NCBI RefSeq assembly: GCF_012163145.1
Contig: NZ_JAAVTX010000001.1
Span: forward strand, 434,001-498,000
Source of the DNA: Falsiroseomonas frigidaquae
GTDB taxonomy: Bacteria > Pseudomonadota > Alphaproteobacteria > Acetobacterales > Acetobacteraceae
DNA: 64,000 nt
Reading direction: 5' to 3'
Under the pieces are notes generated by a model that was not told where the DNA came from, ran no database searches, and saw nothing but the letters and a program-made list of their open reading frames with translations. Both the position numbers and the translations under genes were made by a program. Positions 1 to 64,000 of this stretch are shown here, one piece after another (position 1 is the first letter of the stretch; each line of letters starts with the position of its first letter).

Positions 1-826
1 CGAGACGGCGCATCGAATTCGGCAGCGGATCAGTGCCGTCTTTCAGCATTCCATCGCCCATGGCTGGGTGAGCATCGATCCCGCGGCCCAGGTTCAGCGT
101 CTGCTGAAGCCGGTTCAGCGCGGCCGCCAGCCTGCGATCACCGATGTGGAGCGCCTGCGGCAGATGCTGCGCGATGCGGAGAAGATGCCGGCGCAGCCGG
201 TGACCAAGCTGGCGCTTCGCTTCCTCGCACTGACCGTTGTTCGACCGGGCGACGAGCTGCTGGGGGCCTATCTACAGGAGATTGAGGATCTCGAGGGACC
301 CGCGCCGATGTGGCATGTCCCTGCCGCCCGCATGAAGGTGAAGAGCGCCGGCGACCACCTAGTCCCCCTGGCACCACAGGCGGTGGAAATCGTGCGCGCC
401 CTGCGGCGCTTTATCGGGCCAAGCGGCCTGATGTTTCCGACGGCTCGCACCACGCGCCGGGCGATCAGCAACAACGCGATCGGCTATCTGCTGAACCGTG
501 CCGGGTATCATGGCCTGCATGTGCCGCACGGATGGCGCGCGGCCTTTTCGACCATCATGAACGAGCGCCATCGCGCCGATCGCGCCGTCATCGACCTGAT
601 GCTGGCGCATACCCCAAAGGACAAGGTGGAGGCGGCCTATAACCGCGCCCGGCACCTGGAGCGGCGGCGGGAATTGGCGGAGGAATGGGCCAATCTACTG
701 CTGGACGGCCTGCCCTCCGCCAGCGAGCTGACGGAGGGGCCCAGGCGCCCGCTCAAGCGCCGCGACGAGCCTTCGGAGGACGCCCCCGTGGCGAGCCTTC
801 CGGGGCGCTCTCGCCGCGCAGCTTAG
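1..826 (+). CDS. int: P4-type phage integrase (tyrosine recombinase), 5' end outside window
   Basis: The reading frame is open from base 2, so the gene is cut by the window edge and 274 residues are visible; the GTG at 68 is internal. The protein catalyses site-specific integration and excision of the prophage. The tyrosine-recombinase catalytic set is visible in order: Arg in LTVVRPGDE, Lys in MKVKSAGDH, the HGWR box in VPHGWRAAFST, His in LAHTPKDK and the nucleophile Tyr in EAAYNRA, followed by the usual ERRRELAEEWANLL helix. The segment ETAHRIRQRISAVFQH at the left edge is typical of the P4 integrase core-binding domain. The last 74 bases overlap the oppositely oriented AlpA-like gene tail to tail. 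Integrases of this family usually lie just inside attL, so the left prophage end should be within a few hundred bases upstream of the window (inference). Confidence 0.95.
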   Translation, partial: ETAHRIRQRISAVFQHSIAHGWVSIDPAAQVQRLLKPVQRGRQPAITDVERLRQMLRDAEKMPAQPVTKLALRFLALTVVRPGDELLGAYLQEIEDLEGPAPMWHVPAARMKVKSAGDHLVPLAPQAVEIVRALRRFIGPSGLMFPTARTTRRAISNNAIGYLLNRAGYHGLHVPHGWRAAFSTIMNERHRADRAVIDLMLAHTPKDKVEAAYNRARHLERRRELAEEWANLLLDGLPSASELTEGPRRPLKRRDEPSEDAPVASLPGRSRRAA

Positions 827-1079
827 GGGGCACGGGCGGCCGCGCGGCCTTCCATGCCTGGATCTCCGAGAGAACCCAGCGCACCACGCCACCACCCAGA
901 TCACGCGGCAATGGAAAGCTGCCGGCATCCATGCGGCGGTAGATGGTGGACCGGCCGAGGCCCACTTCCGCTTCGACGCGCGAGATCCCGATCCAGGGAT
1001 CGACAGGCGGGACGAGCGGGCCATCGGGTGGTGCCGCGGCCGTGGCCACCGAGGCCGCCTTGAGCGTCGGCTCAGCCAT
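753..1079 (-). CDS. AlpA-family DNA-binding protein (candidate excisionase)
   Basis: This 108-residue protein has an AlpA/MerR-like winged helix around residues 25-75 (DPWIGISRVEAEVGLGR, STIYRRMDAGSFP, GVVRWVLSEIQAWK). AlpA proteins promote excision of P4-like elements or activate the integrase, which fits its place beside int. I chose ATG 1079 because it overlaps the upstream stop by 8 bases; a longer reading from 1157 would run inside the upstream gene. The N-terminal 30 residues and the C-terminal 25 (Pro/Arg/Ala-rich) are low complexity. It is the last gene of the leftward operon and its 3' end overlaps the 3' end of int, so convergent transcription could make an antisense overlap. Confidence 0.8.
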   Translation of the reverse strand: MAEPTLKAASVATAAAPPDGPLVPPVDPWIGISRVEAEVGLGRSTIYRRMDAGSFPLPRDLGGGVVRWVLSEIQAWKAARPPVPPKLRGESAPEGSPRGRPPKARRGA

Positions 1080-1404
1080 TGAGGTGCCTCCGCATCCGCT
1101 GCATCGGCGCCTTGGACTCGGCCAGCAGAAGGGCGGCGCGGGCCATCGCCACGCCATTGGGATGGTGCACCACCAGGTTCTCCAGCATGCGGGCGCAGAA
1201 CAGCGCGAAGTCGGCGCAACTGGGGTTCGTGTCGATCGCTGCCATGTTCATGGCGTCGACCAGCCGGTTCGTCTTCTCGTCCCGCGCCAGCGCCAGCACG
1301 CTCCGCAAGGTGCAGGGCGCGCAGGTGGACCTGTCGCCGGTGCAGTCCAGAACGGCTTTGCCGTTGAAGGGCTGCAGCAGCGCAGCCGAATCGTCATCAG
1401 CCAT
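1072..1404 (-). CDS. hypothetical phage protein with Cys cluster
   Basis: The 110-residue product is not recognised. Three cysteines stand close together near the N-terminus (DCTGDRSTCAPCTL, spacing C-x6-C-x2-C) and two more lie in NPSCADFALFCARM, so metal binding is possible but unproven. The rest looks helical, with an amphipathic stretch LENLVVHHPNGVAMARAALLLAE. The start ATG overlaps the stop of the upstream gene by 8 bases, and its own stop overlaps the AlpA start, so translation of the whole operon is likely coupled. Confidence 0.65.
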   Translation of the reverse strand: MADDDSAALLQPFNGKAVLDCTGDRSTCAPCTLRSVLALARDEKTNRLVDAMNMAAIDTNPSCADFALFCARMLENLVVHHPNGVAMARAALLLAESKAPMQRMRRHLNG

Positions 1405-1672
1405 GGGGGTGGTCTCCGTGGAGTAGAGAGGAGGAAGGGCCGGCGCCGAGGGCTTCGATCAGGGCGTCGCGCAGATGCGGCGGCAGCCGCAGCATGCCCG
1501 GCAGCATCTCCCGCGCCTGCACCAGGCCGCGCGTGGCGGCATAGGCCGCCAGCTGCTGCTTGGTGGAGCGCGGCCTGCGAGGAAAGCTGGCGTCATGCTG
1601 GTGGGCGAAGGCCCAGGCGAGCGCCCATTCGCATTCGCTCGGTGCCTCGACTGGTGGGGTGCGTTCATCCAT
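1397..1672 (-). CDS. hypothetical phage protein
   Basis: I do not recognise this 91-residue protein. It begins MDERTPPVEAPSECEWALAW and has a basic middle (FPRRPRSTKQQLAAY) and a leucine/proline-rich C-terminal half (MLPGMLRLPPHLRDALIEAL). The start at 1672 overlaps the methyltransferase stop by 8 bases, which supports this frame and start over longer readings that run through the upstream gene. Confidence 0.6.
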   Translation of the reverse strand: MDERTPPVEAPSECEWALAWAFAHQHDASFPRRPRSTKQQLAAYAATRGLVQAREMLPGMLRLPPHLRDALIEALGAGPSSSLLHGDHPHG

Positions 1673-2294
1673 GGCTGACGGCAGCCGCGAAGGCACTGAA
1701 CTTGCCGGTCTCGTTGCCCCAGCTGTCCCAGCCCGGCGCAGCCTCTCGCGCAAACAGCTCGCAGCGCGGACCGGGCAGCAGTCGCTTGATCGCGGTGCGC
1801 AGCAGGTCGGGTTTGCGGGAATGCTCCCGGGTGGGGGCGACGACCAGGTTGCGGATGTTCCGCGCGCCGAGCTCGGGCCTGCCGCGCATGCCGACCAGGA
1901 AGAACTCGGCAGCGGAGCGGAAGACATAGCCGGTGCCGAAGGCCCAGGCCTTGCCGCTGCGCGACTGCTTCGCCCAGGCGCCCATGGTGGAGTAGCGGAA
2001 GCCCCAGGCCTCCATGGTGGCCAAGGCCTGCGGCATCATCGGCGCTGTCGCCCACATGACGCAGGCGGCAGCGTCCGGATGCGCCAGGGCCGCGACCGGC
2101 AGCGCCTGGATGTCGCCGAGGTCCATGCAGGCGTAGTGGTGCTGCGGGCTCTTGCGGTCGCCGGCGTCAGAGTGCAGCCGGAAGCCCCAGGGGGGATCCG
2201 CCAGGATGGTGCTGTACCAGCGGCGCCGGAGCTCCCCGAATGGCCAGGGCTCGAGGCCCTCCAGCAGGTCGGGGGTGTAGAACACAGCGCTCAT
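1665..2294 (-). CDS. MT-A70 family DNA adenine N6-methyltransferase
   Basis: The 209-residue protein is an SAM-dependent adenine methyltransferase of the MT-A70 group, compact as phage members usually are. The catalytic DPPW is in STILADPPWGFRLHSD; next come HYACMDLGDIQALPV, the hydrophobic VMWATAPMMPQAL, GTGYVFRSAAEFFLVGMRG, and the C-terminal RNLVVAPTREHSRKP and EAAPGWDSWGNE, which are family hallmarks. In phages such enzymes protect DNA from host restriction or regulate genes. ATG 2294 overlaps the upstream stop in an ATGA arrangement. A second, unrelated adenine methylase (Dam type) lies at the right end of the prophage at 45640. Confidence 0.92.
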   Translation of the reverse strand: MSAVFYTPDLLEGLEPWPFGELRRRWYSTILADPPWGFRLHSDAGDRKSPQHHYACMDLGDIQALPVAALAHPDAAACVMWATAPMMPQALATMEAWGFRYSTMGAWAKQSRSGKAWAFGTGYVFRSAAEFFLVGMRGRPELGARNIRNLVVAPTREHSRKPDLLRTAIKRLLPGPRCELFAREAAPGWDSWGNETGKFSAFAAAVSHG

Positions 2295-2770
2295 GCCGCC
2301 ACCTCGACGGGGTACAGCCAGAAGCCCTGCTTGCCGCGCGCCGGGATCATCGGTTGCACCGGCTGGATGGAGCGCAGCGGCCAGGCGAAGACGTGCTCGC
2401 TGGCGCGGTCGCTGTCGCCGCCCTCGGCGCCGGTCAGGGCGCGCGCGCTGCGCGACGGCGCGATGATGACGGTGCAGATGATCGACGACATCGGCACGCA
2501 CCGCGGATCCTTCAGCACCTTCTCCAGCAGCGGCACGGCCAACTCGGCGCGCAGGGCGGTGCCCCGGCCCTCCTCAAGCCCGCTCAGCTGGTCCAGCAGC
2601 TTCAGCACCTCCACCTCCCGGACAGGGCGCGATCCTGCATGGATCCCGATGCGCCGGTTGGTCAGGCGCGCCGGCGTGCGCCAGCCGCGGAACTCGAAGG
2701 GCTTCGCGCCTAGCGCGATCAGCGACGCCCAGGGCTGCCAGATGGTGAGGCAGGGGATATCGCGCGTCAC
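2291..2770 (-). CDS. ASCH/PUA-like domain protein
   Basis: The 159-residue protein opens with TRDIPCLTIWQPWASLIALG followed by AKPFEFRGWRTP and RRIGIHAGSR. This is the pattern of ASCH-type PUA-like domains (substrate-entry Trp/Lys-Glu strand, then a glycine loop), thought to bind RNA or modified nucleotides. The C-terminal half has SIICTVIIAPSRSARALTG and ends HVFAWPLRSIQPVQPMIPARG, again typical of such folds. I chose GTG 2770 because it overlaps the upstream stop by 4 bases. Pairing with the MT-A70 gene suggests a role around modified bases, but that is inference. Confidence 0.75.
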   Translation of the reverse strand: MTRDIPCLTIWQPWASLIALGAKPFEFRGWRTPARLTNRRIGIHAGSRPVREVEVLKLLDQLSGLEEGRGTALRAELAVPLLEKVLKDPRCVPMSSIICTVIIAPSRSARALTGAEGGDSDRASEHVFAWPLRSIQPVQPMIPARGKQGFWLYPVEVAA

Positions 2771-3159
2771 AGCCGCCCCCCATCCACCACGGTGAAGGGG
2801 CGATTGCTGGCGCCGGCGACCACCTGGGGCAGCCAGTGGCGCGGCACGGCCCACAGCGCAGACCCTGCCGGCCCATGATCGCAGGGCACCGTCTCCTCCA
2901 GCCGCTGCACCAGCTTCGCCTCGGCCTCGAGCTGCCGCAGCGCGGCCCCACGCACATCGGCGCAGGCGCAGGCGTGGAAGATGGTGGCGATCATCCGCTG
3001 CCCCGCCTGGCGCAGCGGCGCGGCAGCATAACCTTGAAGATCGACCAGACGCTCGGCCTGGCCGACAATCGCCTGCAACGCGTCAGGCAGGCGCTCCGGC
3101 CGCTGCGCGGCGACGCGCTGTGCGTACCAGACGGCGGCGAGCAGAGGGCGCGCGATCAT
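2767..3159 (-). CDS. hypothetical phage protein
   Basis: The 130-residue product is mostly helical by eye (MIARPLLAAVWYAQRV, ALRQLEAEAKLVQRLEETV). It contains IFHACACADVRG and a C-terminal ALWAVPRHWLPQVV segment. I do not recognise a family. Start ATG 3159 overlaps the upstream stop by 4 bases, and its stop overlaps the next GTG start by 4. Confidence 0.6.
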   Translation of the reverse strand: MIARPLLAAVWYAQRVAAQRPERLPDALQAIVGQAERLVDLQGYAAAPLRQAGQRMIATIFHACACADVRGAALRQLEAEAKLVQRLEETVPCDHGPAGSALWAVPRHWLPQVVAGASNRPFTVVDGGRL

Positions 3160-3620
3160 CGCGGCCACTCCCCGCGCAGCCGGATCGCCATGACGCGCAG
3201 CATCCGCTCCACGCGGATCGTCTCGATGCCGCCGAAGGCGGCCAGCAGGCCTGCAGCTTTCTCCAGCATCACGGCGGGGATGGCCTGGTCCTGCGGCCTT
3301 GGCAGCGGCCGACCCGCAAAGGCTGGGGCGACGGCGCGCATGACGGTCGCCAGCTGGCGGAAGTCGCGCCGGTTCCACGGCAGCAGCAGGTACGAAGTCG
3401 CGGCTTCCTCAGCCATGTCCGCTACCTGCAGCAGCGCGTCTGAGGTGACCTCCTCCCGCGCGAGGGCGCGCTGCAGGTGCCGCGCCGCGAGCGGCGAAAG
3501 GCTGTCCGGGTGGACCAGCCGGCTCAGCAGATCGGTGGCGTCATGGCTTACGGGCTGTTTGTCGTCGGCGGCTATGCGCCGGCAAGGCTCAGGCGGTGTG
3601 TGTATCGCGAGATTCGACAC
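3156..3620 (-). CDS. hypothetical phage protein, first gene of leftward operon
   Basis: This 154-residue protein has no recognised domain. It looks helical, with QRALAREEVTSDALLQVADMAEEA and a C-terminal RVERMLRVMAIRLRG stretch. The start is GTG 3620, preceded at about 7 bases by a clear GGAGGT ribosome-binding site; it is the only gene of the seven with a good free-standing site, as expected for the operon head. The 85-bp gap upstream, up to the repressor stop codon, should carry the leftward promoter and holds two copies of the ATGGGC operator-like motif. Confidence 0.65.
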   Translation of the reverse strand: MSNLAIHTPPEPCRRIAADDKQPVSHDATDLLSRLVHPDSLSPLAARHLQRALAREEVTSDALLQVADMAEEAATSYLLLPWNRRDFRQLATVMRAVAPAFAGRPLPRPQDQAIPAVMLEKAAGLLAAFGGIETIRVERMLRVMAIRLRGEWPR

Positions 3621-3658
3621 CTATCGACCTCCAGCACCGCGGGATGCGGCGTGGAGCG

Positions 3659-3711
3659 AATGTGCCCATCAGGCAAATTCCGCGCAAGCGAATATTCCCA
3701 ATGGGCTATTT
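3659..3711. promoter_or_regulatory. candidate leftward operator/promoter region
   Basis: This gap holds CCTGATGGGCACATT read on the minus strand (3659-3673) and CCCAATGGGCTATTT on the plus strand (3697-3711). A third close copy, CCTAATGGGCAATTT, lies at 4129-4143 between the divergent repressor and Cro-like genes. The shared consensus CCYRATGGGCWMWTT in both intergenic regions around the repressor is what an OL/OR-type pair of operators would look like. I infer this from three sites only. Confidence 0.45.
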
Positions 3712-4056
3712 TATTTTTGGCACGCTTATTCCCAGCAGGTCTTCCGCGACCGTCAGCCACCGGTCGGCCTGCTCCGGCGACATGCGTCGCAGCAGCGCGT
3801 CGGCCCGACGCAGTTCCTCGACATGACGCCCCGCTTCTGGGGGGTAAAAGAGCGCGTCGGGCGTGGTCTCATAGATTTCAGCGAGTTGGCGGAGCCTATC
3901 CACATTCGGCACTACCTTTCCCGCCTCCCACTTATGGATCGCAGCTGAGCCCAGACCCAGTTTGTTCCCCACTTGTTCTTGGGTCAACCCTCTCGCCTCC
4001 CGCCACTGGGTCAGGGTGGTGAAAGGCTCGGTCGGGGTGGTTCGCTTTGTCGGCAT
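3706..4056 (-). CDS. CI-like transcriptional repressor (XRE family)
   Basis: The 116-residue protein has an N-terminal HTH_3 domain at about residues 14-68: TLTQWREARGLTQEQVGNKL, then GLGSAAIHKWEAGKVVPN and LRQLAEIYETTPDALF. The C-terminal 45 residues are a short helical tail, not a LexA/CI peptidase domain, so it should not be self-cleaving under RecA; induction must work in another way (inference). I chose ATG 4056 because it places the HTH near the N-terminus; in-frame starts at 4092 and 4140 are possible, and none has a strong Shine-Dalgarno, so a leaderless message from the adjacent operator region is plausible. It faces the Cro-like gene at 4149. Confidence 0.85.
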   Translation of the reverse strand: MPTKRTTPTEPFTTLTQWREARGLTQEQVGNKLGLGSAAIHKWEAGKVVPNVDRLRQLAEIYETTPDALFYPPEAGRHVEELRRADALLRRMSPEQADRWLTVAEDLLGISVPKIK

Positions 4057-4111
4057 AAGCACAGAGTTCAGCGCATGGGTTCGTGCCGCCATGCGCCATG
4101 GGGCAGAAGGC

Positions 4112-4148
4112 GCTTGACCTTCGTTGTTCCTAATGGGCAATTTACATC
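4112..4148 (+). promoter_or_regulatory. candidate rightward early promoter/operator
   Basis: Between the divergent regulator genes a TTGACC hexamer (4114-4119) resembles a -35 element. It is followed by the operator-like CCTAATGGGCAATTT (4129-4143) where the -10 would fall, so a bound repressor would block the promoter. No strong -10 is visible. The Cro-like ATG follows at 4149 without a good ribosome-binding site. Confidence 0.4.
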
Positions 4149-4418
4149 ATGCTCCTGCACCAATGGCTCGAAACCAGCGAGATGAGCGCCGCGCAGCTCG
4201 CCGACACCGTCGGCGTCCATCTGTCCACCGTTTTCCGGATCGCTCTGGGCACACGGCGGGCCAGCCTCCGCGTCGCCCTGGCGATCCAGGAGGCGACCAA
4301 AGGCGAGGTGTCGACAGCGGAGGTCGCAGCGGCATTCGCCAATCCAACCATCCGGCCCGGCAGGCGAGGACCTTTGCGTCGATCGCTGGCCGCCCGGGAA
4401 AAGGTCGCACATCCATGA
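4149..4418 (+). CDS. Cro-like XRE-family regulator
   Basis: The 89-residue protein is almost entirely one HTH domain: LHQWLETSEMSAAQLADTVG, VHLSTVFRIALGTRRASLRV and ALAIQEATKGEVSTAEV. Small size and divergent orientation to the longer repressor are typical of a Cro/antirepressor partner in a phage switch. It would start the rightward early transcript with the CII-like, zinc-finger and helicase genes. Confidence 0.8.
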   Translation: MLLHQWLETSEMSAAQLADTVGVHLSTVFRIALGTRRASLRVALAIQEATKGEVSTAEVAAAFANPTIRPGRRGPLRRSLAAREKVAHP

Positions 4419-4485
4419 TGCGATCTTCCGATTCCCGGTCCGCGCGCGCACCGGGAATCGATCCAGTAGCAGGACAGTGCCGGCG

Positions 4486-5049
4486 ATGACCGACGTCCTG
4501 CTCCACGGCGAAAGCCTGCGCGCCCTGAAAACCGCCTTCCGGCGCCTGGTCGCCGATGTCGGCGGTCTGGCAGCAGCCGAGGCTTGCGTGCGCGTCTCGG
4601 ACTCGCAGCTGTCGCGCTACTACGACCAGGCAGACCTCGCGACCTTCCCGCCCGCGGATGTCATCGCGCAGCTCGAAGCTATCGCCGGCGAGCCCGTAGT
4701 GACCGCTGAGCTGGCGCGGCTTCGCGGCTATCGGCTCGCGCGCCTTGGCCAGGTCGACAGCTCCATGCTGACCGCCGCTGTTGCCGAGTTCGCCCGTCAT
4801 GCCGGCGGTGTCCCTGCGACACTTTGCGAGAGCCTGGCCGATGGGAAGCTCTCCCGCGCCGAGGCGGACAGCATCGGTCGGCTGGCGGCCCATCAGGCCC
4901 GGCAGCTGGAAGCCATCGCCGCCAAGGCGGCCGCCATGTTCACCAGCTCGCTCGCCGCCCCCGCGGTCGAGAGCGAGGGGGCGCCTGCCGCGCGCGGACC
5001 GCATGCCGGTCGCGCCGGTAGGCGCCAGCCTCGGGCGCGCCGGACATGA
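4486..5049 (+). CDS. phage regulatory protein, CII-like
   Basis: The 187-residue protein resembles CII/CP76-type phage regulators: an N-terminal helix-turn-helix stretch (ALKTAFRRLVADVGGLAAAE, then ACVRVSDSQLSRYYDQADLA), a middle domain FPPADVIAQLEAIAGEPVVT and a long helical C-terminus. I prefer ATG 4486, with AGGA 11 bases upstream; GTG 4477 is an alternative. Its stop overlaps the next start in ATGA. It could be a transcription activator or a replication/copy-control factor. Confidence 0.65.
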   Translation: MTDVLLHGESLRALKTAFRRLVADVGGLAAAEACVRVSDSQLSRYYDQADLATFPPADVIAQLEAIAGEPVVTAELARLRGYRLARLGQVDSSMLTAAVAEFARHAGGVPATLCESLADGKLSRAEADSIGRLAAHQARQLEAIAAKAAAMFTSSLAAPAVESEGAPAARGPHAGRAGRRQPRARRT

Positions 5050-5387
5050 CGCGGCGTCGAGGCACGCCTGCTCGGCGCGGCCACGGCCGCCTGGACTTCG
5101 CGGCGATAAACCGCGCCGCCCTGCCGCACCTCGGCACGCTCTGCATCCGGTGGCTGCCGGGAGGCAAGCAGCAGGGCGACGAGTGGCGATGCGGTGACCT
5201 GCGGGGCACGCCGGGGCGGTCCTGCAGCGTGAACCTTGCCTCCGGCAAATGGGCCGATTTCGCGGCCGGCATCTCCGGCGGCGACGTCATCAGCCTCGCC
5301 GCGGCCATCCACAACCTCAGCCAGGCGGAGGCCGCGCGCAGCCTCGCCGAGATGCTCGGACTAGATCTAGGGGAACACCATGTCTGA
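5046..5387 (+). CDS. CHC2-like zinc-finger primase-associated protein
   Basis: The 113-residue protein looks like a free-standing N-terminal domain of phage or plasmid primase-helicases. It has LGTLCIRWLPGGKQQGDEWR followed by GDLRGTPGRSCSVNLASGKWADFAAG and GGDVISLAAAIHNLSQAEAA, the pattern of DnaG-like zinc-binding domains where a degraded Cys pair precedes the W-x-DF motif. It overlaps the next gene by 8 bases. I infer that it helps the following Toprim/helicase protein to recognise template DNA. Confidence 0.7.
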   Translation: MTRRRGTPARRGHGRLDFAAINRAALPHLGTLCIRWLPGGKQQGDEWRCGDLRGTPGRSCSVNLASGKWADFAAGISGGDVISLAAAIHNLSQAEAARSLAEMLGLDLGEHHV

Positions 5388-7959
5388 ACACACGGGATCG
5401 CCGAAGGCGGGCGCAACAGACCCGTTCGCGCCGCTGAAGGCGAATGGCGTGGCGCATTATCCGAAGCCGCGCCAGGACGCCAAGGAGACATGGGAGCCAA
5501 CGCTGACGCCGCTGCCGGTCGAAGCACCTCAGCCGGCGGACCTTTTTCATCCGGGGTTCGGCAAGGCCGTCGCATGCTGGCCGTACCGCGATGCCGAGGG
5601 TGGGCTGCTGTTCGTCGTCGCCCGGTTCGAGCGCCGCGAGGGCGACAAGCTGAAGAAGGATGTCACCCCTTTCTGCCACGGCCGTCGCGTCTGGATCGAC
5701 AGCAAGGGTGCGCAGCAGGACCGCACCGGCTGGCATATGAAGGCACCGCCAGCGCCGCGCCCCCTCTACGGCCTGCAGCACCTGGCGGCGCGGCCGAAGG
5801 CGCCGGTGCTGCTGGTTGAGGGCGAGAAGGCCGCGGACGCTGCTGCGAAGCTGTTCCCCGAGCACGTGGTGATTGCGAGCCAGGGCGGTAGCAACGCCGC
5901 GTCCCGGGCGGATTGGTCGCCCCTGACCGGTCGCGCCGTGACCTGCTGGCCGGATCGCGATGAGCCTGGTCTCGCCTATGCCAATGCGGCGGCCGAGCAT
6001 GCCCGGCCGCGCGGCGGGGCCCGGGCGAAGAGCTTCCGCATCGTGGAGGTCCCGCGCGACTGGCCTGAGGGCTGGGATCTGGCCGACCCGCTGCCCGTTG
6101 GGGTGTCGCCGGAGCTGCTGGCTGAGCTCCTGTCGGAGGCGCAGGATGCCGATCCGCCTCAGCTCCCGCCCAACTTCATCTTCAAGAGCACCGGGCTCTG
6201 GTACGATCCGGGCGCCAGCCTGGATGAGGAAGTGCCGGCGGAGCGGACGATGATCGCCGCGCCCTTCGAGGTTGTGGGCGAGGCGAATGATGGCGCAGGC
6301 CAGAACTGGGGCCTCGTCATCCGCTGGAAGGACCGCGACGATCGGCACCACCAGTGGAGCGTGCCGAAGCGCCTGATCCATGCCGACGGCAACCGCATCG
6401 CGGAGGAGCTCGAGGAGGCGGGGCTGCACTGCAACCCCAGCAGCAAAGCGCGCAGCCTGTTGAAGCAGTTCATCGGCGGCGTGCGCAGCAAGCGGCGCCG
6501 GATCTGCGTCGACCGTACCGGCTGGCATCTGGCCAGCGGCAAGAGCGTCTTCATCCTGCCGGGCGGAGAGGCCTACGGGCCGGCCGCCAGCTCCGTCATC
6601 CTGCAGACCGACCACGCAGGCACCGATGGGGCCTTCCTCGCCGCCGGCAGCCTGGCCGACTGGCAGGAGCATGTCGGGCGGCTGGCGGCCGGGAACAGCC
6701 GGCTGGTGGTCGCCATCTGCACCGCCCTGGCCACCCCGTTGCTGGACATCGTGGGTGGCGACAGTGGCGGTCTTCACATCGTGGGCGATTCTCAGACCGG
6801 CAAATCGACGACCCTCTATGTCGCGGGCAGCGTCTGGGGAAAGGGCGCCCGCGGCGCGCAGGTGCGGCAGTGGCGCGCCACGGCGAATGGCCTGGAGAGC
6901 GCGGCCTCGGAAACCAGCGACACGGTTCTGATCCTGGATGAGATGGGCCAGGCCAGCAGCAACGATGTGGCCGACACCATCTACATGCTGGCCAATGGCA
7001 GCGGGAAGCTGCGGGCCGGCAGGGAGGGCGGCGCCCGGAAGTCACGCACCTGGCGCACCATGTTCCTGTCCACCGGCGAGGTGACGCTGGGCGCCAAGAT
7101 GGCAGAGGCCGGGCGCAAGCTGATGGCGGGCCTCGAGGTGCGGCTGGTGAACCTGCCGGCGGACGCTGGCGCCGGCATGGGTGTCTTCCAGCAGCTCCAC
7201 AACCACAGCAAGCCGGGGGATTTGGCGAAGGCACTGCAGGCCGCGGCCAAGACCCATTACGGCACGGCGGGGCGCAGCTTTCTGACGCACCTGGTCCGGG
7301 CCAGGGTGACCGATGCGCGGGGGCTGGAGGCCCGGGTGAAGACCGCTCAGGCGGGCTTTGCGAGAAAGCATGTGCCGGAGGATGCGGCCGGCCAGGTGCG
7401 TAGCGTGGCTGATCGCTTCGCGCTGATCGGGGCAGCTGGGGAGCTGGGGATCGAATGGGGTGTACTTCCCTGGTCGAAGGGAGAGGCGATGGCCGCCGCC
7501 GGCGCCTGCTTCCGAACCTGGCTGGGCGAGCGCGGCGGTGCCGGCGCAACCGAAGACCAGCAGGCCATCGCCCAGGTGCAGGCCTTCCTCGAGGCTCATG
7601 GCGAAAGCCGCTTCACGCCGCTGGTTCGCCGCGCCGAGAATGGGGACGTGACCCCTCCTAACCCGGAACAGCACCGCACACAGAACCGTGCCGGCTGGCG
7701 TCGCCGGCCAAATGGCAGCGCCGACGAATGGGAGTATCTGATCCTGCCCCAGGCGTGGACGCAGGAGGTCTGCAAGGGCATGGACCCGAAGAGGGTAGTC
7801 GCCGTGTTGCGCGCGGCAGGCCTTCTCCTCGGCGCCAGCAGCCGGGCTGCCGCAGACCTGGTGAAGATCCCCGGCGAAGGGCCGATCCGGTGCTACCGAG
7901 TCAGTGGCGCAATTTTGGGCATCCGCGAGGAGCCTGGCGAGGACGAGATCGAGTCCTGA
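5380..7959 (+). CDS. Toprim/DUF927 primase-helicase (phage replication protein)
   Basis: This is the 859-residue replication engine. Residues 140-200 form a Toprim-like fold with the Glu motif VLLVEGEKAADAA (E148) and the Asp motif CWPDRDEPG (D192, D194). The central and C-terminal part is a DUF927/superfamily-3-type ATPase: Walker A GDSQTGKST at about 469-477, Walker B VLILDEMGQA at about 515-524, and a downstream sensor-like WRTMFLSTGEVTLGAKM. The start ATG 5380 has AGGGGA 6 bases upstream and overlaps the preceding gene by 8 bases. Such proteins prime and unwind phage or mobile-element DNA. The GTTACC/GGTAAC palindrome begins about 20 bases after its stop, which suggests that it or a partner acts there. 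Confidence 0.9.
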   Translation: MSEHTGSPKAGATDPFAPLKANGVAHYPKPRQDAKETWEPTLTPLPVEAPQPADLFHPGFGKAVACWPYRDAEGGLLFVVARFERREGDKLKKDVTPFCHGRRVWIDSKGAQQDRTGWHMKAPPAPRPLYGLQHLAARPKAPVLLVEGEKAADAAAKLFPEHVVIASQGGSNAASRADWSPLTGRAVTCWPDRDEPGLAYANAAAEHARPRGGARAKSFRIVEVPRDWPEGWDLADPLPVGVSPELLAELLSEAQDADPPQLPPNFIFKSTGLWYDPGASLDEEVPAERTMIAAPFEVVGEANDGAGQNWGLVIRWKDRDDRHHQWSVPKRLIHADGNRIAEELEEAGLHCNPSSKARSLLKQFIGGVRSKRRRICVDRTGWHLASGKSVFILPGGEAYGPAASSVILQTDHAGTDGAFLAAGSLADWQEHVGRLAAGNSRLVVAICTALATPLLDIVGGDSGGLHIVGDSQTGKSTTLYVAGSVWGKGARGAQVRQWRATANGLESAASETSDTVLILDEMGQASSNDVADTIYMLANGSGKLRAGREGGARKSRTWRTMFLSTGEVTLGAKMAEAGRKLMAGLEVRLVNLPADAGAGMGVFQQLHNHSKPGDLAKALQAAAKTHYGTAGRSFLTHLVRARVTDARGLEARVKTAQAGFARKHVPEDAAGQVRSVADRFALIGAAGELGIEWGVLPWSKGEAMAAAGACFRTWLGERGGAGATEDQQAIAQVQAFLEAHGESRFTPLVRRAENGDVTPPNPEQHRTQNRAGWRRRPNGSADEWEYLILPQAWTQEVCKGMDPKRVVAVLRAAGLLLGASSRAAADLVKIPGEGPIRCYRVSGAILGIREEPGEDEIES

Positions 7960-7977
7960 AGAGCAGGCGAAAGTGCG

Positions 7978-8176
7978 GTGTTACCTGTGTTACCGCGTTA
8001 CCTTGCTGAAAAGGCTTGCGATTTCGGTAACACCGGGTTCGACGTCGGTGTTACCGGTGTTACCTCCCTCGTGACCTGGCGCCGAAAAGGTAACACCGGT
8101 AACACCTGCGTTGGCCGCGTGTGTTACCAAATACATGTGAAAAATCAGCGCGGTAACGCGGTAACACCGGTAACAC
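7978..8176. repeat. nested palindromic array of 12 GTTACC/GGTAAC motifs, candidate replication origin
   Basis: GTTACC stands at 7980, 7989, 7997, 8050, 8059 and 8123; its complement GGTAAC stands at 8026, 8089, 8098, 8152, 8160 and 8169. Most copies extend to the 9-mer GGTGTTACC/GGTAACACC. The arrangement is symmetric about 8077: arm 7978-8002 is the reverse complement of 8152-8176 with one mismatch in 25, 8026-8033 of 8121-8128, and 8047-8064 of 8089-8106 without mismatch over 18 bases. Gaps are matched on both sides (23 and 12-14 bases). Small open frames crossing it on both strands show no protein-like features beyond the repeat. Its place right behind the helicase gene fits an iteron-type origin or a multi-site regulator array. 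Confidence 0.75.
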
Positions 8177-8230
8177 GTCGTTTTTCGCTATAGCGGGCGG
8201 ATGCGGCCCGAAGGCCAATCGCTCTGCACA

Positions 8231-8269
8231 ATAAATAGGCTTCACGGCTCTGCGAACCGTGATATTTAT
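8231..8269. other. AT-flanked hairpin beside the motif array
   Basis: ATAAATA at 8231-8237 and TATTTAT at 8263-8269 are inverted repeats enclosing a second stem, TCACGG 8242-8247 with CCGTGA 8257-8262. In this GC-rich genome such an A/T pair is rare. It lies about 55 bases after the array, so it could be the unwinding element of the putative origin, or simply a transcript hairpin. Confidence 0.4.
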
Positions 8270-8351
8270 GCTGTGGCGATGGGCGGGGGCCTGCCGCTGG
8301 GAGCTCGATTGCAGCACGAGTCCGATCTCAGCGTGCGCGTTAGCGCTGCTG

Positions 8352-8367
8352 GATCACATGGCAGGTT
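8352..8367 (+). promoter_or_regulatory. 16-bp element GATCACATGGCAGGTT, copy 1
   Basis: GATCACATGGCAGGTT occurs here and again at 11901-11916, each time in a leader region upstream of a rightward phage unit (156 bases before the gene at 8508; 196 bases before the recombinase). The similarity continues loosely (GCGGTAGC versus GGCGTAGC). Each copy is followed by a GC hairpin (here 8402-8430). A shared promoter, activator or antitermination site is the natural reading. Confidence 0.45.
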
Positions 8368-8401
8368 TTGCGGTAGCTTCCTCAATATCCTGGGGAAAGA
8401 C

Positions 8402-8434
8402 GCGCCCGAGCCCGTAAGGGCCGCGGGCGCTTTG
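8402..8434 (+). terminator. possible intrinsic terminator/attenuator
   Basis: GCGCCCG (8402-8408) pairs with CGGGCGC (8424-8430) and is followed by TTTG. The T-run is short, so this is a weak terminator at best; its place between the 16-bp element and the gene at 8508 suggests an attenuator. Confidence 0.35.
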
Positions 8435-8507
8435 CCGTTCTGGCCTTCCCCGCCGCGTTTCGGCGCCCCCGGCAGCGCCCCGCCCATCATCACAAGGTCC
8501 AGGACCA

Positions 8508-9092
8508 ATGAAGCTGAGTCGCATCTCGGCGGGCACAGCCATGCCCGCGCCAATCTATGACGCCGAGGTGGTGCAGCTGCGGCTCGAGGATGCCGGCGCC
8601 ACACTTCTGGCCCTCCCCTCCCGCGGATGCCTTCCGGCTGGCTATCGCAGCAACTGGCCCCGCGTCGTCACCGATGCCGCGGAGGCCCATGGCTATGGCG
8701 AGGCCGGTATCCGCCCGCCGGTACCCACCGCGCGCCGCGTGACCCAGATGGACGAGGCTTTCGGCTGGCTGAAGCTGCTGGAGCCGGACCGGATCAACCA
8801 TCGACGCATCCTGCTGCTGCGCGCCCTGACCAGCCCCATCACTGGCCGGCACCGTCACACCTGGCGGGCGATCGGGACGATGTTCGGCTGGGACTACCGG
8901 GCGGTGCAGCGCTGGCACGCCGAGGGCATCAGCTGGATCGTCATGGCCCTCTACGCCCAGCAGTGCGGCGGCGCTGAATGGGCGCTGACCTGGCGGGCCG
9001 AGCGGGACGGGCCGGACAGCCTGGCCCGGCCGCGGGACGCCGAGCAGAGCGACGAGCTGGGCAAGGGGATGCGGACCACCAGGTGGGGGTAG
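8508..9092 (+). CDS. DUF6362-like phage protein
   Basis: The 194-residue protein resembles the DUF6362 phage proteins found before packaging genes in alphaproteobacterial prophages. It has a conserved middle, ARRVTQMDEAFGWLKLLEPD, RRILLLRALTSPITGRHRHT, and a helix-turn-helix-like WRAIGTMFGWDYRAVQRWHA. This suggests DNA binding, perhaps as a late regulator or terminase-associated protein. The start at 8508 is preceded by AGGA; an internal ATG at 8541 is an alternative. The C-terminal 45 residues are polar and variable. After its stop the phage gene order is broken by the oppositely oriented cargo pair. Confidence 0.7.
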   Translation: MKLSRISAGTAMPAPIYDAEVVQLRLEDAGATLLALPSRGCLPAGYRSNWPRVVTDAAEAHGYGEAGIRPPVPTARRVTQMDEAFGWLKLLEPDRINHRRILLLRALTSPITGRHRHTWRAIGTMFGWDYRAVQRWHAEGISWIVMALYAQQCGGAEWALTWRAERDGPDSLARPRDAEQSDELGKGMRTTRWG

Positions 9093-9206
9093 GACTTGGG
9101 ATTGCAGGCAGCCGTCAGCGGTCGCAGCCTGTATCTTCGGTGGTAGGGCGGGCGCGCACAGCCGGTTTTTTTACGCGTTAGCAATCAACAGAAAATTCGC
9201 GTAGAT

Positions 9207-10667
9207 TTATGGGGACCTTGAGGCATCATCCTCACTCGCTTGCTCTTCCGACGCCGGCGATGAAGATGGTGCGATGGAGGGCGAGGTTCCGGATAAAGAT
9301 TGCTTATTCATATGAGCGCCAGTCTCTGAAGCGATCGTCGGCGGTCCAGCCGACGAGTTAATGGGCTCGGCAGCGATAAAGTAAACGGCAAGAAGTAAGG
9401 CCAAAGCCATGGTGATCCCGAATGCTGCCGTAATAGCAAATGCGCGCTCCGCTCGCTTGACTGGCCTAGCCACCATCCTTTGGTACTCTTCGTCTCCTAA
9501 GAACCTGTAAAGTCGATCCCGCCATTCGGCCCTAAGCCCCCGCTGGATAGAGATGAAATGCCATCCACTCGCAATGACGGAGAGTACATAGATCGCAAGA
9601 ACGAAGCCAATCAGGACTGCCGCGGGGCCCACTAGTGTCACATTTGTCGGCAGCGTGACCCGTGCAATAATTAGACCTAAGTTGCCGAAGACAGCGGCCA
9701 CAACTGCGGCGCCGAGCGATCGCGTCGTCTCAGAGAGCTTCGCAGCGTCGTCGGAAACTGCCTTCCTCAGATCGCTTAACGCTCGGAGTGTTTCTTTGCT
9801 TTGCTGATTAATGCCGAAACTGTACGCAATACGTGCACCTTCCAGCGCAGAACTGAGCATTCCCGCGAGTTCGGGTACGCCGCCATCGCGCGAAGAGGTT
9901 CTCGCCACTTCGGCGGCCAGAAGTCCGTGCCTGTTTTCGAACTCGCGCTCGTTCTCGTACACCCAGTAAGCTGCAGCCTGGAGCGCCGCAAAAGCCTCCG
10001 AGGCCACCGGCGAATGTGCTGGTCTGAACCGCGTGGGTGGCGGACCTCGGAAGAGGAGCTTTCCGTCAGGCTCGACCTCCTGAGCGAGCGCAGCCGCGAG
10101 CCTGGTCGTCGCCTGTTCGCGCCATGGCGCCAATGCCTGCGCAGAAACGTCTACACCCGCCGACCGTAGCAGCCACCGCCCGATGTCAGCCCCTGGCCCC
10201 CCGGGTCCCAAGATGCGCACGACCCGCGCCGGGTTTGGAGGATCTAGCTCACGCGAAAAGTCGAGATCGGTACTTCCCCAAGGAGCATAGCGGACCGTAA
10301 CGGTGTCAACCTGCTGATCCAATCCCTGCACCCAAACCACTCTGGAGATGGAATCCCTGCGCAACAGGGATTCCAAGCCTGATCTTGTGATGACGGCATC
10401 GACGCCCGGCGGTACATCTGGACTGCGCGCCGTGATCCGAACCCCGGATAGATTCTCGAAAAGGAGTTCGCGCGGGAATAATCCGCCCTCGTCTTCGAGT
10501 ACGATATTCGACCAGCCCGCGCCTTCTAATTCCTCGAAGACGCTATAGGCTTCATCGCCGTTGAGCTGGTTAACGGCCAGCACGTCGCCGTTCTCCGTAA
10601 CCGTTACCCGACCTTCGGCAATCAAGCCGTTAAGCCTGTCGGCCAATTCTTTCTGGAAGCGTGCCAT
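9207..10667 (-). CDS. multi-domain membrane protein of unknown function (cargo pair, gene 2)
   Basis: I do not recognise a family for this 486-residue protein. Residues 1-300 are soluble, with an alpha/beta N-terminus (ENGDVLAVNQLNGDEAYSVF, LLRRDSISRVVWVQGLDQQV). Three hydrophobic segments follow: about 318-338 (LGAAVVAAVFGNLGLIIARV), 346-370 (VGPAAVLIGFVLAIYVLSVI) and 410-433 (ITAAFGITMALALLLAVYF). The C-terminal 50 residues are Ser/Pro/Glu-rich and disordered. The layout, a cytosolic sensor domain followed by a small bundle of membrane helices, is that of many abortive-infection effectors (inference). I chose ATG 10667; a TTG two codons earlier is possible. It overlaps the upstream gene by 38 bases, and codon use is less GC-biased than in the phage backbone. 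Confidence 0.75.
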   Translation of the reverse strand: MARFQKELADRLNGLIAEGRVTVTENGDVLAVNQLNGDEAYSVFEELEGAGWSNIVLEDEGGLFPRELLFENLSGVRITARSPDVPPGVDAVITRSGLESLLRRDSISRVVWVQGLDQQVDTVTVRYAPWGSTDLDFSRELDPPNPARVVRILGPGGPGADIGRWLLRSAGVDVSAQALAPWREQATTRLAAALAQEVEPDGKLLFRGPPPTRFRPAHSPVASEAFAALQAAAYWVYENEREFENRHGLLAAEVARTSSRDGGVPELAGMLSSALEGARIAYSFGINQQSKETLRALSDLRKAVSDDAAKLSETTRSLGAAVVAAVFGNLGLIIARVTLPTNVTLVGPAAVLIGFVLAIYVLSVIASGWHFISIQRGLRAEWRDRLYRFLGDEEYQRMVARPVKRAERAFAITAAFGITMALALLLAVYFIAAEPINSSAGPPTIASETGAHMNKQSLSGTSPSIAPSSSPASEEQASEDDASRSP

Positions 10668-11682
10668 CTTCAATCAACCTAGAGGTGCGAATAGTAAAAA
10701 CGATCCCGGCTTCCGTCTGCTCTCGATGCACGGAATTGCCGAGTTCCTCTGCCGGAAACTCTAAACTAACCTGTTCAGCGGTGCGGACCAGACGACGAGG
10801 CTGTACCTGCAGGCTCCGCGCGTCGGGCTTGAACTCGATGTCGTGCAATCGCTGACGCCGAAGCTCGCTGCGGGTTGCCTTCTCGATCTCCTGTCGCGTA
10901 CCTTCGTCCTCTGGCCGATCGGCAGCATGCATGATGGCATCGACAACGTCATCGTTCGTCACCGTGTCCCGACCGCGCAGGGCAGTCTTGGCGCGGGCTA
11001 CCGCGCCACCGACGTCGCCACGAGGTAGATGATCCCTAACCTTCTGCACGGCCCGGCGTAGCGCCTCGCTCAGCCCGCTGGAGAGCTCGCCGTTCGAACG
11101 CGACCTGGCGACCCCCAGATACCGTTCAAAATAATCAGTCAAATCGGGCGCCTGCTTCATGCGGTCCGACGCCGACACAGCTTGATCCGCTACATTATCG
11201 GTGACGCGCACTAAACAAAATTTCTGAATAGCGCGCCGATCTTTGACAAACGCCTGAACGATGGCGCGAAGCACATTTCTGCCCTCAGCGTGCGCTAGCT
11301 CCACCGCTTCGCGATAATCGTATTTGATTAGGGCATAAAAAACGTCGGCGCCGTCGCACCTCAGTTCGAAGACAAAGAACGCCCCACCCACGCTTTGAGG
11401 GACATGCATTTCCCAAAAACGATGTGCTAATCTCTGGCCTCCCGCTTCAAAGCTTGTGTTGCCCAGAACTATGTCCTCTAGGATGCTCTTAACGGCTGAG
11501 CCCTGAATGAAATTGTGTACCCCGTCGCGGGCTTCATCCATTATGCGTGCACGGAAAAATCCTTCCTGCTGGACTTCAATTTCTTGCTGTTCAACGAATC
11601 CATCCTCTTCTCGCCCAACGACGTGAATTATCATGCGTACTACTCGCAGAGTGCTGACTTCTTCGTCTTTAAAAAACGCCAT
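10630..11682 (-). CDS. 37-kDa nucleoid-associated protein (NdpA/YejK-like), cargo pair gene 1
   Basis: The 350-residue product has the length and pattern of the NA37/YejK family: an N-terminal strand-rich part (LRVVRMIIHVVGREEDGF), then FFRARIMDEARDGVHNFIQG, FELRCDGADVFYALIKYDYRE with the typical FALIKYD box, and a helical C-terminus (DYFERYLGVARSRSNGELSS, RRAVQKVRDHLPRGDVG). YejK binds the nucleoid; mobile-element homologues are often found in defence-type clusters. The ribosome-binding site GGAGGGG lies about 10 bases before ATG 11682. It is transcribed against the phage late genes, overlaps the membrane-protein gene by 38 bases and uses A/T-richer codons, all signs of a separately acquired two-gene module. 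Confidence 0.8.
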   Translation of the reverse strand: MAFFKDEEVSTLRVVRMIIHVVGREEDGFVEQQEIEVQQEGFFRARIMDEARDGVHNFIQGSAVKSILEDIVLGNTSFEAGGQRLAHRFWEMHVPQSVGGAFFVFELRCDGADVFYALIKYDYREAVELAHAEGRNVLRAIVQAFVKDRRAIQKFCLVRVTDNVADQAVSASDRMKQAPDLTDYFERYLGVARSRSNGELSSGLSEALRRAVQKVRDHLPRGDVGGAVARAKTALRGRDTVTNDDVVDAIMHAADRPEDEGTRQEIEKATRSELRRQRLHDIEFKPDARSLQVQPRRLVRTAEQVSLEFPAEELGNSVHREQTEAGIVFTIRTSRLIEDGTLPERIGRQA

Positions 11683-11900
11683 ACCGTGCCGCCCCTCCGT
11701 GATAAGGTCGCATTCGCCCTGGTCGCGATGTCAGAGACTGGTTCGTCACATCGGTGCCATAGTCCCTCGCGCCGATGGCCTCCGGATCCGGACCTCGAGC
11801 CCTGTCGTTCTCGAGATGGATCAAAGCAGGGACATAGCAGGCTAGTAAATCCCAATCGTTCCCATTCGCTGCGCGCGCCGGCGGCGGCGGAAATTCTCTT

Positions 11901-11916
11901 GATCACATGGCAGGTT
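11901..11916 (+). promoter_or_regulatory. 16-bp element GATCACATGGCAGGTT, copy 2
   Basis: This is an exact copy of the element at 8352-8367. It precedes the recombinase by 196 bases and a terminator-like hairpin by 75 bases. Because the two copies flank the DUF6362-like gene plus the cargo pair, the repeat may mark a duplicated leader sequence or the two ends of an insertion. Confidence 0.45.
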
Positions 11917-11990
11917 CTGGCGTAGCCGTGGCGGCACGATGCCAGGAGAGGGAGCGGCGCTCCCCTAGGCCCCCTCCTCACAGCGCGAGA

Positions 11991-12028
11991 AGCCCTCGGA
12001 CCCACCGGTTCGAGGGCTTTTCCTTTTC
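11991..12028 (+). terminator. rho-independent terminator-like hairpin
   Basis: AGCCCTCG (11991-11998) pairs with CGAGGGCT (12011-12018) across a 12-base loop and is followed by TTTTCCTTTT. It is a good intrinsic terminator on the plus strand, placed between the 16-bp element and the recombinase start, as if it had to be read through. Confidence 0.6.
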
Positions 12029-12112
12029 CAGCGCCGGTGATCCGGCCTTTTCAAACCGTCAAACGACCGTATGGGTCTGTAAAGGCCCGCCACCCCGCAC
12101 CCCTGCTGGAAC

Positions 12113-12829
12113 ATGGCCCGCAAGCCCTTCAAGAAGGCCGCTGGCGCCGCAGCGGGCTTGCGGGGGTTCATCGCCTATTACCGCGTCAGCACCGACAAGC
12201 AGGGCGCCTCCGGCCTTGGCCTGGAAGCCCAGCAGGAAGCGGTGGAGCGTCATGTCCGGGCCGCCGGCGGCCGGATACTCGACGTGTTCCGGGAGATCGA
12301 GTCCGGCAAGAAGAACGACCGGCCGCAGATCGCCGCCGCCATCGTCGCCTGCCGCGCGCGCCGCGCCACGCTGATCATCGCCAAGCTCGACCGTCTGGCC
12401 CGCAACGTCGCCTTCGTCAGCAACCTGATGGAGAGCGGCATCGAATTCGTGGCCTGCGACAACCCTCACGCCAACCGGCTGACCATCCACATCCTGGCCG
12501 CCGTCGCCGAGCATGAGCGCGAGATGATCTCCGCCCGAACCCGGGCGGCGCTTCAGGCGGCGAGAGCGCGCGGCGTGCGGCTCGGCAGCCCGCGCCTCGT
12601 CGCCGGCGATGCCGAGCAGGCGCGGCGCGCCAATGCCGTGCGGCAGGATCTTGCGGCCGAGCATGCCGCGCGGGTGCTGCCGATGATTCGAGCCGCGCAA
12701 GCGGCGGGCTGCACCAGCCTGCCGCAGATCGCTGCGGCGCTGATGGCGCGCGGCGTGAAAACCGCTGCGGGCGCCGAGGTCTGGCACCCGACCCAGGTGC
12801 AACGCATTCTCGACAGGAACACCAGCTGA
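12113..12829 (+). CDS. serine recombinase (resolvase/invertase family)
   Basis: The 238-residue protein is a small serine recombinase. The catalytic domain starts at GFIAYYRVSTDKQ with R24 and S26, the nucleophile. It continues with LGLEAQQEAVERHVR, the LIIAKLDRLARNVAF box with active-site arginines and IHILAAVAEHEREMISARTR. The C-terminal HTH is ARVLPMIRAAQAAGCTSLPQ followed by IAAALMARGVKTAAG. The prophage thus has a second recombinase besides the tyrosine integrase. Its partner site is unknown; resolution of replication dimers or DNA inversion are possible roles. It is coupled to the next gene by TGATG. Confidence 0.92.
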   Translation: MARKPFKKAAGAAAGLRGFIAYYRVSTDKQGASGLGLEAQQEAVERHVRAAGGRILDVFREIESGKKNDRPQIAAAIVACRARRATLIIAKLDRLARNVAFVSNLMESGIEFVACDNPHANRLTIHILAAVAEHEREMISARTRAALQAARARGVRLGSPRLVAGDAEQARRANAVRQDLAAEHAARVLPMIRAAQAAGCTSLPQIAAALMARGVKTAAGAEVWHPTQVQRILDRNTS

Positions 12830-13176
12830 TGGCCCGCACCACCAAGCCCGCATCCCGCAGCAAGGTGACCGCGGCCGCGCCGACGGTGACGCGGCCGCAG
12901 ATCCTCGACCGCAAGGTCATCGCCGACGCCGGCACCTATGCGGTGAACAAGGCGGAGATCGATCGGCTCACCGCGGAGAACGAGGCGCTGAAGGTCACGC
13001 TGCTGCAGGCCATGGGCCCGCATGAGAGCGTCATCACCGGCAATCGCGTGCTGACGCGCAGCACCCATGCCGGCACGCCGGCGACCGAGAACGTGGTCAT
13101 CACCAAGGCGATGATCGGCCAAATCATCCCCGGCAAGAAAGGCCGCAAAGGATATACCACGCTGACGGTGCAGTGA
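12829..13176 (+). CDS. hypothetical phage protein
   Basis: The 115-residue basic protein has a short predicted coiled coil (NKAEIDRLTAENEALKVTLL) in the middle and a C-terminal KAMIGQIIPGKKGRKGYTTL that looks like an exposed basic tail. No family is recognised. Its ATG shares a base with the recombinase stop, so the two are co-translated. The phage gene order breaks after its stop, where the ParA gene is inserted in the opposite orientation. Confidence 0.65.
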   Translation: MARTTKPASRSKVTAAAPTVTRPQILDRKVIADAGTYAVNKAEIDRLTAENEALKVTLLQAMGPHESVITGNRVLTRSTHAGTPATENVVITKAMIGQIIPGKKGRKGYTTLTVQ

Positions 13177-13191
13177 AGTTATTGCGAAACG

Positions 13192-14208
13192 TCAAAGTTT
13201 GGCGACTAGCCGCCTGATCGCCCTCAGAGAGTCGAGCCGGTAGTCCTCCTTTACTTGAACACGATGTCCCCCGATGTCCTGCTTTCCAGCCTTCAGCTGC
13301 GAGAACGGGACACCCCGAGCGAAGGCAACTACGCCGGAAGTCTGGAAATCCCTCACTTCAACAGTCCCATCCTTTGTGGAATTGAAGGTAAATAAGTGTG
13401 GGTGAGTCAGCAACAGCGCCCTAATATCGTCGTCTACAGAGTTCAAAACCGCCGCGTAAGCTGAGGCAGACCCCATGTACTGGGTGATCCTGTTCTTCGC
13501 GATCAAATGAACCTTGGGAAGGGTTCGTTTCGCCACCTCGAGCTTTGCGCTGAACGCATAGGTCGTATAGATCGGGTCAGGCAACTTAAGCCCGTAAAGA
13601 AGAGAGAGGGCATTCTGCACTGCCCGGCGGGAAGAGTCGTCAGCCATGACCGGCAGGATCAATCTGTCTGAGGCAGCTAGGGCTATCTGGGTGTAAACTG
13701 AAAAACTCGGATTGCAGTCGAAAAAAATCACATCGTGGCCGACCGCCAATCGCAATAGATCTGATATCCAATCAATTACGGCGATCCAGGTGTTCGTACC
13801 AGGGATCTGGTTATTTGCCAGGGTGTTGATTGCATTAGCTTGCAATTCGAGTAGAGGATCCCCGCAGATCAATTCGATATTGGTAGGGATCGCAGGGTTG
13901 TAGCGGGATGGGCGCGAGACAAAATCCGCCAGCTGAATAGTTGGCGGCATGGTGTAGGGGGAAGGAAGGCGAAGCTGAAAATAGCCGCCGATGCTAGCGC
14001 GCGGCATCGCGCCCTGACGCTCAAGCAGCTTATTGCTGCCGCCGTTCTGAAGTCCGCCTAAAAAGAGCTCCGAGAGGTTTGCTTGTGGACAAACATCCAC
14101 AACCAATATTTTCTTGCTCGGGTTTTCAAGGCTGTACTCGCAGATCGCTTGGAACGCCAAGCTAGTTTTTCCCGTACCGCCCTTGTTGTTCCAGAATGCG
14201 TACTTCAT
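13192..14208 (-). CDS. orphan ParA/MinD-type ATPase
   Basis: The 338-residue protein begins MKYAFWNNKGGTGKTSLAFQ, a deviant Walker A of ParA proteins (KGGTGKT), followed by the A' motif ILVVDVCPQANLSE and the Walker B-like HDVIFFDCNPSFSVY with LILPVMADDSSRRAV. No ParB or centromere-binding partner lies next to it; the neighbours are phage genes on the other strand. AGGAG stands about 8 bases before ATG 14208. Codon use is clearly richer in A/T than in the late genes, so it is recent cargo. ParA homologues move or position DNA or protein cargo; maintenance, regulation or defence are open options. Confidence 0.85.
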   Translation of the reverse strand: MKYAFWNNKGGTGKTSLAFQAICEYSLENPSKKILVVDVCPQANLSELFLGGLQNGGSNKLLERQGAMPRASIGGYFQLRLPSPYTMPPTIQLADFVSRPSRYNPAIPTNIELICGDPLLELQANAINTLANNQIPGTNTWIAVIDWISDLLRLAVGHDVIFFDCNPSFSVYTQIALAASDRLILPVMADDSSRRAVQNALSLLYGLKLPDPIYTTYAFSAKLEVAKRTLPKVHLIAKNRITQYMGSASAYAAVLNSVDDDIRALLLTHPHLFTFNSTKDGTVEVRDFQTSGVVAFARGVPFSQLKAGKQDIGGHRVQVKEDYRLDSLRAIRRLVAKL

Positions 14209-14307
14209 GGCCGGACTCCTGTGTCTGAAATGGACTCTTACACGTCCGTGTTCGACTTTGCAACGTCCAGATAGGACTCATCACTGTCCGCCTTCGCCGA
14301 CTTCCGC
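14209..14307. promoter_or_regulatory. ParA upstream region with repeated GGACTC
   Basis: GGACTC occurs at 14213, 14231 and 14273, two of them followed after 6-7 bases by GTCC, and ACGTCC occurs at 14241 and 14262. ParA genes are often autoregulated through repeats before the start codon, and centromere-like sites sit there too. The repeats are short, so this is tentative. The region is also the junction where phage sequence resumes. Confidence 0.35.
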
Positions 14308-14901
14308 ATGCTGACGCGCCGCCTCGATGACCTAGCGCGCAACCAGGTGCCCTTTGCCACGGCGCGCGCGCTGACCGACATGGCGCAGGCCGCCGCCGTG
14401 GCAAACCGCCGCGCGCTGCCGAGCGTCTTCGACAGACCCACGCCCTTCACCCGCAACAGCATCGCGGTCACGCCGGCCCGGAAGAACAGCCTGGTCGCGA
14501 GGGTCTTCGTGAAGGACCGCCAGGCCGAGTACCTGCAGTTGCAGGAGACGGGCGGTACGCGAAAGCCCGAGCCGTCGAAGCAGGGCGGCACCGGCAAGGG
14601 CCAGGCGCTGATCATGCCGAAGGCGATCGCGCGGAATGCGTTCGGCAACATCCCGCGCCGCGGCCTCGCCGCGCTGCAGCGCCGCAAGGATGTCTTCGTC
14701 GGCAAGACGCCGGCCGGCGCCGGCGGCTTCTTTCGGCGCCTGGCCAGCGGCGCGCTGCAGCCGCTCGCGCTGTTCATCGGACAGGCCCGCTACAAGCCGC
14801 GCTTCGGCTTCCGAGATCGCGCCATCAAGGTGGCCCAGGCCACCATGACACCGGCCTTTCGGCAGGCGCTCGAGAAGGCGATCGCCACGGCACGACGCTG
14901 A
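14308..14901 (+). CDS. phage virion-associated hypothetical protein, 5' end possibly lost
   Basis: The 197-residue product has LDDLARNQVPFATARALTDM near its start, FVKDRQAEYLQLQETGGTRK in the middle and GFRDRAIKVAQATMTPAFRQ at the end. This is the style of minor head or tail proteins that precede terminase genes in such phages, but I cannot name the family. ATG 14308 has no ribosome-binding site. The frame stays open upstream for more than 80 bases (ending SAFADFR before the ATG), so the original start may have been removed when the ParA cassette entered. It is followed by a 187-bp gap with a long hairpin. Confidence 0.6.
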   Translation: MLTRRLDDLARNQVPFATARALTDMAQAAAVANRRALPSVFDRPTPFTRNSIAVTPARKNSLVARVFVKDRQAEYLQLQETGGTRKPEPSKQGGTGKGQALIMPKAIARNAFGNIPRRGLAALQRRKDVFVGKTPAGAGGFFRRLASGALQPLALFIGQARYKPRFGFRDRAIKVAQATMTPAFRQALEKAIATARR

Positions 14902-14982
14902 ACTCGCGCCGCTCCCGCGCTCCACGACGCTCGCCCCCTGACGGCGGTGCAAGGTCCGTGAGGCGAGGTGACGCGGCGCGGC

Positions 14983-15029
14983 GGGGCAGGAAGGCCACCA
15001 CCCCCCCCGGTCTGGGTCCTTCCTGCCCC
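14983..15029. other. 12-bp inverted repeat upstream of terminase genes
   Basis: GGGGCAGGAAGG (14983-14994) is perfectly complementary to CCTTCCTGCCCC (15018-15029), with a 23-base loop. There is no T-run, so it is a weak terminator candidate. Its position right before the small terminase gene also fits a cos/pac recognition site. Confidence 0.35.
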
Positions 15030-15088
15030 CCACCCCCCGCACGGGATGCTTCGCACCCCGGCTCTCGCCCAGCTATGGGTAAAAAAAG

Positions 15089-15742
15089 GTGTCCGCACCC
15101 GTGGCCGACGGCATCTCCATCCGGGAATTTGCGCGGCGCGAAGGGTGCAACGACAAGCTGGTCCGTCGTGCCGTAGATCAGGGGAAACTCAAGGCTTTAC
15201 CTAACGGAAAGCTTGATCCCGCCCTGGTCGGAACCGGCTGGCGGCACGCAAACCGCCACGTTGAGCCGGCTGCGGACAAGGGTGCGGACATCGTGTCCGC
15301 AGTGTCCGCACCCGCGGATCGCTTGGAGCCTCAGCCCCAAGGTGGTGCGCTGCGGCGCCGGCGGAGACCGGAGCGGGACGAGGACGATGAACAGGTCGAC
15401 CTCGACGACTTCAGCCGCCGGTTCCTGTCCGGCGACATCCCTGACCTGGCGACCTCGGAAAAGGTGAAGGCAGCCGCTGGCGCCATGCGGGCCACGCTCG
15501 CGGCGCAGCAGCTCGGCGGCGCGCTGGTCGAGCTCGAGCTTGCGGAGGCCGTGCTCTTCGATAGCGCCCGTGCCGCCCGCGACGCCTGGCTGAACTTCCC
15601 CGCCAAGGTCGGGGCGTTGCTGGCCGCCGATCTGGGCCTCGAGGCAGATCGCGTCGTCCAGGCCCTGACCCCCTATGTCCAGCAGCAGCTCGAGGACCTC
15701 GGCGAACCCGAAGCCGACTTCACCCCCCGCGAGCAAGGCTGA
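15089..15742 (+). CDS. terminase small subunit
   Basis: The 217-residue protein has an N-terminal winged-helix DNA-binding domain (DGISIREFARREGCNDKLVR, RAVDQGKLKALPNGKLD), a flexible charged linker and a C-terminal helical half (ATSEKVKAAAGAMRATLAAQ, VELELAEAVLFDSARAARDA) that would oligomerise and contact the large subunit. This is the Nu1-like layout. The start is GTG 15089; the preceding A-run and GG give a poor ribosome-binding site. It overlaps the large subunit by 68 bases. Confidence 0.85.
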   Translation: MSAPVADGISIREFARREGCNDKLVRRAVDQGKLKALPNGKLDPALVGTGWRHANRHVEPAADKGADIVSAVSAPADRLEPQPQGGALRRRRRPERDEDDEQVDLDDFSRRFLSGDIPDLATSEKVKAAAGAMRATLAAQQLGGALVELELAEAVLFDSARAARDAWLNFPAKVGALLAADLGLEADRVVQALTPYVQQQLEDLGEPEADFTPREQG

Positions 15743-17891
15743 ACGGCTCCGCCTCGCGGCGCGGCGCGGCTGGACACCTCCGCCCCGGATCTCCGTCCCG
15801 GAATGGGCGGACCGGTATCGGCACCTCGCGAAGGAGGCTGGGTCGACCTCTGGCCGCTGGAAGACCAGCACGGTCGAGGTGGCGCGCGGCCCGATGCTCG
15901 CGGTCACCGAGCCGGGCGTTCATGCCCTGACGGCGATGGTCTGCACGCAACTGCTGAAGACGGCGCTGCTGGAGAACGTCTTCGGCTACCACGCCCACCT
16001 CGACCCCTGCCCCATGCTGCTGCTGCAGCCGAAGGAAGCCGCGGCCGAGCAGTTCAGCAAGGAGCGCATCACCCCGATGGTGCGCGCCACGCCCGCGTTG
16101 CGCAGCCTGGTCGGCACCGGCCGCACGCGCAATGCGGACGAGACTCTGCTCTACAAGGCCTTCCCCGGGGGCTTTCTGGCGCTGGCCGGCGCGGGCAGCC
16201 CTGACAACCTGGCGCGCCGCCCCATCCGGGTCCTGCTCTGCGATGAGGTGGACAAATACGTCGCCACGCGCGAGGGCGAGCCGATCGACATTGCGGAGGA
16301 GCGGACCGCCTCCTTCGCGCTGAACTACCTGGTGCTTGCTGTCTGCTCGCCGACGGTCGAGGACGAGAGCCGGATCGCTGCCCGCTACGCGGACTCCGAC
16401 ATGCGCCGCGCCTCGGTTGAGTGCCCGCATTGCCAGCACCGCCAGGTGCTGGACTTCTTCAAGCACGTCGAATGGGGCCGCGACGGCGCGGCGCACCGGC
16501 CAGAGACCGCGCGGATCCATTGCGAGGCCTGCGGCGTCGGCTGGAATGAGGGCGAGCGCCTGCGGGCGCTGCGCACGACGCGCTGGCACCAGACGCGCCC
16601 CTTCCAGTGCTGCTGCGATCGCCAGGTGCCCATGGATGCCTACGAGCTCGCCTGGCGCGCCGAGGACCGTGCCGACGCCAGCGGTAGCGCCCGCGCGCTG
16701 GCGCGGGTCTGGGACTGGTGGGAAGGCCCGCGGCATGCGGTCTACCGCGCCCGGTGTGCGCATTGCGGCGCGTGGGCAGTCCCGAACAAGCATGCCGGCT
16801 TCCAGGCCAGCAAGCTGTACAGCCCGTGGCAGAAGGACCGTCCAGCCGACATCGCGGCCAAATGGCTGGCAGCGCAGGGCGATCAGGAAAAGCTGCAGGT
16901 CTGGTGGAACACCCAGGCGGCGCTGCCCTTCCGGGCGCATTCGGGCCGGGCGCTGGCGCTGGATTCGCTGCTGCGCCAGGCTAAAAGCTGGGCAGGCGAG
17001 GTGCCCTTCGGCGTCGCCATCCTGACTGTCGGCATCGACGTCCAGGGTGACCGCGTCGAGCTCGAGCTGGTGGGCTGGGGCCGGCACGAGGAATCCTGGT
17101 CCCTGGCCTTCGAGATCTTCGAAGGCGACCCTGACACGGATGAGCTCTGGGACCGCGTCGACACCTACCTGAAGCGGCGCTTCCTGCGGGAGGATGGCCG
17201 CCCCTTCGTCATCAGCGCCGCCTGCATCGACACCGGCGGCCACTCGACACAGAAGGTCTACCAGTTCTGCAAGGCGCGGCTGGGGCGCAAGATCTGGGGC
17301 ATCAAGGGCGAGAGCGCTCGCAACGGTACCCGGTCGCCGGTCTGGCCGACGAAGAAGCCGTCGGCAGCCACGAAAGCGACCTACCGCCCGATCATCATCG
17401 GCACGAACTCGGCGAAGGACCTGATCCGGAACCGGCTCGCGCTGGAGGCTCCACCGGATGGTGGGATCTACCCGCCCGGCTTCATGCACGTGCCGGCAGA
17501 CCGCGACATCGGCTGGTACATGCAGATGACGTCGGAGCGGCTGATCACGAAGCAGGTGGGCGCACAACGGTACCGGGTCTGGGACCTACCCAGCGGCAAG
17601 CGCAATGAAGCACTGGACTGCCGCGTCTACGCTTACGCTGCGCTCTGCGGCCTCATGCACATGGGCCTGAAGCTCAACATTCGCGCCGACGCGGTGGCGT
17701 TGCCCTACCAGGCAGATGGCGAGGGCGGGGGTACCGCGCCGCTGCCACCTGCTCCGGCCGCGCCAGCATCGCATGACCCCGTGCCAGCCGCCCTCAGCGG
17801 GCCTGTCGCCCTTCCTCAGCCTGCCGCGACGGTCCAGGTCGCGCGGCACGGCACCACCCGCCCGAACCGGGCATCACGCTATGCCAGATAG
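15675..17891 (+). CDS. terminase large subunit, GpA family
   Basis: The 738-residue packaging motor and nuclease matches the GpA family. The family core opens at RISVPEWADRYRHLAKEAGS. The nucleotide loop is degenerate (VCTQLLKTALLENV, residues 89-102), Walker B is RVLLCDEVDKY (D190, E191), and a zinc-ribbon-like part has VECPHCQHRQ, IHCEACGVGW and RARCAHCGAW. The nuclease half starts at ILTVGIDVQGDRVELELVGW and includes SAACIDTGGHSTQKVYQFCK. In the ATPase loop the usual Gly is replaced by Leu, a known kind of variation in this family. The N-terminal 30 residues lie inside the small-subunit gene, so the true start may be slightly later. Confidence 0.95.
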   Translation: MSSSSSRTSANPKPTSPPASKAERLRLAARRGWTPPPRISVPEWADRYRHLAKEAGSTSGRWKTSTVEVARGPMLAVTEPGVHALTAMVCTQLLKTALLENVFGYHAHLDPCPMLLLQPKEAAAEQFSKERITPMVRATPALRSLVGTGRTRNADETLLYKAFPGGFLALAGAGSPDNLARRPIRVLLCDEVDKYVATREGEPIDIAEERTASFALNYLVLAVCSPTVEDESRIAARYADSDMRRASVECPHCQHRQVLDFFKHVEWGRDGAAHRPETARIHCEACGVGWNEGERLRALRTTRWHQTRPFQCCCDRQVPMDAYELAWRAEDRADASGSARALARVWDWWEGPRHAVYRARCAHCGAWAVPNKHAGFQASKLYSPWQKDRPADIAAKWLAAQGDQEKLQVWWNTQAALPFRAHSGRALALDSLLRQAKSWAGEVPFGVAILTVGIDVQGDRVELELVGWGRHEESWSLAFEIFEGDPDTDELWDRVDTYLKRRFLREDGRPFVISAACIDTGGHSTQKVYQFCKARLGRKIWGIKGESARNGTRSPVWPTKKPSAATKATYRPIIIGTNSAKDLIRNRLALEAPPDGGIYPPGFMHVPADRDIGWYMQMTSERLITKQVGAQRYRVWDLPSGKRNEALDCRVYAYAALCGLMHMGLKLNIRADAVALPYQADGEGGGTAPLPPAPAAPASHDPVPAALSGPVALPQPAATVQVARHGTTRPNRASRYAR

Positions 17892-17900
17892 GAGCGGAGG

Positions 17901-18161
17901 ATGGACTTCAGCGTCATCGACACCGAGACGCTGAAGGCTTGGCATGTCGAGGCCCTGAGGGCCCTGCAGTCGCTCTCCATTGGCCGGCGTGAGGTCTCGC
18001 TGTCCTACTCCACCCCGGGCAGCGGACGCTCAGGCACCTACAGCGCGACCAACCGCGACGAGCTGGCGCAGTGGATCGGCCTGCTGGCGGATGCGTTGGC
18101 CGCTCGAGGCGAGCTGCAGCAGCGGCGGCCGCGCCGCCGCGCCATCGGGATCCGCTTCTGA
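17901..18161 (+). CDS. gpW-like head-to-tail joining protein
   Basis: The 86-residue protein fits the gpW fold: two helices around a beta hairpin. Visible are TLKAWHVEALRALQSLSIGR, the hairpin REVSLSYSTPGSGRSGTYSA, then a second helix RDELAQWIGLLADALAAR and an Arg-rich tail. In lambda gpW stabilises the packaged head and builds the site for FII. Its stop overlaps the portal start. Confidence 0.85.
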   Translation: MDFSVIDTETLKAWHVEALRALQSLSIGRREVSLSYSTPGSGRSGTYSATNRDELAQWIGLLADALAARGELQQRRPRRRAIGIRF

Positions 18162-19840
18162 TGACCGCGACGATCATCGACCAGTTCGGCCAGCCGATCA
18201 GCCGCGGCGAGATCCAGCGGTCCCGCATGAAGGGGCTGATCGGCGGCCCCGGCGCTCCCTACGATGCTGCCGATCGCAGTTCGGCCGAGATGGCCGGCTG
18301 GAACGCGGTGCTGGGCTCGCCGGACACCGAGACCCAGCCGAGCCGAGACCTGACCGTCGCGCGCATCCGCGACATGGTCCGGAACGATGGCTGGGCGGCC
18401 GGCACAGTCACCCGCACGCTGGATGCCGCGATCGGCGCCGACTTCCGGCTCTCCGCCAAGCCGAACTATCGGGCGCTGGCGCGCCGGTTCGGCAAGGGCT
18501 TCGACGCGGTCTGGGCGAAGGAGTTTGCCGACGCGGCCGAGGCTGCCTTCGCCGCGCACTTCGAGGATCCGGCCTGCTACGGCGACGCCGAGCGCAAGCA
18601 CGGCTTCAGCCAGAAGGCGCGCCTGGCCTTCCGCCACTACCTGGTGGAGGGAGAGGCAATGGGGCCGATCGGCTGGATGCCGGAGCGCGTCGGCTATGGC
18701 TGCGCCCGCTACGCCACCGTGATGCACCTGGTGGACCCGGACCGGCTGTCCAACCCGCAGAACGCCATGGACACGCTGCGCCTGCGGGGCGGCGTGGAAC
18801 TGGATGAGGCGGCCCTGGCGCCGGTGGCCTACCACATGCGCCAGGCGCATGAGGCGGATTGGTGGGCTGCGGGCCGCGCCGTCACCTGGCAGCGCATGCC
18901 GCGGGAGACGTACTGGGGCCGGCCCGCCTTCGTTCACCACTACGACGCCGATCGCGCGGGTGACCATCGGCCGGTGGGCGGCATCTTCACCCCCGTTCTG
19001 GCCCGCATGCGGATGCTGGCGCAGTACGACCGGCTGGAGGTGCAGGCCGCGGTCATCAACGCCATCTTCGGCGCCTACATCGAAAGCCCCTTCGACGCCG
19101 ATGATGTGCAGAAGGCGCTGGCCGAGGACGATGGCGAGGGCGAGAGCATCTCCGCCTATCAGCGCATGCGGTCCGAATTCCATGCTGATAACCGCCTCTC
19201 CGCCGGCAGCGTCCGCCTCGCAAAGCTGTTTCCCGGCGAGAAGGTCAGCACCATCACCTCATCCCGCCCCGCGGGCGCCTTCGACATGTTCGAGGCGGCG
19301 ATGCTGCGCAACTTGGCCACCGCGACCGGCAGCAGCTTCGAAACCGTGAGCGCGAACTTCCGGGGTTCGACCTATTCCTCCGCCCGGCAGGCTCTGCTGG
19401 AAGCCTGGCGCACGCTGATCCGCCGCCGCACGGATTTCGGCCGCGGCTGGGCCAGCCCGCATTACGTGGCGCTCCTGGAGGAGCTGATCGACGCCGGCGA
19501 CGTGCCGCTGCCGGCCGCCGCGCCAGACTTCGCGGAGGCGCGGGCGGAGTACGCCCGCTGCCGTTGGATCGGCCCAGGCCGCGGATGGGTCGATCCGACG
19601 AAGGAGCCCGAGGGCAGCCGTCTGAAGATCAGCTCGGGCCTCTCCACCCTGGAGAAGGAGGCGGCCGAGAATGACGGCTTAGACTGGGAGGAAGTCCTCG
19701 ACCAGCTGCAGCTGGAACAGCATGGCGCGCGGAATCGCGGACTCAACCTGACCTTCACGGTCACCGGTGGCCAGCAGCCTGACGTCGTCGCCTCGAGTGG
19801 TGGAGCCCGAGTGTCGGGAATCCCGAGTGACCAAGACTAA
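18161..19840 (+). CDS. phage portal protein (lambda gpB family)
   Basis: The 559-residue portal forms the dodecameric vertex for DNA passage. Typical lambda-family stretches are DLTVARIRDMVRNDGWAAGT, TRTLDAAIGADFRLSAKPNY, HLVDPDRLSNPQNAMDT, HHYDADRAGDHRPVGGIFTP and ATATGSSFETVSANFRGSTY, in the right order. ATG 18161 overlaps the gpW-like stop by one base; the frame is open further upstream but that lies inside the gpW gene. The last 4 bases overlap the stop of the antisense gene at 19837. Confidence 0.95.
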   Translation: MTATIIDQFGQPISRGEIQRSRMKGLIGGPGAPYDAADRSSAEMAGWNAVLGSPDTETQPSRDLTVARIRDMVRNDGWAAGTVTRTLDAAIGADFRLSAKPNYRALARRFGKGFDAVWAKEFADAAEAAFAAHFEDPACYGDAERKHGFSQKARLAFRHYLVEGEAMGPIGWMPERVGYGCARYATVMHLVDPDRLSNPQNAMDTLRLRGGVELDEAALAPVAYHMRQAHEADWWAAGRAVTWQRMPRETYWGRPAFVHHYDADRAGDHRPVGGIFTPVLARMRMLAQYDRLEVQAAVINAIFGAYIESPFDADDVQKALAEDDGEGESISAYQRMRSEFHADNRLSAGSVRLAKLFPGEKVSTITSSRPAGAFDMFEAAMLRNLATATGSSFETVSANFRGSTYSSARQALLEAWRTLIRRRTDFGRGWASPHYVALLEELIDAGDVPLPAAAPDFAEARAEYARCRWIGPGRGWVDPTKEPEGSRLKISSGLSTLEKEAAENDGLDWEEVLDQLQLEQHGARNRGLNLTFTVTGGQQPDVVASSGGARVSGIPSDQD

Positions 19841-20154
19841 TCTGTCTCGGCCATAGCGGCGGCCAACTCCGCGATGACTTGCCCAAACGGTTCGCCCTTA
19901 AAAGCTTCGGCCATGAGCCGAAGTGTGTCCTCCTTGGTGACCGAAATGATGGTCTGGTACTTTCCGCCAAGCGTGATGTTGCAAGGCCCAACTGAAATAT
20001 CCAGATCGCCCGTTGATCTCCGGCGGAGGTAGGTCTTGCCTGCCCTGAAGCGTTCGGTGCCAACGGGGTGACGTTCATAGCCGACCTCGAGGTCGGCACT
20101 CATGATAACGTTAGCGCCGCAGTCACGGCTCCAACCGCGCGTGGATACCTTCAT
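19837..20154 (-). CDS. small hypothetical protein inserted antisense between portal and protease
   Basis: The 105-residue product MKVSTRGWSRDCGANVIMSA... is not recognised. It has a strand-rich middle (DLDISVGPCNITLGGKYQTI followed by ISVTKED) and an acidic helical end (FGQVIAELAAAMAETD). It is the only leftward gene in the head module and shows A/T-richer codons and flanks, which suggest a small moron. The start at 20154 has only a weak AGGT site; M18 at 20103 is an alternative. Its stop overlaps the portal stop by 4 bases. Confidence 0.5.
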   Translation of the reverse strand: MKVSTRGWSRDCGANVIMSADLEVGYERHPVGTERFRAGKTYLRRRSTGDLDISVGPCNITLGGKYQTIISVTKEDTLRLMAEAFKGEPFGQVIAELAAAMAETD

Positions 20155-20287
20155 TTTTCAAGACCTACGTTATTGCAGCTTAACGATAACACTCAAAGAG
20201 TGTGTAGGCAAGCTCTAGCTTAGCAGCTGACGCCTCGTGGGCGAGTTTGTGCTTTCGGGCTGAGTCATGCCCTTGCGAGGAATCGCC

Positions 20288-21169
20288 ATGCACCTGTTCC
20301 CCCATCTTTCTCAGAGGATTCTTAACACCCCTCTGGCCCTACACCCGCAGAAGGCGGAGGTCGCAGTTGCGGCCCTGGCGGAACGCTTGGGCATCGCCCG
20401 GGTCGTGCGCGCGGATGGCTCGAGCATCGTCGCCTTCGACGATGACGAGGAATGGTCCCGGCCGGCGCGGGAGCCCCAGCGCGGCTATGACCTGGTCAGC
20501 GGCATCGCGGTGATCCAGGTCGAGGGCATGCTGGTCCAGAAGACGGGCACCCTGCGGCCCTATTCCGGCATGACCGGCTATGACGGGATCCGCGCCAACT
20601 ACCTGACCGCCCTCGCCGATAAGCAGGCCCGTGCCATCGTGCTGGATCTGAACTCCGGCGGCGGTGAGGTCTCCGGCTGCTTCGACCTGGTCGACACCAT
20701 CCACGCCACGCGCGGCGACAAGCCGGTGTGGGCGATCTGTGGCGACCACGCCTACAGCGCCGCCTACGCGCTGGCCTCGGCCTGCGACCGCGTCACGGTG
20801 CCCCGAACCGGGGGCACTGGCAGCGTCGGCGTCATCACCATGCTGGTCGACTACAGCCGGGCGATCGCCGAGGCCGGCCTGGCCGTGCATTTCGTCCATT
20901 ACGGCGACCGGAAGGCGCTGGAGGGGCGCCAAGCCTACCAGGGCGTGAAGAAGGACCTGCTGGCCCGCCTGCAGGCGGATGTGGACGCGATGGGCGACCT
21001 GTTCGTCGAGACCATAGCCCGCAACCGAAGCCTTTCCGTCGCCTCCGTGCGCGCGCAGCAGGCGGATCATTATCTCGGCGCCGCCGGCGTCGCTGCTGGC
21101 CTGGCGGACTCCGTCATGGCGCCGGACGAGGCCTTCGCCGCTCTGCTGGCGCAGCTGGGCGACGCCTGA
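20288..21169 (+). CDS. S49-family capsid maturation protease (lambda gpC-like)
   Basis: The 293-residue protease belongs to the SppA/gpC group. The oxyanion region is VLDLNSGGGEVSG, the catalytic serine S157 is in CGDHAYSAAYALASACD, and the GGTGSVGVI motif follows. It would cleave the portal and scaffold during head assembly. ATG 20288 has GAGGAA 8 bases upstream; the longer reading from 20267 adds only 7 residues. It stands directly before the acidic scaffold-like gene; in lambda the scaffold is made from within the protease frame, here it is a separate gene. Confidence 0.93.
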   Translation: MHLFPHLSQRILNTPLALHPQKAEVAVAALAERLGIARVVRADGSSIVAFDDDEEWSRPAREPQRGYDLVSGIAVIQVEGMLVQKTGTLRPYSGMTGYDGIRANYLTALADKQARAIVLDLNSGGGEVSGCFDLVDTIHATRGDKPVWAICGDHAYSAAYALASACDRVTVPRTGGTGSVGVITMLVDYSRAIAEAGLAVHFVHYGDRKALEGRQAYQGVKKDLLARLQADVDAMGDLFVETIARNRSLSVASVRAQQADHYLGAAGVAAGLADSVMAPDEAFAALLAQLGDA

Positions 21170-21195
21170 CCCCACACCCCCCGAAGGACCCAAAC

Positions 21196-21774
21196 ATGAA
21201 CCTCCGCACCACGGCGGGCGGGCTGCACGCGCGCTTTGCCCATCTCGCCGGCTTCGGCCGCCCGGCCGCGACCAAGTCCGGCGAGGACGAGAAGCCGAAG
21301 GACAAGGACGCCCAGGCGGCCGAGGAAGAGGACGAGAAGGACAAGGCCGCTGAGGAGGAGGAGGACGAAAAGGCCTCCGACGACGACGGCGAGGATCAGG
21401 CCGAAGACGACGAGGAGGACGAGGAGCGGGACGAGCAGGACAAGCCAGCGGCCGCCGCCAGCGTCGTGGCCGCGCGTCTGGCCGAGCGCCGCCGCTGCGC
21501 CGCCATCTTCGCCGCGCCCGAAGCAGCAGCGAACATCCCGCTCTGCGCCCATCTGGCCTTCGAAACGGACCTGCCGGTGAAGGCCGCGATCGGCGCCCTG
21601 AAGGCCGGTGCCGCCGGTGCGGCCACGCCGCGGCGCGGGCTGGCGGACCGCATGGCCGGCGAACGCGCTCCGCGCCTCGGCGCGGACGGCGGCACCGGAA
21701 CGCCCAGCCGCGATACCCCGGAAGGCAATGCCGACTTCGTCCTCAATGCGGGCCGTCGCCCGCGCAGCAAGTAG
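21196..21774 (+). CDS. acidic scaffold-like protein
   Basis: The 192-residue protein has a very acidic low-complexity middle (residues 30-85, mostly Asp, Glu and Lys) followed by a helical segment SVVAARLAERRRCAAIFAAP and a basic tail. This charge pattern, with the position between protease and gpD, is that of a scaffolding protein comparable to the C-terminal scaffold of lambda gpC/Nu3. It could be fully degraded by the protease during maturation (inference). It starts 27 bases after the protease stop. Confidence 0.65.
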   Translation: MNLRTTAGGLHARFAHLAGFGRPAATKSGEDEKPKDKDAQAAEEEDEKDKAAEEEEDEKASDDDGEDQAEDDEEDEERDEQDKPAAAASVVAARLAERRRCAAIFAAPEAAANIPLCAHLAFETDLPVKAAIGALKAGAAGAATPRRGLADRMAGERAPRLGADGGTGTPSRDTPEGNADFVLNAGRRPRSK

Positions 21775-21783
21775 GAGCGCCGC

Positions 21784-22158
21784 ATGCCCGGCCCCCGCGT
21801 CTTCACCGAAACCTTCACTCCGGACCGTCTGATCGCCGGCCTGACCCAGCCGGTCCACGAGAATGGCCTGCTGATCTCCGGCCAGAACCTGGCCCGCGGC
21901 GCCGTGGTGGGGAAGATCACCGCCTCCGGCAAGCTCACGCTCTCGCTTTCCGCGTCCTCGGACGGCAGCCAGGTGCCCTACGGCGTCTTGGCCGATGCCT
22001 GCGACGCCACCGGCGGCGACCTGGCGAACTGCCCCATCCTGATCGCCGGCGAGGTGAATGAGAGCGCCCTGATCCTTGGCACCGGGCACACCCTGGCGTC
22101 GATCCGCGCGGGGCTGCGCGACAAGGGCATCCACCTGAAGTCCGTCATCCCGGCCTGA
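21784..22158 (+). CDS. head decoration protein (lambda gpD-like)
   Basis: The 124-residue protein has the gpD pattern: N-terminal arm PRVFTETFTPDRLIAGLTQP, then LLISGQNLARGAVVGKITAS, SSDGSQVPYGVLADACDA and CPILIAGEVNESALILGTGH. The trimeric cement protein stabilises the expanded capsid against DNA pressure. It lies directly before the major capsid gene as in lambda. Confidence 0.92.
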   Translation: MPGPRVFTETFTPDRLIAGLTQPVHENGLLISGQNLARGAVVGKITASGKLTLSLSASSDGSQVPYGVLADACDATGGDLANCPILIAGEVNESALILGTGHTLASIRAGLRDKGIHLKSVIPA

Positions 22159-22183
22159 TCGGCCCAGCAGGAGATCGGCCGAT

Positions 22184-23212
22184 ATGGCCCTGAGCATCTA
22201 CGAGACCACCACCCTGATCCGGGTGGTGGAGAATCTGAAGGAACCCAGCCAGTTCCTGCTGGATATGTTCTTCCCAAACGTGACCCAGAGCGACACCGAG
22301 ATGGTCTCCATCGACGTGTTCGACGGCAAGCGGCGCCTGGCGCCCTTCGTGAACCCGCTGGTCGAGGGCAAATTCGTGGAAGGCCTCGGCTTCACCACGC
22401 CCACCTTCGCGCCGCCCTATCTGAAGCCGAAGACGCGCCTCGATCCCAAGCGCGCCGTGCGGCGTACGCGCGGTGAGCGGATCGGTGGCGCGATGACGCC
22501 GATCGAGCGCGCGGCCGCGAACCTCCGCTTGGAGATGGAGGATCAGATGAACCAGATCTTCCGCCGGATGGAGTGGATGGGCGCGAAGGCCATGACGGAC
22601 GGCGCCATCACCGTGGTGGGCGACGGCGTCCCGACGGCGGTCATCAACTTCGGCCGCGACGCATCGCTGAACATCACCCTGAGCGGCGGCAACCGCTGGG
22701 GGCAGGCCGGCGTCTCGCCGTCGAACAACATCGACGACTGGTCCGCCCTGGTGCTGAAGCGCAGCGGGTACCCGGTCACCGACGTCGTCTTCACCCCGGC
22801 GGCCTGGCGCCTGTTCCGCGCGGACCCGCTTGTTGCGGCCGTGGTGCAGAGCTTCCGCAACGGCAACGAGGACTTCTCGGCCGCCGGCGTCCGCCCGGAG
22901 CGTGGCGGCATTCGCCTCGGCAGCTGGGGGCAGTACACGCTGTGGATCTACTACGAGTGGTTCATCGACCCGGCGGACGGCGTGGAGAAGCCGCTGCTGA
23001 CCGATGGCACGGTGATCCTCGGATCCAAGATGGTTCAGGGCGAGCGCGCCTTCGCGGCCATCCAGGACGAGGATGTCGGCTTCCCGTCCATCCCCTTCTG
23101 CCCGAAGAGCTGGACGGAGAAGGACCCGGGGGTGCGCTGGCTGATGACGCAGTCCGCGCCGCTGACCATCCCTTCCAACGTCAATGCCTCCGCCTCGGCA
23201 CAGGTGATCTGA
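22184..23212 (+). CDS. major capsid protein (lambda gpE family)
   Basis: The 342-residue protein is a typical gpE-family HK97-fold capsid protein. Markers are IYETTTLIRVVENLKEPSQF at the start, FDGKRRLAPFVNPLVEGK, TRLDPKRAVRRTRGERIGG, the long helix RAAANLRLEMEDQMNQIFRR and a C-terminal DVGFPSIPFCPKSWTEKDPG. A good AGGAGA ribosome-binding site lies 9-10 bases upstream of ATG 22184. Confidence 0.96.
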   Translation: MALSIYETTTLIRVVENLKEPSQFLLDMFFPNVTQSDTEMVSIDVFDGKRRLAPFVNPLVEGKFVEGLGFTTPTFAPPYLKPKTRLDPKRAVRRTRGERIGGAMTPIERAAANLRLEMEDQMNQIFRRMEWMGAKAMTDGAITVVGDGVPTAVINFGRDASLNITLSGGNRWGQAGVSPSNNIDDWSALVLKRSGYPVTDVVFTPAAWRLFRADPLVAAVVQSFRNGNEDFSAAGVRPERGGIRLGSWGQYTLWIYYEWFIDPADGVEKPLLTDGTVILGSKMVQGERAFAAIQDEDVGFPSIPFCPKSWTEKDPGVRWLMTQSAPLTIPSNVNASASAQVI

Positions 23213-23213
23213 C

Positions 23214-23555
23214 ATGAGCAACGCGACCAAGGAAAAGGCGGCCGAAGCCGCCGAGACCGCGCCGCAGGTGATGGTCACGCTGTCGCCGGCGGATGCCGCG
23301 CGGCAGCGGGAGATGGACATCATCGCCCGTCAGCAGGCCCAGCAGGACGCACGCCGCGCCGCCTCCGGCACCGTGACGCTGGAGGCCATCGTCGGCTTCA
23401 CCATCGTGGACGACGAGAACCCGGATGGTCGCGTCATTCGGCCCGGCCAGGCCTTCGAGGTGGCGGGCTATGACGTGCCGGCCTTCCTGGGGCGGGCCCG
23501 CCATCCGCGCGACGATGACGCGCCGGCGCGCGGCGCGCACGTCTCCGCCGGCTGA
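23214..23555 (+). CDS. hypothetical protein in lambda FI position
   Basis: The 113-residue protein starts with a charged helix (TKEKAAEAAETAPQ, DAARQREMDIIARQQAQQDA) and ends with a small beta-rich part, VTLEAIVGFTIVDDENPDGR followed by VIRPGQAFEVAGYDVPAFLG. It lies where lambda encodes FI, which helps packaging; no sequence similarity can be claimed. It starts two bases after the capsid stop. Confidence 0.65.
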   Translation: MSNATKEKAAEAAETAPQVMVTLSPADAARQREMDIIARQQAQQDARRAASGTVTLEAIVGFTIVDDENPDGRVIRPGQAFEVAGYDVPAFLGRARHPRDDDAPARGAHVSAG

Positions 23556-23560
23556 CAGGG

Positions 23561-23884
23561 ATGGATTTCGGCGCGCTGGATGCCTCCGTGCTGGCGACAT
23601 TCCGCGAGCCGGAGCGCATCCTCTACGGCCCCCAGTTCCAGCCCGATTTTGAGATCACCGGGATCCTGGACCGTTACATGGTGGATGTCCCGGGGGCCGG
23701 CGACGGCCCGCCGGTTACCGTGGCGAAGGCCACGCTCTCGCTTCGCGCGGCTGACCTGCCGCCTGGCTTCACGCCGAAGGCGCGGGACCGCGTACTGATT
23801 CGCGACGTGACCTATGACGTGACGACGGAGGTACCGGCCGACGCTGCCGGCTGGATCGTCCTGCCGCTGGGGCGGGTCGCATGA
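23561..23884 (+). CDS. head-tail joining protein (FII-like)
   Basis: The 107-residue, strand-rich protein has the length and placement of lambda FII-type adaptors: EITGILDRYMVDVPGAG, VTVAKATLSLRAADLPPGFT and DRVLIRDVTYDVTTEVPADA, with a C-terminal WIVLPLG. It would connect the head completion protein to the tail. It overlaps the next gene by 4 bases. Confidence 0.75.
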   Translation: MDFGALDASVLATFREPERILYGPQFQPDFEITGILDRYMVDVPGAGDGPPVTVAKATLSLRAADLPPGFTPKARDRVLIRDVTYDVTTEVPADAAGWIVLPLGRVA

Positions 23885-24417
23885 CAGTTGAGCACCGCGT
23901 CGCGGTACGAGACGCTGTGGCTGGCATCCTGGCCAGCCGCGTACCTGCCGTGCAGGGGCGCATCTTCCGCGCTCGCACCTGGCCTCTTTCGGAGGCCGAA
24001 CTGCCGGCTCTGCTGGTCTATGGCTGGCAGGAGGAGAAGAAGCGCACCGGCGGCACTGCCTTCCGGTCCTTCTACGCCGTCTCCTTCATTCTGGCCGTGG
24101 AGGTCCGCCTCAACGCCCTCTCCCGCGCTGGCACGGTCCTGGAGGCCGAGCTTGAGCAGCTGAGCGGTGCTGTCACCGCGGCTGTGCTGCAGGCGGCTGA
24201 ACTCCTGCTGCCGCCCGATCGCAAGATCGAACGCGTCGACGGGGTGAAGACAACCCTCGGCATTGACTCTCGCAGCAGCGAGGTCGCGATTGGCTCCGCG
24301 CTGATCGCCTTTGACCTCGGCTGGACTGAGGTCTTCGAGGTGCCGTCGCCGGCTGTCGATTGTGACGCCGACGCCACCAGCATCGCATTCCGCCCGATCC
24401 CGCCTGTCCAGGCGTAG
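23881..24417 (+). CDS. tail terminator/completion protein
   Basis: The 178-residue protein has the layout of tail terminators: an N-terminal helix RDAVAGILASRVPAVQGRIF, the strand LPALLVYGWQEEKKR, FILAVEVRLNALSRAGTVLE, a helix EQLSGAVTAAVLQAAELLLP and the final strand ALIAFDLGWTEVF. It caps the tail tube and joins it to the head. It is the last gene of the lambda-like module, right at the switch to the Mu-like tail genes. Confidence 0.75.
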   Translation: MTVEHRVAVRDAVAGILASRVPAVQGRIFRARTWPLSEAELPALLVYGWQEEKKRTGGTAFRSFYAVSFILAVEVRLNALSRAGTVLEAELEQLSGAVTAAVLQAAELLLPPDRKIERVDGVKTTLGIDSRSSEVAIGSALIAFDLGWTEVFEVPSPAVDCDADATSIAFRPIPPVQA

Positions 24418-24426
24418 GAGCCCCCG

Positions 24427-24603
24427 ATGTATGTGATTCCCGCCGAGGGCCTGAAGGTCCCGGACCCGGTCCTGCGCGACCACCTGCCGGCCGAGGGCCG
24501 GGAGGTGCCGCGTGACGCCTATTGGATGCGCCGCCTGGCCGACGGCGATGTCATCGAAACCCTGCCGCCCGCCGCGCCGGTGGCCGAGGGGAGTGACCGC
24601 TGA
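24427..24603 (+). CDS. DUF2635 small phage protein
   Basis: The 58-residue product begins MYVIPAEGLKVPDPVLRDHL and continues PAEGREVPRDAYWMRRLADG, a clear DUF2635 pattern. This family is found directly upstream of the sheath gene in Mu-like phages, as here. Its TGA overlaps the sheath ATG. Its function is unknown. Confidence 0.9.
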   Translation: MYVIPAEGLKVPDPVLRDHLPAEGREVPRDAYWMRRLADGDVIETLPPAAPVAEGSDR

Positions 24604-26084
24604 TGGTGGGCTTCCGCGAGATCCCCGCGAGCAACCGCTCGACCCTGTTCTTCGCCGAGTTGGACAACTCCCGCGCCAATTCCGGCACCGCCGGCGCGTT
24701 GCGCAGCCTGATCATCGGCCAGCAGCTCGCCACCGGCGACCTGCCGCCCAACGTCCCGGCCCTGCTCGAAAGCCTCGACTGGCTGCGCGGTCGCGCCGGG
24801 CGCGGCTCCATGCTGGCGCTGATGGCCGAGGCCTATCGTCGCCGCGACCGCAGCGGTGAGGTGCATGTCCTGCCGCTGACCGATGCCGCCGCCGGCGTCG
24901 CCGCGACCGGCACCTTCACGATCGGCACCGCGCCCACGGCCAATGGTACGGACCACATCTATATCGGCGATCGGCGCGTCGCCGTCGGCCTGTCCAGTAG
25001 CATGACGGCGACCACGGCTGCCGCGGCCTGTGTCGCCTCCATCAACGCCGATGCCAGCCTGCCGGTAACCGCCGCCAACAGCGCCGGCGTCGTCACCGTC
25101 ACCGCGCGCAATAAGGGCCTCGCCGGCAACGACATCCTCCTCGGTCGCAACCTGCTAGGCTCCGCCGGCGGCGAGGTGCCGCCCGCCGGTCTGGCGGTCA
25201 CCGTCTCCCCCATGTCCGGTGGCACCACAGCGCCGGACCTGGCGCTGGCGCTGGCCAGTCTCGGCGCTGAGGACTTCGAGTTCCACGTCATGCCCTACAC
25301 GGACACGGCGAGCCTGAACGCGCTGCGCGACCACCTGGCCGCCCGCTGGTCCTGGGACCGTATGCTCTATGGCGGCGCCTTCACCGGCTTCCGCGGCACG
25401 CTCAGCGCCTGCACCACCTTCAGCCTGGGTCGCAACGACCCGCATATGGTCTGCCTGCCGGCCGATGCCTCGCCATCGCCGCCCTGGATCTGGGCGGCCA
25501 ACCTGGCCGGTGCCTGCGCCACCTCCATCCGCGCCGATCCCGGTCTGCCGCTGCACGCCCTGCCGCTGGATGTGATGGCGCCGCCGCGCGAGAAGCGCTG
25601 GGGCATCGGCGATCGCAACACGCTGCTGAACAACGGCCTCGGCGCCTTCACCGTGGCGGCCGATGGGCGGGTCATCACCGATACGCTGGTCACCACCTAC
25701 CGGCTGAACCCGCAGGGCGCGCCCGACGACAGCTACCTCTACCCGGAGACGCTGTACCTGCTGGCCGCCGCCATCCGTCGCCTGCGCAACTACGTCACCA
25801 GCACCTTCGGCCGCTTCAAGCTGGCCTCCGCCGGCACGCGCTTCCGACCTGGTTCCAACATCGTCACCGCCACCGTCATCCGCGACGGCATCCTGGGCGA
25901 GTACCGGCGTATGGAGGCGGAGGGGCTGGTGCAGGATTACGAGGCCTTCGCCGCCGAGCTGGTGGTCGAGCGCAACGCCTCCAACCGCTGCCGTGTCGAT
26001 GGCCTGCTGCCGATCATTCCGATCGACCAGTTCCGCCAGTTCGCCGGCCTGGTGCAGTTCCGCAAATCCGAAGGGGTAATCTGA
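24603..26084 (+). CDS. contractile tail sheath protein (Mu gpL-like)
   Basis: The 493-residue protein is a phage tail sheath. Near the N-terminus it has ALRSLIIGQQLATGDLPPNV and LMAEAYRRRDRSGEVHVLPL. An inserted Ig-like domain (about 100-200) has ATGTFTIGTAPTANGTDHIY. The subtilisin-like sheath core follows, and the C-terminal part has PDDSYLYPETLYLLAAAIRR, RPGSNIVTATVIRDGILGEY and CRVDGLLPIIPIDQFRQFAG. It makes the particle a myovirus although the head genes are lambda-like. Confidence 0.95.
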   Translation: MVGFREIPASNRSTLFFAELDNSRANSGTAGALRSLIIGQQLATGDLPPNVPALLESLDWLRGRAGRGSMLALMAEAYRRRDRSGEVHVLPLTDAAAGVAATGTFTIGTAPTANGTDHIYIGDRRVAVGLSSSMTATTAAAACVASINADASLPVTAANSAGVVTVTARNKGLAGNDILLGRNLLGSAGGEVPPAGLAVTVSPMSGGTTAPDLALALASLGAEDFEFHVMPYTDTASLNALRDHLAARWSWDRMLYGGAFTGFRGTLSACTTFSLGRNDPHMVCLPADASPSPPWIWAANLAGACATSIRADPGLPLHALPLDVMAPPREKRWGIGDRNTLLNNGLGAFTVAADGRVITDTLVTTYRLNPQGAPDDSYLYPETLYLLAAAIRRLRNYVTSTFGRFKLASAGTRFRPGSNIVTATVIRDGILGEYRRMEAEGLVQDYEAFAAELVVERNASNRCRVDGLLPIIPIDQFRQFAGLVQFRKSEGVI

Positions 26085-26085
26085 C

Positions 26086-26454
26086 ATGGCCCTGCAGCCG
26101 GGGGCCCTGGCGGGCACCTCCTACCTCTACATCGACGGCGTCGAGTACGACGTCGTCGACAGCGTCGGCTGGCAGGCCGCCCGCTCCGTCAAGGAGACGA
26201 TGGTCGGCCAGAACGGCGTGCATGGCTTCAGCGTCAAGCCGGTGGCGCCGTACATCAAGGCCAAGATCCGCGACAACGCCGGCACCCGCGTGGCCGATTT
26301 CGAGGCGATGGAGAGCGTCTCCGTCTCGCTCGAGCTGATCAGCGGCAAGCGCGTCACCGGCAACGGCATGTGGTGCGTCAACGTCGTCGAGGTGAATGCC
26401 GACGACGCCACCTTCGAGGTCCGCTTCGAGGGTCCGGATGTGCAGGAGAGCTGA
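26086..26454 (+). CDS. tail tube protein (Mu gpM-like)
   Basis: The 122-residue protein matches Mu-type tail tube proteins: LAGTSYLYIDGVEYDVVDSV, VKETMVGQNGVHGFSVKPVA, PYIKAKIRDNAGTRVADFEA, SLELISGKRVTGNGMWCVNV and ATFEVRFEGPDV. It polymerises around the tape measure inside the sheath. Two bases separate it from the sheath gene. Confidence 0.93.
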   Translation: MALQPGALAGTSYLYIDGVEYDVVDSVGWQAARSVKETMVGQNGVHGFSVKPVAPYIKAKIRDNAGTRVADFEAMESVSVSLELISGKRVTGNGMWCVNVVEVNADDATFEVRFEGPDVQES

Positions 26455-26455
26455 G

Positions 26456-26767
26456 ATGGACGATCTGGACGAGGATCTGATCGAGGAGATCCCGCCGCGC
26501 GTGATCCGCTTCCCGCCGGTGGAATACAACGGCACCACGGTGGCCGACATCACGCTGCAGCCGCTGACCATCGAGATGATCATGGCGGCGCAGAAACAGG
26601 GCAACGAGATCGCCCAGGCCACGCATCTGATCCAGCGCAGCGCCGGCATCCCGCCGCAGCTGGTGGCGAAGCTCTCACCCAAGGTGCTGGAGGTGGCCAG
26701 CCGGTACTTCGCGCGTTTTTTGCCAGTCGACCCGCCGGCGGCTGGGGCCCTGCCGCCGCGCGCGTGA
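26456..26767 (+). CDS. tail assembly chaperone, zero-frame product (Mu gp41-like)
   Basis: The 103-residue protein, with VIRFPPVEYNGTTVADITLQ and PLTIEMIMAAQKQGNEIAQA, is the short member of the tail assembly chaperone pair that coats the tape measure. ATG 26456 lies 2 bases after the tube stop. Near the 3' end the frame passes the heptamer T TTT TTG (26716-26722) in exactly the phase needed for -1 slippage, so part of the ribosomes should make a longer product. Confidence 0.88.
   Translation: MDDLDEDLIEEIPPRVIRFPPVEYNGTTVADITLQPLTIEMIMAAQKQGNEIAQATHLIQRSAGIPPQLVAKLSPKVLEVASRYFARFLPVDPPAAGALPPRA
26716..26722 (+). other. programmed -1 frameshift site TTTTTTG
   Basis: In the zero frame the codons read CGT TTT TTG, so the heptamer is T TTT TTG, the canonical X XXY YYZ. 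Slipping back by one base opens a frame without stops for 48 codons up to 26868. The arrangement corresponds to lambda G/GT and Mu 41/42. Confidence 0.8.
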
Positions 26768-26868
26768 CGCTGGCCTGTGGCTTCGGCCCGCGCGACGCCT
26801 TCGCGATGACGCCGGCCGAGCTGTTCTGGTGGGACCGCCAGGCCGCCGCCCTGGGACGCAGGAGCTGA
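26722..26868 (+). CDS. tail assembly chaperone, -1 frame extension
   Basis: After slippage, translation continues for 48 residues that include GWGPAAARVTLACGFGPRDA and FAMTPAELFWWDRQAAALGR. The motif MTPAELFWW is typical of the C-terminal part of tail chaperones in contractile and GTA-like phages. The fused product would be 137 residues long, starting at 26456. The same sequence could also be expressed alone as 34 residues from GTG 26764, but the slippery site makes fusion more likely. Confidence 0.78.
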   Translation, partial: ASRPAGGWGPAAARVTLACGFGPRDAFAMTPAELFWWDRQAAALGRRS

Positions 26869-26869
26869 C

Positions 26870-28807
26870 ATGGCCGTGGCCGCCGCCGGCGCGCTGAGCG
26901 TCACCATCTCCGCCATCGACCGTCTGTCGGGGCCGCTCGCCACGATGAACAGCGGCGCGCTGCGGCTCGCAGCCGGCGTCAGTCGCCTCAACAACGCCGC
27001 CCGCAGCACCATGGGTATGGACCGCCTGTCGCGCCTTGCCGGCGCCGTGGCGCGCAACATCGCCCTGATCGTGCCCCCGCTATCCGCCCTTACCGCCGCG
27101 GGCTCGATCGCCGGCGTGCTGCGCTTGGCCGGCAGCTGGGCCACGCTCGGCGCCCAGCTGACCCGCACTGCCTATCGCGTGCAGAGCACCGCCTCCGCGC
27201 TGTTCACCATGCGAGGCGCAGCGGCGCTGTCTGGCGCCTCCGCCGAGGAGCTGACGCAGGGCCTCCAGGGGCTCGGCGATGCGCTGTCCGATGCGGTGGG
27301 CGGGCGGGACGACACGGCGGGCCAGTACTTCCGGCTGCTCGGCATCGGCCTACGCGATGCCGCGGGCCAGGCCCGCACCGCCACCGAGGTGCTGCCCGAG
27401 GTCGCCGATGGCATCGCCCGCATCGCCGATCCGCGCCTGCAGGCGCGCGTCCTGGGCGCGCTGCGGCTGCCGGCCGGCCTGCTGCCCTATCTGCGCCAGG
27501 GCGCCGCCGGCATGCGCGAGTACGAGCGCGAGGCGCGGCGCGCCGGTGCCATCTCCGAGGAGGGGGCCGAGGCGGCGCGGCAGTTCGAGCTGGCGCAGAT
27601 CCGGCTGAACCTGGCGGGCCAGGGGCTGGTGAACACGCTGGCGGCCCGCCTGGCGCCGGTGCTGGTGCCGCTGATCGACCGGCTGTCGAACTGGCTGATC
27701 ACCGAGGGCCCGCGGCTCGGCGCCATTGTTGAGGATCTCGCCGGGCGCTTCACCGCCTGGGTGGATGGTGGCGGGCTGACTCGGCTGGGCGAGCGGCTGG
27801 AGGCGGTCGGCACCGGGATCTCCACCGTCATCGGCTGGATGGGCGGGATGGAGAATGCCGCGATACTGCTGGGCGTAGCCCTGCTGGCGCATGTACTGGC
27901 GCCGCTGACCCGCATCGTCCGCGCCCTCGGCAGCATCACGACCTTCCGGCTGGCGCCCTGGCTGCTGCGGCTGCTGAGCACCGGCGCCACCGGCGGCCTG
28001 GCCGCCGGCGCCTTCATCCTCCACCCCACCCCGCTGAACGCCGGCGAAGAGGCGCAACTGGACCGCCTGCGCCGCGACCCCGAAGCGCTGCGGCGGGAGC
28101 TGGAGCTGGCGCCTCCGCGCCCTGCTGGCCTGCCCTCGCTCGAAGCGCGTCTCGGCGCCTTCTTCCGGCAGCGCTGGGCACCGTCACTGCCGGCCGCACC
28201 CGCCGCGCGACCGGGCGACCCCGCCGAGCCCCGCGGCATCCGCAACAACAACCCGCTCAACCTGATGTGGCACCCGGGCCAGCTCGAGGCCAATCCCGGC
28301 CTCGCCTCCGATGGCCGGTTCGGCGTCTATCCGACGATGGAGGCGGGCATCGCCCAGGCCATCCGCCAACTGCAGCGCAACGCCCGCCGCGGCGACGACA
28401 CGCTGGCACGGCAGATCTCCCGCTGGGCACCGCCGGGCGAGAACAACACTGCCGCCTATATCGCCGCCGTGTCGCGCGCGATCGGGATCGCGCCGAATGA
28501 GACGCTGGACCTTCGGGACGCTGCGGTGCTGCGGCGCCTGGTCGCGGCCATGGCGGTGCAGGAGAATGGCCGGGCATTGGATCCCGCCGTGATCGACCGT
28601 GGCGTGGCGCTCGGGTTGGCGCCGGCCGGGGCATCCGCGCCTTCACCAGCGACCGCAGCCGGGCCACTGGCGGCCGGCGGCGGCGAAAGCCGATCCGTGG
28701 TGGAGCTGCGCTTCTCGGGCCAGGTGCCGCCCGGCCTGACCGCCATCACGCGGCGCGAGGATGGCGGCGTGCGCATCGAGCGGCCGGGCCTGGGAGCCGG
28801 ACCATGA
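26870..28807 (+). CDS. tail tape measure protein with C-terminal muramidase-like domain
   Basis: The 645-residue protein lies at the tape-measure position. Residues 1-440 are helical, with hydrophobic stretches (ALIVPPLSALTAAGS region, AAILLGVALLAHVLAPLTRI). Residues about 453-580 form a P5-structural-protein/muramidase-like domain: RGIRNNNPLNLMWHP, GVYPTMEAGIAQAIRQLQ, ISRWAPPGENNTAAYIAAVS. The same domain type is found in the endolysin at 44217. Such virion-borne hydrolases open the cell wall during entry. Using the known relation of about 0.15 nm per residue, a tail near 100 nm is expected (inference). The last 4 bases overlap the next gene. Confidence 0.85.
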   Translation: MAVAAAGALSVTISAIDRLSGPLATMNSGALRLAAGVSRLNNAARSTMGMDRLSRLAGAVARNIALIVPPLSALTAAGSIAGVLRLAGSWATLGAQLTRTAYRVQSTASALFTMRGAAALSGASAEELTQGLQGLGDALSDAVGGRDDTAGQYFRLLGIGLRDAAGQARTATEVLPEVADGIARIADPRLQARVLGALRLPAGLLPYLRQGAAGMREYEREARRAGAISEEGAEAARQFELAQIRLNLAGQGLVNTLAARLAPVLVPLIDRLSNWLITEGPRLGAIVEDLAGRFTAWVDGGGLTRLGERLEAVGTGISTVIGWMGGMENAAILLGVALLAHVLAPLTRIVRALGSITTFRLAPWLLRLLSTGATGGLAAGAFILHPTPLNAGEEAQLDRLRRDPEALRRELELAPPRPAGLPSLEARLGAFFRQRWAPSLPAAPAARPGDPAEPRGIRNNNPLNLMWHPGQLEANPGLASDGRFGVYPTMEAGIAQAIRQLQRNARRGDDTLARQISRWAPPGENNTAAYIAAVSRAIGIAPNETLDLRDAAVLRRLVAAMAVQENGRALDPAVIDRGVALGLAPAGASAPSPATAAGPLAAGGGESRSVVELRFSGQVPPGLTAITRREDGGVRIERPGLGAGP

Positions 28808-29565
28808 GCGGAACCCTGACCTACCGTCCCGCCGCCTGGCGCGGGGTGCCCTTCGAGATCTGGAACGCCGAGGGCAGCTTCGGCCGCGCCACTACGATCC
28901 ACGAATACCCGTTCCGGGATTCGGTCTGGGTCGAGGATACCGGCCGCGCCACCCGCCGCCACGGCCTGATCGGCTTCCGGGTGGGTGACGATGTGGCCGC
29001 GCTGGAACTCGAGATGATCGAGGCGGCCGAGGCCGAGGGGCCGGGCGAGCTGCTGCACCCGACCCTCGGCCTGCTGAAGGTCAGTCTGGTCGAGTTCCAC
29101 ACCCGCATCCGCCACGACCTCGGCCGGGTGGTCGAGCTGCACTTCCTGTTCGTCGAGGATGGCAGCCGGCGCTTCCCGGATGTCGCGGAGGATCTCGGCA
29201 GCCGCATCGCCGCGCTGGCCGACGCGCTGGACGCGCAGGCGGCCAGCAGCTTCGTGCGGGGTGCCGGGGAAGCGCTGACCCAGGGCATTGCCGTGGTGCG
29301 CAGCGTGCAGCGGACGATCGGCGCGTACACCGCGCAGGCCAACCAGCTGATGGGAGACGCTCGGGTGGTGATGAATGCGGTGGGAATGGTGGCGCCCGGG
29401 CTGAACCGCAGCTTCGGCCGCTTTGCCGCTGGCTACCGCCGGGCGCTGGCGCCGGTCACCGCGCTGCAGGGCGGCGCAACGCGGGCGCTGAACGGCGTGG
29501 CCGCGGCACGGCGCGGGGCAACCCGGGCTGCCGATCTGGTCACCAGCCTGGCGGCGCGGCTGTGA
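28804..29565 (+). CDS. DNA circularisation/baseplate protein (Mu gpN-like)
   Basis: The 253-residue protein begins with the DNA-circularisation domain: WRGVPFEIWNAEGSFGRATT, IHEYPFRDSVWVEDTGRATR, RHGLIGFRVGDDVAALELEM, GELLHPTLGLLKVSLVEFHT. In Mu gpN is a baseplate hub component at the tail tip. The C-terminal half is helical and Ala/Arg-rich. It overlaps its neighbours by 4 bases on both sides. Confidence 0.9.
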   Translation: MSGTLTYRPAAWRGVPFEIWNAEGSFGRATTIHEYPFRDSVWVEDTGRATRRHGLIGFRVGDDVAALELEMIEAAEAEGPGELLHPTLGLLKVSLVEFHTRIRHDLGRVVELHFLFVEDGSRRFPDVAEDLGSRIAALADALDAQAASSFVRGAGEALTQGIAVVRSVQRTIGAYTAQANQLMGDARVVMNAVGMVAPGLNRSFGRFAAGYRRALAPVTALQGGATRALNGVAAARRGATRAADLVTSLAARL

Positions 29566-30125
29566 GCACCCTCTCGCAGCTCGCCGCCGCCGCCCAGGCC
29601 CTGGCGGACGCGCTACGCGGCCTGTCGCCGGACCCGGCCGACAGCATCCGCTTACTTGCCCCTCTGGCGGCGCTGCAGCCAGTCGAGGCGACGGCGGCGG
29701 ATGGTGTGGGACTGGCCCAGGCGAGTGGCGAGGCTGCTGCCGCAGGGCTCTGCCGGCGCGCCGCGCTGGCCGCCCTGGCCCGCGCCGCAGCAGAAGCCAG
29801 CCCGCCCTCCTACGACGCAGCGGTGGCACTGCGCGACCAGGTGTGCGGGTTGCTGGCGGCGGAGGAGGTGGTGGCGGCCGATGCCGGGGAGGATGCGACG
29901 GCACTCGCGCTGCGCGACCTGCGGGCGGCCGTGTTGGAGGATCTAACCCGCCGCGCGGCAGACTTGGCGCGACTGCGAAGGGTGACGGTGGCGGAGCCGT
30001 TGCCGGCCCTGGTGCATGCCTACCGGCTCTACGAGGACCTGGACCGGGCGGAGGAGGTCAGCCTTCAGGCGGATGCAGAGGATCCAAACTTCATTGGTGG
30101 GACATTCAGTACGCGGGGAACTTAG
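29562..30125 (+). CDS. hypothetical baseplate-region protein, 3' end probably replaced
   Basis: The 187-residue protein is helical and Ala-rich (LAAAAQALADALRGLSPDPA, AVALRDQVCGLLAAEEVVAA, PALVHAYRLYEDLDRAEEVS). Proteins in this position between gpN and gpP homologues usually end with an Arg-His-Pro...Pro-Gly-Gly segment. Here the end reads AEDPNFIGGTFSTRGT, and base composition changes near 30090, so the native C-terminus seems to be lost at the diguanylate-cyclase cassette. Start GTG 29562 overlaps the gpN stop. Confidence 0.6.
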   Translation: MSTLSQLAAAAQALADALRGLSPDPADSIRLLAPLAALQPVEATAADGVGLAQASGEAAAAGLCRRAALAALARAAAEASPPSYDAAVALRDQVCGLLAAEEVVAADAGEDATALALRDLRAAVLEDLTRRAADLARLRRVTVAEPLPALVHAYRLYEDLDRAEEVSLQADAEDPNFIGGTFSTRGT

Positions 30126-30245
30126 GAGCCATCTACTTCAAGAAAATATTCCTTAATTGGCATCACAATCGAGCCGCCGACGTTCATACCACGCCAACAA
30201 TCACTTTTTAGTGTGACCCTGCTAGGGCGGATGGCGAGGCAGAAC

Positions 30246-32618
30246 ATGACGCTGAGGGCTGTCTTCCGCGCAGCGCGCATCAGTTCTCGTAGCCGGACGC
30301 CGAGCCTGACGAGGCCAATGAGGCGCGTCTTAGCTGCTTGGTTGGTTGTTGCGGTCGTCGCAGCCATCGGCACCGCTGACTACATAAGAGCCCTGCGCCA
30401 TGCCGCCGAGCAGGCAGCCTGGACAACGCTGGAAGCCGACGTCGCCGCTGCCCAGCAAAGCGTGCTCCGAGCTATCGAAGCCGTTCGGTCCGTTCACTCC
30501 CTCGTTGGCCTCTGGCGGAGACTGTCAGACGCCCACGACGCCGTCGGCGCTCTGGCCGTTGAGCAGGAATTGCGCGAGATCACAGCGTCGGGCCGGCTGG
30601 GTGTCGTTCAGGTCACTATAGCCGACGCGGATGGGTGGCTCGCCTGGGGTGCTGCTGGGTACGCCACAGGTGTGCTCGTCGCCGACCGCGAGCATGTTCG
30701 CGTCCACCTCGACGGCACGCATCGCGGTCTGTTCATAAGCGCGCCGGTTATCGAACGGACCACGGGGCGCTGGAGCATCCAGATCTCGCAACGCATGGAG
30801 CACCGCAACGGCACGCTCGCGGGCGTCAGCGTCGTGTCGCTCGATCCCATCGTTCTCTCCCAATCGCTCGGCAAAGCAGGAACCGAGCCGGGCCAGGCGG
30901 TCGCCCTACGTCGACTGTCCGACGGCGCGGTCCTTGCTCACAGCCATAATCCCGAGCGCTACCTGCGCTTTGCTGTTGAACCGGACCATCCGGGGGTGAA
31001 GGCGGCACGGGAAGCGCGAAGCGGCAGGTTGGTGTACGAGAGCCAGCCTACGGGCCACGAGATAATGGCCGCATACGGTGTACCCACTGGCCTGCCTGCC
31101 GTCATGCTGGCGCTCCAGGATCGCGATGCCGGCCTGGCCGACCCGCGGCGCACCACCGCCGCAGTCCTGGCAGCCGTGAGTGCTGCCTTGCTCGGGGGAC
31201 TCGGTGTCGCGATCGCATGGGCCCGGCAGGCGAATGCCCACGCGCTGGTACACGCCAAGAGCCTGGATCTGGCGGCCTTGGCCGACCAGCGGCGTGCACA
31301 GGCGGAACTTCTCTCGGCGATAACGTCAAGCATGGCGCAGGGAATGGCGGCTTGGGACGCGGATGGACGGCTGCTGGCCTGCAACATGCGCTATCGTCAG
31401 CTGCTCGACCTGCCGGAGGGTATTGCCGAGCCATCGCGCCACTACCTCGACCTCGCCGGCTTTCTTGCGAGGCGCGGAGATTATGGACCGGGCGATCCCG
31501 ACACGCTTGCGCGGGACCGCTATAAGGCTGCCACACGTGGGGACGGACACCGTCTCACTCGGACCCGGTCCGACGGGTCGGTCCTGGAGGTTGCAGGGCG
31601 GAGCTTGCCCGGTGGCGGCTTCGTCACGACCTTCACCGATGTCACGCAGGCACACCGCGCCGCCGAGGCCCTTCGGGAGAGCGAGGAGCGCTTCCGACTG
31701 TTAGCAGAGAACTCGGGCGACGTGGTGACGTTGAGCGACCTGGACGGAACGCGGCGCTACGTCTCGCCCGCGGCACAGCGTCTCCTGGGATGGCAGACGG
31801 AGGAGCTGGTTGGGCGCAACGCCCGTGACTTCGTTCACACGGATGACCGCGCTTGGCTTGAAGCGGCTCTCGCTGCTCTTGAGGCTGGCGAGGAGGAGGC
31901 GACTGCCACCTACCGGCATCTGCGGCCTGACGGAACGTGGCTCTGGGTTGAGGTCCGCTGCCGGGTCCACAGGGACCGCAATGGGGGGACGCGTGGCTAC
32001 GTCGCGACGATCCGGGATGCGACGGAACGAAAGCAAGCGGAGACGGAGCTGCTGCAGGCCTACGAGCAGATGTCTGACATGGCCGCGACTGACGCACTGA
32101 CCGGGATCGCCAACCGGCGGCGCTTCGATGCCGCGCTGGAGGCAGAGTGGCGCCGCTGCGCACGGGAGGAGCAACCACTCTCGATTCTCATGGCGGACGT
32201 TGATTTCTTCAAGCGGTTCAACGACCGTTATGGCCACCCGGCGGGGGATGTCTGTCTGCGAGAGGTCGCGGCTGCGCTGAACGCGGTAGCGCGACGGCCC
32301 GGCGACCTGCCTGCACGGCTCGGTGGCGAAGAATTCGCGCTCTTAATGCCGGCCACCGATGCGCATGGCGCTCACTCGGTTGCCGAACGCTTCCGCTCCG
32401 AGCTGCTGCGCCGGGCGGTGCAGCACGAAGGTAATCCCGGCGTCGGCATGGTGACGGCGAGCATTGGCGTGGCGACCCGGTTCCCGTCGTTCGAGGATCA
32501 GTTGCAGGACCGCACGGGGCTGTTGTCTACCGCGGATGCCGCTCTCTATGTCGCGAAGACAGCCGGGCGAAATCGCGTGGTTGTCGGATCTGAATCTGAC
32601 GCATTGGTACGGACCTGA
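30246..32618 (+). CDS. membrane-bound PAS-GGDEF diguanylate cyclase (cargo)
   Basis: The 790-residue enzyme makes cyclic di-GMP from two GTP. In order: a cytosolic N-terminus, TM1 (VLAAWLVVAVVAAIGTADYI), a periplasmic CHASE/Cache-like sensor of about 250 residues, TM2 (AAVLAAVSAALLGGLGVAIA), a PAS-7-like domain (SSMAQGMAAWDADGRLLACN), a second PAS (RLLAENSGDVVTLSDLDGTR), then GGDEF from DALTGIANRRRFDAAL. The active site is GGEEF at about 693-697, and RPGD five residues before it is an intact inhibitory I-site. ATG 30246 has GAGG 8 bases upstream; GTG 30213 is an alternative. It interrupts the tail operon in the same direction. Both the substrate loop and the feedback site are complete, so it should be active. 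Confidence 0.93.
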   Translation: MTLRAVFRAARISSRSRTPSLTRPMRRVLAAWLVVAVVAAIGTADYIRALRHAAEQAAWTTLEADVAAAQQSVLRAIEAVRSVHSLVGLWRRLSDAHDAVGALAVEQELREITASGRLGVVQVTIADADGWLAWGAAGYATGVLVADREHVRVHLDGTHRGLFISAPVIERTTGRWSIQISQRMEHRNGTLAGVSVVSLDPIVLSQSLGKAGTEPGQAVALRRLSDGAVLAHSHNPERYLRFAVEPDHPGVKAAREARSGRLVYESQPTGHEIMAAYGVPTGLPAVMLALQDRDAGLADPRRTTAAVLAAVSAALLGGLGVAIAWARQANAHALVHAKSLDLAALADQRRAQAELLSAITSSMAQGMAAWDADGRLLACNMRYRQLLDLPEGIAEPSRHYLDLAGFLARRGDYGPGDPDTLARDRYKAATRGDGHRLTRTRSDGSVLEVAGRSLPGGGFVTTFTDVTQAHRAAEALRESEERFRLLAENSGDVVTLSDLDGTRRYVSPAAQRLLGWQTEELVGRNARDFVHTDDRAWLEAALAALEAGEEEATATYRHLRPDGTWLWVEVRCRVHRDRNGGTRGYVATIRDATERKQAETELLQAYEQMSDMAATDALTGIANRRRFDAALEAEWRRCAREEQPLSILMADVDFFKRFNDRYGHPAGDVCLREVAAALNAVARRPGDLPARLGGEEFALLMPATDAHGAHSVAERFRSELLRRAVQHEGNPGVGMVTASIGVATRFPSFEDQLQDRTGLLSTADAALYVAKTAGRNRVVVGSESDALVRT

Positions 32619-32700
32619 GTGAGCTAGGCGCCACGGCACGAGCGTCGGCGAGCCCATGATGCGGTTGAACACCGGCGGGTCAGCATGACCCGACCCCGCT

Positions 32701-32810
32701 GATGGGGCGAGTTGCAGTGCCGCCGAAAAGCTGTGGGAAGCGGGACGATTCGGCCGCTTCTCGACCACCAAAGCGGCTCAAAACCCATGAGGCCTGTCTT
32801 TCGCCCCATC
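32701..32810. repeat. 110-bp segment bounded by 10-bp inverted repeats
   Basis: GATGGGGCGA (32701-32710) and TCGCCCCATC (32801-32810) are perfect inverted repeats at the ends of a 110-bp segment between the diguanylate cyclase and the gpP-like gene. Inside lies a second pair, GCCGCT near 32754 and AGCGGC near 32772. It could be a small MITE-like relic, an attachment remnant of the cassette or a transcript structure. No matching sequence is visible at the left edge of the cassette. Confidence 0.4.
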
Positions 32811-32860
32811 GGTTGAGCCGCCGCGAATCGCCCCAAGCAATCCACATCCGGAGATGCTCG

Positions 32861-34012
32861 ATGCCACCCGATGACGGCGACGTCTCGCTGCTGGTCGGTG
32901 GCCAGCTGCTATCCGGCTGGCAGGAGGTCCGCATCGGCGTCGGCATCGAGCGCATGCCCTCCGACTTCGACCTGGTCGTTACCGATCGCTACCCCGGCAA
33001 GCCCGCCGTCCCCGTGCAGCCCGGCATGGAATGCGTCCTTCGCATCGGCGACGACACCGTCGTCACCGGCTATGTCGACCGCTACACCATCTCCGTCAGC
33101 AAGCGCGGCGGCACGCAGATCCGTGTCACAGGCCGGGGCAAGTGCCAGGACCTGGTCGACTGCTCCGCCTACCTCCGCGGCAGCGCCAACCAGATCCTCA
33201 GCGCCCGCTCGCGCCAGGTCATCGCGCAGCTCGCCGCCATCTATGGCATCGAGGTCGATGCCCGCGCTGGCGATGGCGAGGTGGTGCCACAGTTCAACGT
33301 CATCCTCACCGAGACTGCCTGGGACATCATCGACCGTACCGCCCGCCACTCCGACTTCCTCGCCTATGAGGGGCCGGATGGGCGCCTGATCCTCGCCCGC
33401 CTGGCCACGGACCGCATGGCCAGCGGCTTCAAGGAGGGCGCCAATGTCGAGGAGGCCAGCGTCAGCCGCGCCTACGACAAGCGCTACAGCCTCTACGAGG
33501 CGGTCTTCATGCCGGTGGAGACCCTCGCCCAATTCGATCGCGCCGCGCTGCCGGACTTCAACACCCGCGCCACGACACGCGACATCACCATCGGCGCCGA
33601 TGCACCCGGCCAGGGCCGGCGCTTCCGGCCGCTGATCGTCATCGCCGAGACCCTGCAGAACGGCGTGGACATCGCCCAGCGCCGCGTCGACTGGGAACGC
33701 GCCCGCCGCTTCGGCCGCAGCCAGCCGGTGGAGATCCTGGCGGATTCCTGGCGCGATGCCGCTGGCGCGCTGTGGCAGCCGAACCGCCTGGCGCGAGTGC
33801 AACTGCCGACGCTGAAGCTACCCGATGTCGACTGGCTGATTTCCGAGGTCAGCTTCGAGCGCGGCCGCCAGGGCACCCATGCCCGCCTGACCCTGATGCC
33901 CCGGGAAGCCTTCCAGCCACAGCCCGTCTACCTCACCCCCTTCGACTGGCAGGTCCAGGATGCGCTGCGCCAGGGCGGCCTCGCCGCCGGCGGCGGCGGA
34001 CCCATCCCATGA
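32861..34012 (+). CDS. baseplate hub protein (Mu gpP-like)
   Basis: The 383-residue protein matches the gpP/gpD hub group: VSLLVGGQLLSGWQEVRIGV, GIERMPSDFDLVVTDRYPGK, CVLRIGDDTVVTGYVDRYTI, RVTGRGKCQDLVDCSAYLRG and TETAWDIIDRTARHSDFLAY. The C-terminal part has VEILADSWRDAAGALWQPNR. It forms the central hub beneath the tube. ATG 32861 follows a CCGGAG site; the frame is open upstream to 32702 but that stretch belongs to the cassette edge. Confidence 0.92.
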   Translation: MPPDDGDVSLLVGGQLLSGWQEVRIGVGIERMPSDFDLVVTDRYPGKPAVPVQPGMECVLRIGDDTVVTGYVDRYTISVSKRGGTQIRVTGRGKCQDLVDCSAYLRGSANQILSARSRQVIAQLAAIYGIEVDARAGDGEVVPQFNVILTETAWDIIDRTARHSDFLAYEGPDGRLILARLATDRMASGFKEGANVEEASVSRAYDKRYSLYEAVFMPVETLAQFDRAALPDFNTRATTRDITIGADAPGQGRRFRPLIVIAETLQNGVDIAQRRVDWERARRFGRSQPVEILADSWRDAAGALWQPNRLARVQLPTLKLPDVDWLISEVSFERGRQGTHARLTLMPREAFQPQPVYLTPFDWQVQDALRQGGLAAGGGGPIP

Positions 34013-34509
34013 TTGCCAGCGTCGACCGCCTCTATGCGCGGATGATGTCGATGATCGCCGTCGGCCGCGTCGCCGCCAGCACCGCGCTCGGCGGCCGCGG
34101 CGCGCGGCGGCTGCAGGTGCGCTTCGACGCGGCGGAGATCCGGGACGAGACGCCGCTCCTGCAGGCCTATGGCTTCGCCTCCCGCCCGCATCCGGGCGCC
34201 GATGTCGTGGTGCTCTTCCCCGGCGGCAACCGCGCCGCCGGCTTCATCGTCGCCACAAATGACCGCCGCTACCAGGTGGAGCTCGCCGCCGGCGAGGCCA
34301 TCCTGCACGACGATCTCGGCCAGAAGATCCACCTGACCCGCGAGGGCATCGTCGTCGATGGCGGCGGCCTGCCCATCACCTTCCGCAATGCGCCCCTGGT
34401 GACCGTCGAGGGCGAGCTCGCCGTCACCGGCGACGTCACCATCGCCGGCCGCAGCTTCAACGGCCACCGCCACCCCGAAACCGGCAGCGAGACGCTTCCC
34501 CCGACATGA
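34009..34509 (+). CDS. baseplate spike protein (Mu gp45/gpV-like)
   Basis: The 166-residue protein has the OB-fold start of gp45 (SVDRLYARMMSMIAVGRVAA), the conserved RRLQVRFDAAEIRDETPLLQ, AYGFASRPHPGADVVVLFPG, and a C-terminal strand repeat ending GRSFNGHRHPETGSETLP, where the HxH-type motif would bind the iron at the needle tip. It pierces the outer membrane on contraction. Overlaps of 4 bases on both sides couple it to gpP and gp46. Confidence 0.92.
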   Translation: MIASVDRLYARMMSMIAVGRVAASTALGGRGARRLQVRFDAAEIRDETPLLQAYGFASRPHPGADVVVLFPGGNRAAGFIVATNDRRYQVELAAGEAILHDDLGQKIHLTREGIVVDGGGLPITFRNAPLVTVEGELAVTGDVTIAGRSFNGHRHPETGSETLPPT

Positions 34510-34967
34510 CGGCCACCGATTTCGCCATCGCCTGGGATGCCGAGGGATCCCAGGGCGATTGGCTGTTGGCCAGCCATGGCCAGCTGGTGACGGCGCCTGC
34601 GCTGGAAACCGCCGTGATGATCAGCCTGTTCAGCGATGCCCGAGCCTCAGAGGATGATCGCCTGCCGCCCGGCGATACGGACCGCCGGGGCTGGTGGGGC
34701 AATGCCCTCGGCGATGACCCCATCGGCTCGCGCCTGTGGCTGCTGCGGCGATCCAAGCGGCTGCCGGAGACGCTGCGCCGGGCCGAGGACTACATCCGGG
34801 AAGCCCTCGCCTGGCTGATCGAGGAGCAGCTCGCGCAGCGCGTCGAGGTCGCGGCGAGCTGGCTCAGCAGCACGCGCATGGGCGCAACCATCACCATTCA
34901 CCAGGCAGGCCAAGCGGGCGAACGCCGGGCTGTCCTCCGCGCCGATTGGGCCTGGCAGGGGATCTGA
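34506..34967 (+). CDS. GP46-family baseplate protein
   Basis: The 153-residue protein is a Mu gp46/T4 gp25-like wedge component. Markers are ALETAVMISLFSDARASEDD, TDRRGWWGNALGDDPIGSRL, LWLLRRSKRLPETLRRAEDY and IREALAWLIEEQLAQRVEVA. It initiates sheath polymerisation on the baseplate. ATGA overlap with gp45. Confidence 0.92.
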   Translation: MTATDFAIAWDAEGSQGDWLLASHGQLVTAPALETAVMISLFSDARASEDDRLPPGDTDRRGWWGNALGDDPIGSRLWLLRRSKRLPETLRRAEDYIREALAWLIEEQLAQRVEVAASWLSSTRMGATITIHQAGQAGERRAVLRADWAWQGI

Positions 34968-34970
34968 CGC

Positions 34971-36077
34971 ATGGCCTTCGAGCGACCCACCCTCACCGTC
35001 CTGCAGCAGCAGGCGCGGGCGGATATGGCTGGGGCAACCGGGGAACGCGTGATCCTGCGCGCCTCGCCGCTGGGCGTGCTGGCCAAGGTGCTCGCGGGCC
35101 TGACCCAGGGCCTCTACGGCTACCTGGACTGGATCGCGCGAGAGGCGAACCCGCTGACCGCCACCGGCGCGCGGCTGGTTGCCTGGGCGGCGCTGGTCGG
35201 GATCTTCCGGAAGGAGGCCGCCAGCGCCACCGCCACCGCCACCTTCACCGGGGCTCCGGGCGCCATTCTGTCTCAAGGCGCGCTGATCGCCCGCCGCGCC
35301 GATGGGGTGGCCTATCGCAGCACCGCCAGCGGCAGCGTCGGCAGCGGCGGCACCGTAACCGTGGCAATCGCCGCTGAGGAACCCGGCGCGCTGGGCAACG
35401 CCCTGGCCGGCGCCGAAGTCGCGCTGGCCGGCGCGGCCTCCGGCATCGTCGCCACCGGCGTGCTGGCGACGGCCGCCGTCGGCGGTGCGGATCAGGAGCC
35501 GGAGGATGCCTTCCGGGAGCGCATGCTGGCGCGGTACCGGCAGCCGCCGCAGGGCGGCGCCGCCGGCGACTATGCACGCTGGGCGCGGGAGGTGCCGGGC
35601 GTCACCCGCGCCTGGGACGCCTCGCCGGGCCCTGGGGCCGTCACCGTCTACGTGATGCTGGATGATGTTCGGGCATCCTTCGGCGGCTTTCCCCAGGGCA
35701 GCGACGGCGTTGCCGCAGCCGATCCCCGCGCCACGGCCGCGACCGGAGACCAGCTGCTGGTCGCCAACTTCATCCGGCCGCTGCAGCCGGTGACGGCGCT
35801 CGTCTACGTGGTCGCGCCGGCGCCCTACCCCGTCGACATGACCATCGCCGATCTGTCGGCCGACACGCCGGAGATCCGTGCCGCCATCACGCTGGCTCTG
35901 GCTGCGATGTTCCGCCGCAGCGGTGTGCCGGGCGGCACCACCTATCAGTCGGACCTGGTCGCCGCCATCGATGCCGTGCCGGCCGTCGAGCGCTTCTCCC
36001 TGCCATCGCCGGCGAGCTCCGTGACGGCGCCGGCCGGCTCCCTGCCGGTCCTCGGCACCATCACCTGGCCGGCCTGA
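34971..36077 (+). CDS. baseplate J-like protein (Mu gp47)
   Basis: The 368-residue baseplate wedge protein has the typical order: TLTVLQQQARADMAGATGER, LAKVLAGLTQGLYGYLDWIA, AWAALVGIFRKEAASATATA, a Gly/Ala-rich domain with PGAILSQGALIARRADG, then EPEDAFRERMLARYRQPPQG and YARWAREVPGVTRAWDASPG, and a C-terminal SGVPGGTTYQSDLVAAIDAV. It starts 3 bases after gp46. Confidence 0.94.
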   Translation: MAFERPTLTVLQQQARADMAGATGERVILRASPLGVLAKVLAGLTQGLYGYLDWIAREANPLTATGARLVAWAALVGIFRKEAASATATATFTGAPGAILSQGALIARRADGVAYRSTASGSVGSGGTVTVAIAAEEPGALGNALAGAEVALAGAASGIVATGVLATAAVGGADQEPEDAFRERMLARYRQPPQGGAAGDYARWAREVPGVTRAWDASPGPGAVTVYVMLDDVRASFGGFPQGSDGVAAADPRATAATGDQLLVANFIRPLQPVTALVYVVAPAPYPVDMTIADLSADTPEIRAAITLALAAMFRRSGVPGGTTYQSDLVAAIDAVPAVERFSLPSPASSVTAPAGSLPVLGTITWPA

Positions 36078-36079
36078 GC

Positions 36080-37903
36080 ATGGCGGATTCCGATCGCACC
36101 GAGGCCGAGCTGCTCGCCGCCGCCCAGGCCCTGATGCCGACAGGCCCGGTCTGGCCCCGCGAGACAGGGGCGACGCAGACCCGGATCCTGGCCGGCGTCG
36201 CCGCCACGGCCGCGCGCCTTCGCGCCCGGGCCCGCGCCCTGCTGGACGACGCCTTCCCCGCCTCGGCCTTCTACCTGCTGCCGGAATGGGAGGAGGCGCT
36301 CGGCCTTCCCGACGCCTGCTCGGGCGCGGCGCCGACGCTGCAGGGCCGACGCGATCAGGTTGTGGCGCGGCTGACCGCGCGCGGTGGGCAATCCCGCGCC
36401 TACTTCATCGGCGTGGCGGCGGCGCTGGGCTTCCCCGTCACCATCCGGGAATTCGCACCCTTCCGGATCGGCGGCTCCGTCGTCGGCGCGCCGCTGCTGG
36501 GCGATGACTGGGCCTTCGCCTGGGAGATCAGCGCCCCCGAACAGGTCATCAGGGCGTTCGAGCTCGGCACCAGCGTGGTGGGGGAGCCGCTGCGGAGCTG
36601 GGGCAACGGCGCGCTGGAATGCGTGCTGCGCCGCCTGGCGCCGGCGCACACCATCCTGATCTTCGCGTATCGCGTGGAGACCGTGCTGGCGCCGGCACAG
36701 CTGATTGCGCCCCTGGCGCTGACGCGCGCACAGCCCGGCTCCAGATCCGCAGCCCTGGGCGCGGATGGTGTGATCTGGCAGGAGTTCCCGGCCGATGCGC
36801 CGCGCTTCCACGGCACGTCGCGGCGCCTGCTGCGCGAGGGGTCGAAGACCAACATCATCGCCGATGCGCGCACGGCGTTCGGTGCCGGCTGGTCCAATAC
36901 CGGCATCGCCGCCGTTGTGTCGGCAGTCGGCCCCGACGGCGTGGCAGGTCAGGGCGCGCTGGTCACCGAAAGCACTACGACCAGCAACCACCGAAGCCAG
37001 CACAACACCTCGGTGACGGCCGAGATCGGCGTGAGCTACACGCTGCACTGGCTGGTGCGTGCAGGCACCTGCACGAATGTTCAGCTATGCTTCTCGCTGA
37101 GCCACGGCAGCACCGGGTACCAGAACTTCGGCCTCACCGGAGATGGTGTGGTGGGCACTGGTGGGTCGGGCGTGAGCCGCGCGACGATCAGGCGGATCGG
37201 CGACTGGTACCTTTGCCGGATGACCGCCACCGCGACGGCCGCGGCAATCGTCTCCGCCATTTTGATGATGGGCAACCTGCTGGCCAATGGCCGGCTGGCT
37301 TCCTTCCCCGGCACGGGCCGGACCCTCACCTCCGGCTGGGCGTGGCTGACGGAGGGCGTGGCGGCCACATCGCCGATCCTGCCCGCGATCGGCGCGCCGG
37401 AGGTGTCGGCGCGAGAGGCGGACATCCTGACTGTCAACCTGCGCGCCAGCCTGGAGATCGAAGGCCCCTTCACCGTGCTTTGGCGCGGCCTGCTGGCCGC
37501 GGGCGCCATGGATGGGGCGGACCAGGTGCTGTTGCAGGTGGATGCCGGCACCTTCGACGACTTCATCCGCATTCGGCACGTCAGTGGAACCGGCCTGCTG
37601 CGCACAAGCCGGACCGCTGCAGGCGTTAGCGCCTCGGCCTCCGACCTTGGGCCTGTTGCGGGTGACAGCCTGTTCAGCCTTGGACTGAGCCTCGATGCCG
37701 ATGGACGAATGACGGTCAGCCTGGACGGGGGCGCCGTGGTCGCTGTGACAGGGGTGGCGACGGACGTGCTGGCGATCCTTCGCCTCGGCTGCACCTTGAC
37801 CGATTTCGGTGCCATGTCCGGGCAAATCGAGAAGGTCCGCGTGCTGCCCTACGCATCCGCCGACGGCGACTTGCCGGCGCTTGTCGCCGCCCTTTCGGCC
37901 TGA
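36080..37903 (+). CDS. DUF2313/gp48-like baseplate protein with long fibre-like extension
   Basis: Residues 1-195 of this 607-residue protein are a Mu gp48/YmfQ-like domain (ALMPTGPVWPRETGATQTRI, LLPEWEEALGLPDACSGAAP, GRRDQVVARLTARGGQSRAY, RAFELGTSVVGEPLRSWGNG, CVLRRLAPAHTILIF). Normal gp48 proteins end here. The remaining 400 residues are strand-rich and resemble carbohydrate-binding or LamG-like tail-fibre parts (RRLLREGSKTNIIADARTAF, YTLHWLVRAGTCTNVQLCFS, FTVLWRGLLAAGAMDGADQV). The fusion would tether a receptor-binding region directly to the baseplate. Confidence 0.85.
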   Translation: MADSDRTEAELLAAAQALMPTGPVWPRETGATQTRILAGVAATAARLRARARALLDDAFPASAFYLLPEWEEALGLPDACSGAAPTLQGRRDQVVARLTARGGQSRAYFIGVAAALGFPVTIREFAPFRIGGSVVGAPLLGDDWAFAWEISAPEQVIRAFELGTSVVGEPLRSWGNGALECVLRRLAPAHTILIFAYRVETVLAPAQLIAPLALTRAQPGSRSAALGADGVIWQEFPADAPRFHGTSRRLLREGSKTNIIADARTAFGAGWSNTGIAAVVSAVGPDGVAGQGALVTESTTTSNHRSQHNTSVTAEIGVSYTLHWLVRAGTCTNVQLCFSLSHGSTGYQNFGLTGDGVVGTGGSGVSRATIRRIGDWYLCRMTATATAAAIVSAILMMGNLLANGRLASFPGTGRTLTSGWAWLTEGVAATSPILPAIGAPEVSAREADILTVNLRASLEIEGPFTVLWRGLLAAGAMDGADQVLLQVDAGTFDDFIRIRHVSGTGLLRTSRTAAGVSASASDLGPVAGDSLFSLGLSLDADGRMTVSLDGGAVVAVTGVATDVLAILRLGCTLTDFGAMSGQIEKVRVLPYASADGDLPALVAALSA

Positions 37904-37921
37904 TCTCGGGAGAGACTGCCC

Positions 37922-38581
37922 ATGGACCGCATCCATCACCCCACCGCCGCGGCCAGCCCGCCGGCGGTGGATGCCCACCCTACGTCCGGCTACCCGAGCG
38001 CCGGCAATCCTGTGACTGGCACGCCGGGCACGACGCTGACACCCTGGATCGTGCACTCCCTGATCGAGGAGTTTCTCGCGATCATCGTCGAAGCGGGGCT
38101 CACGCCCGACAAGGCGAGCCTGACGCAGGTCCGCGATGCGCTTCGCGCGATGCGCGGCCGCGGCGTGCTCGTTTCGCTGGCTTCGCCCATGACGATCGGG
38201 AACGCAAGCGAGACGATCGTGACCTGGCCTACCCCGATCTACGACGATGCCGGATTCTGGGTCAGCGGGTTCCCCACAAGCCTGACGGTTCCGGCAGGCG
38301 TCAGCCGCATCCGCGTGGTCTGCCAGGCCACCTGGGACAATGAGGCGGTGGGCGATCGCAAGATGCGTGTCCTGATCAATGGGGTCGAGGAAGGTGATGG
38401 CTTGCCGGCAATGCGTCTGCCCAGCGCCGGCGATCTCGACGTGACGATCCTCAATGCTTCCGGCGGCGTCGTGCCCGTAACGCCCGGTGACTACATCCAG
38501 CTCGCCGTTTTCCAGGATCGGGGCGCGAACCTGAACCTGCGTGCGACCAATACCTGGATGTACATCGAGGCGCTGCGCTGA
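37922..38581 (+). CDS. tail fibre-type protein with C-terminal jelly-roll-like domain
   Basis: The 219-residue protein has an N-terminal part typical of Mu-like fibre proteins (PSAGNPVTGTPGTTLTPWIV, SLIEEFLAIIVEAGLTPDKA, TQVRDALRAM). Its C-terminal half resembles a C1q/TNF-like jelly roll: SLTVPAGVSRIRVVCQATWD, KMRVLINGVEEGDG, GDYIQLAVFQDRGANLNLRA, TWMYIEAL. It is likely a fibre tip or short fibre; trimerisation is expected. Confidence 0.75.
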   Translation: MDRIHHPTAAASPPAVDAHPTSGYPSAGNPVTGTPGTTLTPWIVHSLIEEFLAIIVEAGLTPDKASLTQVRDALRAMRGRGVLVSLASPMTIGNASETIVTWPTPIYDDAGFWVSGFPTSLTVPAGVSRIRVVCQATWDNEAVGDRKMRVLINGVEEGDGLPAMRLPSAGDLDVTILNASGGVVPVTPGDYIQLAVFQDRGANLNLRATNTWMYIEALR

Positions 38582-38645
38582 TCCTCGCGGTGCGCTGACC
38601 TTGCGCGCGGCGGCGCGCCCTTCCTGCCGAAAATCCGGAGTTGCC

Positions 38646-39131
38646 ATGCCCGTCATGGATGTGAGGGTCACGCTGCGCGTGGCCAGCAGCGATCACCTGC
38701 GCCCGCGCGCCATGCAGGGCAGCGGCGTGGCTATCGAGGCGACGGTGCTGGACCAGGACGGCGCACCGATTGCCGGTGCCGGTGTGAACCTGTCCCTGCT
38801 CACGCCGAGCGGCTGGGAAGTCCAGCTGCCCGGCGTCATCAGCGACGCGGCCGGGCGCGCCACGGCCGTGCTGGCCCCGGCGGAAGATGGTCGCTTTGTC
38901 GCGCGTGCCGTCGTGACGTCGCCGCAGGCTGAGGTCGCGGAGCGGTCCTTTGACATCATTGCCGGCGTCGTCACGTTGAACGCCGTCCCGGCGGTGCTGG
39001 TCGAGACGCCGGAGGGGGACTTCCTGGTGCCAGGCACCGCCGAGCCGCTGGTGATGCTGGTGGATCCGGATGGCGTCGGCCTGCTGCTGCCCAATGGCCT
39101 GCTGATGGGGGGCGTCGTCGATGCCGGGTGA
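38646..39131 (+). CDS. Ig-like virion protein
   Basis: The 161-residue product has a bacterial-Ig-like domain (QGSGVAIEATVLDQDGAPIA, GAGVNLSLLTPSGWEVQLPG, DAAGRATAVLAPAEDGRFVA) followed by VVTLNAVPAVLVETPEGDFL. Such domains decorate phage tails and bind surface carbohydrates weakly. ATG 38646 has GGAG 8 bases upstream. It overlaps the next gene by 11 bases. Confidence 0.7.
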   Translation: MPVMDVRVTLRVASSDHLRPRAMQGSGVAIEATVLDQDGAPIAGAGVNLSLLTPSGWEVQLPGVISDAAGRATAVLAPAEDGRFVARAVVTSPQAEVAERSFDIIAGVVTLNAVPAVLVETPEGDFLVPGTAEPLVMLVDPDGVGLLLPNGLLMGGVVDAG

Positions 39132-40869
39132 TGTGTCGCCGCTCCTTGTGCAGGACACCTGGAGCCTGCCCGAGGAGCCGGCGGCCGAGGATTCCGCGCT
39201 GCTGTGCGTGGGACGCAACCGCAAGTTTGCTCGCACGCCCTTCGGCATCATCGAGACGCTGGCGCGAGCCGCGGTTGTGGCCTCGGTCACGGCGGCCGGC
39301 GTCAGCGCGCAGGCGGCGGCAGGCAGCGCGCACGCCGCCGCCGCCAGCGCGGCAACGGCGGCCACCGCTGGCGCCACGGCGGGCGCTTCCGCCGGCGCGA
39401 TGACGGGTGCGGCGGCGGGTGCTGCGGCGGCAGAGGCCGCGGTAGTCTTCGGCAACGTCGCGACCATCGCGGCGCTTCGCTCTGTCCAACAGGCGGCGTT
39501 GCCCGATGGCTTCGGGGTGATGGTTCGCGGCTATCACGCGGACCATGATGGTGGCGGCGGGCCCTATGTCTGGAAGCCCGCCAGCACGGCTGCCGACAAT
39601 GGCGGCACCGTGATCCGGCCGGATGCGCTGACCTCGCTCCAGGCCGGCCGCTGGGTGCGGTCCATGTATGGCCTGAACCCGACGCCGCAGATGTTCGGCG
39701 CGAAGTGCAACGGCACGAGTGACGATGCGCCAGCCATCCAGGCGGCCAGCAATGCCAGCAAGGTCCTGTGGTTCCCAGACGCCAGCTATCTGTTCAAGTC
39801 CCAGGTCGTGCTGACGAATTCCGTCTCGCACTGGGAAGGGCTGGGCGGCCACTATCCCGGCAGCACCACGGCGCCGGGCCCGCGCCTGGTCTACCACGCC
39901 GATCTCGGCAGCGCGCCGATGATCGACTGCCAGACCAACGCCGTCTTCGCGAAGCTGGGCTTCCGCGGTCCGTCGCGGTCCGTGGGCACGGCAGTGCGGT
40001 GCAAGCGCGTGCCCGGCGATGCGTCCTATGAAGACACCGATGTGGCGTTCGTGGACTGCAACTGGACGCAGTTCAGCGTGCCGATCGAGCACTGGATGCG
40101 GGGACTGCACGTCAATCGCTGCGGCTTCGGCATTTGTAACAACGCGGTCCGGCTCAACTGGGACGATGCCAACGTCATTGACGATCCGGACAATCCCTTC
40201 GACATGCTGCCGTTCGGTTGGCGCGCGATCCGCTTCGAGCTGAACCGCCTGCACCTGGTCACCACGGCCATCGTGAATGTCGGCAACAATGCCCAGTATC
40301 TGCGCGGCCTGTCCGTCATCGGAAACAAGCAGGATGCGGGCGATCGGCTGTTCATCGGCGGCCTGATGAGCGGCCTCTTCGCGAACAATACCTGCGATCA
40401 GACCAATGCTATCGCCATCGAGTTTACCACGCATGTCGAGGATGTGTCGCTGGCCGACAATGAGCTGACAGGCGGCGGCGGCCAGGGGACGGAGCCGGAA
40501 TCGCTGATCGCGTTCCGGGAGACAGTCGGGTGTTTCTCGTTGACGGGCGGCAAGCTGGTGGGCGCCACCAAGTACGGCGTCTCCTTCAGCAAGGATGTCG
40601 CGGGTGGCTCAATCTCGGGCGTGAAGTTCCTTGAGATCGGCACGCCGGATGATTCCACGCAGGCTTGCGTGCGATTCTTCGGCGATGTGCAGGACGTCGC
40701 GATTGGCGGCGGGAACCACTTCCGTCCGCGCTACCTCGCGCACGCAATTCGCGGCACGACCTCCAAGTCATGGGCGGGCGTGGTCGTCCAGGGCAACACG
40801 CGAGATCGGACGAAAACGTGGGTCACGAATTCCTACACCGACGGCGGCAACAACAGCATCCAGGCCTGA
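39121..40869 (+). CDS. tailspike-like protein with pectin-lyase-type fold
   Basis: The 582-residue protein has an N-terminal virion-binding part, then an extremely Ala/Gly-rich helical linker (about residues 58-108). A beta-helix follows: it opens with the hallmark PTPQMFGAKCNGTSDDAPAI and continues through VLTNSVSHWEGLGGHYPG, VAFVDCNWTQFSVPIEHWMR and NRCGFGICNNAVRLN. No catalytic residues can be named. It is likely a receptor-binding spike, perhaps depolymerising surface polysaccharide. Confidence 0.8.
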   Translation: MPGDVSPLLVQDTWSLPEEPAAEDSALLCVGRNRKFARTPFGIIETLARAAVVASVTAAGVSAQAAAGSAHAAAASAATAATAGATAGASAGAMTGAAAGAAAAEAAVVFGNVATIAALRSVQQAALPDGFGVMVRGYHADHDGGGGPYVWKPASTAADNGGTVIRPDALTSLQAGRWVRSMYGLNPTPQMFGAKCNGTSDDAPAIQAASNASKVLWFPDASYLFKSQVVLTNSVSHWEGLGGHYPGSTTAPGPRLVYHADLGSAPMIDCQTNAVFAKLGFRGPSRSVGTAVRCKRVPGDASYEDTDVAFVDCNWTQFSVPIEHWMRGLHVNRCGFGICNNAVRLNWDDANVIDDPDNPFDMLPFGWRAIRFELNRLHLVTTAIVNVGNNAQYLRGLSVIGNKQDAGDRLFIGGLMSGLFANNTCDQTNAIAIEFTTHVEDVSLADNELTGGGGQGTEPESLIAFRETVGCFSLTGGKLVGATKYGVSFSKDVAGGSISGVKFLEIGTPDDSTQACVRFFGDVQDVAIGGGNHFRPRYLAHAIRGTTSKSWAGVVVQGNTRDRTKTWVTNSYTDGGNNSIQA

Positions 40870-40883
40870 AGGGAGACTGCAAA

Positions 40884-42941
40884 ATGAGCGGCCTGATCCG
40901 CGTGCAGGACACGCGCAAGGTGCCCGAGGCGGCGCCATCGGACGAGATCGCCCTGCTGGGCACTCGGCCGGACGGGAGCGTGCGCCGAACGACGCGGGGC
41001 GAGATCAACGCTGGCGCGGCGGCGGCCGGCGCTGCTGCCGCAATTCCGCTGGCGCAGCAGGAAGGCGCTGCGGCCGGGCAAACCGCGGCCGTGCTGGCCG
41101 CGCAGCCCTTCGCGAATGCCGCGCAGATCGCCGCCGAGCTCGCGGCGATGGGCGCGATGGCGCGCGTCGGCCCAGCCGTCGGCAGCCTCCGCAACGTCGT
41201 GGTGGACGCCGGCTATCGCCCCATCATCGTCGGCGACATCCATGATGGGTTGGGCGTGCGACTGCGTGGGGAGATCGTGCCGCTGACCGATGTCGCTGAG
41301 CGGGTGCAGGTGCTGGAGGAAACGGCTGGCGCCGGGTCCGAGGCCGGTTCCCTGGCCACCATCGCAGTCGGCGCGCAGGGGCTGGTTGGCCCGGCGGTGG
41401 GCAACATCAAGACGGCAGTTCTGGATGGCGCGCTGCGCGTGCGCAGCCAGGTCGACACGCGCGCTGGGATCTCCGTACGCATGAAGGGCACGATGACGCC
41501 GTTGGAGGAGGTGGCGCGCCGCGCTGCCGATGGCGCCCAGCTGCGCGGCCCGGCGGTGGGCGACTACCTTTCGGTGGAGCTGGACAGCGGCCTTCGTATC
41601 CTGTCCGGCAAGGCGAAATCCTCCATCACGCGCAGCCGCATCGAGGGCGGCGCACTGGCCGATATCGGCAGCGAGACGCGCAGCCGCATCGTGTCAGCGG
41701 CGAATACGAGCTTCGGCTACTACTCGCTCGGCGCCAATGTGGCCGCGATCTTCCCGGCCTATGGCCAGAGCTACAACCAGGGCCAGGCGCAGGACTATCT
41801 GACCAGCCCCTACTACAACCTCACGCCAATCGCCGGCGCCTTCATGCCGGCCCCCGGTGTGCGCCCCGGCAACACGCCCTTCGACACCCTGGTGGCGCTG
41901 CGCTCCACCTTCAATCCGGAGGCGCCGGCGAACAACCTGGAGACGCCCGCCATCGAGATGGGGCGGACCATCGCCGAGGGCTGGGCGGAGGCCGAGCTGC
42001 CGGGCATCGTCGTGGTGCTCACCGCCGGCCGCAGCGGCCAGCCTGTGCAGATGCACATGCGCGGCACGGAGGAGTGGGAGGAGCTGATGCTCGGCATCCG
42101 GCGCACCGCGGATGCCGCGATTGCGGCGGGTCTGCGTCCCGTCGTTCCTGCCCTCACCCTGATCGGCCATGAGAGCAACCGCAGCGGGACCTGGGCGGCA
42201 ACGCCGCTGGAATGGGCGCGCATCCTGGGTGAATTCCAGCGCGCCGCGCAGAGCGACATCCAGCAGATCACCGGCCAGCACGAGCCCGTAGTGCTGGTGA
42301 CCACGGCCATCACGCGGGATGCGCTGCCCTGTGGCCCGGCGCTGGGCGCCGCGCTGGCGGCGCGCATGAACCCCGGCCGCATCATCTGCGCCGGTTCGTC
42401 CCACGCCGCGGTGCATGGCACCGACGCACACCCGTTGGTGCTGGGCTACCGGCAGATCGGGCGTACCGCCGGCCGCGCCATCCTCCGCGCCGTGCTGGGC
42501 TACAACTGGCGGCCTGTGGAATGCCGCAGGTGGTGGGACGTTGGTCCGCGCGAGATGCGTATCGAGGTGGAGCTGCCGCGTGGCGCCTCGCTGGTCCGCG
42601 ACGTCAGCGGCGATATCGTCAGCATGGTGGATATGGATGGCGGCCATGGCTGGCACGCCTGGGACAGGGATGGCCAGCTCACGCTGACCGCCGATGTGCT
42701 CGCGACTACGCCGAGCCATCCGGCCTTCAACTCCCCGACGATCCAGATCCTGACCGACCGCGACGTCCATTGGAGCAGCTACCGCGCCTACTACGCGGTG
42801 ACCTCGCTCGGCATCGGTGGCGGCACAGGCGGATCGCTGAGCGGGCCGCGCGGCTGCTTCCGCGCCACCGATGAGCAGTCCGTCTCGGACATGCCCACCC
42901 CCCACTATTCCTGGCTTCTTCCTGCGGAGATCCTCCGATGA
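40884..42941 (+). CDS. tail protein with SGNH/sialate-O-acetylesterase-like domain
   Basis: The 685-residue protein starts like its spike neighbour (SGLIRVQDTRKVPEAAPSDE) with an Ala-rich linker. Three repeats follow, each beginning GPAVG (near residues 95, 168 and 222; e.g. VRLRGEIVPLTDVAERV versus VRMKGTMTPLEEVARRA). From about 285 it is an SGNH-like esterase: block I AYGQSYNQG with S296, a middle IVVVLTAGRSGQPVQMHMRG, and the catalytic pair GTDAHPLVLGYRQIG (D514, H516). This suggests deacetylation of cell-surface glycans during adsorption. ATG 40884 follows GGGAG; the last 4 bases overlap the next gene. Confidence 0.82.
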   Translation: MSGLIRVQDTRKVPEAAPSDEIALLGTRPDGSVRRTTRGEINAGAAAAGAAAAIPLAQQEGAAAGQTAAVLAAQPFANAAQIAAELAAMGAMARVGPAVGSLRNVVVDAGYRPIIVGDIHDGLGVRLRGEIVPLTDVAERVQVLEETAGAGSEAGSLATIAVGAQGLVGPAVGNIKTAVLDGALRVRSQVDTRAGISVRMKGTMTPLEEVARRAADGAQLRGPAVGDYLSVELDSGLRILSGKAKSSITRSRIEGGALADIGSETRSRIVSAANTSFGYYSLGANVAAIFPAYGQSYNQGQAQDYLTSPYYNLTPIAGAFMPAPGVRPGNTPFDTLVALRSTFNPEAPANNLETPAIEMGRTIAEGWAEAELPGIVVVLTAGRSGQPVQMHMRGTEEWEELMLGIRRTADAAIAAGLRPVVPALTLIGHESNRSGTWAATPLEWARILGEFQRAAQSDIQQITGQHEPVVLVTTAITRDALPCGPALGAALAARMNPGRIICAGSSHAAVHGTDAHPLVLGYRQIGRTAGRAILRAVLGYNWRPVECRRWWDVGPREMRIEVELPRGASLVRDVSGDIVSMVDMDGGHGWHAWDRDGQLTLTADVLATTPSHPAFNSPTIQILTDRDVHWSSYRAYYAVTSLGIGGGTGGSLSGPRGCFRATDEQSVSDMPTPHYSWLLPAEILR

Positions 42942-43765
42942 CCACGCTGTACACCGTCACCGACGCGCCGTCGGACCTGACCGGTCCTGGCATCTTCACC
43001 GACGCGGAGCTGGCCTTCTTCGGCCATCAGTACGCGAACTACCGGGAGACCTCGCACTGGTGGGACTTTCGGGGGCGGCAGGAGCTGGGCGCCGGCACGC
43101 CGAGTTGGGCCTGCCGCCAGAGCGCGGGCGAGGTGAAGCTGCAGCCGATCGTCACGGGGCAGCTGCCCATCGTCAACGCGGCCGGCGGGCCCAGCGACGT
43201 GGGCTACGTCTTCGGTCGCGTCTCCGACCCGGTCGGCGGGCTGATCACGGAAAGCCCGGTCATCGCCAATGGCGCCGACTGGACCATCTGGGGCGTGGCG
43301 GAAAGCGGCACCCATGCCCAGGCCGTCGCGGCCGGGATCGCCGGCACAGGCAACGTGGGTGCTGTGGCTATCCTGATGCGGAACAGCGACCTGTTCCAGC
43401 TGCATGCCCGCAACGCGGCGGGTGTAAGCAACATCCTCGCCTCCTACGCAGACCTGCCGCTGAACACCTATGTGCGGTTCTCCGTCGCCTGGAAGCACTC
43501 CACCGGCACCGCGAAGCTGCGGCTGAATGGCGAGGTGGTCGCGACCAGCAGCGGCAACACCCTGGCGACACATACCGGCCGCGCGACGCTGCTGGCGGGC
43601 TACGACCTCACCGCTGGCTTCTATGTGGGCCAGGGCCGCGACCTGGGCGTGGCGATGTTCGGTGCGGCCAGGGTTTATGAGGAGGATGATCCGACCTGGG
43701 TCGCGCTCCGGGACGCAATGATCTTCGACTACATTCCGGCCCTGGCACCGTCGCCGCCCGCATAG
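42938..43765 (+). CDS. tail fibre protein, LamG-like
   Basis: The 275-residue protein is strand-rich with concanavalin/LamG features: DWTIWGVAESGTHAQAVAAG, FQLHARNAAGVSNILASYAD, TYVRFSVAWKHSTGTAKLRL, NGEVVATSSG and a C-terminal FGAARVYEEDDPTWVALRDA. It is coupled to the esterase gene by ATGA and is probably its accessory fibre or tip. Confidence 0.65.
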   Translation: MTTLYTVTDAPSDLTGPGIFTDAELAFFGHQYANYRETSHWWDFRGRQELGAGTPSWACRQSAGEVKLQPIVTGQLPIVNAAGGPSDVGYVFGRVSDPVGGLITESPVIANGADWTIWGVAESGTHAQAVAAGIAGTGNVGAVAILMRNSDLFQLHARNAAGVSNILASYADLPLNTYVRFSVAWKHSTGTAKLRLNGEVVATSSGNTLATHTGRATLLAGYDLTAGFYVGQGRDLGVAMFGAARVYEEDDPTWVALRDAMIFDYIPALAPSPPA

Positions 43766-43855
43766 CGGCGCATCTCGAAGCAGGCGCGACCCTGCTGATT
43801 ATCGACGGCGCCCCGGTATCACGAGGCGCGCCAGGGCGATGGAAGGATCCTCGCA

Positions 43856-44170
43856 ATGTCCCTGCTGCCTGACCCGCACCCGTCGCTGGCGGAGGCGGCA
43901 GCCTCCCTGGTCGCCGCTGCTGCTGGCCGTGCCCTTCTGCTTGGTCGCGTGACGCGCGAGAGCATCAGCCTGCAGCGGTTGCTCACTGTGCTGATCTACG
44001 AGATCCCGCTGATCGGCGGCTGCGCGGCGATCGGCGCCCTGGCCTGCGGCGCGGCGGGCCTGGACGGGTCGCCGGCGCTGGTTGTCATCGGCGTGCTCGC
44101 CAACAAGGGCCCGGCGCTGCTCGACCCGATGGTCGAGGCCTTCCTCAGCGCGCTCCGCCGCCGCCCCTAA
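43856..44170 (+). CDS. phage holin
   Basis: The 104-residue protein has an amphipathic N-terminus and two or three membrane segments (LTVLIYEIPLIGGCAAIGAL, ACGAAGLDGSPALVVIGVLA), ending in a short basic tail. It is the right size and placement for a LydA-type holin, directly before the endolysin. It would form the inner-membrane lesion that times lysis. Confidence 0.82.
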   Translation: MSLLPDPHPSLAEAAASLVAAAAGRALLLGRVTRESISLQRLLTVLIYEIPLIGGCAAIGALACGAAGLDGSPALVVIGVLANKGPALLDPMVEAFLSALRRRP

Positions 44171-44216
44171 ATCCCGCCGCCGGGTCAGGCGGCTTCCCCG
44201 CATCATGGAGACGATC

Positions 44217-44885
44217 ATGGCCCAGCCACGGCTCGAGGAATCGCGCGGCTATCGCAACCGCAACCCGGGCAACATCGACTATGTCCCGGCCAACAGATGG
44301 CAGGGCCAAATCGGCCTCGGCGATACCTGGCTCCCGGTGGAGCGGCGCCGCTTCGCCCGCTTCGAGAGCCACGAGTACGGCATCCGCGCCCTGGCCATGC
44401 TGCTGACCACCTACCAGGACCGGCACGGGCTGCGCACCGTGCGCGGCATCATCAACCGCTGGGCGCCGCCCAAGGAGAACGACACCAGCGCCTATGTGCG
44501 CGGCGTCGCCGCGGCGCTGGGCGTGGATCCCGACCAGGTCATCGACCTGCATCGCTACGAGACGATGCGCCCGATGGTCGAGGCGATCATCCGCCACGAG
44601 CTCGGCGGCCTGCCCTACGCGCCGGCCGTGATCGACGAGGGGCTGCGCCGCGCCGGCCTGGTCCGTCCCGTGGCCACGATGCTGGAGGCGGCCGCCACCG
44701 GGACCGGGCGCGGCGCCAGCTCCGTCGCCACCGCGGTGGCCGTGGCGGCGCCGGCGGCCTCGGTCATCTCTTCGCTTGGCGGGCTGCCGCAATGGACCGG
44801 CGTGGCGCTGATCGTCGCCGTCGCTGTCGTGGCCCTGTCGGTGATCCTGACGCTCCGGAAGGATCGCGGCGAGGCGCCGGCGTGA
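44217..44885 (+). CDS. endolysin with C-terminal membrane anchor
   Basis: The 222-residue protein opens with the muramidase-like domain EESRGYRNRNPGNIDYVPAN, RRFARFESHEYGIRALAMLL, GIINRWAPPKENDTSAYVRG and VIDLHRYETMRPMVEAIIRH. This is the same family as the C-terminus of the tape measure protein. The C-terminal 50 residues are Ala-rich and end in one membrane helix (GVALIVAVAVVALSVILTLR) plus a short charged tail. ATG 44217 has GGAG 6 bases upstream. A membrane-anchored muramidase fits control of lysis by membrane depolarisation (inference). Confidence 0.85.
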   Translation: MAQPRLEESRGYRNRNPGNIDYVPANRWQGQIGLGDTWLPVERRRFARFESHEYGIRALAMLLTTYQDRHGLRTVRGIINRWAPPKENDTSAYVRGVAAALGVDPDQVIDLHRYETMRPMVEAIIRHELGGLPYAPAVIDEGLRRAGLVRPVATMLEAAATGTGRGASSVATAVAVAAPAASVISSLGGLPQWTGVALIVAVAVVALSVILTLRKDRGEAPA

Positions 44886-45124
44886 TCGGGTTCCTCACGG
44901 GCCTCTGGGGGCGGATGCAGGGCTGGGCGGCGGTCGCCGCCGCCCTGCTGGTGGCGCTGGGCACGGCCAACCTGGCCGGCCGGCGCCAGGCGCGGCGCGA
45001 GGCGGCGCTCGATCAGGCGCAGGCAGCACTCAACAGGCGGGATGTACGCGATGCGGTGGACCGTGATGTGGCTCGGGATCCTGGTGCTGCTGAGCGCCTG
45101 CGCCGGGACTGGAGCCGGGATTGA
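44882..45124 (+). CDS. inner-membrane spanin (Rz-like)
   Basis: The 80-residue protein starts at GTG 44882, overlapping the endolysin stop. One N-terminal membrane helix (GWAAVAAALLVALGTANLAG) is followed by a charged coiled-coil stretch (RRQARREAALDQAQAALNRR, DVRDAVDRDVARD), the i-spanin layout. The o-spanin gene starts within it in another frame. Together they fuse inner and outer membranes in the last lysis step. Confidence 0.8.
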   Translation: MIGFLTGLWGRMQGWAAVAAALLVALGTANLAGRRQARREAALDQAQAALNRRDVRDAVDRDVARDPGAAERLRRDWSRD

Positions 45125-45239
45125 GGCCTGCGGGCCCTGGCGGCCCATCCTGGTCAGCCAAGCCGACAGCCTGACCGATGGCACCGCCCGCGCCATCCTC
45201 GCCCACAACGAGGCCGGGCGGCGGCTATGCGGCTGGTAA
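45042..45239 (+). CDS. outer-membrane spanin lipoprotein (Rz1-like)
   Basis: The 65-residue protein has a lipoprotein signal: basic N-terminus, hydrophobic VMWLGILVLLSAC with the lipobox LLSAC and the lipidated Cys. The mature part is about 45 residues with two further Cys. It begins inside the Rz-like gene in the -2/+1 frame and runs past it, the classic overlapping Rz/Rz1 design. Confidence 0.82.
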   Translation: MYAMRWTVMWLGILVLLSACAGTGAGIEACGPWRPILVSQADSLTDGTARAILAHNEAGRRLCGW

Positions 45240-45273
45240 CGACCACCTGCCACCAGGAGCCGTCGCTGGCGCC

Positions 45274-45564
45274 TCATGGCCCATCCGGACCGGTCGCCCC
45301 GAGCATCAGCGCCGTCTCCCGCAGCGCATAGGCCGGCAGCGCCGGCGACAGGATCTCGGCCGCCAGCGCCTGCGCTGCCCCCAGCGCCTTCTCTGGCGGT
45401 GCCCCGGCCGCCAGTGCCGCGTCCCGCGTGGCGATCAGCCGCGGCCAGGCCGGTGCCAGCCAGCTGGGGATCGCCGGGACATTCGGCTCCTTCATCGCCC
45501 ACTCCATCTTCCGCGCGCTCTCTGGGGCGCGGGGGTCAGGCAGTTGCAGCTGCCCGAACCGCAT
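45274..45564 (-). CDS. small hypothetical protein on opposite strand
   Basis: The 96-residue reading MRFGQLQLPDPRAPESARKM, then AMKEPNVPAIPSWLAPAWPR and LGAAQALAAEILSPALPAYA, shows strong G/C third-position preference in this frame, unlike the plus strand here. The true start is uncertain: GTG 45600, ATG 45564, ATG 45507 and ATG 45495 are all in frame, and none has a good ribosome-binding site. It lies convergent to the spanins and divergent to the Dam-type gene. I cannot name a family. Confidence 0.5.
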   Translation of the reverse strand: MRFGQLQLPDPRAPESARKMEWAMKEPNVPAIPSWLAPAWPRLIATRDAALAAGAPPEKALGAAQALAAEILSPALPAYALRETALMLGATGPDGP

Positions 45565-45639
45565 GGCCGAGGACCATGCACAGATGAACCGCCCCGCCAC
45601 CTCCGGCCGGAGGCGGCGGCAGTAGAACGAAAAGCGAAC

Positions 45640-46446
45640 ATGGAGTCGAGTCACTTCCCCGCCGCGCCGGTCGAGCCGGCAGCTGCCTACCTCGGCGGCA
45701 AGCGCAACCTGGCCCGCAAGGTCATCGCCCGCATCGCCGCCATCCCGCATGTCACCTATCTGGAGCCCTTCATCGGGATGGGCGGGATCTTCCTCCGCCG
45801 GCCTTTCCGTGCCCGGGCGGAGGTGATCAACGACATCAGCACCGACGTCGCCAACCTCTTCCGGATCCTCCAGCGCCATTACGTGCCGCTGATGGACTGC
45901 CTGCGCTGGCAGCTGACCGGCCGGGCCGAGTTCGATCGGCTGCGCGCCGCCAACCCCAGCACCCTGACCGACCTCGAGCGCGCTGCGCGCTTCCTCTACC
46001 TCCAGCGCCTGGCCTTTGGCGGGAAAGTCGAGGGCCGCAACTTCGGCGTAACGCCGACGAGCTCGGCGCGCTTCGACGTCACGAAGCTGGGCCCGGCGCT
46101 GGAGGCGATCCACGAGCGCCTGGCGGGCGTGGTCATCGAGCATCTGCCGTATGAGGAGGTGATCCGCCGCTACGACCGGCCCGGGACGCTGGTCTACCTC
46201 GACCCGCCCTACTTCGGCTGCGAAGAGGACTATGGCGAGGGGGTCTTCGGGCGCGACGATTTCCAGCGCCTGGCGGAGCTGCTCGGCGGGCTTCAGGGGC
46301 GGTTCCTGCTGTCCATCAACGACCGGCCGGAGATCCGGAAGATCTTCGCGGGGTTCGAGATGCAGGAGGTCGACCTGGCCTACACCGTCGCCCGCAACGG
46401 GAAGGCACCCAGGGCCAGGGAGCTGCTGATCAGCGACTCCCGCTGA
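45640..46446 (+). CDS. Dam-type DNA adenine methyltransferase (D12 class)
   Basis: The 268-residue enzyme has the D12-class motif order: AAAYLGGKRNLARKVIARI, motif I YLEPFIGMGGIFLRR, INDISTDVANLFRI, and the catalytic DPPY in LVYLDPPYFGCEEDYG, then LSINDRPEIRKIF. It transfers methyl groups to N6 of adenine in a short target I cannot predict. It is the last recognisable phage gene and is followed by a strong terminator. With the MT-A70 enzyme at the left it gives the phage two adenine methylases. Confidence 0.93.
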   Translation: MESSHFPAAPVEPAAAYLGGKRNLARKVIARIAAIPHVTYLEPFIGMGGIFLRRPFRARAEVINDISTDVANLFRILQRHYVPLMDCLRWQLTGRAEFDRLRAANPSTLTDLERAARFLYLQRLAFGGKVEGRNFGVTPTSSARFDVTKLGPALEAIHERLAGVVIEHLPYEEVIRRYDRPGTLVYLDPPYFGCEEDYGEGVFGRDDFQRLAELLGGLQGRFLLSINDRPEIRKIFAGFEMQEVDLAYTVARNGKAPRARELLISDSR

Positions 46447-46470
46447 TTGATCCACACCGACCAAGCTTGT

Positions 46471-46508
46471 AGCTGCCCCGTGGGTGATCCCCACGGGGCA
46501 GCTTTCTG
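46471..46508. terminator. strong hairpin terminator after the methylase gene
   Basis: AGCTGCCCCGTGGG (46471-46484) pairs perfectly with CCCACGGGGCAGCT (46490-46503) over 14 bases with a 5-base loop, followed by TTCT. It closes the prophage late transcript or stops host transcription from the right. Confidence 0.75.
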
Positions 46509-47066
46509 CGTTTCAGGGCCTGGCGGAGGGTTCAGCAGGCCCGGGCCATCAACCGGGCCATCGCAGTTTTCGATGAGCCGCGACATGAGCGGATGCGCCC
46601 CTCAGGCATCAGTTGCCGCCTGCCACCCCGTCCGCCAGCTTCAATGCGAACCTTGCTCTCCGACCGAGCGCCGCGCTGAGCGGCAGGTTTGATGGGATTT
46701 TCAGGGCAGACCCGGTGACTGGCCGGGCGCGGAGACGCGCGAAAATTGCCCTCTGGAGGCCAATTGGCTCCGGACCTGCTGACCCAATCGGCTCAATGCG
46801 GAACCCGTAAACCCGGGCAGATCGCCGGCCTTCGCGCGATCGGCGTTTACCCTGGTTCAAACCCCACTTGCCCGAACTGTGTATTTCGGGAGCGAACACT
46901 TCGGGACGGTGGCCGCAATGCCCTCCACCTCATTCCAACCTTTCCCGGATAGTCTCCGAACTGCACGGATAATTTCGATCCTTCGTCGAAGAAGAACGGC
47001 ACCCGATGTCACGTCGGACCGCGCTGTCTCGTCTTGTTCATGACGCATCCCGAAGGAGCCATGAAC
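46509..47066. other. prophage right-end region, no supported gene
   Basis: About 560 bases lie between the terminator and the NmrA-like gene. Short frames exist on both strands, for example a 96-residue minus-strand reading ending at 46609, but none has convincing composition. A GGTTCAAACCCC near 46854 looks like a T-loop but no tRNA can be folded around it. The right attachment site is expected here; it cannot be recognised because attL is outside the window. Confidence 0.5.
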
Positions 47067-47822
47067 ATGAAGATCGTTGTCATCGGAGGAACCGGCCTGA
47101 TCGGTTCGAAAACCGTCGCAAAGCTGCGCGAACGCGGCCATGAGGCAATTGCTGCCGCGCCCTCGACCGGCGTGGACACGATGACGGGCGCCGGGCTGGA
47201 CGCTGCCGTTGCGGGGGCGTCGATCGTTGTTGACCTCGCCAACTCACCCTCCTTCGAGGATGCCGCGGCAATGGAGTTCTTTCAGACCTCAGGCCGCAAC
47301 CTGCTTGCCGCCGGGAAGCAGGCGGGAGTCACCCATCACGTCGCTCTTTCGGTGGTGGGCACCGCCAAGCTGCAGGCCAGCGGCTACTTCCGCGCCAAGC
47401 AGGCGCAGGAAGAGCTGATCGAAGCCTCCGGCATTCCCTACACGATCATCCACTCGACGCAGTTTTTCGAGTTCATGGGCGCGATCGCGCGCGGGGCGAC
47501 CCAGGGCAACGAGGTCCGCCTGTCCCCGGCGCTGATCCAGCCGATCATGTCGGACGACGTGGCCGAGGCGGTGGCCGAGATCGCGCTGGCTGCCCCGGTG
47601 AACGGGCTGGTCGAGATTGCCGGTCCGGACCGCGCGCCACTGGACCGGATGGTCGCCCGCTTCCTGTCAGCCGCGCAGGACCCGCGCGTCGTCGTCACCG
47701 ATTCAAGAGCGACCTATTTCGGCGTCGTGCTCGACCAGAGCTCGCTCGTGCCGGCCGGCCAGGCCAGGCTTGCCGCAACCACCTTCGACACGTTCCTCGC
47801 CCGCGGCGAGTTGCGCAAGTGA
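47067..47822 (+). CDS. NmrA-like NAD(P)-binding oxidoreductase
   Basis: The 251-residue protein is an atypical short-chain dehydrogenase: nucleotide loop KIVVIGGTGLIGSKTVAKLR, then GASIVVDLANSPSFEDAAAM, THHVALSVVGTAKLQASGYF, AKQAQEELIEASGIPYTIIH, with YFRAKQ replacing the YxxxK motif. AAGGAG stands 8 bases before ATG 47067; an ATG at 47061 would be too close. NmrA-like members act as NAD(P)-dependent sensors or reductases. Coupled to the glutathione transferase by a GTGA overlap, it may process a reactive electrophile. Confidence 0.88.
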   Translation: MKIVVIGGTGLIGSKTVAKLRERGHEAIAAAPSTGVDTMTGAGLDAAVAGASIVVDLANSPSFEDAAAMEFFQTSGRNLLAAGKQAGVTHHVALSVVGTAKLQASGYFRAKQAQEELIEASGIPYTIIHSTQFFEFMGAIARGATQGNEVRLSPALIQPIMSDDVAEAVAEIALAAPVNGLVEIAGPDRAPLDRMVARFLSAAQDPRVVVTDSRATYFGVVLDQSSLVPAGQARLAATTFDTFLARGELRK

Positions 47823-48412
47823 GCCGGCTGAAGCTCTACTACGCGCCGGGCGCCTGCAGCCTGGCCGACCACATCGCGCTGCATGAGGCGGGCGCACCCT
47901 TCGACATCGAGCGCGTCGATATCCGCACCCACACGACCGAGCACGGGATCGACTTCAGGACGATCAGCGCCAAGGGCTACGTTCCCGCGCTGATCCTCGC
48001 CGACGGCCAGTTGCTGACCGAGAACATCGCCGTGCTCGATCATCTGGCGACGCTCTATCCGCAACTCGCGCCTGCCGGCCCGCTCGGCCGCAGCCGGCTG
48101 ATCGAGGCGCTCGCCTTCATTTCGACCGAGCTGCACCGGGCCTTCAAGCCCATGTGGCATGGCGGCTCCACGCGCGAGGTCGTGCACGCGGCGAAGACGG
48201 TGACCAGTCTGCTGGCCCGGTTGTCCGGCGGGATGAAGCGCCCGTTCCTGTTCGGCGAGCAGCCGTCCGTCGCCGATTTCTACCTGTTCGTCATGCTTCT
48301 CTGGGCCCAGCGCTTTGACGTGGAGGTTCCCGGGCCGATGGCCGAGTTGCGCAGGCGGATGCGTGAGCGGCCCGCCGTAGGTGCGGCAATGGCAGCCGAA
48401 GGCCTCGCCTGA
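47819..48412 (+). CDS. glutathione S-transferase
   Basis: The 197-residue protein has the thioredoxin-like N-terminal domain LKLYYAPGACSLADHIALHE, the cis-Pro region KGYVPALILADGQLLTENIA and the helical C-terminal domain with EQPSVADFYLFVMLLWAQRF. The APGACS motif is that of the bacterial beta class, with the active-site Cys. Start GTG 47819 overlaps the reductase stop. Confidence 0.93.
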   Translation: MSRLKLYYAPGACSLADHIALHEAGAPFDIERVDIRTHTTEHGIDFRTISAKGYVPALILADGQLLTENIAVLDHLATLYPQLAPAGPLGRSRLIEALAFISTELHRAFKPMWHGGSTREVVHAAKTVTSLLARLSGGMKRPFLFGEQPSVADFYLFVMLLWAQRFDVEVPGPMAELRRRMRERPAVGAAMAAEGLA

Positions 48413-48498
48413 CCTCGAAGCCTGGCAGGCTGCCATCTCGTCAAGCTGCGTAACTCCACGCTCTGCACGGCGCGCGAGGGCGGCGGGCAAGGCTACCG

Positions 48499-48648
48499 TT
48501 GGTGCTGGAGCGGCTGTCACCGCGCGAATGCGCGGCGTTCCTGCTCCACGGCCTCTTCGGCATGCCGATGGACGAGATCGCCGCAGCGCCCGAGCGCGAC
48601 GCCAGGCTCTCGCTCCCGAACGTTGACGCAGTGCAGCATCCCCCGTAA
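48499..48648 (+). pseudogene. remnant of an ECF sigma factor (SigJ/ECF41-like)
   Basis: One frame reads LVLERLSPRECAAFLLHGLF followed by GMPMDEIAAAPERDA before TAA 48646. This is the sigma-4 start of SigJ-like ECF factors (consensus VLERLSPAERAAFLLHDVFG). No start codon, sigma-2 region or DNA-recognition helix remains, so only about 50 codons of a decayed gene are left between the transferase and helicase genes. Confidence 0.6.
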
Positions 48649-48719
48649 AGCCCGGCCTTCCGAACCAGCGAAGCCCAAATCGGCGCAGCCTTATTCAGCG
48701 CCGGAGGCGCCGCTTGACC

Positions 48720-50000
48720 ATGTCCATGACGTTCGCCGACCTCTCCCTCGCGCCGCCCCTGCTGCGCGCGCTGGCCGAGGAGGGCTATTCCACCCCCACC
48801 CCGATCCAGGCCCGCTCGATCCCGCTGCTGCTGCAGGGCCGCGACCTGCTGGGCATGGCGCAGACCGGCACCGGCAAGACCGCCGCCTTCGCGCTGCCGC
48901 TGCTGCATCGCCTAGCCGCGACGCCTCGCCCGGCCCCCATGGGCGGCGCACGAATCCTGGTCCTGGCCCCGACCCGTGAACTCGTCTCCCAGATCGCCGA
49001 CGGCTTCGAGAGCTTCGGGCGCCACCTGCAGCCCAGCGTGACGACGATCTTCGGTGGCGTCAGTCAGTTCCACCAGGTCAATGCGCTCAAGGCCGGGGTC
49101 GACATCATCGTGGCCGCGCCGGGGCGGTTGCTGGACCTGATCAACCAGGGCCTCTGCGACCTGTCGCAGCTTGAGGCGCTGGTGCTGGATGAGGCGGACC
49201 AGATGCTCGACATGGGCTTCGCCAAGCCGATCGAGCGCATCGTCGCGACGCTGCCGAAGGATCGGCACACATTGCTGTTCTCGGCCACGATGCCAAAATC
49301 CATCGCAGCCCTGGCCGAAAGCCTGCTGCGCGAGCCGGAGAAGGTCGAGATCGCGCCGCCCTCCACCACCGTCGAGCGCATCGAGCAGTCGGTCATGTTC
49401 GTCGATGCGGCCGACAAGAAAGCGGCGCTGCTGGCGCTGCTGCGGCAGCCGGGGATCGGCCAGGCCGTGGTCTTCACCCTGCAGAAGACCATCGCCAACG
49501 AGGTCTGCGCCTTCATCACGGAGGCCGGAATCACGGCCGACGCGCTGCATGGCAACAAATCGCAGGGCCAGCGGGAGCGCGCTCTGGAGGCCTTCCGCAC
49601 CGCCGCCGTGCAGGTGCTGGTGGCGACGGATATCGCCGCGCGTGGCATCGACGTCGATACCGTCACGCATGTCTTCAACCATGACCTGCCGAGCCTGCCG
49701 GAGAGCTATGTCCACCGCATCGGCCGCACCGGCCGCGCGGGACGCAGCGGCGTGGCCATTACGCTCTGCGATGCCGAGCAGCGGGCCTGGCTGCGGGATG
49801 TGGAGCGGGAAATCGGCCGCGCCCTGACCGTGCAGGCCGATCACCCATGGCATTCGGAAGCGGCGAAAAACTCGACCCTGCGTCCCCCCGTGCTGGGCGG
49901 CGCGCCGGTCAAGGAGATCCGCCCGCAGGAGAAGCGCGAGCGCAAGGTCTGGACCGAGGAAGAGAAGCTCATGGCACGGGCAGCGGCCAAGGCGGCCTGA
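48720..50000 (+). CDS. DEAD-box RNA helicase (RhlE-like)
   Basis: The 426-residue protein shows all DEAD-box motifs: Q motif YSTPTPIQARSIPLLLQG, Walker A MAQTGTGKTAAFALP, APTRELV, VAAPGRLLDL, DEADQMLDMGF, LLFSATMP, then domain 2 with AVVFTLQK, VATDIAARGIDV and SYVHRIGRTGRAG. The C-terminal basic tail (KEIRPQEKRERKVWTEEE) is RhlE-like. It remodels RNA in ribosome assembly or decay. GGAGG lies 12 bases before ATG 48720 but only 6 before an in-frame TTG at 48714, so TTG may be the real start. Confidence 0.95.
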   Translation: MSMTFADLSLAPPLLRALAEEGYSTPTPIQARSIPLLLQGRDLLGMAQTGTGKTAAFALPLLHRLAATPRPAPMGGARILVLAPTRELVSQIADGFESFGRHLQPSVTTIFGGVSQFHQVNALKAGVDIIVAAPGRLLDLINQGLCDLSQLEALVLDEADQMLDMGFAKPIERIVATLPKDRHTLLFSATMPKSIAALAESLLREPEKVEIAPPSTTVERIEQSVMFVDAADKKAALLALLRQPGIGQAVVFTLQKTIANEVCAFITEAGITADALHGNKSQGQRERALEAFRTAAVQVLVATDIAARGIDVDTVTHVFNHDLPSLPESYVHRIGRTGRAGRSGVAITLCDAEQRAWLRDVEREIGRALTVQADHPWHSEAAKNSTLRPPVLGGAPVKEIRPQEKRERKVWTEEEKLMARAAAKAA

Positions 50001-50087
50001 CAATCGCTAATCAGGCTGGCGGGGCGGCCCACAGGGGCAAGCCCCCGTCGGCCTTGGCCATCCCCGCCCGTGCCTGACCGGTAGGCC

Positions 50088-50116
50088 GGTGATCAGTAGG
50101 CGGGTGATCAGTAGGC
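50088..50116. repeat. 15-bp tandem duplication at gene end
   Basis: GGTGATCAGTAGGC stands at 50088-50101 and again at 50103-50116. The second copy contains the stop codon of the leftward gene, so the repeat duplicates its last codons just downstream. Likely a slippage product. Confidence 0.6.
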
Positions 50117-50815
50117 CGGGTCGACTCCGCTCGCCAGATAGGCCGCCTTGGCCCCCTCAGCGTTCAGCGCCGCGAGGAATGCCTCCGCGGCGGCGCGGTT
50201 CGGCGACTGCGGCATCACCGCGGCCGAGAAGGACGAGACCTGCTGGAACGCCTCCGGGAACTTGCCGACGACTTCGATGCCGGGGACGACCAGCAGCTCG
50301 CTCACCTGCTGCACCGCAAGATCCGCCTCGCCGGTCACCAGCTTTTCCGCGGTGAAGCCGGCCGGGATCACCGTGGCGCGGCTGCGCACCGCATCGCCGA
50401 TGCCGAGCTGATCGATCACCTTCTCGAAGTGGATGCCACTGGCCCCCGCCCGGGAATACGCAATGGACCGTGCCTGCAGCAGTGCCGCCTTGAATTCCTC
50501 GACCGAGCCGATCGCCGGAAGCGCCGCACCACGCGCCGCGGCCAGACCAAGACGGGAATGCGCCACCTCCACCCGCGTTGCCGGATCGACCTTGCCTTGC
50601 GCGACCAGCTCGTCCATCGAGGCCTTGATCAACACCAGCACGTCGGCCTGCTCACCCGCTGCGACCTTGGTCATGATCAGCGTGGTCGGCACCCAGTCCA
50701 CGGCCACCCGGTTCCCGGTGCTCGCCTCGTACTCCGCCACGATGCCGCCCTCGAAGGCGCCGCGCACCGCGAGGCCGGACAGGATCCGTAGGGTAACGCC
50801 TGGTTCTTTGCTCAT
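50108..50815 (-). CDS. ModA-like substrate-binding protein without signal peptide
   Basis: The 235-residue protein has the type II periplasmic-binding fold of ModA-like proteins: TLRILSGLAVRGAFEGGIVA, VAAGEQADVLVLIKASMDEL, SRLGLAAARGAALPAIGSVE, EFKAALLQARSIAYSRAGAS, GEADLAVQQVSELLVVPGIE. A typical ModA starts with an export signal; here the protein begins directly MSKEPGVTLRIL, and no better upstream start encodes a hydrophobic segment. It may be cytosolic or act as a stand-alone sensor. No ABC permease or ATPase lies next to it. Confidence 0.85.
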   Translation of the reverse strand: MSKEPGVTLRILSGLAVRGAFEGGIVAEYEASTGNRVAVDWVPTTLIMTKVAAGEQADVLVLIKASMDELVAQGKVDPATRVEVAHSRLGLAAARGAALPAIGSVEEFKAALLQARSIAYSRAGASGIHFEKVIDQLGIGDAVRSRATVIPAGFTAEKLVTGEADLAVQQVSELLVVPGIEVVGKFPEAFQQVSSFSAAVMPQSPNRAAAEAFLAALNAEGAKAAYLASGVDPAY

Positions 50816-51080
50816 ATGTCCTGCATCTCCTCCGATGGGTTCAGGCTGGCTCGGTATCGGCCTGGTGGCAGTGGCCCCTGGCTTCGACCGGCGACAGCGT
50901 TCTTGAGTTCGGTTTCGTCGGATCACGGGCCGGGGTCAAGTTTCCTGCCCGCTTGCCACCATCCTGGCATCGCGCCTGGCCGGGGAGCTTGGCATGGACG
51001 GGAAATGGTCGAAGATGCGCGCGCGCCGGTGAAGGCCGGGGCACCCGATCGGAACGCCAGCCAGCAACAAGGTCCCCGCA

Positions 51081-51749
51081 ATGCCCTGCCGCATCGTGCT
51101 CCTGCACGCCACGCCCGTCGCCATGCAACCGATCCAGTCCGCCTTCGCCGAAAGCTGGCCCGAGGCGGAGATCGTCAACCTGTTGGACGATGGGCTCTCC
51201 ATCGACCGGGCGCGTGAATCCGAACTGACCGAGGCGATGATCGAGCGTTTCGTCGACTTCGGAAGCTACGGCCATCGCATGGGCGCGGACGGCATCCTGG
51301 TAACCTGCTCCGCCTTCGGCCCGGCGATCGATCGCATGATCGAGGCGCTTCCGATCCCCGTGTTGAAGCCGAACGAGGCGATGTTCCAGGCGGCGATCGC
51401 CCAGGGCGGACGCGTCGGCATGCTGGCGACCTTCGGGCCATCCGTCGGCACGATGACGGAGGAATTCGACGAATTCGTCGCCCGCAGCGGCCAGAAGGCG
51501 AGCCTGAGCACGGTGCTGGTGGCGGATGCGATGGACCTGCTGAGGAAGGGCGATGCGGATTCGCACAACCGTCTCGTTGCCGCGCGTGCCCCGGAACTCG
51601 CCGACCACGATGCCATCATGCTCGCGCACTTCTCCACCTCCCGCGCCGCGGATGCGGTCCGCCGGGTGGTGGACGTGCCGGTGCTGACCGCACCCCATGC
51701 CGCCGTGACGCGGATGCGCGAGATGATCGAGGCGCGCGCGGGAAGCTGA
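51081..51749 (+). CDS. Asp/Glu racemase-family protein
   Basis: The 222-residue protein has the two-Cys-type racemase fold: CRIVLLHATPVAMQPIQSAF, then DGILVTCSAFGPAIDRMIEA with one catalytic Cys (TCSAFG), GGRVGMLATFGPSVGTMTEE, and HDAIMLAHFSTSRAADAVRR. In the second half the usual Cys position reads MLAHFST, so only one of the two catalytic cysteines is present; a decarboxylase or isomerase of the arylmalonate type is as likely as a racemase. It lies divergent to the ModA-like gene. Confidence 0.8.
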   Translation: MPCRIVLLHATPVAMQPIQSAFAESWPEAEIVNLLDDGLSIDRARESELTEAMIERFVDFGSYGHRMGADGILVTCSAFGPAIDRMIEALPIPVLKPNEAMFQAAIAQGGRVGMLATFGPSVGTMTEEFDEFVARSGQKASLSTVLVADAMDLLRKGDADSHNRLVAARAPELADHDAIMLAHFSTSRAADAVRRVVDVPVLTAPHAAVTRMREMIEARAGS

Positions 51750-51791
51750 CCGGTCTGGCCGGCTCCCGCCGCTTTTCATGCAGGCCGCCCG

Positions 51792-52868
51792 CTAATCGTT
51801 GGCGGCCCGCAGCGCCGCGCAGACCGCATCCGTCACCTGCCGCGTCGTCGCCTTGCCGCCGAGGTCCGGCGTGTGCAGCGCGGGGTCCGCCGTCACCCGC
51901 TCCACCGCACGCATCAGCCGGTCGGCTGCCGGCTTCTCGCCCAGATGCTCCAGCATCATCGCCGCGGTCCAGAAGGTGGCGACGGGGTTGGCGATGCCCT
52001 TGCCGGTGATGTCGAAGGCGGAGCCGTGGATCGGCTCGAACATCGAGGGTGCGTCGCGTTCCGGGTTGATATTGGCGGTCGGCGCGATGCCGAGCGAACC
52101 CGCCAGCGCCGCGGCCAGGTCGGACAGGATATCGGCGTGCAGGTTCGACGCCACGATGGTGTCGATGCTGCCCGGCTTCATCACCATCCGCATGGTCATC
52201 GCATCCACCAGCATCTTGTCCCAGGTCACGTCGGGGAATTCGGCGGCGACCTCGGCCGCGATCTCGTCCCACATCACCATCGCGTGGCGCTGGGCGTTGG
52301 ATTTCGTGACGACCGTCAGCAGCTTGCGCGGCCGGCCCTGGGCCAGGCGGAAGGCATAGCGCATGATGCGCTGCACGCCGGCGCGGGTCATCACGGAGAC
52401 GTCCTGCGCCACCTCGATCGGCAGGCCACGATGAACGCGGCCACCGACGCCGGAATACTCGCCCTCGGAATTCTCGCGCACGATCACCCAGTCGAGCTCA
52501 GGGCCGGAGACGTTGCGGAGCGGGCTGGTGATGCCGGGCAGCACGCGGGTGGGCCGGACATTGGCGTATTGATCGAGCGGCTGGCAGATCGCGAGCCGCA
52601 GGCCCCACAGGGTGACATGGTCCGGGATGTCCGGCGCGCCGACCGCGCCGAACAGGATGGCATCATAGGCGCGAAGCTGGTCGGCGCCGTCGGCCGGCAT
52701 CATCACGCCGTGCCGGCGGTAGTAGTCCGAGCCCCAGTCGAAATCGGTGAAATCGAGCGTGAAGCCGCCATCGCGTTCGACGCAGACCTTCAGCGCCTCG
52801 ACCCCCGCGGCGATCACCTCGGGCCCGATGCCATCCCCGCCCATCGCCGCGATCCGGTAGCTGCGCAT
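51792..52868 (-). CDS. tartrate/D-malate dehydrogenase family (isopropylmalate dehydrogenase superfamily)
   Basis: The 358-residue NAD-dependent decarboxylating dehydrogenase begins YRIAAMGGDGIGPEVIAAG, followed by DFTDFDWGSDYYRRHGVMMP, the substrate loop VRPTRVLPGITSPLRNVSGP, VIVRENSEGEYSGVGGRVHR, KSNAQRHAMVMWDEIAAEVA, MVMKPGSIDTIVASNLHADI and the adenine loop IHGSAFDITGKGIANPVATF. The ENSEGEYSGVGG segment and lack of the leuB-type loop point to tartrate dehydrogenase/decarboxylase. GGAG lies 7-8 bases before ATG 52868. The divergent GntR gene is the likely regulator. Confidence 0.92.
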   Translation of the reverse strand: MRSYRIAAMGGDGIGPEVIAAGVEALKVCVERDGGFTLDFTDFDWGSDYYRRHGVMMPADGADQLRAYDAILFGAVGAPDIPDHVTLWGLRLAICQPLDQYANVRPTRVLPGITSPLRNVSGPELDWVIVRENSEGEYSGVGGRVHRGLPIEVAQDVSVMTRAGVQRIMRYAFRLAQGRPRKLLTVVTKSNAQRHAMVMWDEIAAEVAAEFPDVTWDKMLVDAMTMRMVMKPGSIDTIVASNLHADILSDLAAALAGSLGIAPTANINPERDAPSMFEPIHGSAFDITGKGIANPVATFWTAAMMLEHLGEKPAADRLMRAVERVTADPALHTPDLGGKATTRQVTDAVCAALRAAND

Positions 52869-52887
52869 CTCGTTCTCCTTCCCCGCC

Positions 52888-52952
52888 ATGCCCTGGCGCC
52901 CAATCTTGGCGCAATGTCCTGGCGCCATGTCCCGGCGCCATGTCCCGGCACG
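52888..52952. repeat. 13-bp minisatellite, five units, in divergent promoter region
   Basis: Five 13-bp units run from 52888 to 52952, with ATGTCCCGGCGCC and ATGTCCTGGCGCC as the best copies (units 3-5) and two diverged units. They fill one third of the 184-bp gap between the tartrate-type dehydrogenase and the GntR regulator. Copy-number change would alter promoter spacing. Confidence 0.7.
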
Positions 52953-53052
52953 CCCGCATCCATGCGAGGCAACTTGCCGCCGCCGGCAAAAGAGGTCAAT
53001 TGGTGAAGCCCCAGCTTGCATGGAAGCTGGGGCCGCGGCGACGAGGTGGCCG

Positions 53053-53748
53053 ATGATCAGGATGAGGCACGCGGCGGAAGCCACCCGACCCTCCCTCGTG
53101 GAGAGCGCCTATGAGGCGTTGAAGGCCGCGATCCGGAACAACGTCTTCGCGCCCGGCTACCAGGGATCGGAACAGGAAATCGCCCTGCAGCTCGGCATGA
53201 GCCGGACGCCGGTGCATGAGGCGATCATCCGGTTGCAGGAAGAAGGCCTGGTCCGCGTGCTGCCGCGCCGCGGCGTCGTGGTCTGCGCGCTCTCGCCCGA
53301 GGATATGCGCGAAATCTACGAGGTGATCGTGGCGCTGGAGACCGCGGCGGCGGCGCTGATCGCAGAGATGCCCGCCGATGCCCGGGCGCCCATCGCCGCG
53401 GAACTTGATGCGGTGAATGCCGCGATGGAGGCGGCGCTGGCCCGGGACGACCTGGTCGCCTGGGCGGAGGCCGATGGCCGGTTCCACCAGCTTCTCGTGG
53501 CGCGCAGCGGCAATGCCCGCCTGGCGCGCCTGTTCGGCACGATCATGGACCAGTCGCATCGGGCGCGCATGCTGACGCTGCGGCTGCGGCCCAGGCCGAC
53601 CGTCTCGGTGGAGGAGCATCGCGGCATCGTGGCGGCGATCCGGCACGGCGCGGCGGAGGAAGCGCATGCGCGCGCGAAGGCGCATCGCCTGCGGGCGCGC
53701 CAGCAATTGCTGCCGCTGCTTGCCTCCCTCGGCATGCGCCACCTCTGA
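53053..53748 (+). CDS. GntR-family regulator, FCD subfamily
   Basis: The 231-residue protein has the winged helix ESAYEALKAAIRNNVFAPGY, QGSEQEIALQLGMSRTPVHE, AIIRLQEEGLVRVLPRRGVV and then the helical FCD ligand domain with MREIYEVIVALETAAAALIA, DGRFHQLLVARSGNARLARL and EEHRGIVAAIRHGAAEEAHA; the metal-binding His residues of FCD are present. It would sense a hydroxy- or dicarboxylic acid and control the divergent dehydrogenase. GAGG lies 6-7 bases before ATG 53053. Confidence 0.92.
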   Translation: MIRMRHAAEATRPSLVESAYEALKAAIRNNVFAPGYQGSEQEIALQLGMSRTPVHEAIIRLQEEGLVRVLPRRGVVVCALSPEDMREIYEVIVALETAAAALIAEMPADARAPIAAELDAVNAAMEAALARDDLVAWAEADGRFHQLLVARSGNARLARLFGTIMDQSHRARMLTLRLRPRPTVSVEEHRGIVAAIRHGAAEEAHARAKAHRLRARQQLLPLLASLGMRHL

Positions 53749-53759
53749 ACCGCTGCGGG

Positions 53760-54179
53760 TCAGGGAAGCGTCGCTTCGCCCTGGCCCAAGGCGGCGCGCC
53801 CTGCCCTGCCGACGTCGATGTGGGCCGGCGCGGGCGCCCGCGGCGCCGCCAGAAGGCCCATCGCCACATAGCCGCCAATCGCGGTGCCGATGCCACCCGC
53901 GGCGAAGATGACGATCGCCAGCAGCCAGTCGATCGGCCCGCCCAGATCGGCGGGCGAGGAGCTGGTGACCGCGAACATCGCCGTCACCGCGACCACGCCG
54001 CCCAGCAGGCCCAGCAGTTCGGCCCGCAGCATGCGCCCCGCGACGATGCCGCGGTCGTGCAGCAGCACGATGGCGAGCCCGAGCGGGGCCAGCACGCAGA
54101 ATGCCGCGATGGGCCAGACCGCCCAGCCCAGCATCTCCTGGAAGACGGCGACGAGGGTCCAGATCTCGAGGTCCTTCAT
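53760..54179 (-). CDS. small membrane protein, DUF5368-like
   Basis: The 139-residue protein has three membrane helices: VFQEMLGWAVWPIAAFCVLA, AELLGLLGGVVAVTAMFAV and LLAIVIFAAGGIGTAIGGYV, with a soluble C-terminus. It stands 18 bases downstream of the flavoprotein gene in the same direction. DUF5368 proteins are commonly paired with sulfide-quinone-reductase-like oxidoreductases, so it may be its membrane partner. Confidence 0.75.
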   Translation of the reverse strand: MKDLEIWTLVAVFQEMLGWAVWPIAAFCVLAPLGLAIVLLHDRGIVAGRMLRAELLGLLGGVVAVTAMFAVTSSSPADLGGPIDWLLAIVIFAAGGIGTAIGGYVAMGLLAAPRAPAPAHIDVGRAGRAALGQGEATLP

Positions 54180-54197
54180 GGCGATTCTCCTCCCGGC

Positions 54198-55511
54198 TCA
54201 GGCGCGGCCGCGCAGCATGGCAAGGTAGGTCGGCTTCAGGCCGATCTCCTTGATGATCCAGGTGATCCACAATTCCTCGAGCGGCGCGATCACCCCGGGG
54301 AAGGACGGCACCAGATTGTCGTCGTAGTCGAACTCCACCAGCATCGCCCGGCCGATCCGCGTGATCATGGGGCAGGAGGTATAGCCGTTGTAGCGCGCCG
54401 GGCTTTCGCGCCCCTGGATCGTCGCGACCAGATGGTCCACCGCGACCGGCACCTGCCATTTCACGCTGGCCGCGGTCTTGCCCTTGGGCACGCCGGCGAC
54501 GTCGCCGACGCAGAACACCTCGGGGAATCGCGCATGGCGCAGCGTGAAGCGGTCCACCTCCGCCCAGCCATCGGCCGCGAAGGGGCCGCTGCGCCACGCC
54601 AGCGGCGAATTGCGGACCACCGCCGGCGCGCGCATCGGCGGGACCACGTTGATGAAATCGTAGCCCAGTTCCTGGTCGCCTTGCGGCGTGCGGAAGGTGG
54701 CGATGCGCCGGCCCGGGTCGATGGCGCGCAGCACGTGGTCGTGGTTCACCCGGATGCCGCGGTCCGCGTAGAGCATCCGCAGCTTCTCCGCCACGATGGG
54801 CACGGAGAACAGCGCGCGGTTATGCGCGTTGTAGACCAGCTCCGCCCGCCCGCGGGTGCCGCGCCGGCGCAGCACGTCATCGGTCAGGAAGGCGTATTTC
54901 AGCGGCGCGCCGGCGCATTTCATCTCCGTCGCCGGGCGCAGGAACAGGGCCGTGCCGCCCCGGTCGGCGAAGTCCGACATCGCCCGCCAGGTGGCCGCCG
55001 CCTGCTCCGCCCCGGCATAGACACTGCCGAGCCCGTCGCGGCCGATGCGCGCCACATCCATGCCCTCGATCGCCGCGTAGTCGAGCTGCAAGCCGGTGGC
55101 GACGACCAGGTAGTCATAGCTCACCCGCCCACCGGCTTCGGTGGTGACGCTGCGGCCGACCGGGTCGATCTCGGCCGCAGCCTGTTCGATCAGCATGACC
55201 CGGCTCGCGACATGGTCCCGCGTCGCCGAGGTGACGTAGCCCGCATCCTTCAGCCCCGCCGCGACCAGGGTCAGCCCGGGCTGGTAAAGATGCTCCCGCC
55301 GCCGGTCGATCAGCGTGATCTCGGCGCCATCGAGGCGCTGCGCGAGGCGGGAGGCGGCGGCCAGGCCAGCGGCGCCGGCACCGATGATGACGATGCGCGC
55401 GCGGGTCCGCAGCGGTGCCTCGCCAAGCGCCGGGGGCGCCGGCGCCAGGCCCAGCGCGGCGGCGGCGGCCAGCAGCCTGCGCCGGCTCAGCGCAGCCCGG
55501 GGCTGGAACAT
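54198..55511 (-). CDS. Tat-exported sulfide:quinone oxidoreductase-like flavoprotein
   Basis: The 437-residue FAD protein carries a twin-arginine signal (ALSRRRLLAAAAALGLAPAP) and the FAD-binding loop RIVIIGAGAAGLAAASRL. Further SQR/FCSD-type features are EHLYQPGLTLVAAGL, YDYLVVATGLQLDYAAIEGM, ATEMKCAGAPLKYAFLTDD, and FPEVFCVGDVAGVPKGKTAA. Cysteines lie in KCAGAP and SCPMITRIG as in FCSD-like enzymes. ATG 55511 has AGGAGG 9 bases upstream; ATG 55520 would touch it. It would oxidise sulfide in the periplasm and feed the respiratory chain. Confidence 0.88.
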   Translation of the reverse strand: MFQPRAALSRRRLLAAAAALGLAPAPPALGEAPLRTRARIVIIGAGAAGLAAASRLAQRLDGAEITLIDRRREHLYQPGLTLVAAGLKDAGYVTSATRDHVASRVMLIEQAAAEIDPVGRSVTTEAGGRVSYDYLVVATGLQLDYAAIEGMDVARIGRDGLGSVYAGAEQAAATWRAMSDFADRGGTALFLRPATEMKCAGAPLKYAFLTDDVLRRRGTRGRAELVYNAHNRALFSVPIVAEKLRMLYADRGIRVNHDHVLRAIDPGRRIATFRTPQGDQELGYDFINVVPPMRAPAVVRNSPLAWRSGPFAADGWAEVDRFTLRHARFPEVFCVGDVAGVPKGKTAASVKWQVPVAVDHLVATIQGRESPARYNGYTSCPMITRIGRAMLVEFDYDDNLVPSFPGVIAPLEELWITWIIKEIGLKPTYLAMLRGRA

Positions 55512-55587
55512 GGCCTTCATCCTCCTGCCAAGGCGCGCCTGTCCGGCGCCTTCACACCTACGAATATATGAAATCGCGCGCAGGACC

Positions 55588-55601
55588 TTGCGCCAGATCA
55601 A
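55588..55601. promoter_or_regulatory. FNR/FixK-type box
   Basis: TTGCGCCAGATCAA fits the alphaproteobacterial FNR/FixK consensus TTGAY-N4-RATCAA at all but two positions. It lies 77 bases before the flavoprotein start and in the gap to the divergent HdeD-like gene. The hemN box shares the core CCAGATCAA. Confidence 0.55.
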
Positions 55602-55725
55602 TAACCACCTCCGGCACGACCGCCCATGGGCGCCCGCACCGCTTCCGGAAGATCCTGGGCGGGGCTATGCTGCGACGCGATGGCAGCCGCTTCCTGGCAG
55701 AGGCCCTCCCTGCTCAAGGCGCGTG

Positions 55726-57048
55726 ATGCTGAAACTGGCCTTCCTGTTGATCGGGTCGCAGGCCTTCAAATCCCAATGGCACGTCCTGTCCACGCTCGGG
55801 GCGGCGCTGGTCCTGGCGGCCGGCGGCATCGCGCTATGGGCATCCGATCGCGCCGTGCTGCTGGCCGGCGAGGCTGCCGGCCTGCTGCTCGCCGTCATCG
55901 GGCTGCTCACCTTGGCCGGCGCCGCATCGCGGCAGGCGCGGATGGTCGCGCTCCTCAAGCCGCTCGGCCTCATCGTGATCGGCGCGCTGATCCTGGATTG
56001 GCCGGTGGATACGCGGATCGCCCTGCCCGTGCTGTTCAGCATCGCCTTCGCCTTCGACGGCATCGGCCGCATCGCCACCGCACTGGTGGTGCGCCTGCCG
56101 CGCTGGCGATCGGCCGTGACCTTCGGACTGGCGGAACTGACCGCCGCCGCCCTGATCCTCGCCGAATGGCCGCTGCCGCACAGCCGCAGCCTGGCGCTGT
56201 GCATCGGCATCGTCCTTGCCCTCGCAGGCTGGCTGCTGATCCGCTTCGGCCTGATGCTCCGCACCCTGGACAGCGAGGTCGCCATCCTCAACCTGCCGAT
56301 CTTCGGCGGCCGCGGCTGGTTCGACAGCGCCCCGGTGCTGGTCGGGACCGGCGAGGGGGACATCGCCGAACACCCGATGACGGTGCATGTCTGGACGCCG
56401 GCCGGCTGCATCGTGGCGCCGGAACGCCGCCTGCTGATCGATCGCTACGTCGCCGCCGTGGATGCCGATGGCGTGGTTTCCACCGGCCATGCGGCGCTGG
56501 AGATGGGGGCGGGTCTCTACATCAGCCACTATCCGGCGGTGGAGTTGCAGCGATCCGGCAGCCAGTTCCTGGCCTCGCTGCGCGGCACCGCCGAGAACGA
56601 CCTGAAGGGGCTGTTCCAGCCCTCCTACGCGCATGAATCCGACTGGTGGTGCCCGGCCGACGCCCAGGTCATCTTCCGCAACTACAACCCGCGGCGGCTG
56701 CGCGCCTTCTGGGCCGGCTACCGGCAGGACGATACCTACAACCTGACGAACCGGAACTGCGCCGTGGTCGTCGCCCATGCGCTGGAAGCGGCGCTGGAGG
56801 GTTCGCTGCACACCCGCTTCCCCTGGGCGCGGCTCGTGCTGCTGCTGGCCAATCCCGACATCTGGATCGCCGCGATGATCCGCAGCCGCGCCCATCTCGG
56901 CACATGGACGCCCGGCATGACCCTGGACTACGCGCGCACCCTGGCGCGGATCGTCGAGCAGCGCGACTACGCCTGGAGCGCCCGCCTGCGCGATTTCCTC
57001 CGGCGGCTGCGACCGGGCGGCACCCGTCGCGGCGCGGCTGCGGCATGA
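55726..57048 (+). CDS. HdeD-like membrane protein fused to permuted papain-like (LRAT/NlpC-type) domain
   Basis: Residues 20-180 of this 440-residue protein form six membrane helices in three pairs (STLGAALVLAAGGIALWAS, GLLLAVIGLLTLAGAA, KPLGLIVIGALILDW, ELTAAALILAEWPL), the DUF308/HdeD layout. The second half is soluble: MTVHVWTPAGCIV, GHAALEMGAGLYISHYPAVE with H255 and H268, and YNLTNRNCAVVVAHALEAAL with N344-C345. The order His then Asn-Cys matches permuted NlpC/P60-LRAT peptidases or acyltransferases. ATG 55726 is the first Met before the membrane part; there is no clear ribosome-binding site. ATGA coupling to the MFS gene suggests a shared envelope function. Confidence 0.75.
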   Translation: MLKLAFLLIGSQAFKSQWHVLSTLGAALVLAAGGIALWASDRAVLLAGEAAGLLLAVIGLLTLAGAASRQARMVALLKPLGLIVIGALILDWPVDTRIALPVLFSIAFAFDGIGRIATALVVRLPRWRSAVTFGLAELTAAALILAEWPLPHSRSLALCIGIVLALAGWLLIRFGLMLRTLDSEVAILNLPIFGGRGWFDSAPVLVGTGEGDIAEHPMTVHVWTPAGCIVAPERRLLIDRYVAAVDADGVVSTGHAALEMGAGLYISHYPAVELQRSGSQFLASLRGTAENDLKGLFQPSYAHESDWWCPADAQVIFRNYNPRRLRAFWAGYRQDDTYNLTNRNCAVVVAHALEAALEGSLHTRFPWARLVLLLANPDIWIAAMIRSRAHLGTWTPGMTLDYARTLARIVEQRDYAWSARLRDFLRRLRPGGTRRGAAAA

Positions 57049-58190
57049 GCGCGGTGGCACAGGCCGCGAGCCTGCCGGCCCGCGCCGCCGTCATCGCCAC
57101 CGCGACGATGTTCGGCCTGACCTACAGCCTGAGCGCGGCGCTGATCGCGCTGAGCCTGGCGGGCCAGGGGCTGAGCGAGGCGATGATCGGCGCCAATGCC
57201 GCCATGCATGCCGTGGGCGTGCTGCTGGCCGCGATGCTGCTGCCCCGCAGCGTCGCCCGCTTCGGCATCCGCCGCCTCATCATCGCGGCGCTGGCGGTGG
57301 CCGCCGCCGTGCTGCTGGGCTTCCCGGCCCTGCCGCTGGTCTGGATCTGGTTCCTGCTGCGACTTCTCCTCGGCATGTGCTCCGAGGTTCTGTTCGTGCT
57401 GTCCGAGGCCTGGACCAACAGCCTGAGCACGGAAGCCACGCGCGCCCGCGCCATGGCGGCCTATACCGCCGCGCTGTCGGTCGGCTTCGCGCTGGGGCCG
57501 CTGATCCTGTCGCTGGTCGGCACCATGGGCTTCGCGCCCTACCTCATTGGCGCCGGCATCACCCTGGCAGCGGCCTGCTTCATCGCCTCGCCCCGGGTGC
57601 CGGCCCCGCAATTCGAGAAGCCCGCCCCGGGCAGCCCGATCCGCTTCATGCGGATGGCGCCGGTCGCCATCGCCGCCACCATGCTGAATGCCGGCATCGA
57701 GACGGCGGGCCTGTCCTTCCTCGCCATCTACGCGGTCAATCTCGGCTGGCCCACGGCGGAGGCCACCCAGCTCATGTCGGTGATGATGGTCGGCGCCATC
57801 CTGCTGCAACTGCCGATCGGCTGGCTGGGCGACAAGATGGACCGGATGACGCTGGTGGCGGCGCTGGCGCTGATCGCCGCCGCCGGCGCGCTGGTCTGGC
57901 CGCTGGCACTCGGCAGCCAATGGGCCACCTATGCGCTGCTGTTCGTCTGGGGCGGCGCCTTCGTCGGCATCTATGCGCTGATGCTCACCGTGGTGGGCAG
58001 CCGCTTCCAGGGCGCGGAGCTGATCGGGATCTATGCCGCGATGGGGCTGATGTGGGGGCTCGGCGCCTTCATCGGCCCGCTGGCGGCGGGCCTCGCGATG
58101 GAGTGGGCCGCGCATGGCCTGGCCTTCTTCGCCGCTGCGATGTGCGGTGGCTTCGCGCTGTTCGTCATCGCGCGCCGGCGGCGGGGCTGA
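57045..58190 (+). CDS. MFS transporter
   Basis: The 381-residue protein has 12 hydrophobic segments. Loop motifs include PRSVARFGIRRLIIAAL between helices 2 and 3 and LGDKMDRMTLVAAL between 8 and 9, the classic conserved MFS positions. It resembles YcaD-like transporters (ALSVGFALGPLILSLVGTMG, MLTVVGSRFQGAELIGIYAA). The substrate is unknown. The start overlaps the stop of the upstream gene by 4 bases. Confidence 0.92.
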   Translation: MSAVAQAASLPARAAVIATATMFGLTYSLSAALIALSLAGQGLSEAMIGANAAMHAVGVLLAAMLLPRSVARFGIRRLIIAALAVAAAVLLGFPALPLVWIWFLLRLLLGMCSEVLFVLSEAWTNSLSTEATRARAMAAYTAALSVGFALGPLILSLVGTMGFAPYLIGAGITLAAACFIASPRVPAPQFEKPAPGSPIRFMRMAPVAIAATMLNAGIETAGLSFLAIYAVNLGWPTAEATQLMSVMMVGAILLQLPIGWLGDKMDRMTLVAALALIAAAGALVWPLALGSQWATYALLFVWGGAFVGIYALMLTVVGSRFQGAELIGIYAAMGLMWGLGAFIGPLAAGLAMEWAAHGLAFFAAAMCGGFALFVIARRRRG

Positions 58191-58382
58191 ACGCGATCAC
58201 GACTTCGTCGCCACCTCGGCCAGCCGGGCCGAAGCGCGGAAGATCCGCCAAAATCGACCAGCGTGGGAACCTACGCGGTCACCACGCGCTGGACGCGGGC
58301 CGGCCTGCTGCATGGCCGGCACCGGCCCGACGTCACTCCCCGGCGCCTTGACGCAGGCGCGCCACCCGATCCAATGGACCCC

Positions 58383-59864
58383 ATGGAGGCTGTTTCAGAC
58401 CCCGCCCCCGCCACCCTTCAGCCCGGCACCAATTGCTGGCGCATTGAGCGGGCGACGCGCGCCACCGTCATCATCGACGCGGCGGATTATTTCCGTGCCG
58501 CGCGCAGTGCCATGCTGGAAGCGCAGCACCGCATCATGCTGATCGGGTGGGATTTCGATGCCCGGATCGAGCTGATCCCGGGTGAGGATTCGCCCGATGC
58601 GCCGCGCAGCCTGGGCGAATTCATCCTGTGGCTGGTCAAGCGCCGGCCGACGCTGGAAATCTGCCTGCTGCACTGGGACCTCGGCGCGCTGAAGGCGCTG
58701 TTCCGCGGCTCCACCCTGCTCACCCTGCTGCGCTGGAAGATGCATCCGCGCATCACGGCGCGGCTGGACAGCGCGCATCCGACCGCCGCCTCGCACCACC
58801 AGAAGATCGCGGTGATCGACGATTGCCTGGCCTTCTGCGGCGGCATCGACATGACCGCGGATCGCTGGGACACCCGCGACCACCCGGACCAGGACCAGCG
58901 CCGCATCCGCCCCGGCGGCACGCCGCACGGCCCCTGGCATGATGCGACGACGGCGCTGGAGGGTCCGGTGGCGGCGGCGCTCGGCGAGCTGGCGCGGGAC
59001 CGCTGGCGCCAGGCCGGCGGCCGCGCGCTGGCGCCGGTGGCCAGGGGCGGCGATTGCTGGCCGGAGGGCCTGGCGCCGCAGTTCCGCGACATCGCCGTCG
59101 GCATCGCCCGCAGCCAGCCGGAAATGCCGGACCGCGCGGCGATCCTGGAGGTGGAGCACCTGTATCTCGACCTCATCGCCTCCGCCCGCCACATGATCTA
59201 CGCGGAAAGCCAGTACTTCGCCTCCCGCCGCATCGCGGAGGCCATTGCGCGCCGGCTGGCGGAGCCGGAGGGGCCGGAGATCGTGCTGGTGAACCCGCAC
59301 AGCGCGCAGGGCTGGCTGGAGCCGATCGCCATGGATTCCGCCCGCGCCAGGCTGCGGGAGGCGCTGCGTCGCGTCGATACCCAGGGCCGCTTCCGCATCT
59401 ACCATCCGGTGACGGAAGGCGGGCAGCCGATCTATGTCCACGCCAAGATCATGGTGGTGGATGACCGCGTGCTGCGCGTCGGCTCCTCCAACATGAACAA
59501 CCGCTCGCTGCGGCTGGATACCGAGTGCGACGTGGTGATCGATGCGGGGCTGCCGGCCAATGCCGATCTGCGCCCGACCATCCGCGCGGCGCGCGCCGAG
59601 CTCATCTCCGAGCATCTCGGCGTGACGCCGGAGGTGGTGACGGCGCGGCTTGCCGAAAGCGGTTCGCTGATCGGCACCATCGAATCGCTGCGCGGCGCAG
59701 GCCGCAGCCTGGTGCCGTACGAGACGCCGGACCTGTCCGCCGTCGAGACCTGGCTGGCGGATCATGAGGTGCTGGACCCGGAAGGCCCGGGCGAGATGTT
59801 CGAACCGGTGGCGAAGCGCGGCCTGTTCCGGCGCTTCAGCCGCCTGCGCCGGGTGCGGCCGTGA
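58383..59864 (+). CDS. phospholipase D-family protein
   Basis: The 493-residue protein has two HKD motifs: SHHQKIAVIDDCLAFCGGID in the first half and VHAKIMVVDDRVLRVGSSNM in the second. The N-terminal part (ADYFRAARSAMLEAQHRIML, GWDFDARIELIPG) and the YAESQYFASRRIAEAIARRL region are typical of PLD/cardiolipin-synthase-like enzymes. It has no signal peptide or membrane helix, so transphosphatidylation or phospholipid hydrolysis occurs in the cytosol or after export. The start may be ATG 58374 or 58383; neither has a strong ribosome-binding site. Confidence 0.92.
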   Translation: MEAVSDPAPATLQPGTNCWRIERATRATVIIDAADYFRAARSAMLEAQHRIMLIGWDFDARIELIPGEDSPDAPRSLGEFILWLVKRRPTLEICLLHWDLGALKALFRGSTLLTLLRWKMHPRITARLDSAHPTAASHHQKIAVIDDCLAFCGGIDMTADRWDTRDHPDQDQRRIRPGGTPHGPWHDATTALEGPVAAALGELARDRWRQAGGRALAPVARGGDCWPEGLAPQFRDIAVGIARSQPEMPDRAAILEVEHLYLDLIASARHMIYAESQYFASRRIAEAIARRLAEPEGPEIVLVNPHSAQGWLEPIAMDSARARLREALRRVDTQGRFRIYHPVTEGGQPIYVHAKIMVVDDRVLRVGSSNMNNRSLRLDTECDVVIDAGLPANADLRPTIRAARAELISEHLGVTPEVVTARLAESGSLIGTIESLRGAGRSLVPYETPDLSAVETWLADHEVLDPEGPGEMFEPVAKRGLFRRFSRLRRVRP

Positions 59865-59889
59865 GGATCTGACGCACCTTCCGGATGCT

Positions 59890-59903
59890 ATGACCCAGAT
59901 CAA
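59890..59903 (+). promoter_or_regulatory. FNR/FixK-type box before hemN
   Basis: ATGACCCAGATCAA lies 35 bases before the hemN start and matches TTGAT-N4-ATCAA at 8 of 10 informative bases. FNR control of hemN is established in many proteobacteria. It shares CCAGATCAA with the box at 55588. Confidence 0.6.
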
Positions 59904-59938
59904 GATGGTGCGCCGCGGGCCTGGCTAGGCTCGCCGGC

Positions 59939-61279
59939 ATGAGCAGCACCGCCCCCCGCGCCCTGGACACCACACGCCTCGCCTTGGCCGAGCGGTCCGT
60001 GCCACGCTACACCTCCTACCCTACCGCGCCGCATTTCCACGCAGGGATCGGCCATGCCGATTACACCGGCTGGCTGGCGGCGCAGGACCCGGCGACGACG
60101 CTGTCGCTGTACCTGCACGTGCCCTATTGCGCGGCGATGTGCGCCTATTGCGGCTGCCATACCAAGGTGACCCGGCAACAGGCGCCGATCGACGCCTATG
60201 TGGAATCGCTGCTGGCCGAGATCCGTCTGCTGGCCGCCGCCACGCCGGCACGGCGCGTCACGCATCTGCATTGGGGCGGCGGCACGCCGAGCATGCTGGG
60301 GGAGGCCGGGCTGCAGCGCGTGATGGCTGCCATCGCCTGGCATTTCGACCTGTCCGGCCTGGCGGAACATGCGATCGAGCTCGACCCGCGCAGCCTGACC
60401 CGCAGCCTGGCGCGCACCCTGGCGCAGCTGGGCGTGACCCGCGCCAGCCTGGGCGTGCAGGATTTCAACGCGGCGGTGCAGCACGCCATCGGCCGCGTAC
60501 AGCCCTTCGATCTGGTGCAGGCCAGCGTGGAATTCCTGCGCGACGCCGGCATCGCGGCGATCAACTTCGACCTGATCCACGGCCTGCCGCTGCAGGGCGT
60601 CGCGGGGCTGGAGCACAGCATCCGCCTGGCGCACAGCCTGGCGCCCGACCGCATCGCGCTGTTCGGCTATGCGCATGTGCCGTGGATGAAGAAACACCAG
60701 CGCCTGATTGACGAATCCGCGCTGCCGGGCGTGCCGGAACGGCTGGAGCAGGCACGCTCGGCGCGCGCGCTGCTGGATGCGCTGGGCTATGTCGCCATCG
60801 GGCTGGACCATTTCACCCGGCCGCAGGACCCGATGGCCCAGGCCGCGCGCAACGGCACGCTGCGGCGCAACTTCCAGGGCTATACGACGGATGTGGCCGA
60901 TGCGCTGCTCGGCCTCGGCGCCTCCTCCATCGGCAGGCTGCCGCAGGGCTTCGTGCAGAACGCGACGGAGATCGGCGCCTGGCGCCGTGGTATCGCCGCC
61001 GGCACGCTGCCCATCGCGCGCGGCCTGGCGATCACGCCGGAAGACCGCCTGCGCGGCACGGTGATCGAGCGGCTGATGTGCGATTTCCAGGTCCGCCCGC
61101 CGACCGAATTGCTCGCCGCGGCGTGGGACGAGCTGGTGGCGCTGCGCGACGCCGGCATCCTGACGCTGGAAGACGGCGTGGTGACGATGACGGCGGAGGG
61201 TGCGCCCTTCCTCCGCCTCGCCGCCGCCGCCTTCGACGCCCATCTGAAGCGCGCCGGGCGGCATTCGACGGCGGTGTAG
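59939..61279 (+). CDS. hemN: oxygen-independent coproporphyrinogen III oxidase
   Basis: The 446-residue radical-SAM enzyme decarboxylates coproporphyrinogen III under low oxygen. The N-terminus has VPRYTSYPTAPHFHA, the cluster motif YLHVPYCAAMCAYCGC with C64, C68, C71 and the HemN-specific C73, and THLHWGGGTPSML. Further typical parts are ASLGVQDFNAAVQHAIGRVQ, INFDLIHGLPLQ, FGYAHVPWMKKHQRLIDE and NFQGYTTDVADALLGLGASS, the last a HemN signature distinct from HemW. It should be transcribed from the FNR-type box just upstream. Confidence 0.96.
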   Translation: MSSTAPRALDTTRLALAERSVPRYTSYPTAPHFHAGIGHADYTGWLAAQDPATTLSLYLHVPYCAAMCAYCGCHTKVTRQQAPIDAYVESLLAEIRLLAAATPARRVTHLHWGGGTPSMLGEAGLQRVMAAIAWHFDLSGLAEHAIELDPRSLTRSLARTLAQLGVTRASLGVQDFNAAVQHAIGRVQPFDLVQASVEFLRDAGIAAINFDLIHGLPLQGVAGLEHSIRLAHSLAPDRIALFGYAHVPWMKKHQRLIDESALPGVPERLEQARSARALLDALGYVAIGLDHFTRPQDPMAQAARNGTLRRNFQGYTTDVADALLGLGASSIGRLPQGFVQNATEIGAWRRGIAAGTLPIARGLAITPEDRLRGTVIERLMCDFQVRPPTELLAAAWDELVALRDAGILTLEDGVVTMTAEGAPFLRLAAAAFDAHLKRAGRHSTAV

Positions 61280-61299
61280 CCGCCTTCGCGGATCACGCC

Positions 61300-61869
61300 C
61301 TACGCCGCGAAGGCGCGCTCCAGCTTTTCCAGCATGGCAGCCTCGGCAGGCGAGATGCGGGCGCCAAGGCCGAGGAATCCGCCGGCCGCCTCCGCCACCG
61401 CGCGCGCACGATCCAGCAGGCCGGATTTCAGCGCCTGGCGCGCGGCCGCATCCATGCCCGCGGTGCTGGCGCGGATATAGTCGGACCAGGTTTCCAGAAG
61501 TGCCGGCGGCGGTGGCGCGGACAGCCATTGCGTCAGCGAATGCCGCGCCGGGCTGTCGTCGCCGATGCCGGAATGGGCCGCGGCGCGCAGCAGCGCATCG
61601 CGCTCCTTCGCATCCAGCGTGCCGTCGGCCCAGCCGACCATCACCAGCGGCACCAGCGACAACGCCGCCATGGTGGAAGCCTCCAGCCCCTGTGCCGCCA
61701 GGCGGTCCAGCAGCGCCGTGTCGGTGATGCCGGACGCGGCCTGCAGCGCCTCCCGCCGCGAAGCCGCCGCGGCTTCCTCGCGCTGGCGTTGGCGCCAGGC
61801 CTCCGTCTCCCGCGCGAAGAAGGCCTCCTCCAGCGCGCGTCGGCGATCGTCGAGGAATTCCTGGCTCAT
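61300..61869 (-). CDS. TerB-like helical protein
   Basis: The 189-residue protein is helical. The segment ALSLVPLVMVGWADGTLDAK, ERDALLRAAAHSGIGDDSPA has the acidic D-G-x-x-D/E pattern of TerB-like domains, seen also in SEQWLSAPPPPALLETWSDY-type repeats downstream. The function is unknown, possibly metal-linked envelope stress. ATG 61869 is the first start with the coding bias. Confidence 0.65.
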   Translation of the reverse strand: MSQEFLDDRRRALEEAFFARETEAWRQRQREEAAAASRREALQAASGITDTALLDRLAAQGLEASTMAALSLVPLVMVGWADGTLDAKERDALLRAAAHSGIGDDSPARHSLTQWLSAPPPPALLETWSDYIRASTAGMDAAARQALKSGLLDRARAVAEAAGGFLGLGARISPAEAAMLEKLERAFAA

Positions 61870-61929
61870 GGATTCGCTCCCTCATGCATGTGCGCGCAGC
61901 CTAGCGCGGCGCGCGCCACAGGGCACGGG

Positions 61930-63075
61930 TCATTCGCGTTGCAGCACATGGCCCACCGCCACGGCGCCGAGGCCGATCATATGCGCCAGGGCGGTGCGCG
62001 CGCCCGGTTGCTGGCGGCCTGTCGCCTCGCCGCGCAATTGCCGCACGATCTCCGCCACCTGGCCGATGCCGGTGGGGCCGATCGGGTGGCCCATGCCGAT
62101 CAACCCGCCGGAGGGATTGACCGCGCAGCGCCCGCCGATCTCCCACGCCCCATCGCGCAGCCGGGCCGCGCCTTCGCCGACCGGGCACAGGCCGAGCGCC
62201 TCGGCATAGACGATCTCCTCGATGCTGAAGGCGTCGTGCAACTCGACGATGTCCAGCGCCTCGACGCCGATGCCGGCCTGGCGCAGGGTCTCTAGCCCGG
62301 ACTGGCGCACGATCTCCAGCATGGGAAACGCGCCCGGTGGCACGGCGGGTTCGCTGGACGCGGTGGAGGACAGCACGCGGATGGCGCGGCGGCGGTCCAG
62401 GCGGAGGCGCGCCATTGCAGCCTCGCTGGCGACGATGACGGCGGCGGCACCTTCCCCGCGTGGGCAGCATTGCAGCGCCGTCAGATCCCCGGCGACCGGG
62501 GCGGAGGCCAGCACCTGTTCCAGCGTGCGCGGCTTGCGGAACTGCGCGAAGGGATTGCGCGCGGCATTGCCGTGGTTCTTCACCGCGACGCGCGCCATGT
62601 CTTCCGGCCGCAACCCGTGGCGATCCCGCCACATGCGCGCGAGCAGCGCGAATTCGACCAGCGGGCTGTGGTCGCTCGGCGACAGCCGCGCCAGCCCGTC
62701 CTTGTCCACCGCGCGCTGCGAGGTGCCGTGCTTGTCGACGCCCAGCGCCAGCACGATGTCGCGCTGCCCGCTTCCCACCAGCAGGCAGGCCATTCGGAAG
62801 GCGGAGGAGCCGGAGGCGGAGGCGTTCTCCACCTGCATCACCTCGATACCCGTGTCCCCCATGTGCCGCAGCATCACGCGCCCGGCCGCCATGCCCAGCC
62901 CGGCCGTGCCGATCATCGCGGCCTGGATGTCCGGCCAGCCCAGCCCGGCATCCTCCAGCGCCGCACGCAGCGCCGCCAGGCCGAGCGTGATGTAGGGCGT
63001 GTCGCTGGCGAATTGGTAGCGGTGCATGCCGATGCCGACGACGCGCACCGGACGCAGGTCCCGAAGCCCACTCAT
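61930..63075 (-). CDS. thiolase-family protein (SCP-x/acetyl-CoA acetyltransferase-like)
   Basis: The 381-residue protein resembles SCP-x-type thiolases of lipid degradation: RVVGIGMHRYQFASDTPYIT, VMQVENASASGSSAFRMACL, where the nucleophile Cys of classical thiolases is Ser (NASASGSS), VELHDAFSIEEIVYAEALGL with the conserved HDAF, and VNPSGGLIGMGHPIGPTGIG with the catalytic GHP. The lack of Cys at the usual NAC/SGS position is common in this branch and suggests a degenerate or lyase role in a complex with the next OB-fold protein, whose gene overlaps by 4 bases. Confidence 0.9.
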   Translation of the reverse strand: MSGLRDLRPVRVVGIGMHRYQFASDTPYITLGLAALRAALEDAGLGWPDIQAAMIGTAGLGMAAGRVMLRHMGDTGIEVMQVENASASGSSAFRMACLLVGSGQRDIVLALGVDKHGTSQRAVDKDGLARLSPSDHSPLVEFALLARMWRDRHGLRPEDMARVAVKNHGNAARNPFAQFRKPRTLEQVLASAPVAGDLTALQCCPRGEGAAAVIVASEAAMARLRLDRRRAIRVLSSTASSEPAVPPGAFPMLEIVRQSGLETLRQAGIGVEALDIVELHDAFSIEEIVYAEALGLCPVGEGAARLRDGAWEIGGRCAVNPSGGLIGMGHPIGPTGIGQVAEIVRQLRGEATGRQQPGARTALAHMIGLGAVAVGHVLQRE

Positions 63076-63437
63076 GCCACGGGCCTGAAGCGGCAGGCCA
63101 GCGCGCCATCCTCCGCCACCAGCACCGCGCGCATGGCGGTGCCGGGCGGCGGCTCGGCTGTGCCATCCAGCACGCCGTCCACCACCGGGCCCTCCGCGAG
63201 TTGCAGCCGCGCCACCACCAGCGGTGGCACCACGCCCGGCAGCACGGGCTGGTGCAGCGTGATGCAGGCCAGCAGCGTGGCCTGGCCGCTGAGTTCCACC
63301 TGCTCCAGCGCCGGGGACCCGTAAGGCGAGCGTGGGAAGGTCAGCGCGCCGCTGGCGGGATCGCGGAGCGCCAGCAGCACGGCGCCATCTCCCGCCGGTG
63401 CGGGCGCGTACAAGGAGGGGTCGCGCAGGTCCAACAT
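63072..63437 (-). CDS. DUF35-type OB-fold protein, zinc ribbon lost
   Basis: The 121-residue protein pairs with the thiolase, as DUF35 proteins usually do. It has the OB-fold part VELSGQATLLACITLHQPVL, PPLVVARLQLAEGPVVDGVL, GTAMRAVLVAEDGALACRFR. At the place of the rubredoxin-like ribbon it reads LRDPASGALTFPRSPYGSPA, with no CxxC pairs, so zinc cannot be bound there. GGGAG stands 7 bases before ATG 63437. It probably serves as a structural subunit of the thiolase complex. Confidence 0.8.
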   Translation of the reverse strand: MLDLRDPSLYAPAPAGDGAVLLALRDPASGALTFPRSPYGSPALEQVELSGQATLLACITLHQPVLPGVVPPLVVARLQLAEGPVVDGVLDGTAEPPPGTAMRAVLVAEDGALACRFRPVA

Positions 63438-63531
63438 GTTCACTCCCGTTGCGGCGCGAAGAATAGACGCCCCTTGACCGCGGGGGATACTGGCCGGATC
63501 GTGCCGGCACGCCGCAAGGAATGCGCTGTAC

Positions 63532-64000
63532 ATGCAGGACAAGCCGCTTCGCTTCACCGGCCGCGTTGGCCTTGTCACCGGTGCCGCCTCCGGCCTCGGC
63601 CGCGATGCGGCGCTGGCGCTGGCGGCGGAAGGCGCCAGGCTGGTGCTGTTCGACCGCGATGCGGCGAGGCTGGCCGAGACCGCCGCGCGCTGCGAGGGTT
63701 CGCAGGCGGTGGCGGGCGACGTCACGCGCGCGGCCGACATGGACCGCGCCGCCGCGGCGCTGGATGCGCTGGGCCCGGCCACGCTGCTGGTCACCGCCGC
63801 CGGCACGCTCGGCCCGACACGGCCGCTGCCGGAGGTGACGGAGGCCGAGTTCGACCAGGTCTTCGATGTGAATGTGAAGGGCACCTGGCTGGCGCTGAAG
63901 GCCCTGCTGCCGCGCATGGCGGCGGCCGGTGGCGGCGCGGTGGTGACCATCGCCTCCGGCTCCGGCATCGTCGGCAATGCGGTGTTCCCGACCTATTCGG
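63532..64000 (+). CDS. short-chain dehydrogenase/reductase, 3' end outside window
   Basis: The first 156 residues of an SDR are visible from ATG 63532: the nucleotide loop GRVGLVTGAASGLGRDAALA, D in VAGDVTRAADM, TAAGTLGPTRPLPEVTEAEF in place of NNAG, the helix FDVNVKGTWLALKALLPRM, the catalytic Ser region VVTIASGSGIVGNA and the start of the Tyr motif (FPTYS). The Asn of the usual NNAG is replaced by Thr. It is divergent to the thiolase pair and probably belongs to the same lipid or steroid-type pathway. Confidence 0.9.
   Translation, partial: MQDKPLRFTGRVGLVTGAASGLGRDAALALAAEGARLVLFDRDAARLAETAARCEGSQAVAGDVTRAADMDRAAAALDALGPATLLVTAAGTLGPTRPLPEVTEAEFDQVFDVNVKGTWLALKALLPRMAAAGGGAVVTIASGSGIVGNAVFPTYS

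Follow-up and report, generated by a model that had tools for sequence, protein, structure and literature searches.

The origins of iteron plasmids are composed of several short direct repeats that are bound by the Rep protein of the element itself, and the host helicase is recruited to them. In staphylococcal islands (SaPIs), the origin is located directly downstream of the rep gene (PMC7581432), and its opposed repeats direct two head-to-head hexamers (PMC9894130). For Gram-negative PICIs, another report places the origin downstream of pri and groups DUF927 proteins among the PICI primases (PMC10111431). The EcCICFT073 origin was tested in a plasmid in E. coli DH5alpha; in this experiment, the rep mutant reportedly gave no colonies and the ori deletion gave fewer.

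The kind of site considered here is thus already known, in the form of the SaPI/PICI origins of self-loading helicases, and opposed sets of iterons, which the original prediction had treated as unusual, have their precedent there. What differs from SaPIs and PICIs is the occurrence in a complete-looking prophage and a compact, fully mirrored array of 12 sites without an AT-rich centre. The module grammar and the covariation between the iteron and the helicase C-terminus described below were not found in the open-licence literature; parts of them may already be described.

The window (the whole stretch of 64,000 nucleotides from Falsiroseomonas frigidaquae that was analysed) carries a complete-looking temperate myovirus-type prophage. 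This element is not a satellite of the PICI type, because it has a set of virion genes (terminase subunits, portal, head protease, tail sheath, baseplate hub and wedge, tail fibre, and spanin). The genes preceding the array are as follows:

4477..5049, + strand: CII-like transcriptional activator (phrog_101)
5046..5387, + strand: small protein preceding the helicase; only visually similar to a primase zinc domain, without a match in Pfam or PHROG
5380..7959, + strand: Toprim-like + DUF927 primase-helicase, related to SaPIbov1 Rep and Cch

Repressor-type genes are also present near the array. In its fold the helicase matches both SaPIbov1 Rep and SCCmec Cch, and the protein belongs to the AAA+ helicases of the DUF927/SaPI-Rep/Cch type. 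A winged helix may be read from the model at approximately residues 772-842 of its C-terminus; the last 119 residues gave no match in a single-sequence PDB search.

A total of 19 GTTACC sites occur in the window (both strands), and 12 of them lie at 7980-8174, in agreement with the number first proposed; 100 dinucleotide shuffles of the whole window gave a mean of 4.18 sites and a maximum of 9. The array starts at 7978, directly behind the helicase gene, with 18 bp between it and the end of the stop codon (7959). Its parts, with the sites located by the GTTACC site scan, are the following:

7980..8002 (7980-7985, 7989-7994, 7997-8002), + strand: left module, triplet
8003..8025, no strand: left long spacer, AT 57% (window 31%)
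8026..8031, - strand: left module, single inverted iteron
8050..8064 (8050-8055, 8059-8064), + strand: left module, inner doublet
8065..8088, no strand: centre between the modules, 24 bp, AT 38%, not AT-rich
8089..8103 (8089-8094, 8098-8103), - strand: right module, inner doublet
8123..8128, + strand: right module, single inverted iteron
8129..8151, no strand: right long spacer, AT 65%, candidate site of melting
8152..8174 (8152-8157, 8160-8165, 8169-8174), - strand: right module, triplet

The orientations read +++ - ++ in the left half and -- + --- in the right half. Six of the 12 sites are on each strand, so the array is comprised of two opposed sets of short iterons and not of iterons in one direction. 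In module orientation the iteron is GGTAACACC (9 bp). The sequence GGTGTTACC has nine copies in the 6.08-Mb genome, seven of which are inside the array, and the top 7-mer within 400 bp past the helicase stop has 10 copies, a number equalled by none of 100 shuffles. The AT content of the whole array is 46%; the AT-richer stretches sit within each half, and no AT-rich region is found between the two sets. Two further DUF927 loci in this genome were inspected by eye over 330 bp, and no array was seen. GC skew has no origin-like minimum at 8 kb, where the local cumulative curve peaks, and was discarded as uninformative about the origin. It was also observed that the iterons give rise to low-complexity open reading frames at 7978-8193 (+) and 8060-8317 (-), with repeats such as VTGVT, NTGNT, and VLPVLP; where short reading frames of this sort are annotated past DUF927 genes, they are probably spurious and mark origins.

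In comparison with iteron plasmids, the window array has opposed halves, and the proposed initiator is itself the helicase. In the SaPI loci examined, the centre is AT-rich and the short-gap sides point away from it (approximately 96 bp between exact sites across the centre in PT1028, with both halves seen in L261), whereas in the window they point inward, towards the short centre. In addition, the window helicase is fused to a Toprim-like domain. With regard to SCCmec Cch, the likeness lies in the helicase fold. EcCICFT073 resembles the window in having two iteron sets directly 3' of the replication gene and, by eye, in the order of group, short gap, inverted site, long gap, and group; on the other hand, it has a D5_N helicase and the iteron TGTCTACC and is a satellite element. 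One stretch of it reads by eye as two sites, 47 bp, an inverted site, 21 bp, and three sites, and the second set as two, 23, inverted, 46, and two. The site grammar of this D5_N-helicase origin (E. coli CFT073, L217:2997-3284) looks much like that of DUF927 origins.

The array had been described as a nested palindrome centred at 8077, and its arms and its mirrored placement were both reproduced. All 12 sites are mirror-paired about 8077, with partner-centre sums of 16154 (four pairs) or 16153 (two pairs); shuffles of gaps and orientations paired 5.4 sites on average and were never as good in 1000 trials (p ~0.001), and shuffles of gaps only gave p=0.004. The outer arms (7978-8002/8152-8176) are 25 bp long with one mismatch, one single site lies in each of the 8-bp arms (GGTAACAC/GTGTTACC), and the inner pair (8047-8064/8089-8106) is 18 bp long. 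What did not hold is the palindrome in the spacer sequence: 36 of 36 motif bases are mirrored, but only 15 of 39 bases more than 3 bp from any motif, with about 10 expected by chance. Because of this, the symmetry is mainly one of mirrored site placement, and an inverted duplication was rejected as its source.

To extend the comparison beyond the window, helicase relatives were collected from IMG/VR (the best 80 of 126) and GTDB contigs (the best 80 of at least 370 confirmed), and 200 genomes of the family were scanned, 47 of which had a helicase match at E<=1e-30. Once L077, which lacks a stop codon, and L008, which is the window itself, had been left out, the 191 loci with a helicase match yielded 189 proteins with downstream DNA, which formed 130 clusters at 85% identity. 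The scan for the six-site module used a template that accepts any word, and its cut-offs (>=96 and >=104) were set after the controls had been seen. At >=96, modules were present in 76 of 130 downstream stretches versus 2/88 far downstream and 0/130 inside the gene; the corresponding numbers at >=104 were 67/130, 1/88, and 0/130. The arrays that had been expected behind the DUF927 genes of relatives are therefore found in 76 of the 130 clusters, including those of L005-L007, identified in the first viral scan. The word varies by lineage while the layout is kept: it is GTGACGCG in L005 (80% identity), GTTACACC in L006, and GGTAACCCA in L007.

A 7-mer repeated beyond shuffles (p<=0.01) within 400 bp past the helicase was detected in 75/130 clusters, and in 4/88 far-downstream, 3/130 inside, and 2/123 upstream controls at the same threshold. 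With the criteria combined, an adjacent array is present in 78 clusters and absent from 52. Twenty of these 52 have at least six copies of a 7-mer in 300 bp elsewhere in the locus DNA, a count that has no null, and in five of the 20 the distant repeats overlap a longer open reading frame at its 3' end; the remaining 32 have no such 7-mer within 300 bp anywhere in the locus DNA. By eye, short GTCTCA repeats occupy the place of the adjacent array in L027, L028, L032, and L197, and in the first three a resolvase-like reading frame seems to follow them. One E. coli locus, L216, is a P4-like satellite that adjoins tRNA-Arg and carries an iteron array together with a Toprim-DUF927 helicase; of 5426 E. 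coli genomes, 332 had a match to this element, with 295 records at >=99%.

The module is comprised of a doublet (9 bp apart), a gap of approximately 22 bp, a single site in inverted orientation, a long spacer, and a triplet (9 + 9 bp), and is used singly or as a mirror dimer. In the 67 loci with a score of at least 104, the doublet-to-triplet distance, which is independent of word framing, is 53-57 bp (35 loci), 75-78 bp (23 loci), or other (9 loci). At 10.5 and 11 bp the phase resultants are 0.70 and 0.74, respectively, compared with a null 99.9% point of 0.37. Two separate modules occur in 16 of the 67 loci, with the doublets inside in 13, as in the window, and the triplets inside in 3; both halves have the same spacer class in 14 of the 16. 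The other 51 show a single module at this score, some of them with a weaker second half, so a double ring may not be general. The mirror layout is accordingly not obligatory. Judged site by site, mirror symmetry (p<=0.01) is present in 21 of the 39 arrays that have eight or more sites and absent from the other 18. L049, L052, L123, L026, L031, and L130 each have one six-site module, 82-105 bp long and much alike in spacing, and these are possibly origins of one ring and one direction. L060, L137, L132, and L107 are mirror dimers of the opposite polarity, with triplets inward and an inner spacing of 82-136 bp (three measured), a layout nearer to that of SaPIs than to that of the window.

The family logo of the iteron is TGTnnCnnn (G2 0.90, T3 0.73, C6 0.89), and positions 4, 5, 7, and 8 are variable between loci and nearly fixed within a locus. 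Over 83 modules, AT content exceeds that of the gene most in the long spacer (by 0.15) and immediately beyond the triplet (by 0.12); since it also rises in the short gap (by 0.10) and ahead of the doublet (by 0.05), the contrast is moderate. An AT-rich centre was rejected as the melting site, as in 12 of the 16 loci with two modules, including the window, the AT content of the centre is below that of the array as a whole.

The iteron covaries with the helicase C-terminus, at residues 823-827. Four of the 67 words (L020, L036, L084, and L108) were dropped before the scan for doubtful frame, and residue 827 was chosen after a scan of 544 columns x 4 iteron positions. Where base 5 is C, residue 827 is Lys/Arg in 21 of 27 loci, and otherwise in 1 of 36 (L151, whose base 5 is unread, being counted as not C). 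In the held-out set, the figures are 18 of 20 and 2 of 10; the automatic word reader used there agreed with module-based words at 47 of 63 training loci. The covariation of base 5 and residue 827 was also found on the tree. For position 5, column 717 ties with 827; for position 7, residue 823 is suggestive only (tree p 0.06); and for positions 4 and 8 the top covarying columns fall outside the C-terminal domain. In the proteobacterial set, K occurs with CC (14) and TC (5), and Q with AC (2), CT (1), and AG (1).

Staphylococcal islands provide an independent set. The PT1028 Rep has 22% identity over the matched stretch, and 58 IMG/VR relatives of it formed 17 clusters at 95% identity. The words of 45 of the 58 were framed and pair with the residue without exception: AGTTCCC with K/R (15), AGTACCC with Q (20), and AGTCCCC with E (10). 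The fixed frame misread a further twelve, all of which have Q; the 7-mer most repeated in these is GTACACA or AGTACAC, likewise with A at base 4. The residue was unread in one. The residue varies within clusters, each form with its own word (seven K, one Q, and one E in L218; one K and one Q in L256), and joint exchange of the gene end and the origin is a possible route to this variation. The residue was taken by regular expression, as the machine alignment is poor around the helices and its placement of 827 unreliable; its equivalence to proteobacterial residue 827 is our reading of R-[LI]-Q-x-[KRQE]-[VI] together with a weak 8tch profile alignment. The 8tch segment is that of L223 (word AGTACCC). 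Residue 827 follows base 4 in SaPIs and mostly base 5 in proteobacteria, so that any assignment of an exact residue-base contact is tentative.

It appears that the array is a replication origin read by the upstream Toprim-DUF927 helicase, with its mirror modules loading opposed rings, a reading to which we assign a probability of about 0.86. This two-direction origin, already put forward in the original prediction, is the best supported of the readings considered, given the arrays of the relatives, the covariation, and the fold kinship with SaPIbov1 Rep and Cch. Since the word covaries with the helicase's own C-terminal winged-helix stretch, the array is very probably read by the helicase itself. 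Briefly, the C-terminal winged helix would read the 9-bp iteron, and six sites in fixed helical phase would form one loading module, probably for one hexameric ring (six sites, six subunits). Two mirror-image modules would then place two opposed rings for a bidirectional start. The rings would melt the DNA, probably at the AT-richer long spacers, the fused Toprim domain may provide priming, and elongation would be left to the host polymerase.

Inverted sites also suit dimeric regulators, and the array could instead be an operator for a phage repressor or for the CII-like activator, whose genes are nearby, controlling transcription past the helicase. This is quite improbable: such an operator would not explain the covariation with the helicase C-terminus, an array is likewise found behind the helicase of the E. 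coli satellite L216, and a search for promoters of the sigma-70 type found none in 7850-8550. The complementary arms would also be accounted for by a long cruciform, or by an RNA hairpin, with a role in regulating or terminating the transcript, a reading that has hardly any probability in our estimation. It is weakened by spacers that are hardly mirrored, by relatives that keep spacing and orientation and not sequence, and by relatives with one module and no mirror half; furthermore, searches of the array region gave neither a terminator-like site nor an Rfam match at gathering scores, so that cruciform, terminator, and structured RNA readings are all unsupported.

Iterons can also serve as control sites, as the crr of P4 does, and the helicase may bind the array to control its own expression, timing, or copy count, with replication starting elsewhere. 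Covariation speaks for recognition and not for initiation, and ten held-out relatives have their array kilobases away from the helicase gene, both of which fit such a control site. However, the corresponding site right 3' of the helicase gene in SaPI/PICI kin is described as an origin, the EcCICFT073 site was reportedly tested in a plasmid, and AT-richer spacers are present, so we regard a control site as unlikely and retain the helicase-read origin.

A broader proposal, which we put at even odds, is that the DUF927 helicases of Proteobacteria and staphylococcal islands have one origin grammar in common. This would be a helically phased six-site module with one site per subunit, occurring singly (one ring, one-way) or as a mirror dimer (two rings, two-way), with residues 823-827 as a readable key to the iteron. 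If true, origin specificity would be predictable from the protein sequence of the helicase. The array provides a little-studied family of phage and satellite helicases with a predicted origin, one that sequence searches can locate. It ties the number of iterons (6 or 12) to ring helicases, and the residue-to-base covariation suggests which co-resident elements may use each other's origins. The array also raises the question of whether single-module and mirror-dimer origins start in one and two directions, respectively.

With regard to the rest of the prophage, a lower-GC stretch was observed at 9207-14208 (59-63% in 2-kb windows versus approximately 69%). It contains a serine resolvase gene (12113-12829) and, by eye, a ParA-like gene (13192-14208), and is possibly a later insert in the early region.
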